From Bacteroidota bacterium (GTDB taxonomy: Bacteria > Bacteroidota > Bacteroidia > Chitinophagales > UBA10324): DNA of 37,845 nt. Made by a program: the position numbers and the translations under genes. Location: contig BJGQ01000031.1 in assembly GCA_014190575.1 (NCBI GenBank), positions 1 to 37,845 on the forward strand, read 5' to 3'. How positions within the stretch are numbered: the stretch's first letter is position 1; the number at the start of each line of letters is the position of its first letter. Shown here piece after piece: positions 1 through 37,845 of the stretch. Below the pieces are notes generated by a model. That model saw nothing but the letters and a program-made list of their open reading frames with translations, was not told the origin of the DNA and did not search any database.

Positions 1-567
<567 letters not shown>

Positions 568-585
568 TGAAATTTTGAGTTTCAA

Positions 586-1461
586 TTAATGAGCTTGTGT
601 TAAAACATGCTTTGAATTCGAAAGCAATTGTCCATTCATATAAAATTTCACAACTATAAACTGATCAGGTTGCGACGGATCATTTAAAGGCATAGTAAAA
701 TCGTACTTGTAAGTATAATCTCCAGCTGGTTGTAACAAACCATCCACAATATTTTTTACTAATTGTCCTGACTGATTATAAACTTTCAGCGAGATTGTTT
801 TTGGCTTTTGAATAGTGTAATCAAATTGACCTTCTATGTATCTCAACCGCGGACTTTCCTTGTTTACTCTCGGTATTGCTGTGTACTGAATGCCTTTTTC
901 TTTGCAAACAAATTTTCGCAATACGCTTGCACCTGCAGTATCATCATCTGAATAAATGTAAGCCGGATCTTCATCATCACTTAAACACCAAACCGCTTGC
1001 TGTGCAGTATAGTCGTATATTTTTTTTTCATTAATCAACTTACTGAGATTCAAAAGATGCGCACTTGCCATTGACCCAAAAGAAAATTGTGTATTAATGT
1101 TTGGTGCACCATCGTGTGCTTCAGTACAAAAACCGCGAACCCTCTTTTTAACTTCTTGCCCTGGTTGAAGAGTTATTGCAATCACTTCGCTCATCATAAT
1201 TGTTTGCTGGTCTGTATCATCAGGCATCAGTAATCTTCCCGGTGCTTCATACAAATTCACTAAAGTTTTACTGATATTCTTTACCCGCAGATTTATGCAT
1301 GGTCCGTAGAAAGAAGAAACATAAACTGAATCAGATTTATAATCAATTCCGGTAACAGTCAAAGAAATCAGGTTTTGTTTGAGAGCCTCAGGAATAGTAA
1401 TTTCAGTCGCATGAAGTTGAGAGCAAGCAAAAAGTAAAATAAGGGTGATTGCGTTTTTCAT
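586..1461 (-). CDS. Secreted protein of unknown function with FlgD/T9SS-like C-terminal beta domain
   Basis: A 291-residue protein with a clear Sec signal peptide (MKNAITLILLFACSQLHA, cleavage near residue 18-19). No enzyme family is recognised. The last 80 or so residues (TISLKVYNQSGQLVKNIVDG, then LLQPAGDYTYKYDF) have the pattern of FlgD-type Ig-like or T9SS-associated beta-sandwich repeats, which suggests a periplasmic or surface protein, but the classical sorting-domain ending is not convincing. The middle holds a Cys-containing segment and an acidic stretch (SDDEDPAYIYSDDD). The ATG start fits the signal peptide. It lies 18 bp downstream of and convergent with eno, and 43 bp after the stop of the acyloxyacyl hydrolase gene on the same strand, so those two may be co-transcribed. 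Function unknown. Confidence 0.75.
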   Translation of the reverse strand: MKNAITLILLFACSQLHATEITIPEALKQNLISLTVTGIDYKSDSVYVSSFYGPCINLRVKNISKTLVNLYEAPGRLLMPDDTDQQTIMMSEVIAITLQPGQEVKKRVRGFCTEAHDGAPNINTQFSFGSMASAHLLNLSKLINEKKIYDYTAQQAVWCLSDDEDPAYIYSDDDTAGASVLRKFVCKEKGIQYTAIPRVNKESPRLRYIEGQFDYTIQKPKTISLKVYNQSGQLVKNIVDGLLQPAGDYTYKYDFTMPLNDPSQPDQFIVVKFYMNGQLLSNSKHVLTQAH

Positions 1462-1504
1462 ATTTTTGATTTTTATGTTTAACGACCTAAAGGCTGAATT
1501 TATT

Positions 1505-2893
1505 TTACTTCAATCTGAATGTGTATCCTATGCTCGCCTCTGAAAAATCTGCCTGGCCGAAATTTGCGTTGATGTGTGCCCCGATGTAAATATTACTGCG
1601 CGGATTTCTTTTTGTACTTATGAAATAATAATTCAAACCCATTCGGGTGGCAAAAAAACTTTTCAGAAATAAAAATGGCTGGTCATCATTCTCATACAAA
1701 TCATTGAAGCGCGGATAAAATGGTTTTGTAATATTTATTCCACTTTCAATATCCATTCCGATGTGGTTGTATAAAAATTCGATTCCGGCAATGAATGTTA
1801 CAGCCGATGCATTCCAACTCAGATGCGTGATAAATAGTTTTGAAGAATCCTGCGTGAGATTTTCTAACGGATGATGCAAAATATATTCGTAATAATGTTC
1901 GTAGAAACGATAATTAAATCCTGCTCTGATTTTTACATGTTGTTTGAAAATAATTCCTCCGGAAACTACTCCTGTATAAACTAATTTTTTGGGTCCGCCT
2001 GTTGGTCCGGTTGTTCCACCGAATTCGTGATAACCCAATCCGAAACGCGATTGAAGAAAAAAATGTTTTGTTCTGTCAACTTCTTTTGAATGATCAACTC
2101 TTGTTTGCTCTGTTGAGATTGAATAAGGAAAATATCTTGCTGTAGTGCTGACCATCATCGAGTTAATTCCGAAATTAGGCAACTGCGTGTGACCATTTGA
2201 TGAATGAAGAAAGCCACCTCCAATTTTAAAATTCCAGTGATTGCGAGTAATGATGTTCTGATAAATGAATGCTTCAAAAGCCCATGTAACACTTGAACCA
2301 ATTGGTTCATTAGTTGGATTTGTTATTCGGTTGTAATGTTTTGTGAAGTACGAAGCACCAATTCCGAATTTAAAATGAAATGAATTTTTCAATTGCTTCG
2401 AAGTATTCAAATCAATAAACGGAACCAAATCAATTTCCCTCCCGAAAACTGAATCATTTCCAAGGGTTGAATAAGCTAGTGAAATTCCGGAAGAAGGATT
2501 ATTGTAATAGCGTGAAGCAGGGTTATAAGCGCGGTTATCATAAAAACCGAAATCCATATAAAGAGTCTGTCGATAAGTTGAATTTGGAAACTTGCTGTAA
2601 TTCTTTACCAATTTACCGAGCATCAGATTGGGTTCAATATAAAAATGCTCTTTTGATTTTTCTGTTGTCGTTTGTGCATTTGCTTGAAAGATAAAAAGCG
2701 AGAATAGAATAAATAACCATCCCGACTTAATCGGAAAAAAATCCAAAGCATCGACGAAAAGTCTAAATGCCTTTTCTGAAAAAATAGTTGTGACTTCATG
2801 TCTTTTTGAGGGAAAAATCCTTTTCATTTCTTCAGCATAAATAACCAAACTATTATGACTTTGAAAACCGGGACTGTCCAAACTCATCAGCAA
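1505..2893 (-). CDS. PagL-like acyloxyacyl hydrolase (lipid A deacylase family), start uncertain
   Basis: A predicted outer-membrane beta-barrel of the acyloxyacyl hydrolase/PagL group, which removes an ester-linked acyl chain from lipid A. The diagnostic segment is FLHSSNGHTQLPNFGIN: H230-x-S232-N corresponds to the catalytic His-x-Ser of PagL, followed by the P-N-x-G-I-N block. A Glu at the spacing of the PagL catalytic Glu is not evident. Alternating amphipathic strands fill the rest. The start is doubtful. The open frame begins at a TTG (2893), with ATGs at 2887 and 2827, but the hydrophobic signal segment (WLFILFSLFIFQANAQ) only begins near residue 59. A start at TTG 2746 would give a normal signal peptide; otherwise the N-terminus is unusually extended. 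It is divergent from divIC and upstream of the secreted-protein gene. Confidence 0.75.
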   Translation of the reverse strand: MLMSLDSPGFQSHNSLVIYAEEMKRIFPSKRHEVTTIFSEKAFRLFVDALDFFPIKSGWLFILFSLFIFQANAQTTTEKSKEHFYIEPNLMLGKLVKNYSKFPNSTYRQTLYMDFGFYDNRAYNPASRYYNNPSSGISLAYSTLGNDSVFGREIDLVPFIDLNTSKQLKNSFHFKFGIGASYFTKHYNRITNPTNEPIGSSVTWAFEAFIYQNIITRNHWNFKIGGGFLHSSNGHTQLPNFGINSMMVSTTARYFPYSISTEQTRVDHSKEVDRTKHFFLQSRFGLGYHEFGGTTGPTGGPKKLVYTGVVSGGIIFKQHVKIRAGFNYRFYEHYYEYILHHPLENLTQDSSKLFITHLSWNASAVTFIAGIEFLYNHIGMDIESGINITKPFYPRFNDLYENDDQPFLFLKSFFATRMGLNYYFISTKRNPRSNIYIGAHINANFGQADFSEASIGYTFRLK

Positions 2894-2983
2894 TTCACTT
2901 TTATTTGTGTTTTTTAAAAAAATAATATGCTGTTTTTATTGTGCTTACTTCGTTATTCGTGGTAAGAATAAATTCAATAATAG

Positions 2984-3328
2984 ATGGCAAAGAAAAATAA
3001 ACTGAAGAAATTACTTGTGAATATTCGCAATGGAAACATTCCCTGGTACACGAAAAATAAATATGTACTTGCTTCTGTCCTTTTTTTGGTTTGGCTCACC
3101 TTTTTCGATAGAAATAATCTTATTGATCAATATAAATTACACACACAGTTAAGCGATTTGCGTTCGAAGAAAGAATATTATGCTGATCAAATTAAAATTG
3201 TAAAACAAGAAAAACAAGAGCTCTTCACCAATATGGCGAGCCTTGAAAAATTTGCGCGTGAACATTATATGATGAAGAAAGTCAACGAAGATTTATTTGT
3301 TATTGTATCAGAAAAAAAGAAAGGCTGA
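2984..3328 (+). CDS. divIC: Septum formation initiator, DivIC/FtsB family
   Basis: A 114-residue bitopic membrane protein. It has a basic cytoplasmic N-terminus, one membrane helix at about residues 27-41 (YVLASVLFLVWLTFF), a coiled coil at about 45-85 (LHTQLSDLRSKKEYYADQ, KQEKQEL) and the family's end block (LEKFAREHYMMKKVNEDLFVI). Members connect FtsL and FtsQ in the divisome and help activate septal peptidoglycan synthesis. Length and layout are typical. The ATG start sits directly before the basic MAKKNK segment. It is followed two bases after its stop by the M90 peptidase gene, so the two are probably co-transcribed. Eno lies just upstream, separated by two reverse-strand genes; eno-ftsB adjacency is common elsewhere. 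Confidence 0.9.
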   Translation: MAKKNKLKKLLVNIRNGNIPWYTKNKYVLASVLFLVWLTFFDRNNLIDQYKLHTQLSDLRSKKEYYADQIKIVKQEKQELFTNMASLEKFAREHYMMKKVNEDLFVIVSEKKKG

Positions 3329-3330
3329 GT

Positions 3331-4164
3331 TTGCATTATGATTCAATAACCGCGCTTGGTATTATCGGGCTGTTGATTTTTTTATTTCTCTACATTGTTT
3401 TTTCTGTACTGCGAGATGCAATTTATTTTTTTCTGATTCATTATTTTGGCCTTGTCAATTTGTTTATTTTAAAAGAAGAACAACAAAACATTCTCAACGA
3501 ACTCAACAAAATTAATTACTACAAAAATTTAAGTGTGGTTGGTAAAAATTATTTCTATCACCGCGTGATTGTATTCATGATTAATAAACATTTTTTCGGC
3601 GATGGAATAAAATTATCTGATGAAGTGAAAACATATATATCTGCAAGCGCGGTGCAACTAACCTTTCACATTCGTGGATTTTACATTGAACACATACAAC
3701 TGATTCGAGTTTTTCCGCAAGCAGTTTGGTCTCAGATGGCGCAACACGATGTGAAAGGGCTGACAACAGGAGGTGGAGTAATGTGGTTGAGCTGGCCCGA
3801 TATAAAAAAAGGATTTGATTTTCCAGATGATGGAATCAATCTCGGGATTCATGAAATGGCACACGCATTTAAATTTACTCTTCGTTGTGACCACTCCTCA
3901 AGTAATCGAATATGCAGTAGTATTAGAAATTGGAGTAATGCAGCAAAATCTTCGTTTCTTAAATTACAAGAAGGAGATACTTCGTTCTTCAGAAGTTACG
4001 GTGCCACCAATATGGAAGAATACTGGGCAGTGAATGTGGAATGTTTTTTTGAAAAGCCAGAAGAATTCGTGCAACTGTATCCTGAAATTTATATTCTGCT
4101 TTGCAAAGTGTTTAATCAAAATCCATTGAATGCTTCAAATGATTACCAATTGAGAAATAAATAA
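3331..4164 (+). CDS. Membrane-anchored M90 (MtfA-like) zinc peptidase, TTG start
   Basis: A member of peptidase family M90 (MtfA). The zinc motif is H174-E175-M-A-H178 within GIHEMAHAF. The family's second block is YGATNMEEYWAVNVECFFE, where E237 is the likely third ligand, followed by P-EEF-x4-YPEIYILL. In Escherichia coli MtfA binds the repressor Mlc and has aminopeptidase activity; the role here is unknown. Unlike soluble MtfA, this protein begins with a strongly hydrophobic stretch (about residues 8-38) that should anchor it to the inner membrane. No ATG exists in frame before residue 83 (the nearby ATG at 3337-3339 is out of frame), so the TTG two bases after the divIC stop is the best start and suggests translational coupling. 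Length 277 residues. Confidence 0.85.
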   Translation: MHYDSITALGIIGLLIFLFLYIVFSVLRDAIYFFLIHYFGLVNLFILKEEQQNILNELNKINYYKNLSVVGKNYFYHRVIVFMINKHFFGDGIKLSDEVKTYISASAVQLTFHIRGFYIEHIQLIRVFPQAVWSQMAQHDVKGLTTGGGVMWLSWPDIKKGFDFPDDGINLGIHEMAHAFKFTLRCDHSSSNRICSSIRNWSNAAKSSFLKLQEGDTSFFRSYGATNMEEYWAVNVECFFEKPEEFVQLYPEIYILLCKVFNQNPLNASNDYQLRNK

Positions 4165-4334
4165 ATTCGATTACAAAATGATAAAGTGATTTTCAAGGTT
4201 TCATTGAGTGAGATTGAAAATAATTTTCATTCATTATTTTTTATTCAACTCTTCTGGTTTATTTAAAAAAGTTTGAAACCTTCATAAAACAACCTCGTAA
4301 AACTTTTTGGTTTTGATTTGGTAATACATTATTC

Positions 4335-4372
4335 AAGGGCGAATCACATAAGCGGTTCGCCCTTGTTTTTTT
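4335..4372 (+). terminator. Rho-independent terminator
   Basis: Perfect 9-bp stem AAGGGCGAA/TTCGCCCTT (4335-4343 with 4356-4364), 12-base loop, followed by G and seven T. The T run is on the + strand only, so it ends transcripts coming from the divIC-M90 peptidase side and insulates thyA. Confidence 0.85.
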
Positions 4373-4450
4373 ATACTGACATAAATATTTTGAACACAAC
4401 GATTTTATAAATTGTGTTGCCACTGTATAAAATCTTAAAACATCATTACT

Positions 4451-4458
4451 TACATTTG
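4451..4458 (+). promoter_or_regulatory. Possible -7 element for thyA-folA
   Basis: TACATTTG matches the Bacteroidota -7 consensus TAnnTTTG and ends 8 bases before the thyA ATG, which would give an almost leaderless mRNA. No TTG is found at the expected -33 spacing (nearest at 4417-4419, 31 bases away), so this is weak. Confidence 0.35.
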
Positions 4459-4466
4459 ATTTCTGC

Positions 4467-5261
4467 ATGAAGCAATTTCACGATCTCATAAAAACAGTAT
4501 TAGAAAAAGGGGTAAAGAAATCTGACCGAACCGGTACAGGTACCATCAGTTATTTCGGTTACCAGATGCGTTTTGATTTAGCTGAAGGATTTCCATTACT
4601 CACAACAAAAAAACTGCATACTAAATCAATCATTCACGAGTTGCTTTGGTTTTTGCAAGGTGCTACCAACATTAAATATTTAAAAGAAAATGGTGTCAGT
4701 ATCTGGGATGAGTGGGCAGATGAAAATGGAGAACTAGGGCCGGTATATGGCAAGCAGTGGCGCAGTTGGCAAGCAACGGACGGCAGAGAAATCGATCAGG
4801 TTGCACAATTGATTGAGCAGATAAAAAAGAATCCTGACTCACGCCGGTTAATTGTGAGTGCATGGAATGTGGCAGATGTAGATAAAATGAAATTGCCTCC
4901 ATGTCATTCACTCTTTCAATTTTATGTGGCGAATGGAAAATTAAGTTGTCAATTGTATCAGCGCAGTGCCGATGTTTTTTTGGGGGTGCCGTTCAACATT
5001 GCTTCGTATGCTTTGTTAGTGATGATGGTGGCGCAGGTTTGCGATTTACAACCCGGCGAATTTGTTCACACATTTGGTGATGCGCACATTTATCAGAATC
5101 ACATAGAACAAGTGAATGAATTATTGTCGCGCGATTTTCGACCTTTACCAAAGATGAAACTGAATCCTCAAGTGAAAAATATTTTTGATTTTAAGTTCAG
5201 TGATTTCGAGTTAGTCAATTACAATCCTCATCCATCCATCAAAGCTCCAATTGCTATATGA
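4467..5261 (+). CDS. thyA: Thymidylate synthase
   Basis: Converts dUMP and methylene-tetrahydrofolate to dTMP and dihydrofolate in the cytosol. The 264 residues equal the E. coli length. Visible hallmarks are R21 in SDRTGTGT (phosphate binding), WDEWAD, the catalytic Cys C146 in [30 protein letters not shown] (dUMP Asp and Asn) and the [10 protein letters not shown] block. It ends in KAPIAI as the family usually does. The ATG start matches the family N-terminus. Its stop overlaps the folA start by 4 bases (ATGA), so the two are a translationally coupled pair: ThyA makes dihydrofolate and FolA reduces it. Confidence 0.98.
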
Positions 5262-5755
5262 TAGTTTCCATGATTGTTGCTGTTGCGCAAAACGATGTGA
5301 TTGGAAAAGAAAATCAATTGCCTTGGCACATGCCAGCTGACATGAAGTATTTCAAACAAACTACTTCCGGTCACTGTATAATTATGGGACGCAAAACTTT
5401 TGACGCGCTTGGCAAACCACTTCCGAACCGGACCAATATTATTATCACAAGACAGGAAGATTTTTCAGTAGAAGGATGCATGGTTGTAAATCAATTGCAG
5501 CAGGCAATTGATTATGCAAAAGATCAGGGAGAAACTGAATGTTTCATTATTGGTGGTGGGGATATTTTTATTCAGGCATTGGTATGGACCGATAAAGTTT
5601 ATCTAACCCGCATTCACCATGATTTTGAAGGGGATACTTTTTTTCCGGCATTGAGTAAAACGGATTGGAAAGAAATTCTAAACGACAAACATTTGCCAGA
5701 CGAAAAAAATAAATATCTGTATTCGTTCGAAGTATATGAGCGGAATTATGAATAA
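5258..5755 (+). CDS. folA: Dihydrofolate reductase
   Basis: Reduces dihydrofolate to tetrahydrofolate with NADPH, restoring the cofactor consumed by ThyA encoded immediately upstream. The protein has 165 residues. Hallmarks are the N-terminal strand [29 protein letters not shown] with the catalytic acid D28, the NADPH-binding GRKTF and [12 protein letters not shown] motifs, and the C-terminal strand [11 protein letters not shown]. The ATG lies inside the thyA stop (ATGA overlap). Trimethoprim-type inhibitors act on this family; nothing in the sequence indicates an acquired resistant type. Confidence 0.97.
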
Positions 5756-5849
5756 ATTTTTTTCTAAATTCTAAATGAAATAAATCAGATATTACTACTG
5801 ATAAAATTCAGCTTTGGAACATTTAATTCAGATTAGTTTTAATTCTGAA

Positions 5850-8405
5850 ATGAATAAAGAAAATTATTTATTGAAAGGACTTTCAGATTCAGAAGTTGCA
5901 TTGCGGTTGAAGCGCAATGGATACAATGAATTAAAATCATCAAAGCCTAAATCAGTTTTTCGAATTGTATTGGAAGTGATAAAGGAACCCATGTTTCTTT
6001 TATTGGTTGCATGCGGTGCATTGTACATTCTTCTTGGAGATACCGGAGAAGGAATCATGTTGATGGCGTCGGTTGTCATAATCATCATCATCACTTTTTA
6101 TCAGGAACGAAGAAGTGAGCGTGCGTTGGATGCATTGAAGGAATTATCAAGTCCGCGTGCATTGGTTATTCGTAATGGAGAAGAAAAAAGAATTGCAGGA
6201 AGGGAGTTGGTGGTGGATGATTTAATTCTGTTACAGGAAGGTGATCGAATTCCAGCTGATGCCATGGTGATGGAATCGCTCAATCTCAGGATTGATGAAT
6301 CTTTGCTGACCGGCGAATCAGTTTCTGTTCATAAATCAAAGTGGAATGAAAAAGATGAATTTATTTTTCCTTCGGGAGAAAATTCTGCATTTGTTTATTC
6401 GGCAACCATGATTGTGCAGGGACATGGTATTGCAAAAGTTTTTGCAACAGGCACCAATACTCAATTAGGAAAAATCGGGAAATCATTAGAATCGGTTGGG
6501 CAGGAAAAAACTTTATTGCAAAAGGAAACTGCCAACATCGTAAAAGTATTTTCAATTGTCGGGTTGTTTACCTGCATCATTTTAATTGTTGTTTATGGAT
6601 TAACCCGTGGCGATTGGCTGAATGGAATTCTATCAGGACTCTCACTCGCTATGGCATTGTTGCCCGAAGAATTTGCAGTGGTACTCACCATTTTTATGGC
6701 GATGGGCGCATGGCGCATTTCAAAGAAAAATGTATTGACCCGAAAACCTTCAGCCATTGAAACTTTAGGTTCGGTAACTGTTTTGTGTTGCGATAAAACC
6801 GGAACGCTAACTGAAAATAAAATGACTCTGAAAAAACTTTTCGCCGGTGGAAAGTTTATTGAATCGGATGAATCAAACGATTTGGAACTGGATGAAAATT
6901 TTCATTCGCTGATTGAGTATTCCATTTTAGCAAGTCAGAAAAACCCATTTGACCCAATGGAAAAAGCAATTTTAAAATTGGGTGAAATAAAATTATCGAA
7001 GACTGAACACCTTCACTCCGATTGGCAATTGCTGAAAGAATATCCATTGTCGTCCGAGTTGCTTGCAATGTCACATGTGTTTCATGAACCAGCGAAAAAT
7101 GAATTTGTAATTGCAGCAAAGGGTTCACCTGAAGCCATTTTACAATTGTGTCACTTGAACAAAGTGGATGAAGAAGTACTGAAGAATAATATTTCGCAAC
7201 TCGCATCGGAAGGTTATCGCGTACTCGGAGTTGCAAAATCAAAGACACATTCCGAAAAATTTCCGGAAGAGCAACATGATTTTCATTTTGAATTTCTCGG
7301 GTTGCTTGGCTTGGAAGATCCGTTGCGCGAATCGGTGATTGAAGATTTGAAATCGTGTTACGATGCAGGTGTGCGGGTGATTATGATTACAGGTGATTAT
7401 CCGGTTACAGCACAAAACATTGCTCGACAAATGGGACTGAAAAATCCGGAAGAAATTTTAACCGGCCATGAGATGAATGAAATGAATGAACTCATGCTTC
7501 TTGAAAAAATAAGAACGACCAACCTATTTGCGCGAGTGGTTCCCGAACAAAAATTAATGATAGTAAATGCGCTGAAAGAAAATGGAGAAATAGTAGCCAT
7601 GACAGGGGATGGAGTGAACGACGCTCCTGCATTGAAAGCAGCACACATTGGAATTGCAATGGGGCAACGCGGAACCGATGTGGCGCGTGAAGCATCATCA
7701 TTAGTTTTATTAGACGATAAATTTTCTTCCATCATCGCTGCCATCAGATTAGGAAGACGGATTTACGACAACATGCAAAAAGCAATGGGATATATTTTTT
7801 CTGTTCACCTTCCCATTGCAGGATTGACATTGCTTCCGGTTTTATTTATGGGAATGCCAATCGTCATGTTTCCGTTGCACATTGCTTTTCTCGAATTGAT
7901 TATTGACCCTGCAAGCTCATTGATTTTTGAAGGTGAAGAAGAAGAAAAAAATATCATGAACCGACCTCCGAGAAAAAGCAACACAAAAGTTTTTGGTCTT
8001 CAGAGAATTATTATCAGCACTATGCAGGGAGCTTTTGTATTGGCAATTTCATTGGGAGTTTATTTCATCGCTATAAAATTGCAACGACCAACCGATGAAG
8101 TTCGGGCGCTAACTTTTACCACTTTAATTTTTTCAAATCTCGGATTGATACTGATTAACCGCTCGTGGACAAGAACCATCATTGAAACTTTCCAAGAAAA
8201 AAATAGATCAGTAAAATGGGTGTTAGGAAGCGGACTGATTTTTTTAACTGTTGTTTTATATGTTCCGATTGCACGAAAATTTTTTCATTTTAGTTTTCTG
8301 CATTGGGATGATATTCTCATATGCATTTGTGCAGGCGTCATTAGTATTATCTGGTTTGAGTTATTTAAAATTTTACGACGGAAATACAAGTACATTAATC
8401 ATTGA
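5850..8405 (+). CDS. P2-type cation-transporting ATPase with unusual PEEF ion-site motif
   Basis: An inner-membrane P-type ATPase of 851 residues. It has the cation ATPase N-domain (ends about residue 40), M1-M2 (about 45-85), the actuator domain with LTGES (154-157), M3-M4, phosphorylation motif DKTGTLTENKMT with D315, a nucleotide domain, the hinge TGDGVNDAPALKAA (about 585-598) and a C-terminal bundle of about six helices. The layout resembles the Ca2+/Mn2+-type P2A pumps. However, the M4 ion-site motif is LLPEEF rather than PEGL, and M6 reads LELIIDPASS where SERCA has NLVTDG, so the ion cannot be assigned. I chose the ATG at 5850; the open frame reaches a TTG at 5814, but that TTG may instead be a -33 element (N17 then TAGTTTTA). 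It is followed 46 bases later by the AI-2E permease gene. Confidence 0.9.
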   Translation: MNKENYLLKGLSDSEVALRLKRNGYNELKSSKPKSVFRIVLEVIKEPMFLLLVACGALYILLGDTGEGIMLMASVVIIIIITFYQERRSERALDALKELSSPRALVIRNGEEKRIAGRELVVDDLILLQEGDRIPADAMVMESLNLRIDESLLTGESVSVHKSKWNEKDEFIFPSGENSAFVYSATMIVQGHGIAKVFATGTNTQLGKIGKSLESVGQEKTLLQKETANIVKVFSIVGLFTCIILIVVYGLTRGDWLNGILSGLSLAMALLPEEFAVVLTIFMAMGAWRISKKNVLTRKPSAIETLGSVTVLCCDKTGTLTENKMTLKKLFAGGKFIESDESNDLELDENFHSLIEYSILASQKNPFDPMEKAILKLGEIKLSKTEHLHSDWQLLKEYPLSSELLAMSHVFHEPAKNEFVIAAKGSPEAILQLCHLNKVDEEVLKNNISQLASEGYRVLGVAKSKTHSEKFPEEQHDFHFEFLGLLGLEDPLRESVIEDLKSCYDAGVRVIMITGDYPVTAQNIARQMGLKNPEEILTGHEMNEMNELMLLEKIRTTNLFARVVPEQKLMIVNALKENGEIVAMTGDGVNDAPALKAAHIGIAMGQRGTDVAREASSLVLLDDKFSSIIAAIRLGRRIYDNMQKAMGYIFSVHLPIAGLTLLPVLFMGMPIVMFPLHIAFLELIIDPASSLIFEGEEEEKNIMNRPPRKSNTKVFGLQRIIISTMQGAFVLAISLGVYFIAIKLQRPTDEVRALTFTTLIFSNLGLILINRSWTRTIIETFQEKNRSVKWVLGSGLIFLTVVLYVPIARKFFHFSFLHWDDILICICAGVISIIWFELFKILRRKYKYINH

Positions 8406-8451
8406 TATCAAAAATTCAACTGCATAAATTGCATTAATTAATTCAAAAAAC

Positions 8452-9540
8452 ATGAGTGAAGATTTAGTAGAATATGGAAGAAAACAATCAAGAAGAATTT
8501 CAATTCTCACTATTCTTCAATACACCATATTAATTTCTGTCGTTCTTTATTTTGGTAAAACATTATTTATTCCATTGAGCATTTCAATGCTTATCAGTTT
8601 TATTTTATTTCCTATATGTAAGTGGTTAGAGAAAAAAGGAATGAACCGAAGTGTGGCCATTGCAATTGCTTTATCGCTGCTTACTTTATTTCTATCATTA
8701 ATAGTTGTTTTGTTTCTATGGCAGATAAGTTCGTTTACTTCAGAGTGGCAGGATGTGAAAATTAAATTGATTCAGGCAGTGAATCAACTGAGTTTGTACA
8801 TCACCGAGCAATTTAACTTCAATGCTGAACAACAAAAAAGCTGGATGAAAAATATTGCGGATAATTCCGGCGGAAATATTCTTCCATTTCTTAGTTCAAC
8901 AGCTTATTCGCTTTCGGTCACATTTGTTTTGGTTATTCTGATTCCTGTTTTTTCAGCGCTCATTTTATATTACCGTAATTTATTTGTTCGTGTTCTGCAT
9001 GAAATTTTTCCGAATGAAAAAATTGAAAGCATTCGTGATATATTGAACGAAACAGTTCATTCGTACTACAACTTTATAAAAGGAATGTTGTTAGTTTACC
9101 TGATAGTTGGAACTTTAAACAGTATCGGACTTTTATTACTCGGAATACCGCATGCTATTCTGTTTGGATTTATTGCATCCGTTTTAACATTCATTCCTTA
9201 TGTCGGAATTATGGTTGCTTCACTTTTACCAATTTCAGTTGCATGGATTACTTACAATTCAATCTGGTATCCGATTGGTGTAATTGTCATCTTTGCTTTT
9301 GTTCAATACTTAGAAGCGAATATCATTTTTCCTTTTGCAGTAAGTAGTCGTTTAAACATTAACACGCTGGTTACACTTATTGTAATTTTCATTGGAGGAA
9401 TTTTGTGGGGAGCAGCCGGAATGATTTTGTTTATTCCTTTCGTGGGAATATTAAAAATGATTGCTGACAGAACGGAAAGTTTAAAAACACTCGCAATATT
9501 ATTAGGAACGAACAATGAGCCTTATAAAAAGAAAAAATAG
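8452..9540 (+). CDS. AI-2E family permease
   Basis: A 362-residue integral membrane protein of the AI-2E transporter family (PF01594). Two N-terminal helices (about residues 18-60) precede a third near 65-90, then a soluble amphipathic segment, then a cluster of helices ending with the family's core LGIPHAILFGFIASVLTFIP and the late GGILWGAAGMILFIPFVGIL block. Family members include the autoinducer-2 exporter TqsA, Na+/H+ antiporter-like proteins and many of unknown substrate, so transport of AI-2 should not be assumed. The start is ATG, 46 bases after the ATPase stop, so they may share a transcript. Its stop lies two bases from the stop of the convergent reverse-strand gene. Confidence 0.88.
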   Translation: MSEDLVEYGRKQSRRISILTILQYTILISVVLYFGKTLFIPLSISMLISFILFPICKWLEKKGMNRSVAIAIALSLLTLFLSLIVVLFLWQISSFTSEWQDVKIKLIQAVNQLSLYITEQFNFNAEQQKSWMKNIADNSGGNILPFLSSTAYSLSVTFVLVILIPVFSALILYYRNLFVRVLHEIFPNEKIESIRDILNETVHSYYNFIKGMLLVYLIVGTLNSIGLLLLGIPHAILFGFIASVLTFIPYVGIMVASLLPISVAWITYNSIWYPIGVIVIFAFVQYLEANIIFPFAVSSRLNINTLVTLIVIFIGGILWGAAGMILFIPFVGILKMIADRTESLKTLAILLGTNNEPYKKKK

Positions 9541-9542
9541 AC

Positions 9543-10247
9543 TCAACGAATCTCATCATCATCTGCACCGAAACGAAATCCTAATCGCTTACCTGTTTGT
9601 TGCGATTGCACACCTTCCAATTCTATTTTCTGATTAAGTGTAAGTTCTTTCACCATTTCATAAGGCGGAACAAGTAAATCAAAATTCAAAGTGTAAAGAA
9701 TGGATGATTCAATCACTTCCTGAATATGTGAATTATCTAAAACAAGATTTTCAATATCGTTATATAGAAAACCCAATTGTCGTTTTCCTTCAATGAAAAA
9801 ATGACGGTCTTTGTTGACGAACAATCGCGCAATCATGTAACCGACATCGTGATTACGATTATACTTGAATGAATCGCTCAGAAAATTATAAACCTGAATC
9901 ATTCCGCAATGTGCGCGCATCGGGTCTTCCTGAATGTATGGTGAGCGCCAGATAAAGTGTTCGGCATCGAAAGTAAATACATTGGAATGTTGCGCATAAA
10001 TCACTATCTCATCATTCAGTTTCATCTCGGCTTCGAACTGTCCTTTATCGGAATACTGTAAATCTGCCTTGATATTATTTTTCACCAAAGTATAAGCGAG
10101 ATCACTTTGTGTTTTGCGCAACTGGTTTTTGAATTCATGAAAAACTTCGTGTGTAACAGTTGCAACCTGTTTTATCACTTGACCTTTCTCACGAAGGTTT
10201 TCAATGATTAATTCATTGGGGGTTTGTGGTTTTTTATTTTTAGGCAT
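9543..10247 (-). CDS. Conserved-looking cytosolic protein of unknown function, downstream of proS
   Basis: A 234-residue soluble protein without signal peptide or membrane helix; I do not recognise a family. The N-terminus is rich in Lys and Asn (MPKNKKPQTPNELI), followed by a likely helical segment (QVATVTHEVFHEFKNQLRKT) and an alpha/beta region with many aromatic residues. The ATG at 10247 lies 3 bases after the proS stop; the frame also has a TTG at 10253 overlapping that stop, but ATG is preferred. Tight coupling to proS suggests co-expression, though not necessarily a translation role. The 3' end abuts the convergent AI-2E permease gene. Confidence 0.8.
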   Translation of the reverse strand: MPKNKKPQTPNELIIENLREKGQVIKQVATVTHEVFHEFKNQLRKTQSDLAYTLVKNNIKADLQYSDKGQFEAEMKLNDEIVIYAQHSNVFTFDAEHFIWRSPYIQEDPMRAHCGMIQVYNFLSDSFKYNRNHDVGYMIARLFVNKDRHFFIEGKRQLGFLYNDIENLVLDNSHIQEVIESSILYTLNFDLLVPPYEMVKELTLNQKIELEGVQSQQTGKRLGFRFGADDDEIR

Positions 10248-10249
10248 AA

Positions 10250-11725
10250 TCAATACGCTTTAGCAAACAGCACCCGTTTGTGCGAAGGATTTCCAGTGAG
10301 AATGCATTTTCCTTCTTCAGCATGTGCATTTAACTCAATGCAACGAATGGTGGCTTTTGTTTTTTCTTTAATCTTCAATTCAGTTTCCGATGTTCCATCC
10401 CAATGAGCTGAAACAAATCCGGTTTTGTTTTCGAGCACATCCACAAATTCATCCCAGGTATCAGCGTGCGTAATGTGTTCATCGCGGTAGTCCAATGCTT
10501 TTTGAAAAATGTTTAATTGAATTTGTTCTAACAGGTGTTCCACTTTTGTGGTGAGGTCGGTAAATGTATAAGTGTGTTTTTCTCCGGTGTCGCGGCGTGC
10601 AATTTCCACCGTTCCGTTTTCAATATCGCGTGGTCCCATTGCAATGCGAATCGGTACTCCCTTCATTTCGTACTCTGCAAATTTCCAACCCGGTTTTTGT
10701 TTATCATCGTTGTCGTACTTCACACTGATGCCCTTTGCTTCCAATGATTTTTTTATCTTTATTGCTTTTTCATTTATGGTTACGAGTTGTTCATCAGTTT
10801 TATAAATCGGAACAATTACTACTTGTATCGGTGCGAGTTTCGGAGGAAGAATTAAACCTTTATCATCAGAGTGTGCCATAATGAGCGCGCCAATCAATCG
10901 TGTGGAAACCCCCCACGATGTTGCCCAAACAAATTCTGATTTATTTTCCTTCGTTACAAACTTTACATCAAATGCTTTCGCAAAATTTTGTCCGAGAAAA
11001 TGTGAAGTGCCTGCCTGCAATGCTTTTCCATCCTGCATCAATGCTTCAATGCAGTAAGTATCCTCTGCACCGGCAAATCGTTCGTTCGCTGTTTTGTATC
11101 CCTTGATTACAGGAATCGCCATCCACTGTTCTGCGAAGTCGGCATAAACACCAAGCATCTTCATGGTTTCTTCCACTGCTTCTTCTTTTGTTACATGTGC
11201 AGTGTGACCTTCCTGCCATAAAAATTCTGCAGTGCGCAAAAACAATCTTGTGCGCATTTCCCAACGAACCACATTCGCCCACTGATTTATCAGCAATGGC
11301 AAATCGCGATAAGAAGTAATCCAGTCTTTGTAAGTATTCCAGATTATGGTTTCGGAAGTCGGGCGTACAATTAATTCTTCTTCGAGTTTCGCATCGGGGT
11401 CAACGATGATTCCTTTACCGTCAGGAGAATTTTTTAAACGATAATGTGTAACCACTGCACATTCTTTCGCAAATCCTTCAACATGCGCGGCTTCCTTCGA
11501 CAAAAAACTTTTCGGAATGAAAAGCGGGAAGTAGGCATTCACATGTCCGGTTGCTTTGAACATATCATCCAATGTTCGTTGAATTTTTTCCCAGATGGAA
11601 TAACCGTACGGTTTAATGACCATGCACCCGCGCACAGCAGAGTAATCTGCCAGTCCTCCTTTAATGACAAGGTCGTTGTACCACTGCGAATAATCCTGTG
11701 CTCTGCTCGTTATTTCTTTACTCAT
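10250..11725 (-). CDS. proS: Prolyl-tRNA synthetase (short, archaeal/eukaryotic-like type)
   Basis: Charges tRNA-Pro with proline in the cytosol. The protein has 491 residues, the short form without the editing insertion of the E. coli type. Class II signatures are present: ALDxM-type early block [19 protein letters not shown], motif 2 [20 protein letters not shown], motif 3 [20 protein letters not shown] followed by [17 protein letters not shown], then an anticodon-binding domain and the C-terminal zinc-like domain ending in AKAY with the terminal Tyr typical of this type. The ATG start at 11725 is well supported. It is followed 3 bases later by an unknown gene and is divergent from the low-complexity lipoprotein gene across about 190 bp. 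Confidence 0.97.
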
Positions 11726-11916
11726 GATTTAAGTTTGGCATAATGTTGGAAAACAGCTGATGAAACTTTACTGTTTTCTGATTTGAAGGCGCAAATTGAA
11801 GAATTATTTTCGAATCAATTTCAAAAGCAGTGAATAAAAACAAAATTAATTTTCAGATTAATAAACGAACTTTAAACCTTGATAATTTTTTTATCTCAAA
11901 CAATAAATCAAAAGCC

Positions 11917-13860
11917 ATGAAAACGATTGGTGAATTCACTTCCGAAAAAATGATAGTAGTAAGCAAAAATATTTTTGGCTTATTTATTCTATCTGTAATT
12001 CTTGCTTCGTGCAGCACAACCGGACAGGTTTCAAAAACACCTGATGATTTGTATTACAGTCATGCAGATCGCCAGAACAATCAGGATAAAGTGAATCAAT
12101 ATGATGCGGCTCCTCCTGTTCAGCAAGAACAGCAACAGGAGTATGTTCAGGATAACAATCAGCAGAACTATGATACCAATGCTGATAACAATAATCAGCG
12201 TTCAGAAACTGATGCGAACGGAAACACTTACATCACCAATAATTATTATGATGGAAGCACCAGTTATGCGTATGATGATGATGATTATTACTACACCAGA
12301 AATATCCGCAGATGGTATTCGCCTTACAACGGATATAATTATTACAGCGATATTTATTGCAATCCTTACTGGTATTCTTACAGTCCTTCTTATTATTCCT
12401 ACTATCCAGGTGGATTTTCTTTCTCAATAAGTTTTGGAAATTATAATCCATGGTGGGGTTGTGCTTACAACAACTATTATTCTCCATGGTACAGTAATTA
12501 TTATAATCATGGATATTACAATTATGGTTATCCATATTATGGATATGGTTGCGGAAACGGATATGGTTATGGCGGTTATGGTAACGGATATTATAACGGG
12601 TATAACAATGGTTACTGGAATGGATACAACGACGGTTACTATGGAAACTATTATGGCTACGGAAATAATAATTACAATAACTACTACAATCCTTCTTATT
12701 ACTACAGCAACGATACTTACTACGGTTCGCACTCGAATTATGGCGGAAACACATCGAACACTACTTATGAAACCGGTGGTTTAGGTGGAAAAACTGAAGA
12801 GACAGTTGATTATAAAAACGGATTGGTTTCTCCAAGTCAGGGACAGATTTCTAACAATTCAAATATTCAATCGAATACTGTTAGTTCACCAACTAAAGTA
12901 ACTGACGCCGGAAATTTCTCAGGTAAAACTGAAGTACAGAATCAATCGCTGAATCCAAATTCAACTACAAAACCATTGAACAATTCACAGATTCAAAATC
13001 AGCCGTTAAATTCGAATAGCAGCAACAAGTTTGACCAGCAGCAAACTCAACCTTCCAATTCAACCACCAAACCGTTGAATAATTCTCAGATGCAAACTCA
13101 ACAGCAGAATTCAAATTCTTCGAATACAAAACCTGTTCAGCAACAACAGCAAACACAGCAACCATCCAATTCAAATTCGCAGTGGAGTAAGCCAACTCAA
13201 CAGAATCAGTCACAAACTCAACAGCCAACACAGCAGCAAAATAACAGTCAGCCAAAATATACCGCACCTCAACAACAAAACAGTGCGCCTAAATACACAG
13301 CACCACAACAACAAAACAGTGCGCCTAAATACACAGCACCACAACAACAAAATAATTCAACTCCCAAGGTGATACCTCCAACACAAACGCCACAGCAAAA
13401 AACTCCGAAGCAAATTTCTTACAGCAACGGATACAATTTTCAGTCGGATTCAAATAATGGTGCTCAACAAAATTCTTACTCTCAAAAACCAACTTATCAG
13501 AATAACAATAACTCCGGAAATCAATCTCACAATCAATCGCAGCAAAATCATTCCGGTAATAATAATTCAAATCAACAATCACAACAATACAGTAAGCCTT
13601 CGAACCAAAGTTCAAATAATAATTACAGTGCACCGAAAGTTCAGCAGCAAAATTCTGCTCCGAAATATTCAGCGCCTCAGCAACAAAACTCTGCGCCAAC
13701 TTACAACAAGCCATCACAGAGTTCTTCAAACAATTCACAGAGCAATTCCGGAAGCAGTTATAAAAGTTCATCTTCAAACAATTCAGGAAGTAGTAATAAA
13801 TCTTCCTCTTCTTCCTCATCAGGAGGAACCAAGCCTTCATTCGGAAAAAGCCCTAAATAA
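11917..13860 (+). CDS. Low-complexity lipoprotein: Tyr/Gly-rich then Gln/Asn/Ser-rich
   Basis: A predicted 647-residue lipoprotein. The signal segment FGLFILSVILASC ends in a good lipobox (LAS-C32), so it is probably attached to the outer membrane. A mixed stretch with Q/N runs follows (to about residue 115). Next comes a very Tyr/Gly/Asn-rich region (about 115-280: YYSYYPGG, YGYGCGNGYGYGG, YNNGYWNGYNDGYYG). The second half, of Gln/Asn/Ser/Pro composition, includes three tandem PKYTAPQQQNSA units and ends in a Ser run. Such composition is prion-like or adhesive in other proteins; no folded domain is recognised. Start: the frame is open from GTG 11830; ATG 11917 is chosen, and ATG 11950 gives an even more typical signal peptide. 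It lies 26 bases upstream of the OmpP1-like gene and may form a unit with it. Confidence 0.8.
   Translation: MKTIGEFTSEKMIVVSKNIFGLFILSVILASCSTTGQVSKTPDDLYYSHADRQNNQDKVNQYDAAPPVQQEQQQEYVQDNNQQNYDTNADNNNQRSETDANGNTYITNNYYDGSTSYAYDDDDYYYTRNIRRWYSPYNGYNYYSDIYCNPYWYSYSPSYYSYYPGGFSFSISFGNYNPWWGCAYNNYYSPWYSNYYNHGYYNYGYPYYGYGCGNGYGYGGYGNGYYNGYNNGYWNGYNDGYYGNYYGYGNNNYNNYYNPSYYYSNDTYYGSHSNYGGNTSNTTYETGGLGGKTEETVDYKNGLVSPSQGQISNNSNIQSNTVSSPTKVTDAGNFSGKTEVQNQSLNPNSTTKPLNNSQIQNQPLNSNSSNKFDQQQTQPSNSTTKPLNNSQMQTQQQNSNSSNTKPVQQQQQTQQPSNSNSQWSKPTQQNQSQTQQPTQQQNNSQPKYTAPQQQNSAPKYTAPQQQNSAPKYTAPQQQNNSTPKVIPPTQTPQQKTPKQISYSNGYNFQSDSNNGAQQNSYSQKPTYQNNNNSGNQSHNQSQQNHSGNNNSNQQSQQYSKPSNQSSNNNYSAPKVQQQNSAPKYSAPQQQNSAPTYNKPSQSSSNNSQSNSGSSYKSSSSNNSGSSNKSSSSSSSGGTKPSFGKSPK
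13252..13359 (+). repeat. Three in-frame 36-bp tandem repeats
   Basis: Units at 13252-13287, 13288-13323 and 13324-13359 encode PKYTAPQQQNSA with a diverged last unit end. Units 2 and 3 agree exactly over their first 28 bases, which implies recent slippage or expansion. A related copy (PKYSAPQQQNSA) occurs once more near 13661-13696. All are inside the low-complexity lipoprotein gene. Confidence 0.9.
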
Positions 13861-13885
13861 TTTTAATCACTACTAAAAAATCTTT

Positions 13886-15379
13886 ATGAAAAAGATTCTT
13901 ACAGCCATAAGTGTGTCTTTACTTCTCTCCAATTTTGTTGTTGCTCAAACCGATGAAGATGCCATTCGTTATTCGCAATTAATGTATGGCTCAAGTGGAA
14001 GAGGCCTTGGCGCCGGAAGTGCATTTGGCGCTTTGGGAGGCGATTACAGTTCGCTTGTAATTAATCCGGCTGGTGTTTCAATTTTTCAGAATAGCCAATT
14101 TTCTTTTTCACCCTCTTTTCTTTCAATCAAAAACAATAGCTTGTTTACAGGTAATTCTATTGACGATCATAAATACAATTTTAATGTTTCAGGTTTCGGA
14201 TTTGTTTGGGTGAAACAAATTGAAGAAAAAGAAAACCGGAAATGGCGCAATTTGAATTTTGCTTTTGGCGGAAATCGAATCGCGGGTTTTCATAATAGTA
14301 TTTACTATTCTGGTTTTAATCCATCCTCAAGTCTCGCTGAAAAATTCGTGGAGAGTGCAAATAATTCACAAGTATCAACCGTTGATATTGAAAATGCTTT
14401 TCCGTTTGATGCAGGACTTGCATATAGTACTGCATTGCTACAATACGATTCAACAACTGGTTACTGGGCACTAACAGAGGGCGGACTAGTAAAGCAAGAA
14501 CAATCATACACCACTCGTGGTGGAATGACTGAATATGCATTTACAATGGGATCAAATTATAATGACCGATTATACCTTGGAGCTTCTGTTGGCTTAATTG
14601 ATGTGAATTATAATTTCAGTTCTGATTATACAGAAACAGATGCTAACGATAGTATTACTTATTTCAAATCGTTCAACTACAATCAAAGTCAGCACACAAG
14701 TGGTGCGGGTGTTGATTTGAAATTCGGATTGATTGCGCGACTCAATGATTATGTTCGAATAGGAGGTTCCTTTCACAGTCCGTCATTTTTATTTATGCAC
14801 GACCGTTATAACAGTTCCATGCAAACAGTGTTGGATGATACGCTCGGAACTTTTGATTCATCATCGCCAGATGGTTCGTTTGATTACAACATTACCACCC
14901 CGTGGAGATTGAATGGAAGCCTTGCACTTACTTTTAAAAAATATGGATTCCTGTCAATGGATTATGAATTTCTCGATTACAGCGAAGCATTTTTTTCTTT
15001 CAATAGTGGAAATTCTACTGATGATAAGAGTTATGAAAATTCATTGAATCAAACCATCAGTAAAAAATATGGCTCTTCATATAACATCAGATTGGGCGGT
15101 GAAGCAGTGATTGATATTGTAAGGTTACGATTGGGATATGCAATGTATGGAAGCCCTTTTAAGCCCGAAGCTGCAGTTGCGGGATTTGATAACAAGGCAA
15201 CAGTTTACAGCGGAGGAATAGGCATTAAAGAAGAAGGATATTTTATTGACCTTGGTTTTGGACGAACAAAATCAGCATCATTTCTTCAGCCATATTCATT
15301 AACCGGAGTTGATGTTCCAGGGGTGAAACTGAATACTTATACTAATCAATTCACTTTTACGATTGGGTGGAAGTGGTAA
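13886..15379 (+). CDS. OmpP1/FadL-family outer-membrane protein
   Basis: A 497-residue outer-membrane beta-barrel with a Sec signal peptide (MKKILTAISVSLLLSNFVVA, cleaved near Q21). The mature N-terminus shows the family pattern of Bacteroidota OmpP1/FadL/TodX proteins: RYSQLMYGSSGRGLGAGSAF, then GALGGDYSSLVINPAG (the conserved NPAG) and QFSFSPSF. Alternating hydrophobic strands continue to the end, and the last strand NQFTFTIGWKW finishes with an aromatic residue, as barrel proteins do. The family imports hydrophobic compounds; the substrate here is unknown. It follows the low-complexity lipoprotein by 26 bases and is followed by a terminator at 15420, so the two probably form one transcription unit. 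Confidence 0.88.
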   Translation: MKKILTAISVSLLLSNFVVAQTDEDAIRYSQLMYGSSGRGLGAGSAFGALGGDYSSLVINPAGVSIFQNSQFSFSPSFLSIKNNSLFTGNSIDDHKYNFNVSGFGFVWVKQIEEKENRKWRNLNFAFGGNRIAGFHNSIYYSGFNPSSSLAEKFVESANNSQVSTVDIENAFPFDAGLAYSTALLQYDSTTGYWALTEGGLVKQEQSYTTRGGMTEYAFTMGSNYNDRLYLGASVGLIDVNYNFSSDYTETDANDSITYFKSFNYNQSQHTSGAGVDLKFGLIARLNDYVRIGGSFHSPSFLFMHDRYNSSMQTVLDDTLGTFDSSSPDGSFDYNITTPWRLNGSLALTFKKYGFLSMDYEFLDYSEAFFSFNSGNSTDDKSYENSLNQTISKKYGSSYNIRLGGEAVIDIVRLRLGYAMYGSPFKPEAAVAGFDNKATVYSGGIGIKEEGYFIDLGFGRTKSASFLQPYSLTGVDVPGVKLNTYTNQFTFTIGWKW

Positions 15380-15419
15380 TGCCAGTTGACAGGTTGTTCT
15401 AATCAGTTTGCAGAAATTG

Positions 15420-15456
15420 AATTCCCGTTTTGCAATTGCAGAGCGGGAATTTTTAT
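15420..15456 (+). terminator. Rho-independent terminator after the OmpP1-like gene
   Basis: 8-bp perfect stem AATTCCCG/CGGGAATT (15420-15427 with 15444-15451), 16-base loop, then a T-rich tail (TTTTATTT). It ends the lipoprotein/OmpP1 unit and separates it from the decarboxylase gene. Confidence 0.75.
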
Positions 15457-15472
15457 TTCCAGATTTATACAA

Positions 15473-15502
15473 TTGAACTTAGCATTTCATTTCTCATTTT
15501 TG
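15473..15502 (+). promoter_or_regulatory. Bacteroidota-type promoter for the UbiD-family gene
   Basis: TTG (15473-15475), a spacer of exactly 19 bases, then CATTTTTG (15495-15502), one mismatch from TAnnTTTG. It lies between the upstream terminator and the ATG at 15530, predicting a leader of about 20 bases. Confidence 0.6.
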
Positions 15503-15529
15503 CGTTTCGATTCAAATCTTAAATCAAAA

Positions 15530-17461
15530 ATGTATTCCTCCCTAAGAGATTTTATAAAACAACTTGAAGATGCAGGCGAATTAGTTCGAGTTAAAGAATA
15601 TGTTAATCCGGAATTAGAAATTACAGAAATTACCGATCGCATTTCGAAAAATCACGGACCGGCTTTGTTGTTTGAAAATACCGGGACCGGAATTCCATTT
15701 CTGATTAATGCTTTTGGCTCTGAGAAGAGAATGTGCATGGCGCTTGGTGTGAATCATCTGGATGATGTAACAGTCCGTATTGAAACACTTTTCAAAACGC
15801 TGATGAAACCGAAGGATAACATAATTGAGAAACTGCGCATGCTTCCGCAACTTTCGCAAATGGCTTCGTGGATGCCGAAAGTAGTGAGAAGAAAAGGTGC
15901 GTGTCAGGAAGTGATAAATATGAATCCCGACATCACAAAATTTCCGGTGATGAAGTGCTGGCCCGAAGATGGCGGACCATTTATTACACTGCCGGTGATT
16001 CATACAAAAGACCCGAACACAAATATCCGCAATGTTGGAATGTATCGTATGCAGGTTTTTTCGTCCACTGTTACAGGCATGCACTGGCACAAGCACAAAG
16101 TTTCTGCTCGACATTTTCAGGAATACAAAAAGCTCGGAATAAAAATGCCGGTTGCAGTTGCACTCGGTGGCGATCCGGTTTATACTTATTGCGCCACTGC
16201 TCCGCTGCCCGATAATATTGATGAATACATGCTCGCTGGTTTTCTGCGTAATAGAAGAGTGGAACTCGTGCAGTGTATCACTCAGGATGTGCAGGTGCCA
16301 GCTGATGCTGAAATAATTATTGAAGGATATGTTGATCCGATGGAAGAAAATATTTTAGAAGGTCCGTTCGGCGATCACACCGGTTATTATTCGCTTGCTG
16401 ATTTCTACCCGAAGTTTCATATCACTTGCATTACTCATCGAAAGAATCCGATTTATCCTTCTACTATAGTTGGCATTCCACCTCAAGAAGATGCTTGGTT
16501 GGGAAAAGCAACCGAGCGAATTTTTCTCGCTCCGATTAAGATGACCATGATTCCTGAAATAAAAGATATGGAACTGCCGATTGAAGGTGTGTTTCATAAT
16601 CTCACCATTGTGAAAATAAAAAAGGAATATGCAGGTCAGGCAATCAAAGTCACGAATGCGATGTGGGGAGCTGGACAAATGATGTTCAATAAAATCCTGG
16701 TGATTGTAGATGAAGAAATTGACATACACGATTACAAAAAAGTAGCACAAATAATTTCTGAAAATGTTGACCCGCAGCAAGACATTTATTTTTCTCAAGG
16801 ACCAATGGATGTGCTCGATCATAGTTGCTCCAAATTTTCTTTCGGAGGAAAAATGTGTGTGGATGCAACAAAGAAATTTGAGGAGGAAAAGAGAAGTGAA
16901 AATGGACAATCGACAATTGATAATGTGTTATTCAAAAGAATTGATTCGCTAAAATTGATGAATGATTTTTCAGAAATTGTTCAGGTTAATGATTTGTTAC
17001 TTTCGCTAGGAATTTCTATTGTGTTTCTTTCCGTTCAGAAAAACAGAAAAAATCATTTGAGGGAATTGAGTGAATCACTTTTCAAAAAATCAGAATTGAG
17101 CAAAGTGAAATTTGTTATTTTTCTGGAAGCAAATGTTGACTGCTCTGATTTGAAAGATGCGGTATGGCGGTTCACAAACAACATTGATCCAAGGAGAGAT
17201 AGTTTTATTGTGGAACAAGCGCTCGATTACAAATCGAGCACAACCACAGAAGGAATTTCAAACATTGCATTTGATGGCACACGCAAAACAAAAGAGTTCG
17301 ACAATTTCGATCGCGACTGGCCAAACATTTTAGCAATGGATGAAAAAACAATACAATTGGTGGATGAAAAATGGGAGCGATACGGATTAGGAAAATTTAT
17401 TCCATCACCATCATTGAAATACAGAAAACAACTTTACAAAGGAGGAGCGGTAGCAGAATAG
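15530..17461 (+). CDS. UbiD-family decarboxylase (menaquinone-type)
   Basis: A 643-residue cytosolic decarboxylase of the UbiD family, whose members use prenylated FMN to decarboxylate aromatic or unsaturated acids. Landmarks are the N-terminal MYSSLRDFIKQLEDAGELVR, a central PVIHTKDPNTNIRNVGMYRM block, PVAVALGGDPVYTYCATAPL, and the family core EIIIEGYVDPMEENILEGPF followed by GDHTGYYS. Large Bacteroidota members are usually annotated as menaquinone biosynthesis decarboxylases; that role is inference here. The frame is open 48 codons further upstream to a non-ATG start, but that extension covers the terminator and promoter and has no family similarity, so the ATG at 15530 is chosen. No prenyl-FMN transferase (ubiX) is seen in the window. 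Confidence 0.9.
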   Translation: MYSSLRDFIKQLEDAGELVRVKEYVNPELEITEITDRISKNHGPALLFENTGTGIPFLINAFGSEKRMCMALGVNHLDDVTVRIETLFKTLMKPKDNIIEKLRMLPQLSQMASWMPKVVRRKGACQEVINMNPDITKFPVMKCWPEDGGPFITLPVIHTKDPNTNIRNVGMYRMQVFSSTVTGMHWHKHKVSARHFQEYKKLGIKMPVAVALGGDPVYTYCATAPLPDNIDEYMLAGFLRNRRVELVQCITQDVQVPADAEIIIEGYVDPMEENILEGPFGDHTGYYSLADFYPKFHITCITHRKNPIYPSTIVGIPPQEDAWLGKATERIFLAPIKMTMIPEIKDMELPIEGVFHNLTIVKIKKEYAGQAIKVTNAMWGAGQMMFNKILVIVDEEIDIHDYKKVAQIISENVDPQQDIYFSQGPMDVLDHSCSKFSFGGKMCVDATKKFEEEKRSENGQSTIDNVLFKRIDSLKLMNDFSEIVQVNDLLLSLGISIVFLSVQKNRKNHLRELSESLFKKSELSKVKFVIFLEANVDCSDLKDAVWRFTNNIDPRRDSFIVEQALDYKSSTTTEGISNIAFDGTRKTKEFDNFDRDWPNILAMDEKTIQLVDEKWERYGLGKFIPSPSLKYRKQLYKGGAVAE

Positions 17462-17500
17462 TGGGAATTGAAACATGAAAAGTAAAAAAAATACCAAGCA

Positions 17501-17549
17501 AAATATTGTCAATTGGCAATTGTCCATTATCAATTAATATTTCAATATT
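17501..17549. repeat. AT-rich region of CAATT/AATTG half-repeats
   Basis: Several CAATT-type words (TGTCAATTGGCAATTGTCC, TATCAATTAAT) are framed by AATATTG and CAATATT as an outer inverted pair. It may be a degenerate intergenic repeat or a weak hairpin after the decarboxylase gene; no function is assigned. Confidence 0.3.
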
Positions 17550-17568
17550 GTTAACCTTTACTTAACAC
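17550..17568 (+). promoter_or_regulatory. Candidate Pho-box-like direct repeat upstream of the response regulator
   Basis: GTTAACCT and CTTAACAC are repeated with an 11-base period, the half-site spacing of PhoB-type operators, and resemble the TTAAC-containing Pho boxes described in cyanobacteria. The position 46-64 bases before the regulator ATG fits autoregulation. Inference only. Confidence 0.35.
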
Positions 17569-17598
17569 TAATCGTCATAGCTACATACTATACTCCAT

Positions 17599-17606
17599 TA
17601 CTTTTG
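17599..17606 (+). promoter_or_regulatory. -7 element of the two-component operon
   Basis: TACTTTTG matches TAnnTTTG, 7 bases before the response-regulator ATG. There is no TTG at -33, which would fit an activator-dependent promoter served by the TTAAC repeats upstream. Confidence 0.45.
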
Positions 17607-17613
17607 CTCGCAG

Positions 17614-18294
17614 ATGAAAAAAAATAATTTCAAAATATTAGTGGTAGATGATGAACCGGATATTGTTGAGTTCATAGCATATAATCTGAAGAAGGAAGGT
17701 TACGAAGTTTGTACTGCCAACGACGGATTGGATGGAATTAAAATTGCTGAAAAAGAAAAACCTGATTTAATTATTCTCGATATCATGATGCCTCGATTGG
17801 ATGGAGTTGAAACCTGCGAACACCTTCGTCGCAATCCGATGTTTAAAAATACTTTGATTGTTTTTCTAACTGCACTGGGCGATGAACAATCAGAAATTAA
17901 AGGATTGAATGCAGGCGCTGATGATTACATCGTAAAGCCCATAAAGCCGAAATTGTTATTGTCGCGTGTGAATGCGTTGCTACGCAGATTGCAACCGGTC
18001 GATGTTGCAGGTAAAAATCAAATCGGTGATTTTATTATTGACATGGAACAATATCTTGTTCATTATAAAGATGAACATTTCTCGCTGCCGCGCAAGGAGT
18101 TCGAGCTATTGAATTTGCTAACATCAAAACCAGGGAAAGTTTTTCATAGAGATGAAATTCTGAATAAGGTTTGGGGTACTGAAGTAATTGTCGGCGACAG
18201 AACTATTGATGTTCACATTCGGAAATTGCGCCAGCGTTTCGGTGATGACCATATCGTTACAGTAAAGGGAATCGGATACAAATTTGATTCATAA
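17614..18294 (+). CDS. OmpR/PhoB-family response regulator
   Basis: A 226-residue DNA-binding response regulator. The receiver domain (about 6-122) has the acidic pocket VDDEPD, phosphoacceptor D56 in LIILDIMMP, Thr in FLTALG and K108 in DDYIVKPI. The winged-helix output domain (about 130-226) ends in WGTEVIVGDRTIDVHIRKLR and VKGIGYKFDS, typical of OmpR/PhoB proteins. It is partnered with the histidine kinase gene 62 bases downstream. Phosphate control (PhoB-like) is suggested by the kinase type and the TTAAC repeats upstream, but the sequence does not prove it. Confidence 0.95.
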   Translation: MKKNNFKILVVDDEPDIVEFIAYNLKKEGYEVCTANDGLDGIKIAEKEKPDLIILDIMMPRLDGVETCEHLRRNPMFKNTLIVFLTALGDEQSEIKGLNAGADDYIVKPIKPKLLLSRVNALLRRLQPVDVAGKNQIGDFIIDMEQYLVHYKDEHFSLPRKEFELLNLLTSKPGKVFHRDEILNKVWGTEVIVGDRTIDVHIRKLRQRFGDDHIVTVKGIGYKFDS

Positions 18295-18356
18295 TAAGAG
18301 AGTAAGGTTGATTAATTGATTCGTTTCATTCAATCTCTATTTGCAAATTTACGGCA

Positions 18357-19385
18357 ATGAAGAATCCCCGACCCTCCATCCTCGCTTTATATTCAAGTCT
18401 TGTTATTGCAATTATTGCATCTGTTGTTTGCGGATTTATTTTTAATCAAAAATCAGAGGCAATTATTGTAGGTGTAACAGTTTTTGTTACTGGCTTTGCT
18501 ATATTTTTTTATGCGCTTCAGATTTTTATTTACCGCAAGATTAAACTGGTTTACAAATCCATTCATCATTTGAAAGCAGGAAAGGAAGAGACTTCACTTA
18601 AAGAAAAATTGAATGAAGACCCTCTGGAAATGGTGAATAAAGAAGTAATGGAATGGGAACACGAGAAGGTGACGGAAATTGAACAACTCAAAAAGCTTGA
18701 AGTATATCGGAAGGAATTTGTGGCCAATGTTACACATGAATTAAAAACTCCGCTCTTCAGTATTCAGGGATACATACACACACTTCTTGATGGTGCGCTC
18801 GAAGATGAAGCTGTGAATAAAATGTTTCTTGAAAAAGCATCTCGCAATGTAGATCGTTTGACAAATCTGATTGCAGATTTGGAAGTAATCACTCAACTTG
18901 AATCGGGCAGTTACACTTTGGAGCCGGAGGTATTCGACATTCACATGCTAACCCAGGATGTGTTTGATTCACTGGAGATGAAAGCAAATGCGCGAAAAAT
19001 TTTATTATTGTTTAAAAAAGGATGCGACCATCCGTTTTATGTTTCTGCTGACAAAGAAAAAATTCGACAGGTACTTATAAATCTTTTGGATAATTCAATT
19101 AAATACGGAAAAGAAAGTGGGAACACAGTGGTAAGTTTTTATGATATGGATGAAAATATTTTGGTTGAAGTAACCGACGACGGAAATGGAATTGCAGAAC
19201 ACCACCTTATTCGATTGTTTGAGCGATTCTATCGTGCCGACAAAAGCCGCTCCCGCGATATTGGCGGAACAGGTTTGGGATTATCTATTGTAAAACACAT
19301 AATAGAGGCACATAACCAAACCATTAATGTGCGCAGCACTGTTGGCGTAGGAACCACTTTTGGGTTTACTCTCTTGAAGAAATAA
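18357..19385 (+). CDS. Sensor histidine kinase, PhoR-like
   Basis: A 342-residue inner-membrane kinase. Two adjacent helices (about 8-29 and 35-58) with almost no periplasmic loop are followed by a short linker and HisKA with phosphoacceptor H127 in FVANVTHELKTPL. The HATPase domain shows the N box (LINLLDNSIKYG), G1 (VTDDGNGI), an F box (LFERFYRADKSRSRDIGGTG) and G2 (GTGLGLSIVKHI). Lack of an extracellular sensor domain suggests sensing through the membrane or a partner protein, as with PhoR-type kinases. It is co-transcribed with the response regulator; the ATG start is supported by the basic residues before helix 1. Confidence 0.94.
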   Translation: MKNPRPSILALYSSLVIAIIASVVCGFIFNQKSEAIIVGVTVFVTGFAIFFYALQIFIYRKIKLVYKSIHHLKAGKEETSLKEKLNEDPLEMVNKEVMEWEHEKVTEIEQLKKLEVYRKEFVANVTHELKTPLFSIQGYIHTLLDGALEDEAVNKMFLEKASRNVDRLTNLIADLEVITQLESGSYTLEPEVFDIHMLTQDVFDSLEMKANARKILLLFKKGCDHPFYVSADKEKIRQVLINLLDNSIKYGKESGNTVVSFYDMDENILVEVTDDGNGIAEHHLIRLFERFYRADKSRSRDIGGTGLGLSIVKHIIEAHNQTINVRSTVGVGTTFGFTLLKK

Positions 19386-19530
19386 ATTCTTTGAATTTTA
19401 TTTTAAAATTAATTCTGATTGAATTATTCTAATATCATTATCATTTAGGTCGTGTATTTCTCCTTTGTCATTGCATTGTCAAAATCCTGCCGAATGATTT
19501 AAGTTATAAGCTATGGGGGTTATATAGAGG

Positions 19531-19538
19531 TAAATTTG
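19531..19538 (+). promoter_or_regulatory. -7 element of the HmuY-like/TonB-receptor operon
   Basis: TAAATTTG matches TAnnTTTG, 24 bases before the ATG at 19563. No TTG at the expected -33 position, so the promoter may need an activator. Confidence 0.45.
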
Positions 19539-19562
19539 CCCTCTGAAAAAACTAAAAACACA

Positions 19563-20831
19563 ATGAAAAAATTAATTACACTTTCTGTTGTTCTCCTCAC
19601 TTCAGTTAGCATTTATGCCCAAACTGCCGTTTACGATTCAGTTACTATGGGTGCAGGATACGCAAATCAAATTTGGTATAGCATGGCAAATGGTGAAGTA
19701 TCACAAACGCCAAATAATAACTGGGATTTAGCATTTACCACTTACTTCATGGGCGCAAGTGCATACATCAATTCGGCGCAAGGAGTTACACTTTATGCAA
19801 TTCCGAATACTGACATTTCAGGATTTGCAACGGTAATTGATACAACCGGATATTCAAGTTGGCAATCATTAAATAATTCTGATACCACCTGGAATAAAGG
19901 TGCCTTCAATCAAAACATGGGAAGTTTTCCAAATTATGGCTGGGGAAACTATGATAATGTAACGCATGAAATTATCGGCGACTCTTTGTTTTTAGTGCGC
20001 ACCGGAATGAATCCTAATTATTCGTTCAAAAAATTGTGGGTGATAAAAAAAGATGTTAGCGGAAACTGGATTATCAGATCGGCAAACATTGATAACACAA
20101 GTGATGTAACTGATACCATATTGTATAGCAGTTATTCAACAAAAAATTTCTCTTATTATTCTTTAAACAATCAGGCTGATCTAAATCGTGAGCCTTTAAC
20201 AACTGATTGGGATATAACTTTTGCCCGTTACACTGCAGATGTTTTAACAACTACCTGCATTCCCTCAACAGGATATTTTTCAGTAACAGGAGTTTTAAGT
20301 AATAAAAAAATTGTTGTTGCTCAAGCAGATGGCGCTGATTTTTCAACAGTTGATTTTGCCAACTATCAAAGTCAGTTGGATTCAAATATTTCAACTATAG
20401 GTTTTGATTGGAAGTGTTCAGGCGTGCTTACTGCCAATGTTGTTTACTTTATTAAAGCAAATGGAGGAAATGTTTGGAAAGTACAATTCACACAACCTGC
20501 ACCAACAGGTGCAACAGGGAAGATATTTTTTGAGAAAGAATTATTAACAACTGGAATTTCTCCTTTGAATGAAACAATAAATTCAATTTCAATTTATCCA
20601 AACCCAACTGCTGGAAATTCATCACTTATTGTTGATGCAAAAAAATCAGGTGCTGCTTCATTCAGCATATACAATACTGTTGGTGCGTTGGTAAATATTC
20701 AATCAACAACATTGAAACAAGGAATGAATATTCTTCCAATCAATACCGAATCACTTGCTGATGGAATTTATTTCATTAAAAATTCGAATGAAAAAAATTC
20801 AGCAGTACTGAAATTAATTATTGCCCGTTAA
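19563..20831 (+). CDS. HmuY-like ligand-binding protein with T9SS C-terminal sorting domain
   Basis: A 422-residue secreted protein with a Sec signal peptide (MKKLITLSVVLLTSVSIYAQ) and no lipobox. The central part (about 22-335) resembles the lipoprotein encoded at 23096: VTMGAGYANQIWYS, NNWDLAFTT, TWNKGAFN, TDWDITFARY, YFSVTGVLSN and STIGFDWK each have counterparts there. That pattern is characteristic of HmuY-family hemophore-like proteins. The last 75 or so residues are a type A T9SS sorting domain (ISIYPNPTAGNSSLIVDA, then LADGIYFIKN and KLIIAR). It should thus be exported by T9SS and released or bound to the surface. The central domain has only one His (VTHEI), so His-His heme ligation as in Porphyromonas HmuY is unlikely; Met or other ligands are possible. 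It lies 24 bases before the receptor gene. The ATG at 19563 is preferred over the upstream TTG. Confidence 0.78.
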   Translation: MKKLITLSVVLLTSVSIYAQTAVYDSVTMGAGYANQIWYSMANGEVSQTPNNNWDLAFTTYFMGASAYINSAQGVTLYAIPNTDISGFATVIDTTGYSSWQSLNNSDTTWNKGAFNQNMGSFPNYGWGNYDNVTHEIIGDSLFLVRTGMNPNYSFKKLWVIKKDVSGNWIIRSANIDNTSDVTDTILYSSYSTKNFSYYSLNNQADLNREPLTTDWDITFARYTADVLTTTCIPSTGYFSVTGVLSNKKIVVAQADGADFSTVDFANYQSQLDSNISTIGFDWKCSGVLTANVVYFIKANGGNVWKVQFTQPAPTGATGKIFFEKELLTTGISPLNETINSISIYPNPTAGNSSLIVDAKKSGAASFSIYNTVGALVNIQSTTLKQGMNILPINTESLADGIYFIKNSNEKNSAVLKLIIAR

Positions 20832-20855
20832 AAAAATTGGTGAAACAATAAGTTG

Positions 20856-23078
20856 ATGATCAGAATCAAATTAATTGGAATTTTTTTATTGTCGCTTGTT
20901 AGCGTTGAGCAAGGTTTTGCCCAACAACAAGCGACAATAAAAATTTTTGATTCGCAAAATCATCAACCGTTAACCGGAGTTGTAGTTGTTGCAGAAAACA
21001 AGCCCTATAAACAAATTGTTAGTGTTACCGATGAAGATGGATTCTCAAAGTTGCAGATTATCATACCATGTTTTATCACTCTTCATTTAATTGGATACAA
21101 TGAAATAAAATTTCAATTGAACGGAAATGATACCACAATTAATCTTTCTCCCAATGAAAATAATTTGAATGAAGTAGTTGTAACCGGTGAATACAATTTA
21201 ACAACAAGCGATAAATCGGTTTACAACATTCGTGTAATTGATGCAAAAGAAATTGAAGCAAAGCAATCGAGCAGTTTGGCTGATTTATTAAATACACAAT
21301 TAAATATCCGCTTATCAGAAGACAATATCCTTGGAACCGGATTAAGTATTAATGGATTGAATGGACAAAACATAAAAATTCTGATTGATGGTGTTCCGGT
21401 TATCGGAAGAGAAAACGGAAACATTGACCTCTCACAAATCTTATTGTCAACTGTTGAACGAATTGAATTAATAGAAGGCCCAATGAGTTCGATGTACGGA
21501 ACCGATGCCATTGGCGGATTGATAAACATCATTACAAAACAGAGTTCGAAAAACAGAACTGAAGGAAATGCAAACGCGTTGTATGAATCTGATGGTCGTT
21601 ATAATTTTGATGGAAATGTTTTTTTCAAAATTGGTTCCGATCATTTTTCGGCCAATGGCGGACGAAATTTTTTTGATGGGTTTAGTAATTCTGATACAGG
21701 AAGATGGCAGCAATGGAAGCCATACGAACAACATTTCTTTGGGGTAGCTTATGGTTTGAAATCGCGGTTTACTGATGTACAGTTGAAAGCCGATTACTTT
21801 CATCAAACATCTCAGAACAAAGGCGAACCTGTTATTACCCCTTACGAAGCATATGCGTTCGATGAATATTATTTAACTGATAGATGGAATATTACATTGT
21901 TACAATCAGTTCGACTCACACATAACCTGAAATTAGATTTCACTAATGCGTATTCAAATTACAGTCGCATCAGAAATACTTATCGCAAAGATTTGGTTTT
22001 ACTTACTCAGGAATTAATTCCGCTAACGAGTATGCAGGATACTTCTTTGTTTAATGCGTTTGCATTCAGAGGAAGCATCAGCAAAGTTTTAGCTGTAAAT
22101 AATTTCAGTTTCCTCGCAGGTTACGATATCAATATTGAAAACGGGAGCGGACAAAAATTATTAAATCACAAACAATCAATTGAAGATTATGCCGCATTCG
22201 GAAGTTTTCAATGGAAATTAAATAAATTCACTTTTCGACCTGCACTTCGTTATGCTTTCAACACCCGATACACCGAACCTATAATTCCTTCGTTAAATTT
22301 TGTTTTCAATGCTGATAAAAATTTAGCACTTCGTTTAAGTTATTCACGCGGATTCAGAGCACCATCGTTAAAAGAAATGGATTTGTATTTTGTTGATGTC
22401 AATCATAACATTCATGGCAATCCTGATTTGAAAGCTGAAGATTCACATCACATTTTATTTTCTGCCAACTACTCCAAAAAAATTGATCAGTCTGTTATTC
22501 AACTCAAAGGAGCATTTGCTTATAACAATATTCAAAACATCATTACTCTGGCTCTGGCCAATTCTTCTCAACTACTCTACACATACATCAACATAGATAA
22601 TTATCAAACTGCTGTTGGTTCCATTGAAGCTAATTATCAATTTCAATCGTTCAGTTTTAACAATGGATTTTCGTTAACCGGTTTATACAATTCGCTTTCA
22701 GCAAACGATAATTCTGTTCCACAATTTTCTTATTCACCTGAATGGAATTCGCAGCTTTCATTTGAAATGAAAAAACTGAACATGCAAATGAACATTCAAT
22801 TGAAAGCCACCGGAACAACCCTAGGCTATGTGTTGGACGATAGTTCGAATGTTTATCAAAATGAAATCAGTTCTTACACCATGTTGGACGCGGGAGTGAC
22901 AAAAAGTTTTCTGAAAAAAAGAATTTCAATTTCAGTTGGCGGAAAAAATTTACTGAATGTGATTAACATCAATAGCTCAGTATCAGGTGGCATTCATTCA
23001 GATAATAGCGGAACTGTTCCGAACAGTTGCGGACGATTTGCCTACTTGAAACTTGCTTTTAAATTTTACAATCAATAG
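20856..23078 (+). CDS. TonB-dependent outer-membrane receptor, HmuR-like candidate
   Basis: A 740-residue TonB-dependent transporter. Signal peptide (to about residue 23), carboxypeptidase-regulatory-like beta domain (about 25-100; ATIKIFDSQNHQPLTGVVVV), plug domain (about 115-225; LADLLNTQLNIRL, IKILIDGVPVIG, VERIELIEGPMSSMYGTDAI) and a beta-barrel to the end. The barrel holds a FRAP box (F500) and an NPDL box (N522) with two His between them (H517, H520). Paired FRAP/NPDL boxes with a nearby His are found in heme receptors such as HemR/HmuR, but FRAP/NPDL also occurs in other receptors, so heme as ligand is inferred mainly from the two HmuY-like neighbours. ATG at 20856 is used; a TTG lies one codon earlier. 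Confidence 0.9.
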   Translation: MIRIKLIGIFLLSLVSVEQGFAQQQATIKIFDSQNHQPLTGVVVVAENKPYKQIVSVTDEDGFSKLQIIIPCFITLHLIGYNEIKFQLNGNDTTINLSPNENNLNEVVVTGEYNLTTSDKSVYNIRVIDAKEIEAKQSSSLADLLNTQLNIRLSEDNILGTGLSINGLNGQNIKILIDGVPVIGRENGNIDLSQILLSTVERIELIEGPMSSMYGTDAIGGLINIITKQSSKNRTEGNANALYESDGRYNFDGNVFFKIGSDHFSANGGRNFFDGFSNSDTGRWQQWKPYEQHFFGVAYGLKSRFTDVQLKADYFHQTSQNKGEPVITPYEAYAFDEYYLTDRWNITLLQSVRLTHNLKLDFTNAYSNYSRIRNTYRKDLVLLTQELIPLTSMQDTSLFNAFAFRGSISKVLAVNNFSFLAGYDINIENGSGQKLLNHKQSIEDYAAFGSFQWKLNKFTFRPALRYAFNTRYTEPIIPSLNFVFNADKNLALRLSYSRGFRAPSLKEMDLYFVDVNHNIHGNPDLKAEDSHHILFSANYSKKIDQSVIQLKGAFAYNNIQNIITLALANSSQLLYTYINIDNYQTAVGSIEANYQFQSFSFNNGFSLTGLYNSLSANDNSVPQFSYSPEWNSQLSFEMKKLNMQMNIQLKATGTTLGYVLDDSSNVYQNEISSYTMLDAGVTKSFLKKRISISVGGKNLLNVININSSVSGGIHSDNSGTVPNSCGRFAYLKLAFKFYNQ

Positions 23079-23095
23079 ACCTTAATTAATAAATA

Positions 23096-24157
23096 ATGAT
23101 TTTTCGTTTTCGATTTCTATTTCTTGCTCTTATCGTTTCGCTGTTCGCATCTTGTTTTAAAAAAGATGATTCAATTGTTTTGCAAGCACCCGGAAATGTG
23201 GAAGTGGATCAGGTTGCAATGGGACCTGATTATTTGAATCAGATTTATTACCAGCTTTCAACTAATGAAACTTTTATGAGTGATCACCGCAGTTGGGATT
23301 TGGCTTTTGAAACTTCAGCAAACGGTTATCACATCTGGGTCAATGGAAGCAATCAGATTTTTGTTAACAATACTAATAGTTCAAACTTTGATAATATTAC
23401 TGACACAGTTGGTTCAAATTGGTTAATGGATGCAAGTAGCTGGAATAAAGATTCAACGGCTATAGGTGAATGGATAAATTCAAATCCTGTTGTTGATCCA
23501 TCGGTTCCTAAAGATGATTTGTTTAATTCTTCTCCTAGTAGAATTGAAGAAATGGTAACTTCTACCCGGGTTTATTTAATTGATCTTGGACCTGATATGC
23601 TTGCAGCTGAAAGATATAAAAAAATTGTATTCGAATCTTTTGATCAGCACCAATATACTTTCAAGTATGCCAATTTAAATAATTCAGATTTTCATGAAAT
23701 TACTATACAAAAAGAGACTGATTATGCCTATACTTATTTCAGTATTCGCAATGGCAATCAGGTTGTATATCCTGAGCCTATAAAACCAAAATGGGATATT
23801 TTATTTACACGCTACCGCACCATTTTATTTTCAGGCGGAATTACTCTTCCATACATTGTAACAGGTGTTTTAATTAATCCGGATGGATATAGTGTGGCAA
23901 TGGATACATCTGTTTCATTTAATGATATGGATTATAATTATGCAAAAAATTTAATTTACAAATCAAATCGTGATGCTATTGGATTTGATTGGAAGCACAT
24001 TAACTATCAATCAGCTTCCGCAACTTATGTTGTTGATCCAACTAAAATTTATTTGATAAAAGATAAACTTGGTTATTACTGGAAACTCCACTTCATTGGT
24101 TTTTACAACGACCAGGGAGTTAAAGGGTATCCGCAGTTTGAGTTTCAGCGTTTGTAA
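23096..24157 (+). CDS. HmuY-family lipoprotein (heme-binding-protein-like)
   Basis: A 353-residue lipoprotein. The signal peptide ends in LIVSLFAS-C20, followed by a Lys/Asp start (FKKDD), consistent with outer-membrane attachment. The body has the HmuY-family pattern: VAMGPDYLNQIYYQ, RSWDLAFET, PKWDILFTRY, PYIVTGVLINP, AIGFDWK and the end block IYLIKDKLGYYWKLHFIGFY followed by NDQGVKGYPQFEF. It is a paralogue of the T9SS-sorted protein at 19563. It contains several His (for example in GYHIWV and DQHQYTF) that might coordinate heme. Only 17 bases separate it from the receptor gene, so the three genes form one operon. The last 38 bp overlap the 3' end of the opposite-strand Kir channel gene. 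Confidence 0.8.
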   Translation: MIFRFRFLFLALIVSLFASCFKKDDSIVLQAPGNVEVDQVAMGPDYLNQIYYQLSTNETFMSDHRSWDLAFETSANGYHIWVNGSNQIFVNNTNSSNFDNITDTVGSNWLMDASSWNKDSTAIGEWINSNPVVDPSVPKDDLFNSSPSRIEEMVTSTRVYLIDLGPDMLAAERYKKIVFESFDQHQYTFKYANLNNSDFHEITIQKETDYAYTYFSIRNGNQVVYPEPIKPKWDILFTRYRTILFSGGITLPYIVTGVLINPDGYSVAMDTSVSFNDMDYNYAKNLIYKSNRDAIGFDWKHINYQSASATYVVDPTKIYLIKDKLGYYWKLHFIGFYNDQGVKGYPQFEFQRL

Positions 24158-25115
24158 TTATCTCGGGCAACTCCGCATGTTCAAAATCAGAAATACGATC
24201 AAGATAGTGATGAGTATATCCCGCTGATTGATTGATTTCGAAGTTGCGGATAAATTTTGCGCCCCATATTATTTCATCATGGCGATACGAAAAACGAGTA
24301 TGAACATGCTGCGAAAAAGTTTCGTCATAAGCTTTTATGAAGATAAGAATTTCTACATCTGCTTTTTCTAAATCTTCTTTTGACCACCCATAAATCGGGC
24401 TCTTTTCATTTATAGGGTGAACCACGGTCCATGATAGTGGAAAGAAGCGAATCATTTTTGTTTCCAGTTCCATTGGATAAAATCTTCTGATAAGGCCTGC
24501 AGGTTCATCATTCATTAACGATATTGTAACTGATACCTCTACTTCATTCAGAATATTGCGTCGAATATTTGCAATGCGAAACATTAAACCCCGCTGGGTT
24601 ATTTTATAAGGAGCCATAAGTGCAATGGCACTATTGATAATTTTTGCCTGTGGCCGGCTAAAACGCCCATATAACAAACCGGTTGCCAGCGCAAACGATA
24701 ATAACCCAACCAATGATTCAATTGCTGCAACTGCGCTAGCCCAAAAACCCATGGGACTTATTCTTCCATAACCAACAGTAGTGAGTGTTTGCGCGCTGAA
24801 GAAAAATGCATCCAGACATTTTGTTGATTCTGATGCTACATCCATTCCCGGAAAATGATTGGCCCCAATGAAAAAATAAACGATGGCGAATATTGAATTG
24901 ATAATTAAAAAACCAATGAACACCATTATGCTGAACTTTAGCCATGGCATGGTTATAAGCACATTATAAATATCATAAGACCGGAAAAACGGAAGCCCGA
25001 AATTTTTTACATTGAATTCACCTTTCTCATTCACTGCGCGGTTGCGTTGTGCATTATTGCTGAACCCGCTGTCGGTAATTTCTTTTTGATTTTGAGGGGA
25101 AGATTTTTTACTCAT
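24120..25115 (-). CDS. Inward-rectifier-type potassium channel (KirBac-like)
   Basis: A 331-residue inner-membrane K+ channel. It has a slide-helix region with FFRSYDIYNVLITMPWLKF (about 43-61), an outer helix (about 62-83), a pore loop with the selectivity filter TVGYG (113-117) and an inner helix (about 123-150, WASAVAAIESLVGLLSFALA). The cytoplasmic beta-sandwich domain typical of Kir channels follows (RIANIRRNILNEVEVSVTIS, FPLSWTVVHPINEKSPIYG, DETFSQHVHTRFSYRHDEI). A bacterial Kir tetramer is expected. ATG start at 25115, 45 bases after the stop of the PepSY-like gene. The 3' end overlaps the HmuY lipoprotein gene by 38 bp on the other strand; the overlap encodes the variable tail after the channel domain. 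Confidence 0.95.
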   Translation of the reverse strand: MSKKSSPQNQKEITDSGFSNNAQRNRAVNEKGEFNVKNFGLPFFRSYDIYNVLITMPWLKFSIMVFIGFLIINSIFAIVYFFIGANHFPGMDVASESTKCLDAFFFSAQTLTTVGYGRISPMGFWASAVAAIESLVGLLSFALATGLLYGRFSRPQAKIINSAIALMAPYKITQRGLMFRIANIRRNILNEVEVSVTISLMNDEPAGLIRRFYPMELETKMIRFFPLSWTVVHPINEKSPIYGWSKEDLEKADVEILIFIKAYDETFSQHVHTRFSYRHDEIIWGAKFIRNFEINQSAGYTHHYLDRISDFEHAELPEIITNAETQTADTL

Positions 25116-25160
25116 AATATTTATTAAGTAGAATAAAATTAAAATACATTTTATCAGGTT

Positions 25161-25610
25161 TTATTCTTCTTCCACTTTACTCACAAAATTTCCATCGGCA
25201 TCAAACGAGTAAGTAAAAAGTTTGCCTGTGTTTTTTTCTAAAGAATAATATTCAATTCCTTTCTTGGTTTCTGATTTATAGTAGCCGGTAATTTTTCCTC
25301 CGGAAATATTTGAAGTAAGATAAGTAATTGCAGCTGCAGGAAATTCTTCAGCTTTCAGTTTAGTATCAGTACTAATCCAGTCACCCATAGCCATTGCATA
25401 CATAACAGTAACAGAATGTTTTTCCTGCGAAAAAGTTGTCTCCAAAAATCCGGGGCCTGGCTGAATCCAAACCACTGCACCAACAGTTGGGAATTTCTCA
25501 GCAAAATGTTTTTTGACTGTTTCCGGAATCAATTTGTTGTCTATTGGCAATTGAGCGAAGGAAACAAAAAATGAAAAACTAAAAATGAAAACCAGAATAC
25601 AGACTTTCAT
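25161..25610 (-). CDS. Small secreted protein, PepSY-like/DUF2874 type
   Basis: A 149-residue exported protein with signal peptide (MKVCILVFIFSFSFFVSFAQ). The mature part shows the PepSY-like beta-lactamase-inhibitor-protein-like pattern: VKKHFAEKFPTVGAVVWIQ, a middle strand with SVTVMYAMAMGDWISTD, then a second FPAAAITYLTSNISGGKI and KKGIEYYSLEKNTGKLFTYS. In this group F/Y-P-x-A...V-W motifs recur; function is unknown, with periplasmic inhibitor or binding roles proposed. The frame is open to a GTG at 25631, but the ATG at 25610 gives the better signal peptide. It follows gyrB by 45 bases and precedes the Kir channel gene, all on one strand. Confidence 0.7.
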   Translation of the reverse strand: MKVCILVFIFSFSFFVSFAQLPIDNKLIPETVKKHFAEKFPTVGAVVWIQPGPGFLETTFSQEKHSVTVMYAMAMGDWISTDTKLKAEEFPAAAITYLTSNISGGKITGYYKSETKKGIEYYSLEKNTGKLFTYSFDADGNFVSKVEEE

Positions 25611-25655
25611 CAGCGACAAATAATTTTTCACTTTTAAATTTTAGTTTTTAATTAA

Positions 25656-27620
25656 TTAAATATCCAGCTTCGCATACTTCGCATGCTTCTCAATAAATTC
25701 TCTGCGTGGTGGCACATCATCACCCATCAGCATTGAGAAAATATGGTCTGACTCAGCGGCGCTTTCAATAGAAACCAGTTTCAAAGTGCGTGTTTCAGGA
25801 TTCATGGTAGTTGACCACAGTTGTTCTGCATTCATTTCTCCAAGGCCCTTGTAGCGCTGAATGCCAACTGAATCATCTTTTCCCCCGCCAATGCGAGCCA
25901 CAGCGGCTTTGCGGTCATCATCGTTCCAGCAATATTCCTGTTCCTTTCCTTTCTTCACCAAGTAAAGCGGAGGCGATGCTATATATATATGTCCGCGCTC
26001 AATCAACAATTTCATGTAGCGGAAAAAGAAAGTCAGAATCAAAGTAGTGATGTGACTACCATCCACATCAGCATCCGTCATGATAATTATTTTATGATAT
26101 CTGAGTTTATCAATGTTCAGTGCTTTGTCATCTTCCTTGGTTCCGATGCTCACACCGAGTGCAGTGAAAATATTTTTTATTTCCTCGTTGTCGTAAATCT
26201 TGTGCTCCATTGCTTTCTCCACATTCAAAATTTTTCCGCGCAGTGGAAGTATCGCCTGGAATGCACGGTTACGACCCTGCTTAGCTGTACCACCAGCCGA
26301 ATCTCCTTCGACTAAATAAATTTCACATTGAGAAGCATCGTTGTTCGAACAGTCGGCCAATTTACCGGGCAATCCGCTTCCCGACATTCCGTTTTTGCGT
26401 TGAACCAATTCTCTCGCTTTGCGCGCAGCATTACGCGCAGTAGCCGAAAGAATTACTTTGTTCACCATCATCTTAGCCTCCTTCGGATTTTCTTCGAGGA
26501 AGTGAGTGAGAAAATCACTGACAGCAGAATCCACAATTCCTGTAACTTCAGAGTTACCAAGTTTCGATTTTGTTTGACCTTCAAACTGCGGTTCAGGAAC
26601 TTTGCACGAAACAACAGCAGTCAATCCTTCACGAAAATCATCACCGGTCACTTCGAAATTTAATTTTTCTAATAATTTATTCTTGTCGGCATACGATTTA
26701 AACACGCGGGTAATGGCACGACGAAAACCTGCAATGTGAGTTCCGCCTTCAATGGTGTTGATGTTATTTACATAAGAAAATACATTCTCGGTATATCCTG
26801 TGTTGTACTGCATGGCCACTTCAACAATCACATTATCCTTTGTGCCTTCCATATAAATCGGTTCAGCATTCATTGCCTCGCGAGTTCCATCCAGATATTT
26901 TACAAACTCTTTTAATCCTAATTCAGAATAGAAACGCTCGCTGAAAACAGTTCCGTTCTCATCAATATTTCTTTTATCTGAAAGAGTGATTGCAATTCCA
27001 CGATTCAGAAACGACAACTCGCGCATACGAGTCGCGATAGTATCATACTTGTATTCCAGGATTTTGAAAATGGAACCATCGGGTACAAATGTTACTTCGG
27101 TTCCGGTTCTATCCGCATCGCCAACAACTTTAACCGGATATAATGGTTTTCCAATTTCATATTCCTGCATCCATTCTTTTCCGTCACGAAAAACACGAAC
27201 CGTCAGGTGTGATGAAAGCGCATTCACACAACTTACACCCACACCATGTAATCCACCTGAAACTTTATAAGTGTCTTTATCAAATTTTCCTCCGGCATGT
27301 AACACAGTCATCACCACTTCAAGCGCACTTTTGTTTTCGCCTTTGTGGTGTCCGGTTGGAATTCCACGACCATCATCCAACACGGTGATGGAATTATCTT
27401 CATTGATAGTGACGAAAATATTTTTGCAATATCCCGCCAATGCTTCATCTATCGAATTATCAACTACCTCGTAAACTAAGTGGTGTAAACCGCGAAACCC
27501 GATGTCGCCGATATACATTGCCGGGCGCATGCGCACCGCTTCCAAACCTTCGAGAACCTGTATGTTCTCCGCCGTGTATTCACTTGATTTTTTCTTTTCC
27601 AAAGTTGCTTCTTCTAACAT
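25656..27620 (-). CDS. gyrB: DNA gyrase subunit B
   Basis: The ATPase subunit of DNA gyrase, which introduces negative supercoils together with GyrA. It has 654 residues, the common short form without the E. coli insertion. GHKL ATPase domain: YEVVDNSIDEALAGYC, the DDGRGIP motif and GGLHGVGVSCVNAL. Transducer domain follows, then TOPRIM with VEGDSAGGTAKQGRNR, TDADVDGSHI and the C-terminal IQRYKGLGEMNAEQLW plus TMNPETRTL. The PLRGKILNVEKA quinolone-region motif is intact. ATG start at 27620. Downstream on the same strand are the PepSY-like and Kir channel genes; there is no dnaN/recF nearby, so this is not an origin-type gyrB locus. Confidence 0.98.
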   Translation of the reverse strand: MLEEATLEKKKSSEYTAENIQVLEGLEAVRMRPAMYIGDIGFRGLHHLVYEVVDNSIDEALAGYCKNIFVTINEDNSITVLDDGRGIPTGHHKGENKSALEVVMTVLHAGGKFDKDTYKVSGGLHGVGVSCVNALSSHLTVRVFRDGKEWMQEYEIGKPLYPVKVVGDADRTGTEVTFVPDGSIFKILEYKYDTIATRMRELSFLNRGIAITLSDKRNIDENGTVFSERFYSELGLKEFVKYLDGTREAMNAEPIYMEGTKDNVIVEVAMQYNTGYTENVFSYVNNINTIEGGTHIAGFRRAITRVFKSYADKNKLLEKLNFEVTGDDFREGLTAVVSCKVPEPQFEGQTKSKLGNSEVTGIVDSAVSDFLTHFLEENPKEAKMMVNKVILSATARNAARKARELVQRKNGMSGSGLPGKLADCSNNDASQCEIYLVEGDSAGGTAKQGRNRAFQAILPLRGKILNVEKAMEHKIYDNEEIKNIFTALGVSIGTKEDDKALNIDKLRYHKIIIMTDADVDGSHITTLILTFFFRYMKLLIERGHIYIASPPLYLVKKGKEQEYCWNDDDRKAAVARIGGGKDDSVGIQRYKGLGEMNAEQLWSTTMNPETRTLKLVSIESAAESDHIFSMLMGDDVPPRREFIEKHAKYAKLDI

Positions 27621-27657
27621 GTTTTTATTGTTAAAATCCGGTTTTTATGATTGTGTT

Positions 27658-27665
27658 CAAAAGTA
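27658..27665 (-). promoter_or_regulatory. Possible -7 element for gyrB
   Basis: On the reverse strand TACTTTTG, matching TAnnTTTG, 37 bases before the gyrB ATG. No TTG at exact N19; weak. Confidence 0.4.
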
Positions 27666-27824
27666 GTTTTTTCATTCTTATAAAACGAATGAAAAGCAGT
27701 ATTGATGAAGCTTTATTTATTCACTTTGTCTGTTGAAAAGTTGGTTGAAAAAAGTTGAGGCTCATAACACATTTTTGGTGGCACGATTCTTAATGAACAG
27801 ACCTGAAAAAACTAAAATAAAATC

Positions 27825-28376
27825 ATGAAAAAATTCCGCTCGATAGTCTTAATGCTCGTTTTGCCATCACTAGTTTTCGCACAAAAAAACAAACCTGTTG
27901 CTCCTGTTTTGCCCATGGATGCCGAAACAAATCTCATTAGCTACACTGGAGTAGTGGATGCAACCGGTGTAACAAGTAAAGAATTATTTAAGCGAACCAT
28001 CGCATGGGCGAAAGAGTTTTATCCTATTCCAAGTTCTGTATTGCAAGTCCAGGATTCAGTGAATGGGAAAATTGTTTGCAAAGGAAAATTCGACACAAAA
28101 AAAACAAAGGGTGGTCAGCAGGTTGCAGGCGATAGAATTATGTACAACCTCACGATTCAATTTAAGGAAGGAAGATACAAGTATGAAATCACGAAGGTGT
28201 TGGTTCAGAGTTCTACAAGTATTCCTTGTGAAAAATACTTTGATGAAAATGACCCGTTAGCCGAAGAGCATTTTAATACTTTAACACAAGTGGATGAAAA
28301 CCTCACCAACATTGCCAACTCACTCAAAACAAGATTGGAACAACCAAGTGTTAAGGTGAAGAAAGATGAATGGTAG
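27825..28376 (+). CDS. Secreted DUF4468-type protein (TBP-like fold)
   Basis: A 183-residue exported protein with a clear signal peptide (MKKFRSIVLMLVLPSLVFAQ). The mature part, with LISYTGVVDATGVTSKELFK and AKEFYPIPSSVLQVQD near the front and GDRIMYNLTIQFKEGRYKYE in the middle, matches the pattern of Bacteroidota proteins annotated as DUF4468 domain-containing with a TBP-like fold, whose function is unknown. It is transcribed alone: a possible promoter TTG (27745-27747)-N22-CATTTTTG (27770-27777) lies upstream, and a strong hairpin terminator follows at 28405. It is divergent from gyrB. Confidence 0.75.
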   Translation: MKKFRSIVLMLVLPSLVFAQKNKPVAPVLPMDAETNLISYTGVVDATGVTSKELFKRTIAWAKEFYPIPSSVLQVQDSVNGKIVCKGKFDTKKTKGGQQVAGDRIMYNLTIQFKEGRYKYEITKVLVQSSTSIPCEKYFDENDPLAEEHFNTLTQVDENLTNIANSLKTRLEQPSVKVKKDEW

Positions 28377-28404
28377 AAAATAATTTTTTTAAGAAAGTTT
28401 GAAG

Positions 28405-28432
28405 CGGCTCAGATTATTCTGAGCCGTTTTTA
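28405..28432 (+). terminator. Rho-independent terminator after the DUF4468 gene
   Basis: Perfect 9-bp stem CGGCTCAGA/TCTGAGCCG, tetraloop TTAT, then five T and TATTT. The T run touches the stop codon of the convergent peptidase E gene, so the structure probably serves both converging transcripts. Confidence 0.9.
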
Positions 28433-29176
28433 TTTCCTAGGAATTAAAATTTCAGCTAGCGGCTTAAACTCTTTTGAAATTTCAATAACCTCATGAATAA
28501 TTTCTCCATTCTTTTTATAAACTCTAAATGAGTTTGCTCCTTTTTTGCTCGTTAATATTTTATATGAATCAGTATTCCTGATTTCAATAGCCGAACAATC
28601 ATCGCACGCAATTCCAACGCCTCCTTTTTTCAAAATCATTTTTCGGAAATGTGCATCGCGTTTCTCTTTTAAATAATGCGGACAAAAAGTAGTGTTCACT
28701 AAATCCAATCCTTTCACCCGAATGTGATTCCATTTTTCAGGATGATAATAAAACATTGAATCACTGTGTCCGAATTTAAACCAGCAAATTGCTCCGGCAC
28801 TTGTTCCCGCCATAATGGTTCCGCTGTTCCATGCTTTCTTCAATAAAATATCAACTCCCAACAATCGCCAGCGGCGCATCATCTTCAAAGTATTTCCGCC
28901 CCCAACATATATAATGTCGGCTCTTTCAATCTTGTCGTGAATTTCTTTTTTCGAAACTTTGCGTTTCAACAGAAATAAAACTTCAGGTCTGCAACCCAAT
29001 TTATCACCATAAACTTTCTGAAAATTTTCCCAATACATAGGGTCATCGCTAGATGCTGTTGGGATAAACAGCACACGCGGATTTTTCTTTCTTGTTAATT
29101 TAACAATGTGTTCATCAATTGACCGGGTGGCGCCTTCAATCATGCTGCCCCCGCCAATCGCAACTATGGTGCGCAT
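28430..29176 (-). CDS. Peptidase family S51 (peptidase E / cyanophycinase-like)
   Basis: A 248-residue cytosolic protein of family S51. It starts MRTIVAIGGGSMIEG, has YVGGGNTLKMMRRWR, and carries the nucleophile elbow AGTSAGAICW with S126. FCPHYLKEKRDAHF holds the likely catalytic H167, as in the family's CPHY block. Characterised members are aspartyl dipeptidase PepE and cyanophycinase; the length and the single domain fit PepE better, though Bacteroidota members are untested as far as I know. ATG start at 29176. The 30-residue membrane peptide gene ends 38 bases upstream on the same strand. The stop overlaps the T tract of the upstream-facing terminator. Confidence 0.88.
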   Translation of the reverse strand: MRTIVAIGGGSMIEGATRSIDEHIVKLTRKKNPRVLFIPTASSDDPMYWENFQKVYGDKLGCRPEVLFLLKRKVSKKEIHDKIERADIIYVGGGNTLKMMRRWRLLGVDILLKKAWNSGTIMAGTSAGAICWFKFGHSDSMFYYHPEKWNHIRVKGLDLVNTTFCPHYLKEKRDAHFRKMILKKGGVGIACDDCSAIEIRNTDSYKILTSKKGANSFRVYKKNGEIIHEVIEISKEFKPLAEILIPRK

Positions 29177-29214
29177 TAAATGATAGCGGTGATTTCTGAA
29201 AATATAATTATTGA

Positions 29215-29307
29215 CTAACTACCATTGTAGTCCAATTGCTGAAAAGTGATAGCCATAATGATGATGAAACCAAGAATAGCTGCAAAAACCCAAAGTGCTT
29301 TTTTCAT
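29215..29307 (-). CDS. 30-residue single-helix membrane peptide
   Basis: Found by reading the gap between peptidase E and the tRNA. ATG at 29307 opens 30 codons ending in TAG. The peptide begins MKKALWVF, continues as a hydrophobic helix (AAILGFIIIMAITF) and ends with a short polar tail (QQLDYNGS). Two Lys before an uninterrupted core of about 18 hydrophobic residues are what a small bitopic membrane protein looks like. A TATTTTTG -7-like element (29337-29330, reverse strand) lies 23 bases upstream. It may be co-transcribed with peptidase E. No family is known to me; the evidence is composition and position only. Confidence 0.5.
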   Translation of the reverse strand: MKKALWVFAAILGFIIIMAITFQQLDYNGS

Positions 29308-29435
29308 TTTTAGTATTTTCTTTTCGCCACAAAAATAACAATCAAAGTTTCATGAGAAAGAGGTAATTAGAATTTTTTTTCATAAATATTTTGAGTAATT
29401 TTCTGAAATTATAATTTTCATTTTGGTCACGGCTA

Positions 29436-29465
29436 TTGCATAAAGTAAATGAGTTTATACATTTG
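29436..29465 (+). promoter_or_regulatory. Consensus Bacteroidota promoter of tRNA-Gln
   Basis: TTG at 29436-29438, exactly 19 bases, then TACATTTG at 29458-29465: a perfect TTG-N19-TAnnTTTG. The tRNA begins 10 bases downstream, as expected for a stable-RNA promoter. Confidence 0.85.
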
Positions 29466-29474
29466 CGCCCTTAT

Positions 29475-29547
29475 TGACCGATGGTGTAACTGGCAACACG
29501 TCTGATTTTGGTTCAGAAGAGTCTAGGTTCGAAACCTAGTCGGTCAA
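29475..29547 (+). tRNA. tRNA-Gln (anticodon UUG)
   Basis: A 73-base cloverleaf. Acceptor stem TGACCGA/TCGGTCA (29475-29481 with 29540-29546), D arm GTGTAACTGGCAACAC, anticodon stem TCTGA/TCAGA with loop containing TTG, T arm CTAGG-TTCGAAA-CCTAG, discriminator A at 29547. The next bases are CAT, so the 3' CCA is not encoded and must be added after processing. It has its own promoter and terminator. Confidence 0.96.
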
Positions 29548-29553
29548 CATTAT

Positions 29554-29587
29554 AGCCCTTGATTTCATCGAGGGCTTTATTTTTTTT
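29554..29587 (+). terminator. Terminator of tRNA-Gln
   Basis: Stem AGCCCTTGA/TCGAGGGCT (29554-29562 with 29568-29576, one G-T pair), 5-base loop, followed by TTATTTTTTTT. It separates the tRNA from prs. Confidence 0.88.
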
Positions 29588-29593
29588 GGGGAG

Positions 29594-29623
29594 TTGCTAA
29601 AGCAACAGTTTCTTCTATATTTG
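29594..29623 (+). promoter_or_regulatory. Consensus Bacteroidota promoter of prs-rplY-pth
   Basis: TTG at 29594-29596, exactly 19 bases, then TATATTTG at 29616-29623: a second perfect TTG-N19-TAnnTTTG, directly after the tRNA terminator and 20 bases before the prs ATG. Confidence 0.85.
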
Positions 29624-29643
29624 CCACCCCAATTTTTTGGCTA

Positions 29644-30588
29644 ATGTCATCTGAAATCGAATCAAAAGTTAAAATTTTCGCTGGTACAGCATCTGAATAC
29701 CTTGCAAAAGAAATTGCATTGGAATATGGTGTTGATTTAGGCTTAGCAAAATTGTATCGTTTCAATGATGGAGAAATGCAGCCTGTTATTAATGAAAGCA
29801 TTCGCGGCGATTATGTTTTTGTAGTTCAAAGCACTTTTGCTCCTGCTGATAATTTAATGGAGTTGTTGCTAACGATGGATTCTGCCCGCAGAGCCTCTGC
29901 TGAATACATTACTGCTGTTATTCCTTATTTCGGTTATGCTCGTCAGGATAGAAAAGATAAACCTCGTGTTTCCATTGCAAGTAAAATGGTCGCAAATTTA
30001 TTAACTGCCGCTGGAGCCGATAGAGTAATGACCATGGATTTACATGCTCCTCAGATTCAAGGTTTTTTTGATATTCCGGTTGATCATTTAGAAAGCAACA
30101 CCATATTCATTCCATATTTAAAAGAACTGGCTTTAGAAGATATGACTTTCGCATCACCTGATGTTGGAAGTACCAATCGCGCACGAATTCTTGCTCAGCA
30201 TTTTGAAAAAGAAATGGTAATAGTGGACAAGCATCGCAAGCGCCCGGGAGAAATTGCGGGTATGACATTAATTGGTGATGTAAAAGGAAGAAATGTGATT
30301 CTGGTTGATGATATCATTGACACTGCAACAACTTTATGCAATGCCGCTTCATTGTTAATCGACAAGGGTGCAAAGAGTGTTCGCGCCATGTGCACGCATC
30401 CTGTTCTTTCCGGAAACGCAATTGAAAAAATTGACAATTCAAAACTAACTGAGTTGGTGGTTTGCAATACCATTCCGCTTCGTAAGTTTTCTCCAAAAAT
30501 AAAAGTGCTTTCAGTAGCTCCTTTATTTGCTTCGGCAATACGGAACATGCATGAGCATAAATCAATCAGTTCATTATTCATCAACTAA
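29644..30588 (+). CDS. prs: Ribose-phosphate pyrophosphokinase
   Basis: Makes PRPP from ribose 5-phosphate and ATP, for nucleotide, His and Trp synthesis. It has 314 residues, typical for class I. Visible: KIFAGTASEYLAKEIA at the start, FNDGEM, FVVQSTFAPADNLMELL, YFGYARQDRK, DLHAPQIQGFF with the catalytic His near 130, SPDVGSTNRARILA, a flexible-loop region DKHRKRPGE and the PRPP loop VDDIIDTATT (about 221-230). ATG start at 29644. First gene of a tight prs-rplY-pth operon, with 16 and 9 bases between genes, behind a consensus promoter; this order is widely conserved in bacteria. Confidence 0.97.
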   Translation: MSSEIESKVKIFAGTASEYLAKEIALEYGVDLGLAKLYRFNDGEMQPVINESIRGDYVFVVQSTFAPADNLMELLLTMDSARRASAEYITAVIPYFGYARQDRKDKPRVSIASKMVANLLTAAGADRVMTMDLHAPQIQGFFDIPVDHLESNTIFIPYLKELALEDMTFASPDVGSTNRARILAQHFEKEMVIVDKHRKRPGEIAGMTLIGDVKGRNVILVDDIIDTATTLCNAASLLIDKGAKSVRAMCTHPVLSGNAIEKIDNSKLTELVVCNTIPLRKFSPKIKVLSVAPLFASAIRNMHEHKSISSLFIN

Positions 30589-30604
30589 GTAAATTCAATT
30601 AACA

Positions 30605-31255
30605 ATGAAAGCAATAGTTATCGAAGGAACACTTCGCGCAAATTCAGGAAAAAAATTATCAAACGATTTACGCAAGAACGAAGAAGTTCCCTGTAATATC
30701 AATGGTGTTGAAAATTTCAGTTTCTCTGCTCCGGTAAAATCATTCAAGCACTTGGTTTATACACCAGATTTTAAAACTGCAACCATTAAGTTGGGTGATA
30801 AAGAAGTGAGTTGTGTGATTCAGGAATTGCAGTTTCATCCGGTAACTGATGAATTAGTTCACATTGATTTTCTGGAATTGGTTCCTGGTAAAAAATTGAT
30901 CGTTGAAATTCCATTACAATTAAACGGCACTCCGAAAGGAGCTAAAGACGGAGGAAAAATTACTCAGCGAATTAAAAAACTGAGAGTAAAAACTACTCCT
31001 GAAAAATTAGTTGGAAGAATTCAAATTGATATTGAAAATATTGAATTGGGAAAATCAATTCGCGTAATTGATTTGAAATTAGATGGAATGGAAATTTTAA
31101 ATCCGCCTCAATTTCCTGTTGTTTCTGTTTTAATTCCGCGTGCAATTAAAGAAGAAACTCCAACTGCTGCTGCACCTGTTGCTGCCGCTGCTGCACCTGC
31201 TGCCGGTGCCGCTGCACCTGCTGCGGCTGCTAAACCTGCTGCAAAAAAGAAATAA
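30605..31255 (+). CDS. rplY: 50S ribosomal protein L25 / CTC family
   Basis: The long (CTC/TL5) form of the 5S rRNA-binding protein L25. The N-terminal L25 domain (about 1-92) has GTLRANSGKKLSNDLRKNEE, VPCNINGVEN and LQFHPVTDELVHIDFLE. The C-terminal TL5 beta domain (about 95-180) contains IPLQLNGTPKGAKDGGKITQ. The protein ends in an Ala/Pro-rich tail of about 30 residues closing with KPAAKKK, common in Bacteroidota and probably disordered. Total 216 residues. It sits between prs and pth in a conserved operon, with ATG 16 bases after the prs stop. Confidence 0.95.
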   Translation: MKAIVIEGTLRANSGKKLSNDLRKNEEVPCNINGVENFSFSAPVKSFKHLVYTPDFKTATIKLGDKEVSCVIQELQFHPVTDELVHIDFLELVPGKKLIVEIPLQLNGTPKGAKDGGKITQRIKKLRVKTTPEKLVGRIQIDIENIELGKSIRVIDLKLDGMEILNPPQFPVVSVLIPRAIKEETPTAAAPVAAAAAPAAGAAAPAAAAKPAAKKK

Positions 31256-31264
31256 AATAGTTAA

Positions 31265-31831
31265 GTGAATTACCTGATTGCAGGTCTCGGAAATATTGGT
31301 GACGAATACACTAACACCAGGCACAACATCGGATTTAAAATTACAGAAGCACTTGCTGAGGAAGCAGGTGCTTCTTTTATTTTGGAACGATTAGCTTTTC
31401 ATGCATCGTATAAATGGAAAGGAAAAAATATTCATTTGATTAAGCCAACAACCTATATGAATGAAAGTGGAAAGTCAATTCGTTATTGGATGAATGAACT
31501 GAATATTCCTGTTGAGCGCATGATAGTGGTACTTGATGATTTGGCCATTCCTTTCGGACAAATAAGATTGCGTAGCAAGGGAAGCGATGGCGGTCACAAT
31601 GGTTTAACAAGTGTGCAGCAGAATTTAAATACCACAATATATCCTCGTCTTCGATTCGGAATCGGAAACGAATTCCGTAAAGGATCGCAGGTAAATTATG
31701 TTTTGGGAGAATGGAATGCAGAGGAGAAAAAGATTCTTGCAGAACGAATTAAAGAATCAGCCGAAGCAATAAAAAGTATAATCAGTATCGGGCTTGAACG
31801 CTCCATGAATATTTACAATACACAGAAATAA
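31265..31831 (+). CDS. pth: Peptidyl-tRNA hydrolase (GTG start)
   Basis: Releases peptides from prematurely dissociated peptidyl-tRNA. The protein has 188 residues. The active-site residues are N10 (AGLGNIG), H20 (NTRHNIGF), an Asn in TYMNESGKS, the Asp of VVLDDLAIPFGQIR and the GSDGGHNGL segment. GVGNEF is here GIGNEF. The GTG at 31265 is the start because the family begins directly at the strand YLIAGLGN; there is no in-frame ATG before it. It lies 9 bases after rplY as the last gene of prs-rplY-pth. Confidence 0.97.
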   Translation: MNYLIAGLGNIGDEYTNTRHNIGFKITEALAEEAGASFILERLAFHASYKWKGKNIHLIKPTTYMNESGKSIRYWMNELNIPVERMIVVLDDLAIPFGQIRLRSKGSDGGHNGLTSVQQNLNTTIYPRLRFGIGNEFRKGSQVNYVLGEWNAEEKKILAERIKESAEAIKSIISIGLERSMNIYNTQK

Positions 31832-31843
31832 TTTTTCGATTTT

Positions 31844-31872
31844 TTGTGTCATTACTTACTTGGTTATTTTTA
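31844..31872 (+). promoter_or_regulatory. Possible promoter of the FAH-E1-DUF1801 unit
   Basis: TTG at 31844-31846, 18 bases, TATTTTTA at 31865-31872 (one mismatch to TAnnTTTG), 22 bases before the ATG at 31895. Moderate match in AT-rich DNA. Confidence 0.4.
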
Positions 31873-31894
31873 GCTCATTAAAATTTAAGCGCGA

Positions 31895-32506
31895 ATGAAA
31901 ATTTTTTGTATCGGACGGAATTATGCTGAGCACGCAAAAGAACTGAACAACGAAGTGCCTGATGCGCCTGTGATTTTTATGAAGCCACAAACAGCATTAC
32001 TGCAAAACAACAAACCATTTTATTTTCCTGATTTCACAAAGGACCTTCACTACGAAACCGAAATTGTTTTAAAGATTGGAAAGAACGGAAAAAATGTTCC
32101 AGAGAAATTTGCAGGAGTTTATATTGATAGTGTAACTGTCGGAATTGATTTTACTGCACGCGATTTACAAGCCAAACAAAAAGCAAAAGGATTACCGTGG
32201 GAAATTTCAAAAGCATTTGACTACTCGGCTGTTATTGGAAAATGGATGCCGGTTAAGGAGTTTAAAGATTTGAAAAATATTCACTTCTGCATGTATCAGA
32301 ATAAAGTGATGAAACAAAACGGCAACACAAAGGATTTGATTTTTCCATTCGAAAAAGTGATTAGTTATATTTCGCAATTCTTTACATTGCAAAAAGGAGA
32401 TTTACTTTTCACCGGAACTCCGGTTGGAGTTGGGCAAGTGAACATCGGAGATAAGATTGAAGCATTTATTGAGAATGATAGTTTGCTGGAGTTTGAAATA
32501 AAGTAA
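31895..32506 (+). CDS. Fumarylacetoacetate hydrolase family protein
   Basis: A compact 203-residue member of the FAH superfamily, similar in size to YcgM/FAHD1-type acylpyruvate hydrolases or oxaloacetate decarboxylases. It starts MKIFCIGRNYAEHAKELNNE, has PVIFMKPQTALLQNN, the divalent-metal ligands in HYETEIVLKIG, a third acidic ligand in GIDFTARDLQ, KAFDYSAVIGKW and the GDLLFTGTPVGVGQVNIGD block. It is cytosolic; exact substrate not assignable. It is followed 8 bases later by the fused E1 gene, so a role near 2-oxoacid metabolism is possible but inferred only from this linkage. Confidence 0.9.
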   Translation: MKIFCIGRNYAEHAKELNNEVPDAPVIFMKPQTALLQNNKPFYFPDFTKDLHYETEIVLKIGKNGKNVPEKFAGVYIDSVTVGIDFTARDLQAKQKAKGLPWEISKAFDYSAVIGKWMPVKEFKDLKNIHFCMYQNKVMKQNGNTKDLIFPFEKVISYISQFFTLQKGDLLFTGTPVGVGQVNIGDKIEAFIENDSLLEFEIK

Positions 32507-32514
32507 AACATTGA

Positions 32515-34599
32515 ATGGAACTTTCAACCAAAAATTCAAAATCAGGAATCAGTATTGATTCGCACTACCTCAAAGCGTTTGAGTTGATGTGTTGTGCGAA
32601 GTACATGGCAATTGTGTATGAAGAAAATCGCGCCATCACAAAATATGTTCACAGCACTTCACGCGGACACGAAGCCATTCAACTCGCTACTGCATTTCAA
32701 TTGAAGCCATGTGATTTTGCTGCACCTTATTATCGTGATGAAAGTATGTTGCTCGGTATGGGTTGGGAACCATATGAATTAATGTTACAGTTGCTCGCAA
32801 AAAAAGATGACCCATTTTCAGGTGGAAGAAGTTATTACTCGCATCCTTCATCGCGCAGAAAAGACCGACCAGTTATTCCGCATCAAAGCAGTGCCACAGG
32901 TATGCAGGCAATACCCGCAACCGGAATGGCACAGGGTGTTCAGTATTTAGAGAAGAGAAATTTATTGAAGAGTGATGAGCCGCCTGTTGTGTTGTGTTCG
33001 TTCGGTGACGGAAGTGTAACAGAAGGCGAAGTGAGCGAAGCATTTCAGTTTGCAGTGCTCAAACAATTACCGATAATTTATTTAGTGCAGGATAATGAGT
33101 GGGGAATAAGTGCATCGGCAGATGAAACGCGAGTGATGGATGCCTATGATTATGCAGCGGGTTTCAAAGGATTGAAAAGAGTGCGGGTGGATGGAAGTGA
33201 ATATCATCTTGCACACAATTGCATGAAGGATGCAATTGAATTTGTTCGCACGCAACGCAAACCCATTTTGGTTCATGCAAAAGTTCCGCTGCTGGGTCAT
33301 CATACCTCAGGAGTTAGAAAGGAATGGTATCGAACCGAAGAAGATTTGAAAAAACACTATCGTGACGATCCGTTTCCCAAACTGCGGAGTTTTTTATTGA
33401 AAATGGGTGTGGAAGAAAAATGGCTTAACGAAACTGAATCACAAGCAAAAGAAAAAGTTTACAAAGATTTTGAACGCGCAGTTGCATCGCCTGATCCTGA
33501 ACCTGAAAGTGTGATGCTGCATGAATTTGCTGAAACAACTGTTACAGAAGAAACCGGAAACCGCTCACCCGAAGGAAGAGAAAAAGTAGTGATGGTTGAT
33601 TCTGCATTGCATGCTGTGGATGAAATATTAAAAGCAAATGATGATGCAATCTTTTTCGGACAGGATGTTGGAAGAAGATTGGGCGGTGTGTTTCGTGAAG
33701 CCGCAACACTCGCCGAAAAATATGGCGACGACAGAGTATTCAACACCGCAATTCAGGAAGCATACATTGTCGGAAGTACAGCGGGATTGAGTGCAGTGGG
33801 TGTGAAGGCGATGGTTGAAATTCAGTTTGCAGATTATATATGGTCAGGAGTAAATCAACTCGTGACTGAACTTTCAAAAAGCTGCTATCTCACTATGGGA
33901 AAATTTCCGGTGAATGCCGTGATACGAATTCCCATTGGTGCGTATGGCGGGGGTGGTCCGTATCACAGCGGATGTATTGAGTCGAGCATACTTGCAGTGC
34001 GCGGAATAAAAGTTTGTTATCCGAGCAATGCCGCTGACATGAAAGGATTATTGAAAGCCGCCTTCCTTGACCCGAATCCTGTTGTGATGTTTGAACACAA
34101 AGGTTTGTACTGGAGTAAAGTTCCCGGAACTGATGAAGCAAAAACTATTGAGCCTGCTGAAGATTATATTCTTCCTCTCGGCAAGGCGAACATTGTTCAG
34201 CAAGCGAGTGAAGATGAATTGGCAAATGGAAATACTGTTACAGTTATCACTTACGGTATGGGGGTTTATTGGGCGAAGAATGCGTCCAAGAATTTTCCCG
34301 GCTCTGTGGAGATTGTTGATTTACGCACGCTCAATCCGCTCGATGAAGAAATGGTTCTCGCTTCTGTTCGCCGTCACGGAAAATGTATCGTGCTCACCGA
34401 AGAACCCGTGAAGAATTCTTTTGCGCAATCGCTTGCCGGAAAAATTTCGGAACTCTGTTTTCAATCGCTCGATGCTCCGGTAAAAACCATCGGCGCAAAA
34501 TCATTGCCCGCTGTTGCATTAAATATGGGATTGGAAAAAGCAATGCTGCCGAATGCGGAGATTGTTGCAGAAGAAATTGGGAAGATGCTGAACAATTAA
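32515..34599 (+). CDS. 2-oxoacid dehydrogenase E1, alpha and beta subunits fused
   Basis: A 694-residue thiamine-diphosphate enzyme. The alpha half (about 1-345) holds HEAIQLATAFQLKPCD, PYYRDE and the ThDP motif GDGSVTEGEVSEAFQFAV, then NEWGISAS. The beta half (about 358-694) contains FFGQDVGRRLGGVFREA, AIQEAYIVGSTAGLSAVG, RIPIGAYGGGGPYHSG, KGLLKAAFLDPNPVVMFEHK and EIVDLRTLNPLDEE. Bacteroidota fused E1 proteins of this length are usually annotated as branched-chain (2-oxoisovalerate) dehydrogenase E1; pyruvate cannot be excluded. E1 needs E2 and E3 partners: an E3 gene (lpdA) and an E2 gene lie just downstream on the other strand. ATG start; the 17-base gap to the DUF1801 gene suggests co-transcription. 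Confidence 0.93.
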   Translation: MELSTKNSKSGISIDSHYLKAFELMCCAKYMAIVYEENRAITKYVHSTSRGHEAIQLATAFQLKPCDFAAPYYRDESMLLGMGWEPYELMLQLLAKKDDPFSGGRSYYSHPSSRRKDRPVIPHQSSATGMQAIPATGMAQGVQYLEKRNLLKSDEPPVVLCSFGDGSVTEGEVSEAFQFAVLKQLPIIYLVQDNEWGISASADETRVMDAYDYAAGFKGLKRVRVDGSEYHLAHNCMKDAIEFVRTQRKPILVHAKVPLLGHHTSGVRKEWYRTEEDLKKHYRDDPFPKLRSFLLKMGVEEKWLNETESQAKEKVYKDFERAVASPDPEPESVMLHEFAETTVTEETGNRSPEGREKVVMVDSALHAVDEILKANDDAIFFGQDVGRRLGGVFREAATLAEKYGDDRVFNTAIQEAYIVGSTAGLSAVGVKAMVEIQFADYIWSGVNQLVTELSKSCYLTMGKFPVNAVIRIPIGAYGGGGPYHSGCIESSILAVRGIKVCYPSNAADMKGLLKAAFLDPNPVVMFEHKGLYWSKVPGTDEAKTIEPAEDYILPLGKANIVQQASEDELANGNTVTVITYGMGVYWAKNASKNFPGSVEIVDLRTLNPLDEEMVLASVRRHGKCIVLTEEPVKNSFAQSLAGKISELCFQSLDAPVKTIGAKSLPAVALNMGLEKAMLPNAEIVAEEIGKMLNN

Positions 34600-34616
34600 T
34601 TTTTTACGATTTCTGA

Positions 34617-35012
34617 ATGCCGAAAAAGAAAATTGTTTTTCAACCCATAAAATTTTCTTCATTGGAAGAATGTTTGGAATCAATACCTGAACATGAATTA
34701 AAAATTGTGGAAGCATTAAGAAAAATTATTTTCAATTGCATTCCTGATGTGGAAGAAAAACTTTCGTACAACGCGCCGTTTTATAAACGAAAAGGAAACA
34801 TCTGTTTCATCTGGCCGGGTTCCATTCCATGGGGAAAAACCAAGGAAGGGGTTCAACTCGGATTTTCAAAAGGATATTTATTATCAGATGATGGATATTT
34901 AGAGAAAGGAAACCGCAAGCAGGTTTTCTGGAAAACATTTTATTCCGTTAAAGAAATTGACACTGATAAAGTCAGTGCACTTTTATATGAAGCAGTATTG
35001 CTCGACCATTAG
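34617..35012 (+). CDS. DUF1801 (YdhG-like) protein
   Basis: A 131-residue soluble protein with the DUF1801 (PF08818) pattern: IPEHELKIVEALRKIIFNCI, PDVEEKLSYNAPFYKRKGN with the conserved E-K-x-S-Y-x-x-P-F-Y, then CFIWPGSIPWGKTKEGVQLG and a C-terminal helical part. Function unknown; proposed links to iron or metal handling in some members are not supported by anything here. ATG start 17 bases after the E1 stop. It is convergent with lpdA across a 153-bp gap that contains repeat copies. Confidence 0.88.
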   Translation: MPKKKIVFQPIKFSSLEECLESIPEHELKIVEALRKIIFNCIPDVEEKLSYNAPFYKRKGNICFIWPGSIPWGKTKEGVQLGFSKGYLLSDDGYLEKGNRKQVFWKTFYSVKEIDTDKVSALLYEAVLLDH

Positions 35013-35050
35013 ACTTATTCAGAAAATAGTTTGAGGTTTATTGGTGAGTA

Positions 35051-35142
35051 TTCGACAACTCAACGACAGGCTCAGAGTGCCAAAGACTTACAGGATTTAA
35101 AATTGTAAATGTCATCCTGAGCCTGTCGAAGGATTGTCGAAG
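35051..35142. repeat. Inverted pair of TTCGACAGGCTCAG-type dispersed repeats
   Basis: A forward, slightly damaged copy (core CGACAGGCTCAG at 35064-35075, with a further TTCGACA at 35051-35057) and a reverse copy (CTGAGCCTGTCGAA at 35117-35130, with a partial repeat TTGTCGAA to 35141) face each other. The 12-base matching arms could form a stem across a 41-base loop, so the pair may end transcription from both converging genes. The same core recurs at 36598-36691. Repeats with this core are familiar from Bacteroidota intergenic regions. Confidence 0.8.
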
Positions 35143-35165
35143 TGCTATTTTCCTGAAGAAGTTTT

Positions 35166-36569
35166 TTAAATATGCAACGCGCGATTTTCAGTTGCCGCTA
35201 AACATGCTTCGCGAAATGCTTCACTGAAAGTCGGATGTGGATGACTCATGCGCGAAATATCTTCTGCACTTGCGCGATACTCCATTGCAACCACAGCTTC
35301 CATAATTAAATCGGCCATGCGTGGACCAATCATGTGCACGCCAAGAATTTCATCGGTCTCGGCATGCGCCAGAATTTTTATAAACCCATCTAAATCCATG
35401 CTCGCACGAGCGCGACCACTTGCACGAAACGGAAAACTTCCTTTCTTAAACGGAATTTTATTTTTTATTAATTCTTCTTCGGTGTTTCCAACTGCAGCAA
35501 CTTCGGGCCAGGTATAAACCACTCCCGGAATGAGATTGTAATTGATGTGCGGTTTTTGTCCGGCTAAAAATTCAGCAACAAAAACTCCTTCTTCTTCGGC
35601 CTTGTGTGCGAGCATGGCGCCGCGAACCACATCGCCTATTGCAAAAATATTTTCAACTGAAGTTTGTAAATTTTCATTCACAGTTATTCTTCCCTTCTCA
35701 TCGGTTTTCAAACCTGCTTTTTCCAAACCTAAATTTTCGGTGAACGGTTTTCTGCCAACAGCCATCAAACAATAATCCGCTGACCAGTCGTGTGTTTTTC
35801 CTTCTGCATCTTCAGCACTCACCATCACTTCATTGTCAACGCGCATTACTTCTTTCACTTTAAAACCTAAGTGCATTTCCACTCCGAGTTTGCGCATCAC
35901 TCTTTCTAATTCCTTGCTCAGGTCTTTGTCCATTGTCGGAATCAGGTTGGGTAAGTACTCAACAATGCGCACTTTTGTTCCGATGCGCGCATACACCGAG
36001 GCCATTTCGCAGCCAATAACTCCGCCACCAATCACAATCATTTCTTTTGGAATTTCTTTGAGCGTAAGTGCTTCAGTGGAAGAGATAATTCTTTCTTTAT
36101 CAATTACAATATTAGGAAGCGATGCAGGTTTGCTTCCTGTTGCTATGATGATGTGCTTCGCTTGTATTTCCTGTTTCTCTCCTTTATCGTTTTGAATGGA
36201 AATAGTTTTTGCATCCACAAAACTTCCGACTCCGGTGAGCACATCAATTTTATTTTTCTTCATCAGAAAAGAAACGCCATCGCATGTTTGTTTCACCACT
36301 TCATTTTTGCGTTTAATCATTTGCGTGAAATCAACTTTCAGATTATCGAGTTGAATGCCGTGCTTTTGAAAAGTTGTTTTTGCGTTGTGATAATGTTCGG
36401 TGCTATCGAGCAATGCTTTACTCGGAATGCAGCCAACATTCAAACAGGTTCCGCCGAGCGTATTATATTTTTCAATCACGGCAGTTTTAAAACCAAGTTG
36501 CGCACAACGAATTGCCGCTACATATCCGCCGGGGCCGCTGCCAATAATTGCTACATCGTATTGAGTCAT
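35166..36569 (-). CDS. lpdA: Dihydrolipoyl dehydrogenase (E3)
   Basis: The FAD-dependent E3 that reoxidises dihydrolipoamide in 2-oxoacid dehydrogenase complexes. The protein has 467 residues: FAD-binding DVAIIGSGPGGYVAAI, redox-active disulfide in GGTCLNVGCIPSK, NAD-binding VIGGGVIGCEMASVYA, the second FAD motif FAIGDVVRGAMLAHKAEEEG and the C-terminal catalytic HPHPTFSEAF (His-Glu pair). The frame extends 15 codons upstream (MLSLSKH...), but that is a translated copy of the TTCGACARGCTCAG repeat; the ATG at 36569 directly before TQYDVAIIG is the start. It is downstream of sucB on the same strand, separated by 130 bp that include the triple repeat. Confidence 0.97.
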   Translation of the reverse strand: MTQYDVAIIGSGPGGYVAAIRCAQLGFKTAVIEKYNTLGGTCLNVGCIPSKALLDSTEHYHNAKTTFQKHGIQLDNLKVDFTQMIKRKNEVVKQTCDGVSFLMKKNKIDVLTGVGSFVDAKTISIQNDKGEKQEIQAKHIIIATGSKPASLPNIVIDKERIISSTEALTLKEIPKEMIVIGGGVIGCEMASVYARIGTKVRIVEYLPNLIPTMDKDLSKELERVMRKLGVEMHLGFKVKEVMRVDNEVMVSAEDAEGKTHDWSADYCLMAVGRKPFTENLGLEKAGLKTDEKGRITVNENLQTSVENIFAIGDVVRGAMLAHKAEEEGVFVAEFLAGQKPHINYNLIPGVVYTWPEVAAVGNTEEELIKNKIPFKKGSFPFRASGRARASMDLDGFIKILAHAETDEILGVHMIGPRMADLIMEAVVAMEYRASAEDISRMSHPHPTFSEAFREACLAATENRALHI

Positions 36570-36590
36570 TTTATTCAATGAAAAGTTAGA

Positions 36591-36691
36591 GGTGTGCTTC
36601 GACAGGCTCAGCATGACAAGTTACAAGGTGTACTTCGACAAGCTCAGTATGACAGTTGTAAAAAGTGTGTTTCGACAAGCTAAACATTACA
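36591..36691. repeat. Three tandem 36-37 bp repeats with core TTCGACARGCTCAG
   Basis: Units begin near 36591, 36627 and 36664. Cores: TTCGACAGGCTCAG at 36598, TTCGACAAGCTCAG at 36634 and the decayed TTCGACAAGCTAAA at 36671. Each is followed by a TGACA/TTACA box. The array fills the sucB-lpdA junction and stops 8 bases from the sucB stop codon. The reverse-strand reading gives the spurious MLSLSKH extension of lpdA. Confidence 0.85.
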
Positions 36692-36699
36692 AAGGTGGT

Positions 36700-37845
36700 T
36701 TATAAATCCAACAAATATTTCATCGGGTCTTGTCCGAATAAAAGATGTGATGGATTTTCTAATTGTTCTTTTATGCGAACTAAAAAGGTAACAGATTCTT
36801 TTCCGTCAATCATGCGGTGGTCGTATGAAAGTGCGAGGTACATCATGGGGCGAATTACTACTTGTCCGTTCAATGCAATTGGTCGCTCCTGAATTTTGTG
36901 CATTCCCAAAATTGCAACCTGTGGAATGTTAATGATTGGCGTTGACATCAATGAACCAAAAACTCCGCCGTTACTGATGGTGAAAGTTCCGCCGGTCATT
37001 TCTTCGAGTGAGAGTTTATTGTCTCTTCCTTTTTTTGCCAGCTCCGCAACTTTCATTTCTATTTCCACCATGCTTAAACTTTCAGCATTGCGAATCACCG
37101 GAACCACTAAACCTTTCGGAGTGGAAACAGCGATTGATATATCGCAGTAGTCGTGATAAATTATTTCGTCGCCATCCAGACTTGCATTCACTGCCGGAAA
37201 TTCCTGCAACGCATTGCAAACTGCTTTTGCAAAAAATGACATGAAGCCCAGATTCACTCCGTGTTTTTCTTTGAATGCATCTTTAAACTGATTGCGGATA
37301 TCCATAATCGGTTTCATATCCACTTCGTTAAAAGTGGTGAGCATGGCCGTTTGATTTTTTGCTGTGACTAAATGTTTGCTCACTGCTTTGCGAAGCGAAC
37401 TCATTTGCTCTCGACGCTCTGTTCTTAGAGTTTCAGGTTTCGGGTTTTTAGTTTCGTCCTCCTTCGGCGGATTAAAAGATTTTTGTGTTTCTGGTTTTTG
37501 TTTTGGATTTTTTATTGCGGCGAGTATATCTGCTTTTGTAATTCTTCCGCTCTTGCCACTGCCTGCATTTATTTCTATTCCTGATTCACGAATCATTTTT
37601 GCGGCGGCGGGTGATGGAATTCCGGTCGCGTAATTTTTTTCAACTACAGTTTCTGTTTTTTCAACTGATAGAACCGGAACGGGTTGAGCAGTTTCTGTTT
37701 TTGGAATCTCAGTTTTTATATCGACTGGTTTTGTTTCTTCTTTTTTTTCTTCGGGTTGAATGGAGGTATCAATCCTTGCAACTACATCACCGATTTTTAA
37801 AACTGCTTTGTCGGTTGCCACTACTGCTAATTTTCCGGCTTGTTC
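36700..37845 (-). CDS. sucB: 2-oxoglutarate dehydrogenase E2 (dihydrolipoyl succinyltransferase), 5' truncated
   Basis: The E2 acyltransferase core of a 2-oxoacid dehydrogenase complex. The reading frame runs off the window end (381 codons plus stop visible). The first residues ([13 protein letters not shown]) are the end of the lipoyl domain. A Lys/Glu/Pro-rich linker, the E3/E1-binding domain ([28 protein letters not shown]), a second charged linker and the catalytic domain follow, ending with the acyltransferase motif [12 protein letters not shown] (His and Asp) and [14 protein letters not shown]. The sequence style fits OdhB/SucB better than branched-chain or pyruvate E2, but it is a judgement. 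The GTG at 37821 is internal, not a start. The matching E1 (sucA) is not in the window and may lie just beyond its end. Confidence 0.92.

Follow-up and report, generated by a model that had tools for sequence, protein, structure and literature searches.

Three adjacent genes of a Bacteroidota genome, which encode a HmuY-family protein of the type IX secretion (T9SS) type (A), a TonB-dependent receptor (R) and a HmuY-family lipoprotein (B), probably form an outer-membrane cassette for the acquisition of heme (metalloporphyrin) by a bacterium that, by its gene content, seems unable to make heme. This reading draws on computational results for the family of A and B, the fold of B, the paralogy and linkage of the genes, their sorting signals and a search of the host genome in which neither HemB nor ferrochelatase was found. 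The element for which the papers searched gave no precedent is the linked pair of tandem-module HmuY proteins around one receptor, HmuY proteins with a T9SS tail being already known. The window, i.e. the whole stretch of DNA analysed, has a length of 37,845 nucleotides and belongs to a draft genome that is 98.3% complete.

Gene starts are throughout those of a simple ORF lister; for A, the lister placed the start on a TTG at 19536 and the ATG at 19563 was adopted, R starting on the ATG at 20856. The coordinates of the ORFs (Table 1) leave 24 bases between A and R and 17 bases between R and B, which agrees with the tight spacing reported in the initial annotation, and the three genes are presumably co-transcribed. 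In the host genome, A and B are the only matches to the HmuY profile (PF14064) at E ≤ 0.001.

Table 1. Features of the A-R-B locus and of its upstream region (positions in the window)
Feature	Position	Strand	Description
PhoB/PhoR-type response regulator and histidine kinase	17614..19385	+	directly upstream; below NCBIfam PhoB/PhoR cut-offs
TTGTCA-N5-TTGTCA direct repeat	19465..19481	+	11-bp period, candidate operator
TAAATTTG	19531..19538	+	resembles Bacteroidota -7 promoter element
Gene A	19563..20831	+	T9SS-type HmuY-family protein, 422 aa
A, Sec-type signal	residues 1-20	+	N-terminal; by eye
A, first HmuY-like module	19623..20120	+	~residues 21-186; profile match to second module
A, second HmuY-like module	20121..20567	+	~residues 187-335
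A, type A T9SS sorting domain	20592..20822	+	residues 344-420; PF18962/TIGR04183
Gene R	20856..23078	+	TonB-dependent receptor, 740 aa
R, FRAP ... His517 ... NPDL region	22353..22430	+	heme/hemoglobin receptor-type signature
Gene B	23096..24157	+	HmuY-family lipoprotein, 353 aa
B, anchor Cys20 and lysine/acidic stretch CFKKDD	23153..23170	+	resembles C-X-K-(D/E)2, one place off
B, first HmuY-like module	23183..23701	+	~residues 30-202
B, second HmuY-like module	23702..24154	+	~residues 203-353

The initial annotation had assigned both A and B to the HmuY family, from sequence reading. The assignment is clear for B (66.0 bits in two stretches, cut-off 27) and marginal for A (27.3 bits for the same cut-off, and 24.5 bits, below it, in the genome search). 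PF14064 is matched by all 75 rows of the B alignment and by 21 of the 27 A rows of alignment A3, the other six having no match at E 0.01; the A profile also reached HmuY in the PDB (E 5e-5). The two export routes proposed for the pair were recovered as well. The sorting domain of A scores 45.7 bits with Por_Secre_tail (PF18962; cut-off 27) and 43.2 bits with TIGR04183 (cut-off 23), and its Sec signal was again recognized by eye. Por_Secre_tail is present in 27/27 rows of A3, and a T9SS tail in 55 of the 56 A proteins encoded in the loci of the best 80 of 234 relatives, the exception being L131. The host genome contains a T9SS translocon gene (SprA_N, 514.1 bits, at G000:C18). As for B, no substitution of the lipobox Cys20 occurs in alignment A5, whose 75 rows are the B of the window and proteins from 74 of the 80 loci. 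Behind this cysteine, K occupies +3 in 65/75 rows and D/E occupies +5 in 73/75. The surface-export signal of C. canimorsus has the optimal form C-X-K-(D/E)2-X, with a critical position (PMC5080379; this paper and those below are cited from the part of their text that was available). The pattern C-X-[KR]-[DE]-[DE] fits 38/75 B rows, CFKKDD in the window being off by one place. B is probably facing outward from the outer membrane.

The fold was then predicted for B. AlphaFold gave a pLDDT of 36.4 from the single sequence and was hence rerun with the 75-row alignment, which yielded a pLDDT of 92.3 and a pTM of 0.85. With this model, ranks 1-10 of a Foldseek search of the PDB are all HmuY-type chains, eight of them at E ≤ 0.001; titles among these chains include a putative lipoprotein (4gbs) and BfrB (8b6a). 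TM-scores of the ten best chains are 0.19-0.30 by query and 0.34-0.55 by target, with rmsd of 14-19 Å, and the comparison of a two-module model with one-domain chains may explain these low scores and high deviations. VIA-align placed eight HmuY-type entries at the top, from Z 16.0 (6r2h, rmsd 6.0) down to Z 12.1 (8b61, BfrC); among them, HmuY of P. gingivalis (3h8t) has Z 15.3 and an rmsd of 2.8 over 140 residues. The next entry has Z 5.9, and entries at or below this value were rejected as relatives of B. The HmuY fold that had been suggested for the pair was thus recovered in a check that covered B only. The match range on single-domain HmuY chains has its end points at 32 and 353 of B, and our guess from this range is that the two modules may exchange strands or be nested.

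A and B are paralogues, as already read in the initial annotation. Five segments occur in both in the same order (VTMGAGYANQIWY in A and VAMGPDYLNQIYY in B, WDLAF, WDITF in A and WDILF in B, VTGVL and IGFDWK), and in a single BLASTP comparison the two proteins were 28% identical across 310 aa (E 7e-20). Moreover, each of them is made of two homologous HmuY-like modules, an architecture that had been missed. In hhalign comparisons (E values of single comparisons), the first half matches the second with E 7.9e-8 over 112 columns in A and 2e-7 over 55 columns in B, while between the two proteins the first halves match with E 2.8e-25 and the second halves with 1.7e-36. Since halves match better across proteins than within one, the internal duplication probably predates the A/B split. 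The solved HmuY members have a single domain per protein, a difference from A and B in architecture and not in family match. A FastTree phylogeny, restricted to proteins longer than 350 aa on the A side (53 of 56, the tail-less L131 being among the three omitted), recovers a single clade of the 53 A proteins (support 1.0), separate from that of the 80 B proteins (support 0.683). The duplication behind the pair is therefore old, and the idea of A as a recent duplicate of B was rejected.

We then surveyed the linkage of the three genes in other Bacteroidota. From a set of 60 genomes that were not hand-picked, 35 contain PF14064 and 22 have A-R-B in order on one contig, the host being included in both counts. 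One of the 22 (G020) has extra genes between A and R. Outside the 22, a contig end cuts within A in G009 and G010, and the order is R-B-A in G029. A search of a public collection was made with alignment A2 (B alone gave 0 confirmed relatives, with 8 stretches matched by pattern) and led to 234 confirmed relatives, from which the best 80, ranked by similarity to the B of the window, were taken; these loci partly overlap the 60 genomes. Among these best 80 of 234, 56 loci show the cassette, 41 as A-R-B and 15 as A-x-R-B. The other 24 comprise 7 R-B loci whose contig stops less than 1.3 kb upstream of R, 7 in which B has no R next to it, 2 with only B at the edge of a contig, 6 R-B without A (the contig starting near R in L097 and L128 and within heme genes in L113) and 2 A-B, with R split over two ORFs in one of them (L136). 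In the same best 80, the median distance is 1 base between R and B (69 loci, 25 of which overlap by the starts of the ORF lister) and 9 bases between A and R (41 direct A-R-B loci). This recurrence had been missed in the initial annotation, which had named two outcomes as counting against its reading, no HmuY fold in either protein and genes unlinked in neighbouring genomes; the fold was found in B and the linkage in many genomes. At a wider scale, at least 30 of 296 genomes sampled from the phylum, with up to 7 candidates scored in each, encode a protein that the B profile recognizes at E ≤ 1e-5, so that B-like proteins are widespread in the phylum and far from universal. Groundwater, pond and lake samples are among those mentioned in the record titles of the relatives.

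In the mechanism that we propose, R would be a TonB-dependent heme importer. B, a tandem-module lipoprotein probably facing outward, would be its close partner, since the two genes are adjacent, often with overlapping reading frames. A would cross the outer membrane through the T9SS, be then released or fixed at the surface, and act as a farther-reaching collector that captures heme for B and R. We infer the transfer order A to B to R, in line with the two-stage relay suggested in the initial annotation, and separate roles for A and B. The main rival to this order is that A and B bind different ligands (for example heme vs. metal-free porphyrin, or heme from different carriers), each docking on R independently. 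HmuY homologues of B. fragilis reportedly differ, one preferring metal-free porphyrins and a third binding neither heme nor protoporphyrin (PMC12106395), and the separate clades of A and B have different conserved residues. D93, W127 and Y130 are invariant in A (54/54 each), Y253 and W299 in B (75/75 each). As a point against the heme reading itself, the alignments show no conserved His/Met pair in either protein, the best-kept positions being H135 (46/54) and M29 (28/54) in A, M42 (53/75) and M88 (46/75) in B; some members of the HmuY family are also devoid of His/His or Met/Met ligands (PMC12106395). By argument, however, one ligand fits better with a trio that stays together around a single receptor in 56 loci (of the best 80 of 234), and we consider separate ligands rather unlikely.

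Which ligand this may be is suggested by the genes found with the cassette in relatives. Heme-uptake genes lie between A and R in L094 and L147, and before R in L113, where A is off the contig. HemS (237.9, 241 and 283 bits in L094, L147 and L113, respectively; cut-off 24) is accompanied in the three loci by a periplasmic binding protein, a FecCD permease and an ABC ATPase; a Pfam scan identified all four genes in L094, two in L147 and HemS in L113, the rest being assigned by BLAST cluster. The L094 ATPase is above the NCBI heme ABC cut-off (277.8 vs. 261), and the permease and binding protein of this locus reach scores below cut-off with several models, B12-type ones among them. In addition, the cassette region encodes an exported CbiX-like (chelatase) lipoprotein in 9 and a PepSY_TM_like_2 protein in 8 of the best 80 of 234 loci. 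In all of these loci but L097, whose contig begins at this point, the genes sit between A and R; one member of each was scanned by Pfam and the others were assigned by BLAST clusters. As a point against the heme reading, a search of the host genome did not find HemS, CbiX or PepSY_TM_like_2. The receptor itself consists of a plug and a barrel, with a CarboxypepD_reg-like extension below cut-off. The FRAP/His/NxxL signature described for heme receptors (PMC9331221) is retained in R, with R501, P503, H517, N522 and L525 identical in all 31 rows of alignment A4. The heme-uptake genes of relatives and the signature of R point to heme as the probable ligand.

An import of cobalamin or another corrinoid instead of heme would agree with the profile scores of R. 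R passes no NCBIfam cut-off, and its top score there is with the BtuB model (127.5 bits, below the cut-off of 599.7), ahead of the heme receptor models TIGR01785 (100.3 vs. a cut-off of 316.85) and TIGR01786 (92.8 vs. 323.75). The same holds for structures in the PDB, with 169.3 bits for the Colicin I receptor, up to 115.5 for BtuB, 78.3 for PhuR and 72.5 for ShuA. The CbiX-like chelatase lipoprotein in 9 of the best 80 of 234 loci points in the same direction. BtuG belongs to another family than HmuY. As proposed for the cassette, BtuB-BtuG of Bacteroides combines a surface lipoprotein with a TonB receptor for a tetrapyrrole, its ligand being vitamin B12 and not the heme proposed here (PMC10404256). 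However, the HemS and above-cut-off heme ABC ATPase genes in the cassette region of relatives, the HmuY family membership and fold, the FRAP/His/NxxL residues kept in R and the failure to find HemB or ferrochelatase in the host all argue for heme, and a corrinoid cassette appears improbable.

The need for external heme was evaluated from the gene content. Neither HemB nor ferrochelatase was found in the 98.3% complete draft of the host, which contains one COX1 (heme-copper oxidase); judging by these genes, the host seems to be a heme auxotroph, and it is presumably free-living. In 26 genomes chosen by hand, HemB and ferrochelatase are both present in the same 7 genomes, and 17 of the 18 cassette carriers have neither. 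In the set of 60, for which cassette, HemB and family labels were compiled by hand, HemB is absent from 20/22 genomes with the cassette vs. 16/38 of the others (P = 2.6e-4, Fisher test). Restricting the set to genomes at least 90% complete (n = 48), HemB is present in 1/18 with and 20/30 without the cassette (P = 4.8e-5). In all 60 genomes, it is present in 6/35 with and 18/25 without any PF14064 match (P = 3.6e-5). When each family is represented by a single genome (22 families), the association weakens to a median P of 0.063, so common ancestry carries part of the HemB signal. In families f13 and f15, A, R and B occur in the HemB-negative member (as R-B-A in G029 of f15), and PF14064 matches nothing in the HemB-positive ones. 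HemB is present despite the cassette in G011 and G020, and four other HemB-positive genomes (G032, G047, G051 and G056) have other HmuY arrangements. Finally, 7 of the 60 genomes lack both HmuY and HemB; other ways of living without HemB therefore exist.

Directly upstream of A, the PhoB/PhoR-type pair is a possible regulator of the cassette. The same broad gene clusters lie upstream in the genus relatives L069, L070, L071 and L073, and not in L072. The direct repeat is presumably of the kind bound by PhoB/OmpR-type regulators. Its degenerate form YTGTCA-N5-YTGTCA occurs without mismatch in L069, L071, L072 and L073 and with one mismatch in L070. Allowing one mismatch, 14 of 53 loci have it in front of A, several of them closely related; mononucleotide shuffles give an expectation of 0.2, and 18 of 765 other genes have a match. 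In the window alone, its single match is at chance level (0.70 expected). The Bacteroidota -7 promoter element has the consensus TAnnTTTG, which the octamer before A resembles. Scans for sigma-70 promoters (20 found vs. 23.1 expected) and terminators (2 vs. 2.5) remained at chance level.

The cassette resembles HmuY-HmuR of P. gingivalis (hmuYRSTUV), in which a HmuY-family lipoprotein also adjoins a TonB receptor. It differs from it by the second, T9SS-type HmuY copy and by two modules per protein, HmuY of P. gingivalis having one domain (chains of 182-191 residues). No hmuSTUV gene was found among the cassette neighbours by a profile scan of positions 15386-29176, and the longest ORF of the window (863 aa) falls short of the length of HmuS, which has 1469 residues in B. 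theta. In F. psychrophilum, HfpY is a HmuY-like protein paired and co-transcribed with its receptor HfpR, and its heme binding was tested; there, the order is hfpR, a DoxX-type gene and hfpY, with one HmuY-like protein and no T9SS partner mentioned in the available text (PMC9331221). T. maritimum has a HmuY lipoprotein with HmuR (PMC10288586), and RhuH of R. anatipestifer is reported to differ in structure from HmuY (PMC11967795). The T9SS-tailed HmuY highlighted in the initial annotation is indeed present here and is not new in itself: F. columnare HmuY (C6N29_01035) combines a HmuY domain with Por_Secre_tail and is T9SS-secreted according to its authors, who in the available text handle it as a single gene and mention no linked lipoprotein paralogue (PMC9618737). 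A gene with a T9SS sorting domain also lies beside hmuY in P. endodontalis (PMC11208336) and P. intermedia (PIOMA14_I_1196-98; PMC10434189), as part of the operon or iron-regulated with hmuY. Unlike A, its product is not called a HmuY paralogue in the available text (PMC11208336, PMC10434189), and the shape predicted for the P. endodontalis protein is beta-barrel-like (PMC11208336). Although such T9SS-tailed HmuY proteins (PMC9618737) and T9SS neighbours of hmuY (PMC11208336, PMC10434189) could suggest an ordinary Hmu system in which A is an accidental, recently duplicated copy of B with no function of its own, this is very improbable given the old split of the two clades and the retention of both copies next to R in 56 loci (of the best 80 of 234). 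In a literature search of open-licence papers, we found no linked A/B pair around one receptor, no tandem HmuY modules and no HmuY tied to missing heme synthesis.

The HmuY literature that we found concerns host-associated or pathogenic Bacteroidota. If our reading is true, the cassette recurs in many Bacteroidota known mainly from metagenome-assembled genomes, and it would explain how cells without HemB and ferrochelatase use a heme-copper oxidase. We tentatively propose that, in environmental heme auxotrophs, the T9SS-delivered tandem HmuY hands heme to the lipid-anchored tandem HmuY capping the receptor, and that the respiration of many uncultured Bacteroidota may thus depend on scavenged heme. 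Heme would then be a growth factor for such lineages, and this defined three-gene system offers a way of asking what makes a single receptor retain two hemophore-like partners with different export routes.

Upstream of the T9SS-type HmuY-family gene (A), the window carries an 11-bp direct repeat, which we take to be a candidate PhoB/OmpR-type box, and a PhoB/PhoR-type gene pair adjoins it. The repeat also precedes A in relatives' loci (L069-L073, L077, L078, L114, L118, L121, L122, L125, L133, L139). At the other end of the cassette, the 3' ends of the HmuY-family lipoprotein gene (B) and of a Kir-type potassium channel gene overlap by 38 bases. A homologue of this channel gene adjoins B in L069, L071 and L073.

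Features flanking the cassette in the window
Feature	Position	Strand	Remark
11-bp direct repeat, candidate PhoB/OmpR-type	19465-19481	+	upstream of A
Kir-type potassium channel gene	24120-25115	-	converging on B

The A-type protein of L131 (3903-4904) has no T9SS tail match and a lipobox-like N-terminus, as if its export route had been switched. B-type genes have no receptor beside them in L083, L084 and L144, whose records bear the labels Azovibrio, Bacteroides and Saccharospirillaceae; these taxon labels may reflect misbinning, and the contig ends close to the B-type gene in L084 and L144.

Additional genes were found inside the cassette or just before the TonB-dependent receptor gene (R), assigned by Pfam match or by common BLAST cluster: DUF6607 (Pfam: L039, L106; cluster: L126, L148), FMN_bind/Fer4_5 (Pfam: L080; cluster: L128) and DUF6686 (Pfam: L148; cluster: L080, L097). 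Moreover, a gene encoding an exported CbiX-like protein is flanked by A and R in L080, L104, L107, L109, L117, L120, L123 and L137, and placed before R in L097. A PepSY_TM_like_2 protein accompanies it in all but one (L080) of these nine loci. These assignments come from Pfam scans in L109 and L120 and from clusters in the other loci. The exported CbiX-like protein could carry out an outer stage in the removal of iron from heme.
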